From a bacterium (GTDB lineage: Bacteria; UBP18; UBA7526), in assembly GCA_030619985.1 (NCBI GenBank), contig JAUXAI010000060.1, positions 1 to 6,392 on the forward strand: a stretch of DNA of 6,392 nt, written 5' to 3'. Each line of letters opens with the position of its first letter. Position 1 is the first letter of the stretch. Below are positions 1 through 6,392 of the stretch, one piece after another. The position numbers were made by a program, and so were the translations under genes. A model generated the notes under the pieces. That model ran no database searches and was not told where the DNA came from. It saw only the letters and a list, made by a program, of their open reading frames with translations.

Positions 1-667
1 GGGGGGTATTCCAGGAGCCAAAGACAGCATCGATGGCCATAAAGAGTTGTCTTCGAGGATCCTGAGGGAAATCTTTTTTCGTTCTTTCCTTTACTCTTTT
101 TTTAAACCTTTCCACCAGATCCTTCAAGACCGAGGTGTTAAATTCAGTATCGAGTCTTATTCCCAATTCTTTTTTCTTCTCCTCAATAATCTCCTCAAAT
201 TCGCCGGTCTCCATACCCATCACCACATGGGCGAACATCTGGATGAGCCGGCGATAGGCATCCCAGGCAAACCTCTCATGACCCATAGCCCCGATCAACC
301 CCTTAATCGTCTCGTCATTCAATCCTAAGTTCAAAATAGTATCCATCATTCCCGGCATACTAACTCTTGCCCCGGAACGCACGGAAACAAGAAGAGGATT
401 ATACTCGTCTCCAAACTTAGAACCCATCGCCTTCTCCAACCTCTTTAGGTTCCGGTCGATCTCTTCTTTCATCCCCTTAGGATATTTTCCTTTATGCTGA
501 TAATAGTAGATACAGGCCTCGGTGGTAATGGTAAAACCCGGAGGAACGGGAATATCCAGATTAGTCATCTCCGCCAAGTTGGCTCCTTTACCGCCCAGGA
601 GGTTCTTCATCTCAGTATTTCCCTCTGCCTTTCCCCTTCCAAAGAAGTAGACATACTTCTTAGCCAC
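1..667 (-). CDS. ppdK: Pyruvate, phosphate dikinase, N-terminal part (cut by window edge)
   Basis: Translating the minus strand from GTG at 667 gives 222 residues that run off the left edge. They match the start of the nucleotide-binding (ATP-grasp-type) domain of pyruvate phosphate dikinase: YFFG near residue 7, GGKGANLAEM at 25-34, PVPPGFTITTEAC at 40-52, and SVRSGARVSMPGMMDTILNLG around 95-115, which includes the conserved nucleotide-site arginine region. The family interconverts pyruvate, ATP and phosphate with PEP, AMP and pyrophosphate in the cytoplasm. Full-length enzymes are about 880 residues, so the phosphohistidine and PEP/pyruvate domains lie outside the window. The GTG start is well supported: an in-frame TAA directly precedes it, a later start would cut the conserved N-terminus, and AAGGAGGT sits 8 nt upstream. 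It lies 94 bp downstream of glyS on the same strand, a common pairing. The family assignment is firm; the direction of flux is not visible. Confidence 0.96.
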   Translation of the reverse strand, partial: MAKKYVYFFGRGKAEGNTEMKNLLGGKGANLAEMTNLDIPVPPGFTITTEACIYYYQHKGKYPKGMKEEIDRNLKRLEKAMGSKFGDEYNPLLVSVRSGARVSMPGMMDTILNLGLNDETIKGLIGAMGHERFAWDAYRRLIQMFAHVVMGMETGEFEEIIEEKKKELGIRLDTEFNTSVLKDLVERFKKRVKERTKKDFPQDPRRQLFMAIDAVFGSWNTP

Positions 668-675
668 TTAAGTTT

Positions 676-683
676 ACCTCCTT
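676..683 (-). promoter_or_regulatory. Shine-Dalgarno site of ppdK (decides GTG start)
   Basis: AAGGAGGT on the minus strand, 8 nt before the GTG at 667. With the in-frame TAA immediately upstream of that GTG, it fixes the non-ATG start of ppdK. Confidence 0.85.
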
Positions 684-696
684 AAAGTTAAGGAAA

Positions 697-759
697 TTAG
701 TTGGATTAGTATATTGGGTGGATTAGACAAATTCTCAATCCAACTAGTCCAACTAATCC
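697..759. repeat. GGATTAG/CTAATCC inverted and short tandem repeat in the glyS-ppdK gap
   Basis: The 94-bp gap between glyS and ppdK is largely made of variants of TTAGTTGGATTAG and its complement. TAGTTGGATT (698-707) pairs perfectly with AATCCAACTA (737-746). GGATTAG at 703-709 and 720-726 can also pair with CTAATCC at 753-759. Read on the minus strand, the glyS-proximal part is a 9-bp tandem repeat (GATTAGTTG, GACTAGTTG, GATTG). No T-run follows the hairpin, so it is not a standard intrinsic terminator. It may be a weak stem between cotranscribed genes. Confidence 0.6.
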
Positions 760-761
760 AT

Positions 762-2063
762 CTACTTTACTATCCTGTCGTCTAGATATTTTTTTAGGCG
801 GGGGATAGCAACTCTATCCTGGAGCATGCTGTCCCTATCCCTTACGGTCACCTTCTTATCGCTCAAGGATTTCACATCTATGGTTACACAATATAGGGTC
901 CCCACCTCGTCCTGCCTGCGATAAAGCTTTCCGATGGATGCCGTATCATCATAGACCACCTTGTATGGGCCACGCAGTTCCTGAGCAATCTTTTTCGCCA
1001 ATTTCACTAGTTGAGGTCTATTGCGCAGTAAGGGAAATACCGCTACCTTGATGGGTGCTAAATCCTTATGGAGCCCTAAGACAACCCTCTTCTCTCCCCG
1101 AACCTTCTCTTCTCGATAAGCGTCTATCAAGAATGCTAAGAAGCTTCTATCCACTCCTCCGGAGGGCTCTATGACATAGGGGATTATCTTCTCTTTACTC
1201 TCCTCATCAAAGAAGGAGAGGTCCTTCCCGCTCACCTCTGCGTGGCGGGTTAGATCGTAGTCCGTTCTATTGGCCAGCCCTTCCAGCTCTCCCCAGCCGA
1301 AGGGAAACCGATATTCGATATCAAAGCAGGCCTTGGCATAATGGGCTAACTCCTTCTTGGTATGTTTTCTTACTCTCAAGTTTTTGGGATTTATACCAAA
1401 CCTCTTATACCAATTGAGGCGCTCCTCAATCCAGTACTTATGCCACTTCTCGGCATCCTGGGGCCTGACGAAGTATTCTATCTCCATCATTTCAAACTCT
1501 CTCGAACGAAAGGTAAAGTTTCCCGTAGTAATCTCATTCCTGAAGGCCTTCCCTATCTGGGCGATGCCGAAGGGGAGTTTGCGGCGCGTGCTGTCTACAA
1601 TATGGGAAAAATCTACGAAGATCCCTTGAGCGGTCTCAGGTCGAAGATAGATCTGGGACTGCCTATCCTCTACCGAGCCGATATAGGTCTTAAACATCAG
1701 GTTAAAATATCTCGGCTCGCTTAGCTGGCCACCGCACTCCGGACACTTATCCCCTTTAATCTGTTCTTGTTTAAATCTCTTCTTGCACTCTTTACAATCT
1801 ACGAGCAAATCCTTAAAGGAAGTCACATGGCCGGAGGCCTTCCAGGTATCGGGATGCATCAGGATGGCACTATCCAGGCCCTCCATATCGTTCCTTTCAT
1901 AGACCATACTTCGCCACCAAATCCTCTTCACATTATTCTTCAGTTCTACTCCCAAAGGGCCATAATCCCAGATACTACCCAGGCCGCCATAGATCTCGCT
2001 ATCCTGGTATATGAACCCTCGGCGTTTACACAAAGAAATTATCTTCTGCATATCAACCGTCAT
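762..2063 (-). CDS. glyQS: Glycyl-tRNA synthetase, single-chain homodimeric (class II) type
   Basis: A 433-residue protein that charges tRNA-Gly with glycine using ATP in the cytoplasm; often also labelled glyS. Visible landmarks are the N-terminal catalytic stretch GSIWDYGPLGVEL (29-41), corresponding to the motif 1 region; an inserted zinc ribbon with C90-x2-C93 and C107-x2-C110; the RPETAQGIF signature (141-149); motif 2 around FRNEITTGNFTFRSREFEM (174-192); and motif 3 EPSGGVDRSFLAFL (299-312). A C-terminal anticodon-binding domain begins near 335 and carries GKLYRRQDEVGTLYCVTID (378-396). The length and domain order fit the alpha2 archaeal/eukaryal-like GlyRS found in many bacteria, not the alpha2beta2 GlyQ+GlyS enzyme, so no partner gene is expected. 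ATG at 2063 has AGGAGG 9 nt upstream. The gene follows a roughly 160-nt leader that contains a dispersed structured repeat (2083-2225). I see no missing catalytic motif or frameshift. Confidence 0.97.
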   Translation of the reverse strand: MTVDMQKIISLCKRRGFIYQDSEIYGGLGSIWDYGPLGVELKNNVKRIWWRSMVYERNDMEGLDSAILMHPDTWKASGHVTSFKDLLVDCKECKKRFKQEQIKGDKCPECGGQLSEPRYFNLMFKTYIGSVEDRQSQIYLRPETAQGIFVDFSHIVDSTRRKLPFGIAQIGKAFRNEITTGNFTFRSREFEMMEIEYFVRPQDAEKWHKYWIEERLNWYKRFGINPKNLRVRKHTKKELAHYAKACFDIEYRFPFGWGELEGLANRTDYDLTRHAEVSGKDLSFFDEESKEKIIPYVIEPSGGVDRSFLAFLIDAYREEKVRGEKRVVLGLHKDLAPIKVAVFPLLRNRPQLVKLAKKIAQELRGPYKVVYDDTASIGKLYRRQDEVGTLYCVTIDVKSLSDKKVTVRDRDSMLQDRVAIPRLKKYLDDRIVK

Positions 2064-2082
2064 TTATAAAGTCCTCCTAAGA

Positions 2083-2225
2083 CACGGATTACCCAATGCG
2101 CTTCGCCCTGCACCATATGGTTCAGGGCTTCGCTGGCATTCTAGAGAACATCAAATTGATTAATATTTATTCTCTATTGGCGGAGAGCAGAAGCGCGCCA
2201 CTAAATATTAAGCATTGCCACGGAT
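2083..2225 (-). repeat. Dispersed structured intergenic repeat, copy A (glyS leader)
   Basis: A 143-bp element bounded by ATCCGTG heptamers in the same orientation (plus-strand CACGGAT at 2083-2089 and 2219-2225). Read on the minus strand it aligns with plus-strand 4887-5001 at about 80% identity by hand, including shared exact runs CAATGCTTAATATT and TATTAATCAATTTGATG. It folds into a perfect 10-bp AT stem (2160-2169 with 2202-2211) enclosing TGGCG/CGCCA (2178-2182 with 2196-2200). A second hairpin has AATGC/GCATT (2095-2099 with 2136-2140) enclosing GCCCTG/CAGGGC (2105-2110 with 2123-2128) around the palindrome ACCATATGGT. It ends about 20 bp before the glyS start, so it probably lies in the glyS mRNA leader. 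Confidence 0.82.
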
Positions 2226-2414
2226 CACAGATATTATAGCCTATTCAAAGGCATCTGTGTGGACACCCATAAGACTCGAACCTTTTATACTGTGTCGTAT
2301 GCTGAAAGCGGGCGTTTTTTATTATCTCGGATATATTCTTTAACGTTGGAATTAAGCCGCCAAAATCGCACAGCTATCTTGGTCGACTTCAATGACTTAT
2401 TAGCCAGTATTCTT
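2226..2414. other. Non-coding remainder of the glyS/BamE-like gap
   Basis: This is the upstream part of the 351-bp gap 2064-2414. I see no gene with a ribosome-binding site here on either strand. It holds a perfect TATAAT (minus strand, 2233-2238), a CACAGAT heptamer touching copy A (2226-2232), an ATCTGTG at 2253-2259, and otherwise unstructured AT-rich sequence. A GGTTCGAGTC stretch on the minus strand (near 2274-2283) resembles a tRNA T-loop, but no acceptor stem or anticodon arm accompanies it. Confidence 0.5.
2233..2238 (-). promoter_or_regulatory. Candidate -10 element (TATAAT) upstream of glyS
   Basis: A perfect TATAAT on the minus strand, 8 bp upstream of copy A. Transcription from it would start near the edge of the repeat and give a glyS leader of about 160 nt made almost wholly of the repeat. 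No good -35 hexamer lies at 16-18 bp, so the promoter call is tentative. Confidence 0.35.
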
Positions 2415-2795
2415 TCAATCGAGCGCGGGTCTTTCTATGTAAGGCTTCGAAACTTTCGTAGATTTGTCTTCTTTTCCCCAAATAGCCCTGTTTTGGTCAT
2501 CGGGATTTCTCTTGAAAGCAAACTCGACATCTATCTTAAAATATGGACAACTGGAGTGGATAAACCGAACAGGGGATACGGATTGGAGCCCTCCATCCAT
2601 CGGAAACTTCTTCTCAATTTCACTCCTTGTCATACCTGGTTTAATGGATTCAAAGTCTTTGAGGCATTTTTCAACCCATTGAATTCGTTGTCTCATCACC
2701 TTGTCTCGATCGTCTTTCGGTGCAGCGTAGGATCCGCAAACCATCGAGGAAACAATAAATGCCAAAATAATGCTGATACTTGTCATCTTTTTCAT
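2415..2795 (-). CDS. Small exported protein, BamE/SmpA-like
   Basis: A 126-residue protein with a clear signal peptide: MKKM start, hydrophobic core about 6-20, and likely signal peptidase I cleavage after A24 in GSYA-APKDD. The cysteine at 20 lacks a proper lipobox, so I do not call it a lipoprotein. The mature part contains IKPGMTRSEIEKKF (51-64), the G-M-T-x-x-E-(I/V) turn-helix signature of SmpA/BamE-like small folds. It then has a DGGL turn (67-70), SSCPYFKIDVEF (81-92), and a C-terminal VSKPYIERPALD (115-126). I recall this combination from small hypothetical exported proteins in diverse bacteria, with no established function. BamE itself is an outer-membrane assembly lipoprotein; that role should not be assumed here. 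ATG at 2795 has AGGAGG 5 nt upstream, which strongly supports the start. The gene stands alone between two long gaps, about 350 bp before glyS and about 300 bp after the lipoprotein gene. Confidence 0.85.
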   Translation of the reverse strand: MKKMTSISIILAFIVSSMVCGSYAAPKDDRDKVMRQRIQWVEKCLKDFESIKPGMTRSEIEKKFPMDGGLQSVSPVRFIHSSCPYFKIDVEFAFKRNPDDQNRAIWGKEDKSTKVSKPYIERPALD

Positions 2796-2879
2796 TTTAT
2801 CCTCCTGGCTAACATAGGTTTATCTGTACTAATAAAATTACAATTACCGCTATTCCTAACTATATAAGGTCTTCTTTTA

Positions 2880-2993
2880 CGATAAACGTTCAACGATTAA
2901 CGAAACGAGCAGCGCAACCGCCCCTCGCCGTTGGCTCGGGATACTTCACTTCGGCGAGGTATCCTGAACGAAGTGAAGGGCAACCGTTTATCG
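2880..2993. repeat. 114-bp element with 9-bp terminal inverted repeats and competing hairpins
   Basis: The ends CGATAAACG (2880-2888) and CGTTTATCG (2985-2993) are perfect inverted repeats. Three perfect stems lie inside: CCTCGCCG/CGGCGAGG (2923-2930 with 2952-2959), GGATAC/GTATCC (2939-2944 with 2959-2964), and CTTCACTTCG/CGAAGTGAAG (2944-2953 with 2969-2978). They share bases, so at most one of the overlapping stems can form fully at a time. No ORF is evident. The element sits upstream of the BamE-like gene; it looks like a small non-autonomous repeat, or possibly a regulatory structure in the leader. Confidence 0.65.
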
Positions 2994-3000
2994 ATATTTA

Positions 3001-3037
3001 CCCCATACCATTCCGACTTTAAGTCGAAGGTACGGGG
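3001..3037. repeat. Imperfect hairpin downstream of the lipoprotein gene
   Basis: CCCCATACC (3001-3009) pairs with GGTACGGGG (3029-3037) with one mismatch, enclosing the near-palindrome CGACTTTAAGTCG (3014-3026). It lies 55 bp past the lipoprotein stop codon. On the minus strand it is followed by TAAATATC with no T-tract, so it is not a convincing intrinsic terminator. Confidence 0.55.
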
Positions 3038-3092
3038 CAGGTAGATCACAGATAATCACGGATTTTGACTCAAAAACAAGCGGTCGTAAAAT

Positions 3093-3575
3093 TTACTGGA
3101 CTCTGGCTCTCCAGGGTTTAATCCAAAAACCTGCCAATTTCCCTTCGCCGTCCATCACAACCCGAATTTCTGGTCTGGCTTTACTTTCTGAAAAGCGCCC
3201 TTTGAAACGATAGATGACCAACAGCGAGCCGTCTGTCGGCACCCAGGTTTCAACATACTTCATAGACTGGAAGTCACCAAACATTCCTTTGATAGTTTCA
3301 TATGCTTCCTTTTGCTTTTCGGGCGTTAGGGCAGAACGCATAGCTAGTGTGGCCTCATCGCCCAATGGTTCAAACCGCCCATCTCTCTGCGACACAAGAA
3401 TATTAGTGGCAATACGCTCGGCCACTAATTTCATCTCAGTGTCGACTTCCGACTCAGGCAGCTTCCGAAACCGCGAACCACACCCTGTGACAACAAGTGC
3501 AGTCAAAGATATCAAACCGGCCACACATATTGCCCACTTCCAACCGCACAAAATTGACTTTCGATCGCTACGCAT
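3093..3575 (-). CDS. Lipoprotein with DUF3887-like domain
   Basis: A 160-residue protein. The N-terminus has basic residues, a hydrophobic segment (about 13-30) and the lipobox V-T-G-C with C32, so a lipid-anchored mature protein of about 129 residues is expected. The mature part has a helical start (about 43-65), a stretch GRFEPLGDEATLAMRSALTP (66-85) and a beta-rich C-terminal half ending in RVVMDGEGKLAGFWIKPW (138-155). This layout, with a depleted-substrate-like N-terminal helix and a final strand reading VxxDxxGKxAGfxxxP, resembles DUF3887-type domains found in secreted proteins and lipoproteins of unknown function. That match is from memory of the family pattern and is moderate. ATG at 3575 has a purine-rich AAGGA about 6 nt upstream. 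The gene follows recO by 100 bp on the same strand. No enzymatic residues can be named. Confidence 0.83.
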   Translation of the reverse strand: MRSDRKSILCGWKWAICVAGLISLTALVVTGCGSRFRKLPESEVDTEMKLVAERIATNILVSQRDGRFEPLGDEATLAMRSALTPEKQKEAYETIKGMFGDFQSMKYVETWVPTDGSLLVIYRFKGRFSESKARPEIRVVMDGEGKLAGFWIKPWRARVQ

Positions 3576-3593
3576 TCTCTTCCTTTCTTTCCT

Positions 3594-3617
3594 GGGTCAA
3601 CCGGTTTCGGTTAACCC
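3594..3617. repeat. Hairpin in the leader of the lipoprotein gene
   Basis: GGGTCAACC (3594-3602) pairs with GGTTAACCC (3609-3617) through one G-T wobble, with a 6-nt loop. It lies about 20 nt upstream of the lipoprotein start codon, just above the ribosome-binding site. No T-run follows on the minus strand. Confidence 0.5.
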
Positions 3618-3640
3618 TTCTCATTTCTCCGTTTCCTTTA

Positions 3641-3670
3641 TTACCGATTACCGATAACCTGATAACCGGA
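3641..3670. repeat. Short degenerate tandem repeat (TTACCGA/TAACCGGA)
   Basis: Four consecutive units, TTACCGA, TTACCGA, TAACCTGA and TAACCGGA, fill the DNA immediately downstream of the recO stop codon. Function unknown; probably slippage-derived. Confidence 0.55.
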
Positions 3671-3675
3671 TAGCC

Positions 3676-4383
3676 CTATTCTATTGCTTCCAAAAAGTCC
3701 AGGGATTTGAGCCTCTTTCCAATATGATAATGGATGGAATTCTGGAGAACGGTTTTTAGTTCTTTCTTCGTTTCTGAAGAGGTCTTTTTGATTCCGGGAT
3801 TCCTTAAAAAATTCTTGGTCTCGTCTGAGATCCTTATCCCATCCTGGGGATGATGGATGCAGATGAGACCCCCTAAGCCGGGATTGAATTTAAAATTCTC
3901 CTTCAGTTCCTTTTTGCAGATTAGACAACTGTCGAGATGAAGCCCAAATCCTAAGATATCTAAGAGGCGGGTTTCAAAGGCGCGAATGATGATTTCAGAA
4001 TCTTCTCTTTTTTCTAAAAAATGGAGTGCCTTCAAGGATAGATTAAAGAGTGGTTCGTTCTTTTCGCTGGTAGAGACGGCATCTATCAATTCTGCTAAGT
4101 AAGCCCCGTAAGCAACCTTCTTTATATCTTTTCTAATATTGGGAAAGGATTCTTTTGTCTGGCACTCCCCTAAGGTATATAAATCCCTATCTTCTCTTTT
4201 ATAAAAGATGACTGAGTGATGACTTAAGATCTCCAAGGGGCTAAACTTCGACTTCTTCCTTCTTGCCCCCTTGGCTACCCCTCTTATCTTGCCGAAATCT
4301 TTAGTATAAAAGGTGACTATCTTCGAGGTCTCATGCCAGTCTATAGAACCAAGAACGATACCTTGAGTCTTCTGGGGAGGCAT
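3676..4383 (-). CDS. recO: DNA repair protein RecO
   Basis: A 235-residue protein from ATG 4383. RecO works in the RecFOR pathway, loading RecA onto SSB-coated gaps and annealing strands. The N-terminal OB-fold region shows GIVLGSIDWHETSKIVTFYTKDFGKIRGVAKGARR in the family order (residues 8-42, typical G-x-V-L, E-x-x-K-I, T-x-x-x-G). The helical part follows with AYGAYLAELID (91-101). A zinc-finger-like module has C153-x2-C156 and, 18 residues later, C175-x2-H178 (CLIC ... CIHH), where many RecO proteins have four cysteines. Length matches the usual 230-270 residues. The frame extends 17 codons further upstream to 4434, but that extension (MLFTTLLLSYFRAKRGE) is unlike RecO, and GAGGAG sits directly before ATG 4383, so I chose the internal start. 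Downstream neighbours glyS and ppdK fit known bacterial synteny; era, often adjacent, is not seen here. Confidence 0.94.
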   Translation of the reverse strand: MPPQKTQGIVLGSIDWHETSKIVTFYTKDFGKIRGVAKGARRKKSKFSPLEILSHHSVIFYKREDRDLYTLGECQTKESFPNIRKDIKKVAYGAYLAELIDAVSTSEKNEPLFNLSLKALHFLEKREDSEIIIRAFETRLLDILGFGLHLDSCLICKKELKENFKFNPGLGGLICIHHPQDGIRISDETKNFLRNPGIKKTSSETKKELKTVLQNSIHYHIGKRLKSLDFLEAIE

Positions 4384-4437
4384 CTCTCCTCGCTTCGCTC
4401 GGAAGTAAGAAAGTAACAAAGTAGTAAATAGCATCGC

Positions 4438-4473
4438 TACTTTCCTACTCTTCTTCTTTTTTTACTTTCCTAC
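4438..4473. repeat. Direct repeat TACTTTCCTAC in the recO upstream gap
   Basis: The 11-mer TACTTTCCTAC occurs at 4438-4448 and 4463-4473, separated by a pyrimidine-rich stretch. The related TACTTTCTTAC appears at 5610-5620, and its complement-like form GTAAGAAAGTA appears at 4415-4425, so this is another low-complexity intergenic motif of this genome. It lies between the DUF4870-like stop and the recO start. Confidence 0.5.
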
Positions 4474-4474
4474 C

Positions 4475-4828
4475 TTATATTTTAATCTTCTCTGCCAAAT
4501 CACCGGCCAAAGGAATTTTGTACTTCTCTCCAGCCAAGGACTTAATAATCCCGATGAGCATCCCTGCCCAGCAGGTGATCCTTACTATCCAACCTAAGAA
4601 TCTCACATAAGGAATTAAGCAGATGACCCAGCCAACGATGATGCAGCCGAATAGTACCACTCCTTGCTTGGCGTGGAAGGCAACGAACTTATTCTCTTTC
4701 TTGCCAAAGAGAATAATGACGCTCAGAAGCCAGAGATAAGAAAGGGCTGCGAAGACCTTGCCCTCTTCAATCTCTTTTCCCTTCTCGATTTTCTTCTCGA
4801 CTTTTTTCCCTTTCTTTTTCTTCGCCAT
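4475..4828 (-). CDS. Small membrane protein, DUF4870/Tic20-like
   Basis: A 117-residue protein from ATG 4828. A lysine/glutamate-rich cytoplasmic head (1-22, MAKKKKGKK) is followed by three or four hydrophobic segments at about 25-41, 54-73 and 76-99. FVAFHAKQGVVLF (48-60) after the first segment is the hallmark phrase of DUF4870 / Tic20-like bacterial membrane proteins, and the tail KYKIPLAGDLAEKI (102-115) also matches that family. Molecular function is unknown. An open frame reaches upstream to 4879, but those 17 codons cross repeat sequence, whereas GAGGAGGT ends 4 nt before ATG 4828, so the internal start is preferred. The gene is followed by recO after about 90 bp and preceded by a 200-bp gap holding repeat copy B. 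Confidence 0.88.
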   Translation of the reverse strand: MAKKKKGKKVEKKIEKGKEIEEGKVFAALSYLWLLSVIILFGKKENKFVAFHAKQGVVLFGCIIVGWVICLIPYVRFLGWIVRITCWAGMLIGIIKSLAGEKYKIPLAGDLAEKIKI

Positions 4829-4845
4829 AAATACCTCCTCTGATA

Positions 4846-4883
4846 CACGGATAATCACAGATTTTTTACAGATGATCACAGAT
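4846..4883. repeat. CACGGAT/CACAGAT heptamer cluster
   Basis: CACGGAT at 4846-4852, CACAGAT at 4856-4862 and 4877-4883, plus ACAGAT at 4868-4873, immediately upstream of the DUF4870-like gene and abutting repeat copy B. The same heptamers occur in other gaps of the window. Confidence 0.6.
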
Positions 4884-4886
4884 TAA

Positions 4887-5001
4887 ATCCGTGTCAATGC
4901 TTAATATTAAACGGCGCACTTTGTTCTCCGCCGTTGATGATTAAGTATTAATCAATTTGATGCTCTCTAGGATGCTAACGAAGCGCATCCTGTAATCCGT
5001 G
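4887..5001 (+). repeat. Dispersed structured intergenic repeat, copy B
   Basis: A 115-bp element bounded by ATCCGTG at 4887-4893 and 4995-5001. It aligns with the minus strand of 2083-2225 at about 80% identity, with one 27-nt gap and one 1-nt gap. Stems are conserved: TTAATATT with AAGTATTAA-side pairing (4901-4908 with 4944-4951, one G-T), AACGGCG/CGCCGTT (4910-4916 with 4929-4935), and AGGATGC/GCATCCT (4969-4975 with 4985-4991). Relative to the surrounding minus-strand genes it is inverted compared with copy A. It lies between the DUF4190-like and DUF4870-like genes. Confidence 0.82.
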
Positions 5002-5028
5002 TTGTTATCCGCGCTAATCCGTGTTTAT

Positions 5029-5373
5029 TTATTTGGGAATGGGAATCTGACCACTCTTTAAGGCAGCAGCAATTGCTGCTAATACAGTAGAAGCAACTGC
5101 CCCGAAGAAGACGATGAAGAGCACTCCAGATAGTGTTCCCATGATTCCCGTTGCCATCCCAGCAACAGCAAATCCCCTGCTTCTGGGGTCTACCTTCCCC
5201 TTAGCAATGGCCTTCAACTCTATGGCCGCTAAGACGATGGCCACGATTCCCAGGATAAGACCCAATCCGGGAATCATTCCCGGAAGGGGAATAGGGATAA
5301 AAAGAGGCAGACTGCATATCCCCACCACCATAGAGGCGATGGACCTACCACTGATTCCCGCCTTTTCCACCAT
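5029..5373 (-). CDS. Small membrane protein, DUF4190-like
   Basis: A 114-residue, glycine- and alanine-rich hydrophobic protein. After SGRSIASMVVGI (9-19) two membrane segments (about 12-29 and 34-52) are joined by a proline/glycine-rich turn (PIPLPGMIPG, 27-36). A charged loop with ELKAIAKGKVDPRSRG (52-67) leads to a long hydrophobic segment (about 68-102). The order, with a hydrophobic pair, a basic loop, then RGxAxAGxxxGIxG, is the DUF4190 pattern seen in many bacterial membrane proteins of unknown role. ATG at 5373 has the 12-nt TAAGGAGGTGAT upstream, which matches the full anti-Shine-Dalgarno, so the start is secure. A 279-bp gap full of repeats separates it from the upstream DUF502 gene, and a promoter candidate lies at the far end of that gap, so it may be transcribed independently. 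Confidence 0.86.
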   Translation of the reverse strand: MVEKAGISGRSIASMVVGICSLPLFIPIPLPGMIPGLGLILGIVAIVLAAIELKAIAKGKVDPRSRGFAVAGMATGIMGTLSGVLFIVFFGAVASTVLAAIAAALKSGQIPIPK

Positions 5374-5378
5374 CTCTA

Positions 5379-5390
5379 ATCACCTCCTTA
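5379..5390 (-). promoter_or_regulatory. Extended Shine-Dalgarno of the DUF4190-like gene
   Basis: TAAGGAGGTGAT on the minus strand, 5 nt from ATG 5373, is complementary to the canonical 16S rRNA 3' end over 12 nt. This is unusually long for a single ribosome-binding site and fixes the start. Confidence 0.8.
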
Positions 5391-5392
5391 GA

Positions 5393-5495
5393 CACAGATT
5401 CACACAGATAATCTACAGATCTGCACAGATCACAGATAATTGCGAACCTTTGAGAATATGACGATGCGCTTCGCTTGCCTCGTCTAATCACAGAT
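5393..5495. repeat. CACAGAT heptamer cluster with a GATGCGCTTCG hairpin
   Basis: CACAGAT occurs at 5393-5399, 5403-5409, 5424-5430, 5431-5437 and 5489-5495, with ACAGAT at 5415-5420. Between them, GACGA/TCGTC (5460-5464 with 5480-5484) closes a hairpin containing GATGCGCTTCG, an 11-mer also present (complement) in the terminal hairpin of copy B and nearly so in copy A. This looks like a remnant or shorter relative of the same repeat family. Confidence 0.6.
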
Positions 5496-5496
5496 T

Positions 5497-5606
5497 ATCA
5501 GAACATCAGAGTATCAGAATGAGAATTCAGAAAGTCAGATTTCAGATTCAATCTGACTTTCTGATATCTGGCCTTCTTTATCTGATATTCTGGCAATCTG
5601 ATACTC
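5497..5606. repeat. Large nested inverted repeat of ATCAGA/TCTGAT units
   Basis: A perfect 15-bp stem, 5527-5541 with 5550-5564 (core AGAAAGTCAGATT), has an 8-nt loop. An outer 10-bp pair GAGTATCAGA/TCTGATACTC (5509-5518 with 5597-5606) flanks it, and ATCAGA units recur at 5497, 5505 and 5513. It lies between the DUF502 stop and the DUF4190-like start. It has no adjoining minus-strand T-tract, so a termination role is unproven. Confidence 0.75.
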
Positions 5607-5627
5607 TTCTACTTTCTTACTACTTAA

Positions 5628-5656
5628 CTTATAGTATTATTTGTTATGACTGTCAA
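5628..5656 (-). promoter_or_regulatory. Sigma-70-type promoter candidate for the DUF4190-like gene
   Basis: On the minus strand TTGACA (5651-5656) is followed by exactly 17 bp and then TATAAG (5628-5633): a perfect -35 and a five-of-six -10 at optimal spacing. The -35 includes the TGA stop of the DUF502 gene. Predicted transcription would begin near 5620 and give a leader of about 250 nt carrying the large hairpin and the heptamer cluster before the DUF4190-like gene. Confidence 0.6.
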
Positions 5657-6264
5657 TCTTTCTTAGGGGGCGGGATAACTGTTCCTCCAGAGACGATGAG
5701 CTTCATCCCTTCCTCAACACTCATATCTAAGGGGATGGTATCCTTTTCAGGAAAGAGCATGAGCACCCCACTGGTGGGATTGGGGGTAGTGGAGATGAAG
5801 ATAGTAAGCAATCTCTTCTTGGTCTTCTTTCCAATCTCAGGCGCTGCCGCCTTGGTAACGAAGCCTAAGGAGTAGACCCCCTTTCTGGGATATTCCACCA
5901 AGACCACCCTTTGGAAGAACTTCTTCTTTTGACCCAAGAGAGCATTCGATACCTGCCGGACGAAGGGATAGATGCGGCGCACGATGGGGACCCTATAGAG
6001 CAGTCCCTCTCCCCAGGTAAGGAGCCTTCTCCCAATGATATTGCGCACAAAGAGTCCTACTAAGAGGATCAGGATGAGAATGGCTAAGAGGGTCAGCCCC
6101 TTCCCCATCCAGAGCCAGGGCAGGGGAAGATCGAAGGGCTCAATGATGGCCGTCAGGCGCTTATCTATGAAGAGGAAGATACGATAGAGTATCCAGATAG
6201 TAACCACCAGAGGCAGAACAGCAACCAAGCCGGTTAGAAAATATCCTCTTATCTTAGACCACAC
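5653..6264 (-). CDS. DUF502 family membrane protein
   Basis: A 203-residue protein of the DUF502 (COG2928) family, typical length about 200. The N-terminus [20 protein letters not shown] (6-25) forms the first membrane helix (about 8-32) and a second helix spans about 55-74. A soluble C-terminal half then carries the family signatures: [14 protein letters not shown] (92-105), [21 protein letters not shown] (117-137), [14 protein letters not shown] (159-172), [16 protein letters not shown] (179-194). Function is not established for bacterial members. The start is GTG at 6264, which overlaps the upstream CBS-protein stop codon by 11 nt and has GAGGAGGAG just upstream, so the two genes are almost certainly translationally coupled. 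CorC-type proteins are membrane-linked, and the coupling suggests a membrane role here too, but that is inference. A candidate promoter for the next gene overlaps its stop codon. Confidence 0.95.
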
Positions 6265-6392
6265 GGTACTCCTCCTCTATCTCGCCCACAATCTCCTCTA
6301 AGAGGTCCTCAATGGTAACCAACCCTAAAGTCTCTTTCCTCTTATCTACCACGATGACCATGTGGATTCTTGCCAGACGAAGGGTATTTAGG
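6254..6392 (-). CDS. CorC/TlyC-type CBS-domain protein, C-terminal fragment (cut by window edge)
   Basis: The last 45 codons of a gene entering from the right edge (frame from 6391, TAA at 6254-6256). The peptide reads [21 protein letters not shown], then [19 protein letters not shown]. The H-M-x-I-V-V-D ... [16 protein letters not shown] pattern is the end of the second CBS domain in the HlyC/CorC/TlyC family, usually attached to an N-terminal DUF21 membrane domain and sometimes followed by a CorC_HlyC domain. Here the protein ends right after the CBS domain, with no C-terminal CorC_HlyC domain. The family is linked to divalent-cation (Mg/Co) handling. It overlaps the DUF502 gene by 11 nt. 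The N-terminal portion is outside the window, so the subtype cannot be decided. Confidence 0.88.

Follow-up and report, generated by a model that had tools for sequence, protein, structure and literature searches.

A probable REP/BIME-like family of mobile, non-autonomous DNA hairpins specific to one bacterial lineage

The 6,392-nt stretch of DNA analysed here (the window) carries two similar intergenic sequences, copy A (minus strand, 2083-2225) and copy B (plus strand, 4887-5001), which form an inverted pair 2.7 kb apart and raise the question of whether they belong to a structured family or are the product of a duplication within the window. A sequence-only reading had aligned the two over their full length at about 80%, and had proposed that their fold is maintained or that they spread as a structured MITE/REP-like unit. 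The alignment was reproduced end to end, with 95 of 115 aligned bases identical (83%), one 27-nt and one 1-nt gap, and a local score of 63.8, far above the maximum of 17.2 among 500 shuffles. Copy A is longer than copy B (143 versus 115 nt) essentially because its terminal hairpin holds an apical insertion of 27 nt, made up of the 20-nt near-palindrome CCTGAACCATATGGTGCAGG and a second GCGAAGC. Both are long forms, in which a third (CGGCG) hairpin lies within the loop of hairpin 1. As argued below, we take copies A and B to belong to a family of REP/BIME-like DNA hairpin units that is lineage-specific, mobile and non-autonomous, a reading to which we give a probability of about 0.7. Their parts are as follows.

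2092-2217, minus strand: copy A, unit proper, long form with apex insertion (C-AATGC...GCATTGGG; boundaries from the family alignment and empty sites)
2178-2200, minus strand: copy A, TGGCG...CGCCA hairpin, long-form module
2092-2143, minus strand: copy A, terminal hairpin 2, outer pairs mismatched
2100-2126, minus strand: copy A, 27-nt apex insertion, CCTGAACCATATGGTGCAGG palindrome and duplicated GCGAAGC
4895-4992, plus strand: copy B, unit proper, long form (115/115 identical at the orthologous G002 site)
4910-4935, plus strand: copy B, AACGGCG...CGCCGTT hairpin, long-form module inside the hairpin-1 loop
4968-4992, plus strand: copy B, terminal hairpin 2, TAGGATGC-TA-ACGAAGC-GCATCCTG
4845-4894, plus strand: left array, reverse monomers CACGGAT/CACAGAT, then a single forward ATCCGTG
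4993-5023, plus strand: right array, forward monomers AATCCGTG/ATCCGCG

Related copies, which are dispersed, intergenic, imperfect palindromes, were found by genome searches and in targeted stretches, in genomes that are all MAGs with a completeness of 53-93%. A DNA search of the genome containing the window (1.25 Mb, 91 contigs, ~84% complete) returned 24 matches, representing five long copies and about 18 short copies without the CGGCG hairpin module of ~50 nt. Built on the short form, a covariance model identified 32, 29, 31, 25 and 9 matches in G000, G001, G002, G004 and G005, respectively (E<=0.1), five genomes of one GTDB family. In G003 its only match was weak and involved another kind of capped hairpin, to which a few of the weakest matches in the other genomes also belong (L137-L139). 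The many intergenic copies with covarying stems that the sequence-only reading had suggested looking for with such a model therefore exist, at about 30 per genome in four genomes. Under stricter filters (E<=0.001), the covariance model gave no match in a further 285 genomes, all but one of which (284) lie outside the GTDB family. In addition, an exact family pattern run across 84,980 species matched only in CSMAG_2684, CSMAG_2709, KR13_S3.mb.88 and HyVt-354, which are G001, G002, G004 and G005 (100% locus identity), and matched no viral contig.

The basic unit is about 48 nt long and has the form C-AATGC...GCAT-NNNG. It consists, in order, of the left end CAATGC, hairpin 1 (GC-T-TAA...TTA-T-GC), an unpaired conserved tag (mostly CTCTC, with CACCC also occurring) and hairpin 2, which has an 8-bp stem, a 2-nt bulge and the mini-hairpin RC-GAA-GY. 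Across 82 copies of hairpin 2, 98.2% of cells are paired and both-sided changes occur at 4 pairs, giving the matched arms TAGGATGC/GCATCCTG, TCGGATGC/GCATCCGG, TCCAATGC/GCATTGGG and TAGAATGC/GCATTCTG, and G-C versus A-T around GAA at the apex. None of 500 shuffles reached the covariation score of this hairpin, and pairing falls to ~23% when the partner is slid by one column. Similarly, in the two-hairpin structure of 33 short copies 99.2% of cells are paired and 8 of 15 pairs are doubly changed (score reached by 0/500 shuffles), four of the compensated pairs lying in hairpin 1. The model alone turned up copies of a fifth arm class, TACGATGC/GCATCGTG, which the training set lacked; this class was not forced, since the outer arm positions were free in the scan pattern. 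The terminal inverted repeats extend to CCAATGC/GCATTGG in one class and over only 3-4 bp in the others, and were rejected as the covarying partner, because the left end stays CAATGC/CATTGC in every arm class; the partner in pairing is therefore the near arm.

Covariation, strong in the short unit, is weak in the long-form CGGCG stem, which is nearly invariant, with a single double change in 14 copies, that of copy A itself. Most of the two-copy evidence offered by the sequence-only reading is accordingly weak, and it is the other copies that supply the proof. The T-A versus C-G difference at the base of the TGGCG/CGGCG stem is present, but no other of the 14 long copies has a double change at this pair, and the next outward pair is broken in copy A. 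The A-T versus G-C difference in the terminal stem is also present and is strongly supported family-wide, although copy A itself has mismatches at two further, outer pairs of the stem (TAGAATGC / GCATTGGG). The A-T/G-T wobble in the AT-rich stem can likewise be seen, as a one-sided change. The general proposal of a maintained fold, or of spread as a structured unit, nevertheless gains support from the compensatory changes in both hairpins, together with the filled and empty orthologous sites described below.

The copies are embedded in arrays of ~7-nt monomers (ATCCGTG, ATCTGCG, ATCACTG, ATTCGTG and others). On the right of the unit, monomer matches number 153 forward and 7 reverse; on its left, forward monomers adjoin it and reverse monomers lie further out, so that the orientation of the unit within the array is fixed. 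A forward ATCYGYG monomer borders the unit on each side, the junctions being precise and the orientation constant. Copies A and B do share ATCCGTG ends, as had been observed, but these are monomers of the flanking arrays, and a 115-nt unit with such ends was rejected because empty sites set the boundaries inside it. The arm class of the hairpin is associated with the type of the adjacent array (chi2 113, 0/2000 permutations), and the same arm class is also found in different array types. A giant stem formed by the left and right array arms was rejected given their weak co-variation (z 2.8 overall, 0.9 within class).

Several further observations concern the arrays and their surroundings. Within the window, intergenic arrays of ATCYGYG/CACRGAT monomers occupy 4845-5023, 3047-3066 and 5394-5440; at 5490-5600 a short repeat array of another kind (ATCAGAACATCAGAGTATCAGAAT) precedes a 20-nt inverted repeat. 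Several of the six family genomes often show the ATCTGTG pair pattern, which is present too in some other lineages, and a whole array can switch monomer type at orthologous sites (L018/L165, L114/L172). A text search of the literature gave no match to the array sequences, which is not evidence that they are undescribed.

Orthologous flanks traced into G002 revealed three cleanly empty sites in which the array continues (L117/L146, L009/L166, and L011 and L073 versus L072), from which it follows that the family has moved. The insertions are in fixed orientation between two array monomers, and their junctions define the unit as C-AATGC...GCAT-NNNG. No target duplication was found at the filled and empty sites L117/L146, L009/L166 and L011/L072; a reading of CAT/AAT at the junctions as a target duplication was dropped, as several copies contradict it. 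The site of copy B is filled in G002 by an identical sequence, and that of copy A is empty there and in G001 holds two tandem copies, one long and one short. Copy A itself resembles a fusion of such a tandem pair, which is probably how it arose. One orthologous site carries the long form in G000, the short form in G002 and, in G001, a long form with an additional hairpin nested in it. Compared with G002, about 6 of the G000 copies are shared and about 20 are missing, some with their whole array island (L113 could not be assigned), counts that are approximate because the islands themselves turn over. Between copies in the same genome, flank identity drops to ~0.27, near background, beyond ~15-30 nt on either side, and long flanks are common to only 6 of 1130 same-genome pairs. 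This abrupt loss implies that the moving piece is at most the unit plus about one monomer per side, and disfavours long-tract gene conversion. Separately, a 126-aa ORF (window 2415-2795, minus strand) and ~0.95 kb around it (about 2230-3040, copy A included) are absent from the orthologous place in G002; the ORF is absent from that of G001 too.

The longer forms are, on balance, best explained by the insertion of other hairpin modules at hairpin apices. Either of two modules can occupy the loop of hairpin 1, the CGGCG module or one of 52 nt (TTTCGAGCAAAGYGAGAAACAAGGTTCTTGAGCGAAGCGAAAGGCTTCCTTAT; L173-L202; L058, L033, L032), which also exists as a dispersed repeat in its own right, with 12-25 matches per genome, so that one inserted module spreads independently of the unit. 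The apex of hairpin 2 carries insertions of the CCTGAACC palindrome or others, including, in two other genomes (L090 and L123), a module like that of copy A, and L044 has a palindrome inside the CGGCG loop. Every insertion seen is at a hairpin apex, in a search anchored on hairpin 2 that could therefore miss insertions destroying this hairpin. Other hairpins (L136-L139, L083 and L096) carry the apex GC-NA-RCGAAGY-GC on different stems, for example GACGAGGCAAACGAAGTGCATCGTC, tandem in G003, and CTCAAGGCAAACGAAGTGCATTGAG; this apex pattern occurs 23-38 times in five family genomes, twice in G003 and about 0-11 times in others. Another hairpin family, CCCCATACC...GGTACGGGGCAGG / CCCCGCACC...GGTGCGGGG, is found near ATCYGYG arrays at 3001-3041 in the window and in L008, L010 and L045.

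How might these units have been copied? One model, which we hold at roughly even odds, is that a hypothetical trans-acting enzyme would copy the unit as folded single-stranded DNA, reading the tag and hairpin and joining the unit next to a forward monomer. Copying in this form would explain why both arms change together. A Y1 transposase (PF01797) was not found in the six genomes, with 5 control genomes positive, and the IS110 domain was present in G003 only; because the genomes are 53-93% complete, the assemblies could lack an enzyme gene that the organisms possess. Against the enzyme model, the association between arm class and array type fits copying by array homology as well.

That association keeps in play the main rival, which we think improbable though worth weighing, namely that there is no dedicated transposase and that replication template switching or short-tract exchange between similar ATCYGYG monomers copies the unit, with one arm templating the other (quasipalindrome correction). 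Template switching would fit the failure to find a REP-type transposase in six genomes, the way in which hairpin class tracks adjacent monomer type, the constant position and orientation between forward monomers, and empty sites that lack a target duplication. It is also in line with whole islands that sometimes share flanks or switch type, and with arms that change jointly, leaving few one-sided intermediates. The exchanged tracts would, however, have to be very short, given how soon flank identity is lost and how few pairs have long flanks; furthermore, the same class occurs in different array types, and within a class the left and right array arms match only weakly above shuffled pairs (z 0.9). 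A further reading, which we also think improbable, is a nested hairpin system that does without a dedicated transposase, in which folded single-stranded DNA units would insert at the apices of other hairpins and spread by the host replication/repair machinery, their arms being co-corrected during copying; the unit would thereby sit within the arrays, the CGGCG or 52-nt module within hairpin 1, and further palindromes within the CGGCG hairpin and hairpin 2.

It is very unlikely that the family is a structured RNA, such as a small RNA or a cis-regulatory leader, with selection acting on the fold of the RNA, even though the covariation is strong and many intergenic copies lie near start codons. 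The copies take both orientations relative to genes (36 antisense and 27 sense in codirectional gaps, 8 divergent and 5 convergent), G.T is no commoner than A.C among the non-Watson-Crick cells (7 versus 6), and Rfam 15 gave no family at the gathering score and only a chance-level miRNA match (E 0.73), which together argue for a palindrome at the DNA level. Neighbouring genes are, moreover, very different, and copies are often absent at orthologous sites. Finally, a recent local inverted duplication, to which the spacing of the two inverted copies in the window might have pointed, has next to no probability, being refuted by the ~30 dispersed copies genome-wide, by the nearest relatives of copy B lying on other contigs (90-93%, against just 82% for copy A), and by copy B being common to G002 where the site of copy A is empty.

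Mobile DNA hairpin units thus remain our preferred reading, and several known systems invite comparison. BIMEs are intergenic mosaics of hairpin modules in which REPs of opposite orientation alternate; the family is likewise an intergenic mosaic of such modules, but here they are nested at hairpin apices. DDE MITEs generate a target duplication, and IS200/IS605 elements, which use a Y1 enzyme, do not. As in MITEs and IS200/IS605-derived PATEs, the units are small and non-autonomous with precise junctions, and the absent target duplication resembles IS200/IS605; unlike in these elements, we found no long terminal inverted repeats, no target duplication of the DDE-MITE type and no cognate Y1 enzyme. 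Of the label MITE/REP-like, the REP-like part therefore fits better than the MITE part.

REPs are defined by GTAG or CGTC tags (PMC3733652), and in GTAG REPs TnpA-REP recognises the tag and bulge in single-stranded DNA (PMC8266576). The units resemble REP/REPIN elements of this GTAG super-family (TnpA-REP/RAYT) as short, dispersed, intergenic imperfect-palindrome hairpins with an unpaired 5' tag and a stem bulge, which lie mostly between codirectional genes and keep pairing in their stem variants. They differ in their tag (CTCTC or CACCC, not GTAG), in the lack of a Y1 transposase gene in any family genome (all incomplete MAGs), in copy number (~30 rather than hundreds), and in their obligatory second hairpin and location inside ATCYGYG arrays; on account of the tag and the transposase, we do not file them as RAYT-REPs. 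CGTC REPs are also tagged hairpin repeats with no dedicated transposase known (PMC3733652), but we did not see their CGTC tag (or TGTC/CCTC), their CCA tails or their stems of 8-9 bp closed by 4-5 nt loops. At its apex, hairpin 2 has either GCGAAGC or the compensated ACGAAGT, recalling the very stable isolated d(GCGAAGC) DNA mini-hairpin with its reported Tm of 78 °C (PMC4686876), a value that belongs to the isolated form and not to the longer natural stem found here.

We therefore read the family as a new REP/BIME-like mobile hairpin family; in a poorly known bacterial lineage, it offers unusually clean covariation and precisely defined empty sites, with no RAYT detected. Taken with the CGTC REPs, for which no transposase is known (PMC3733652), it makes the mover of such hairpins a directly testable question, for which the five related genomes supply short, long and nested forms, some of them at the same orthologous site.
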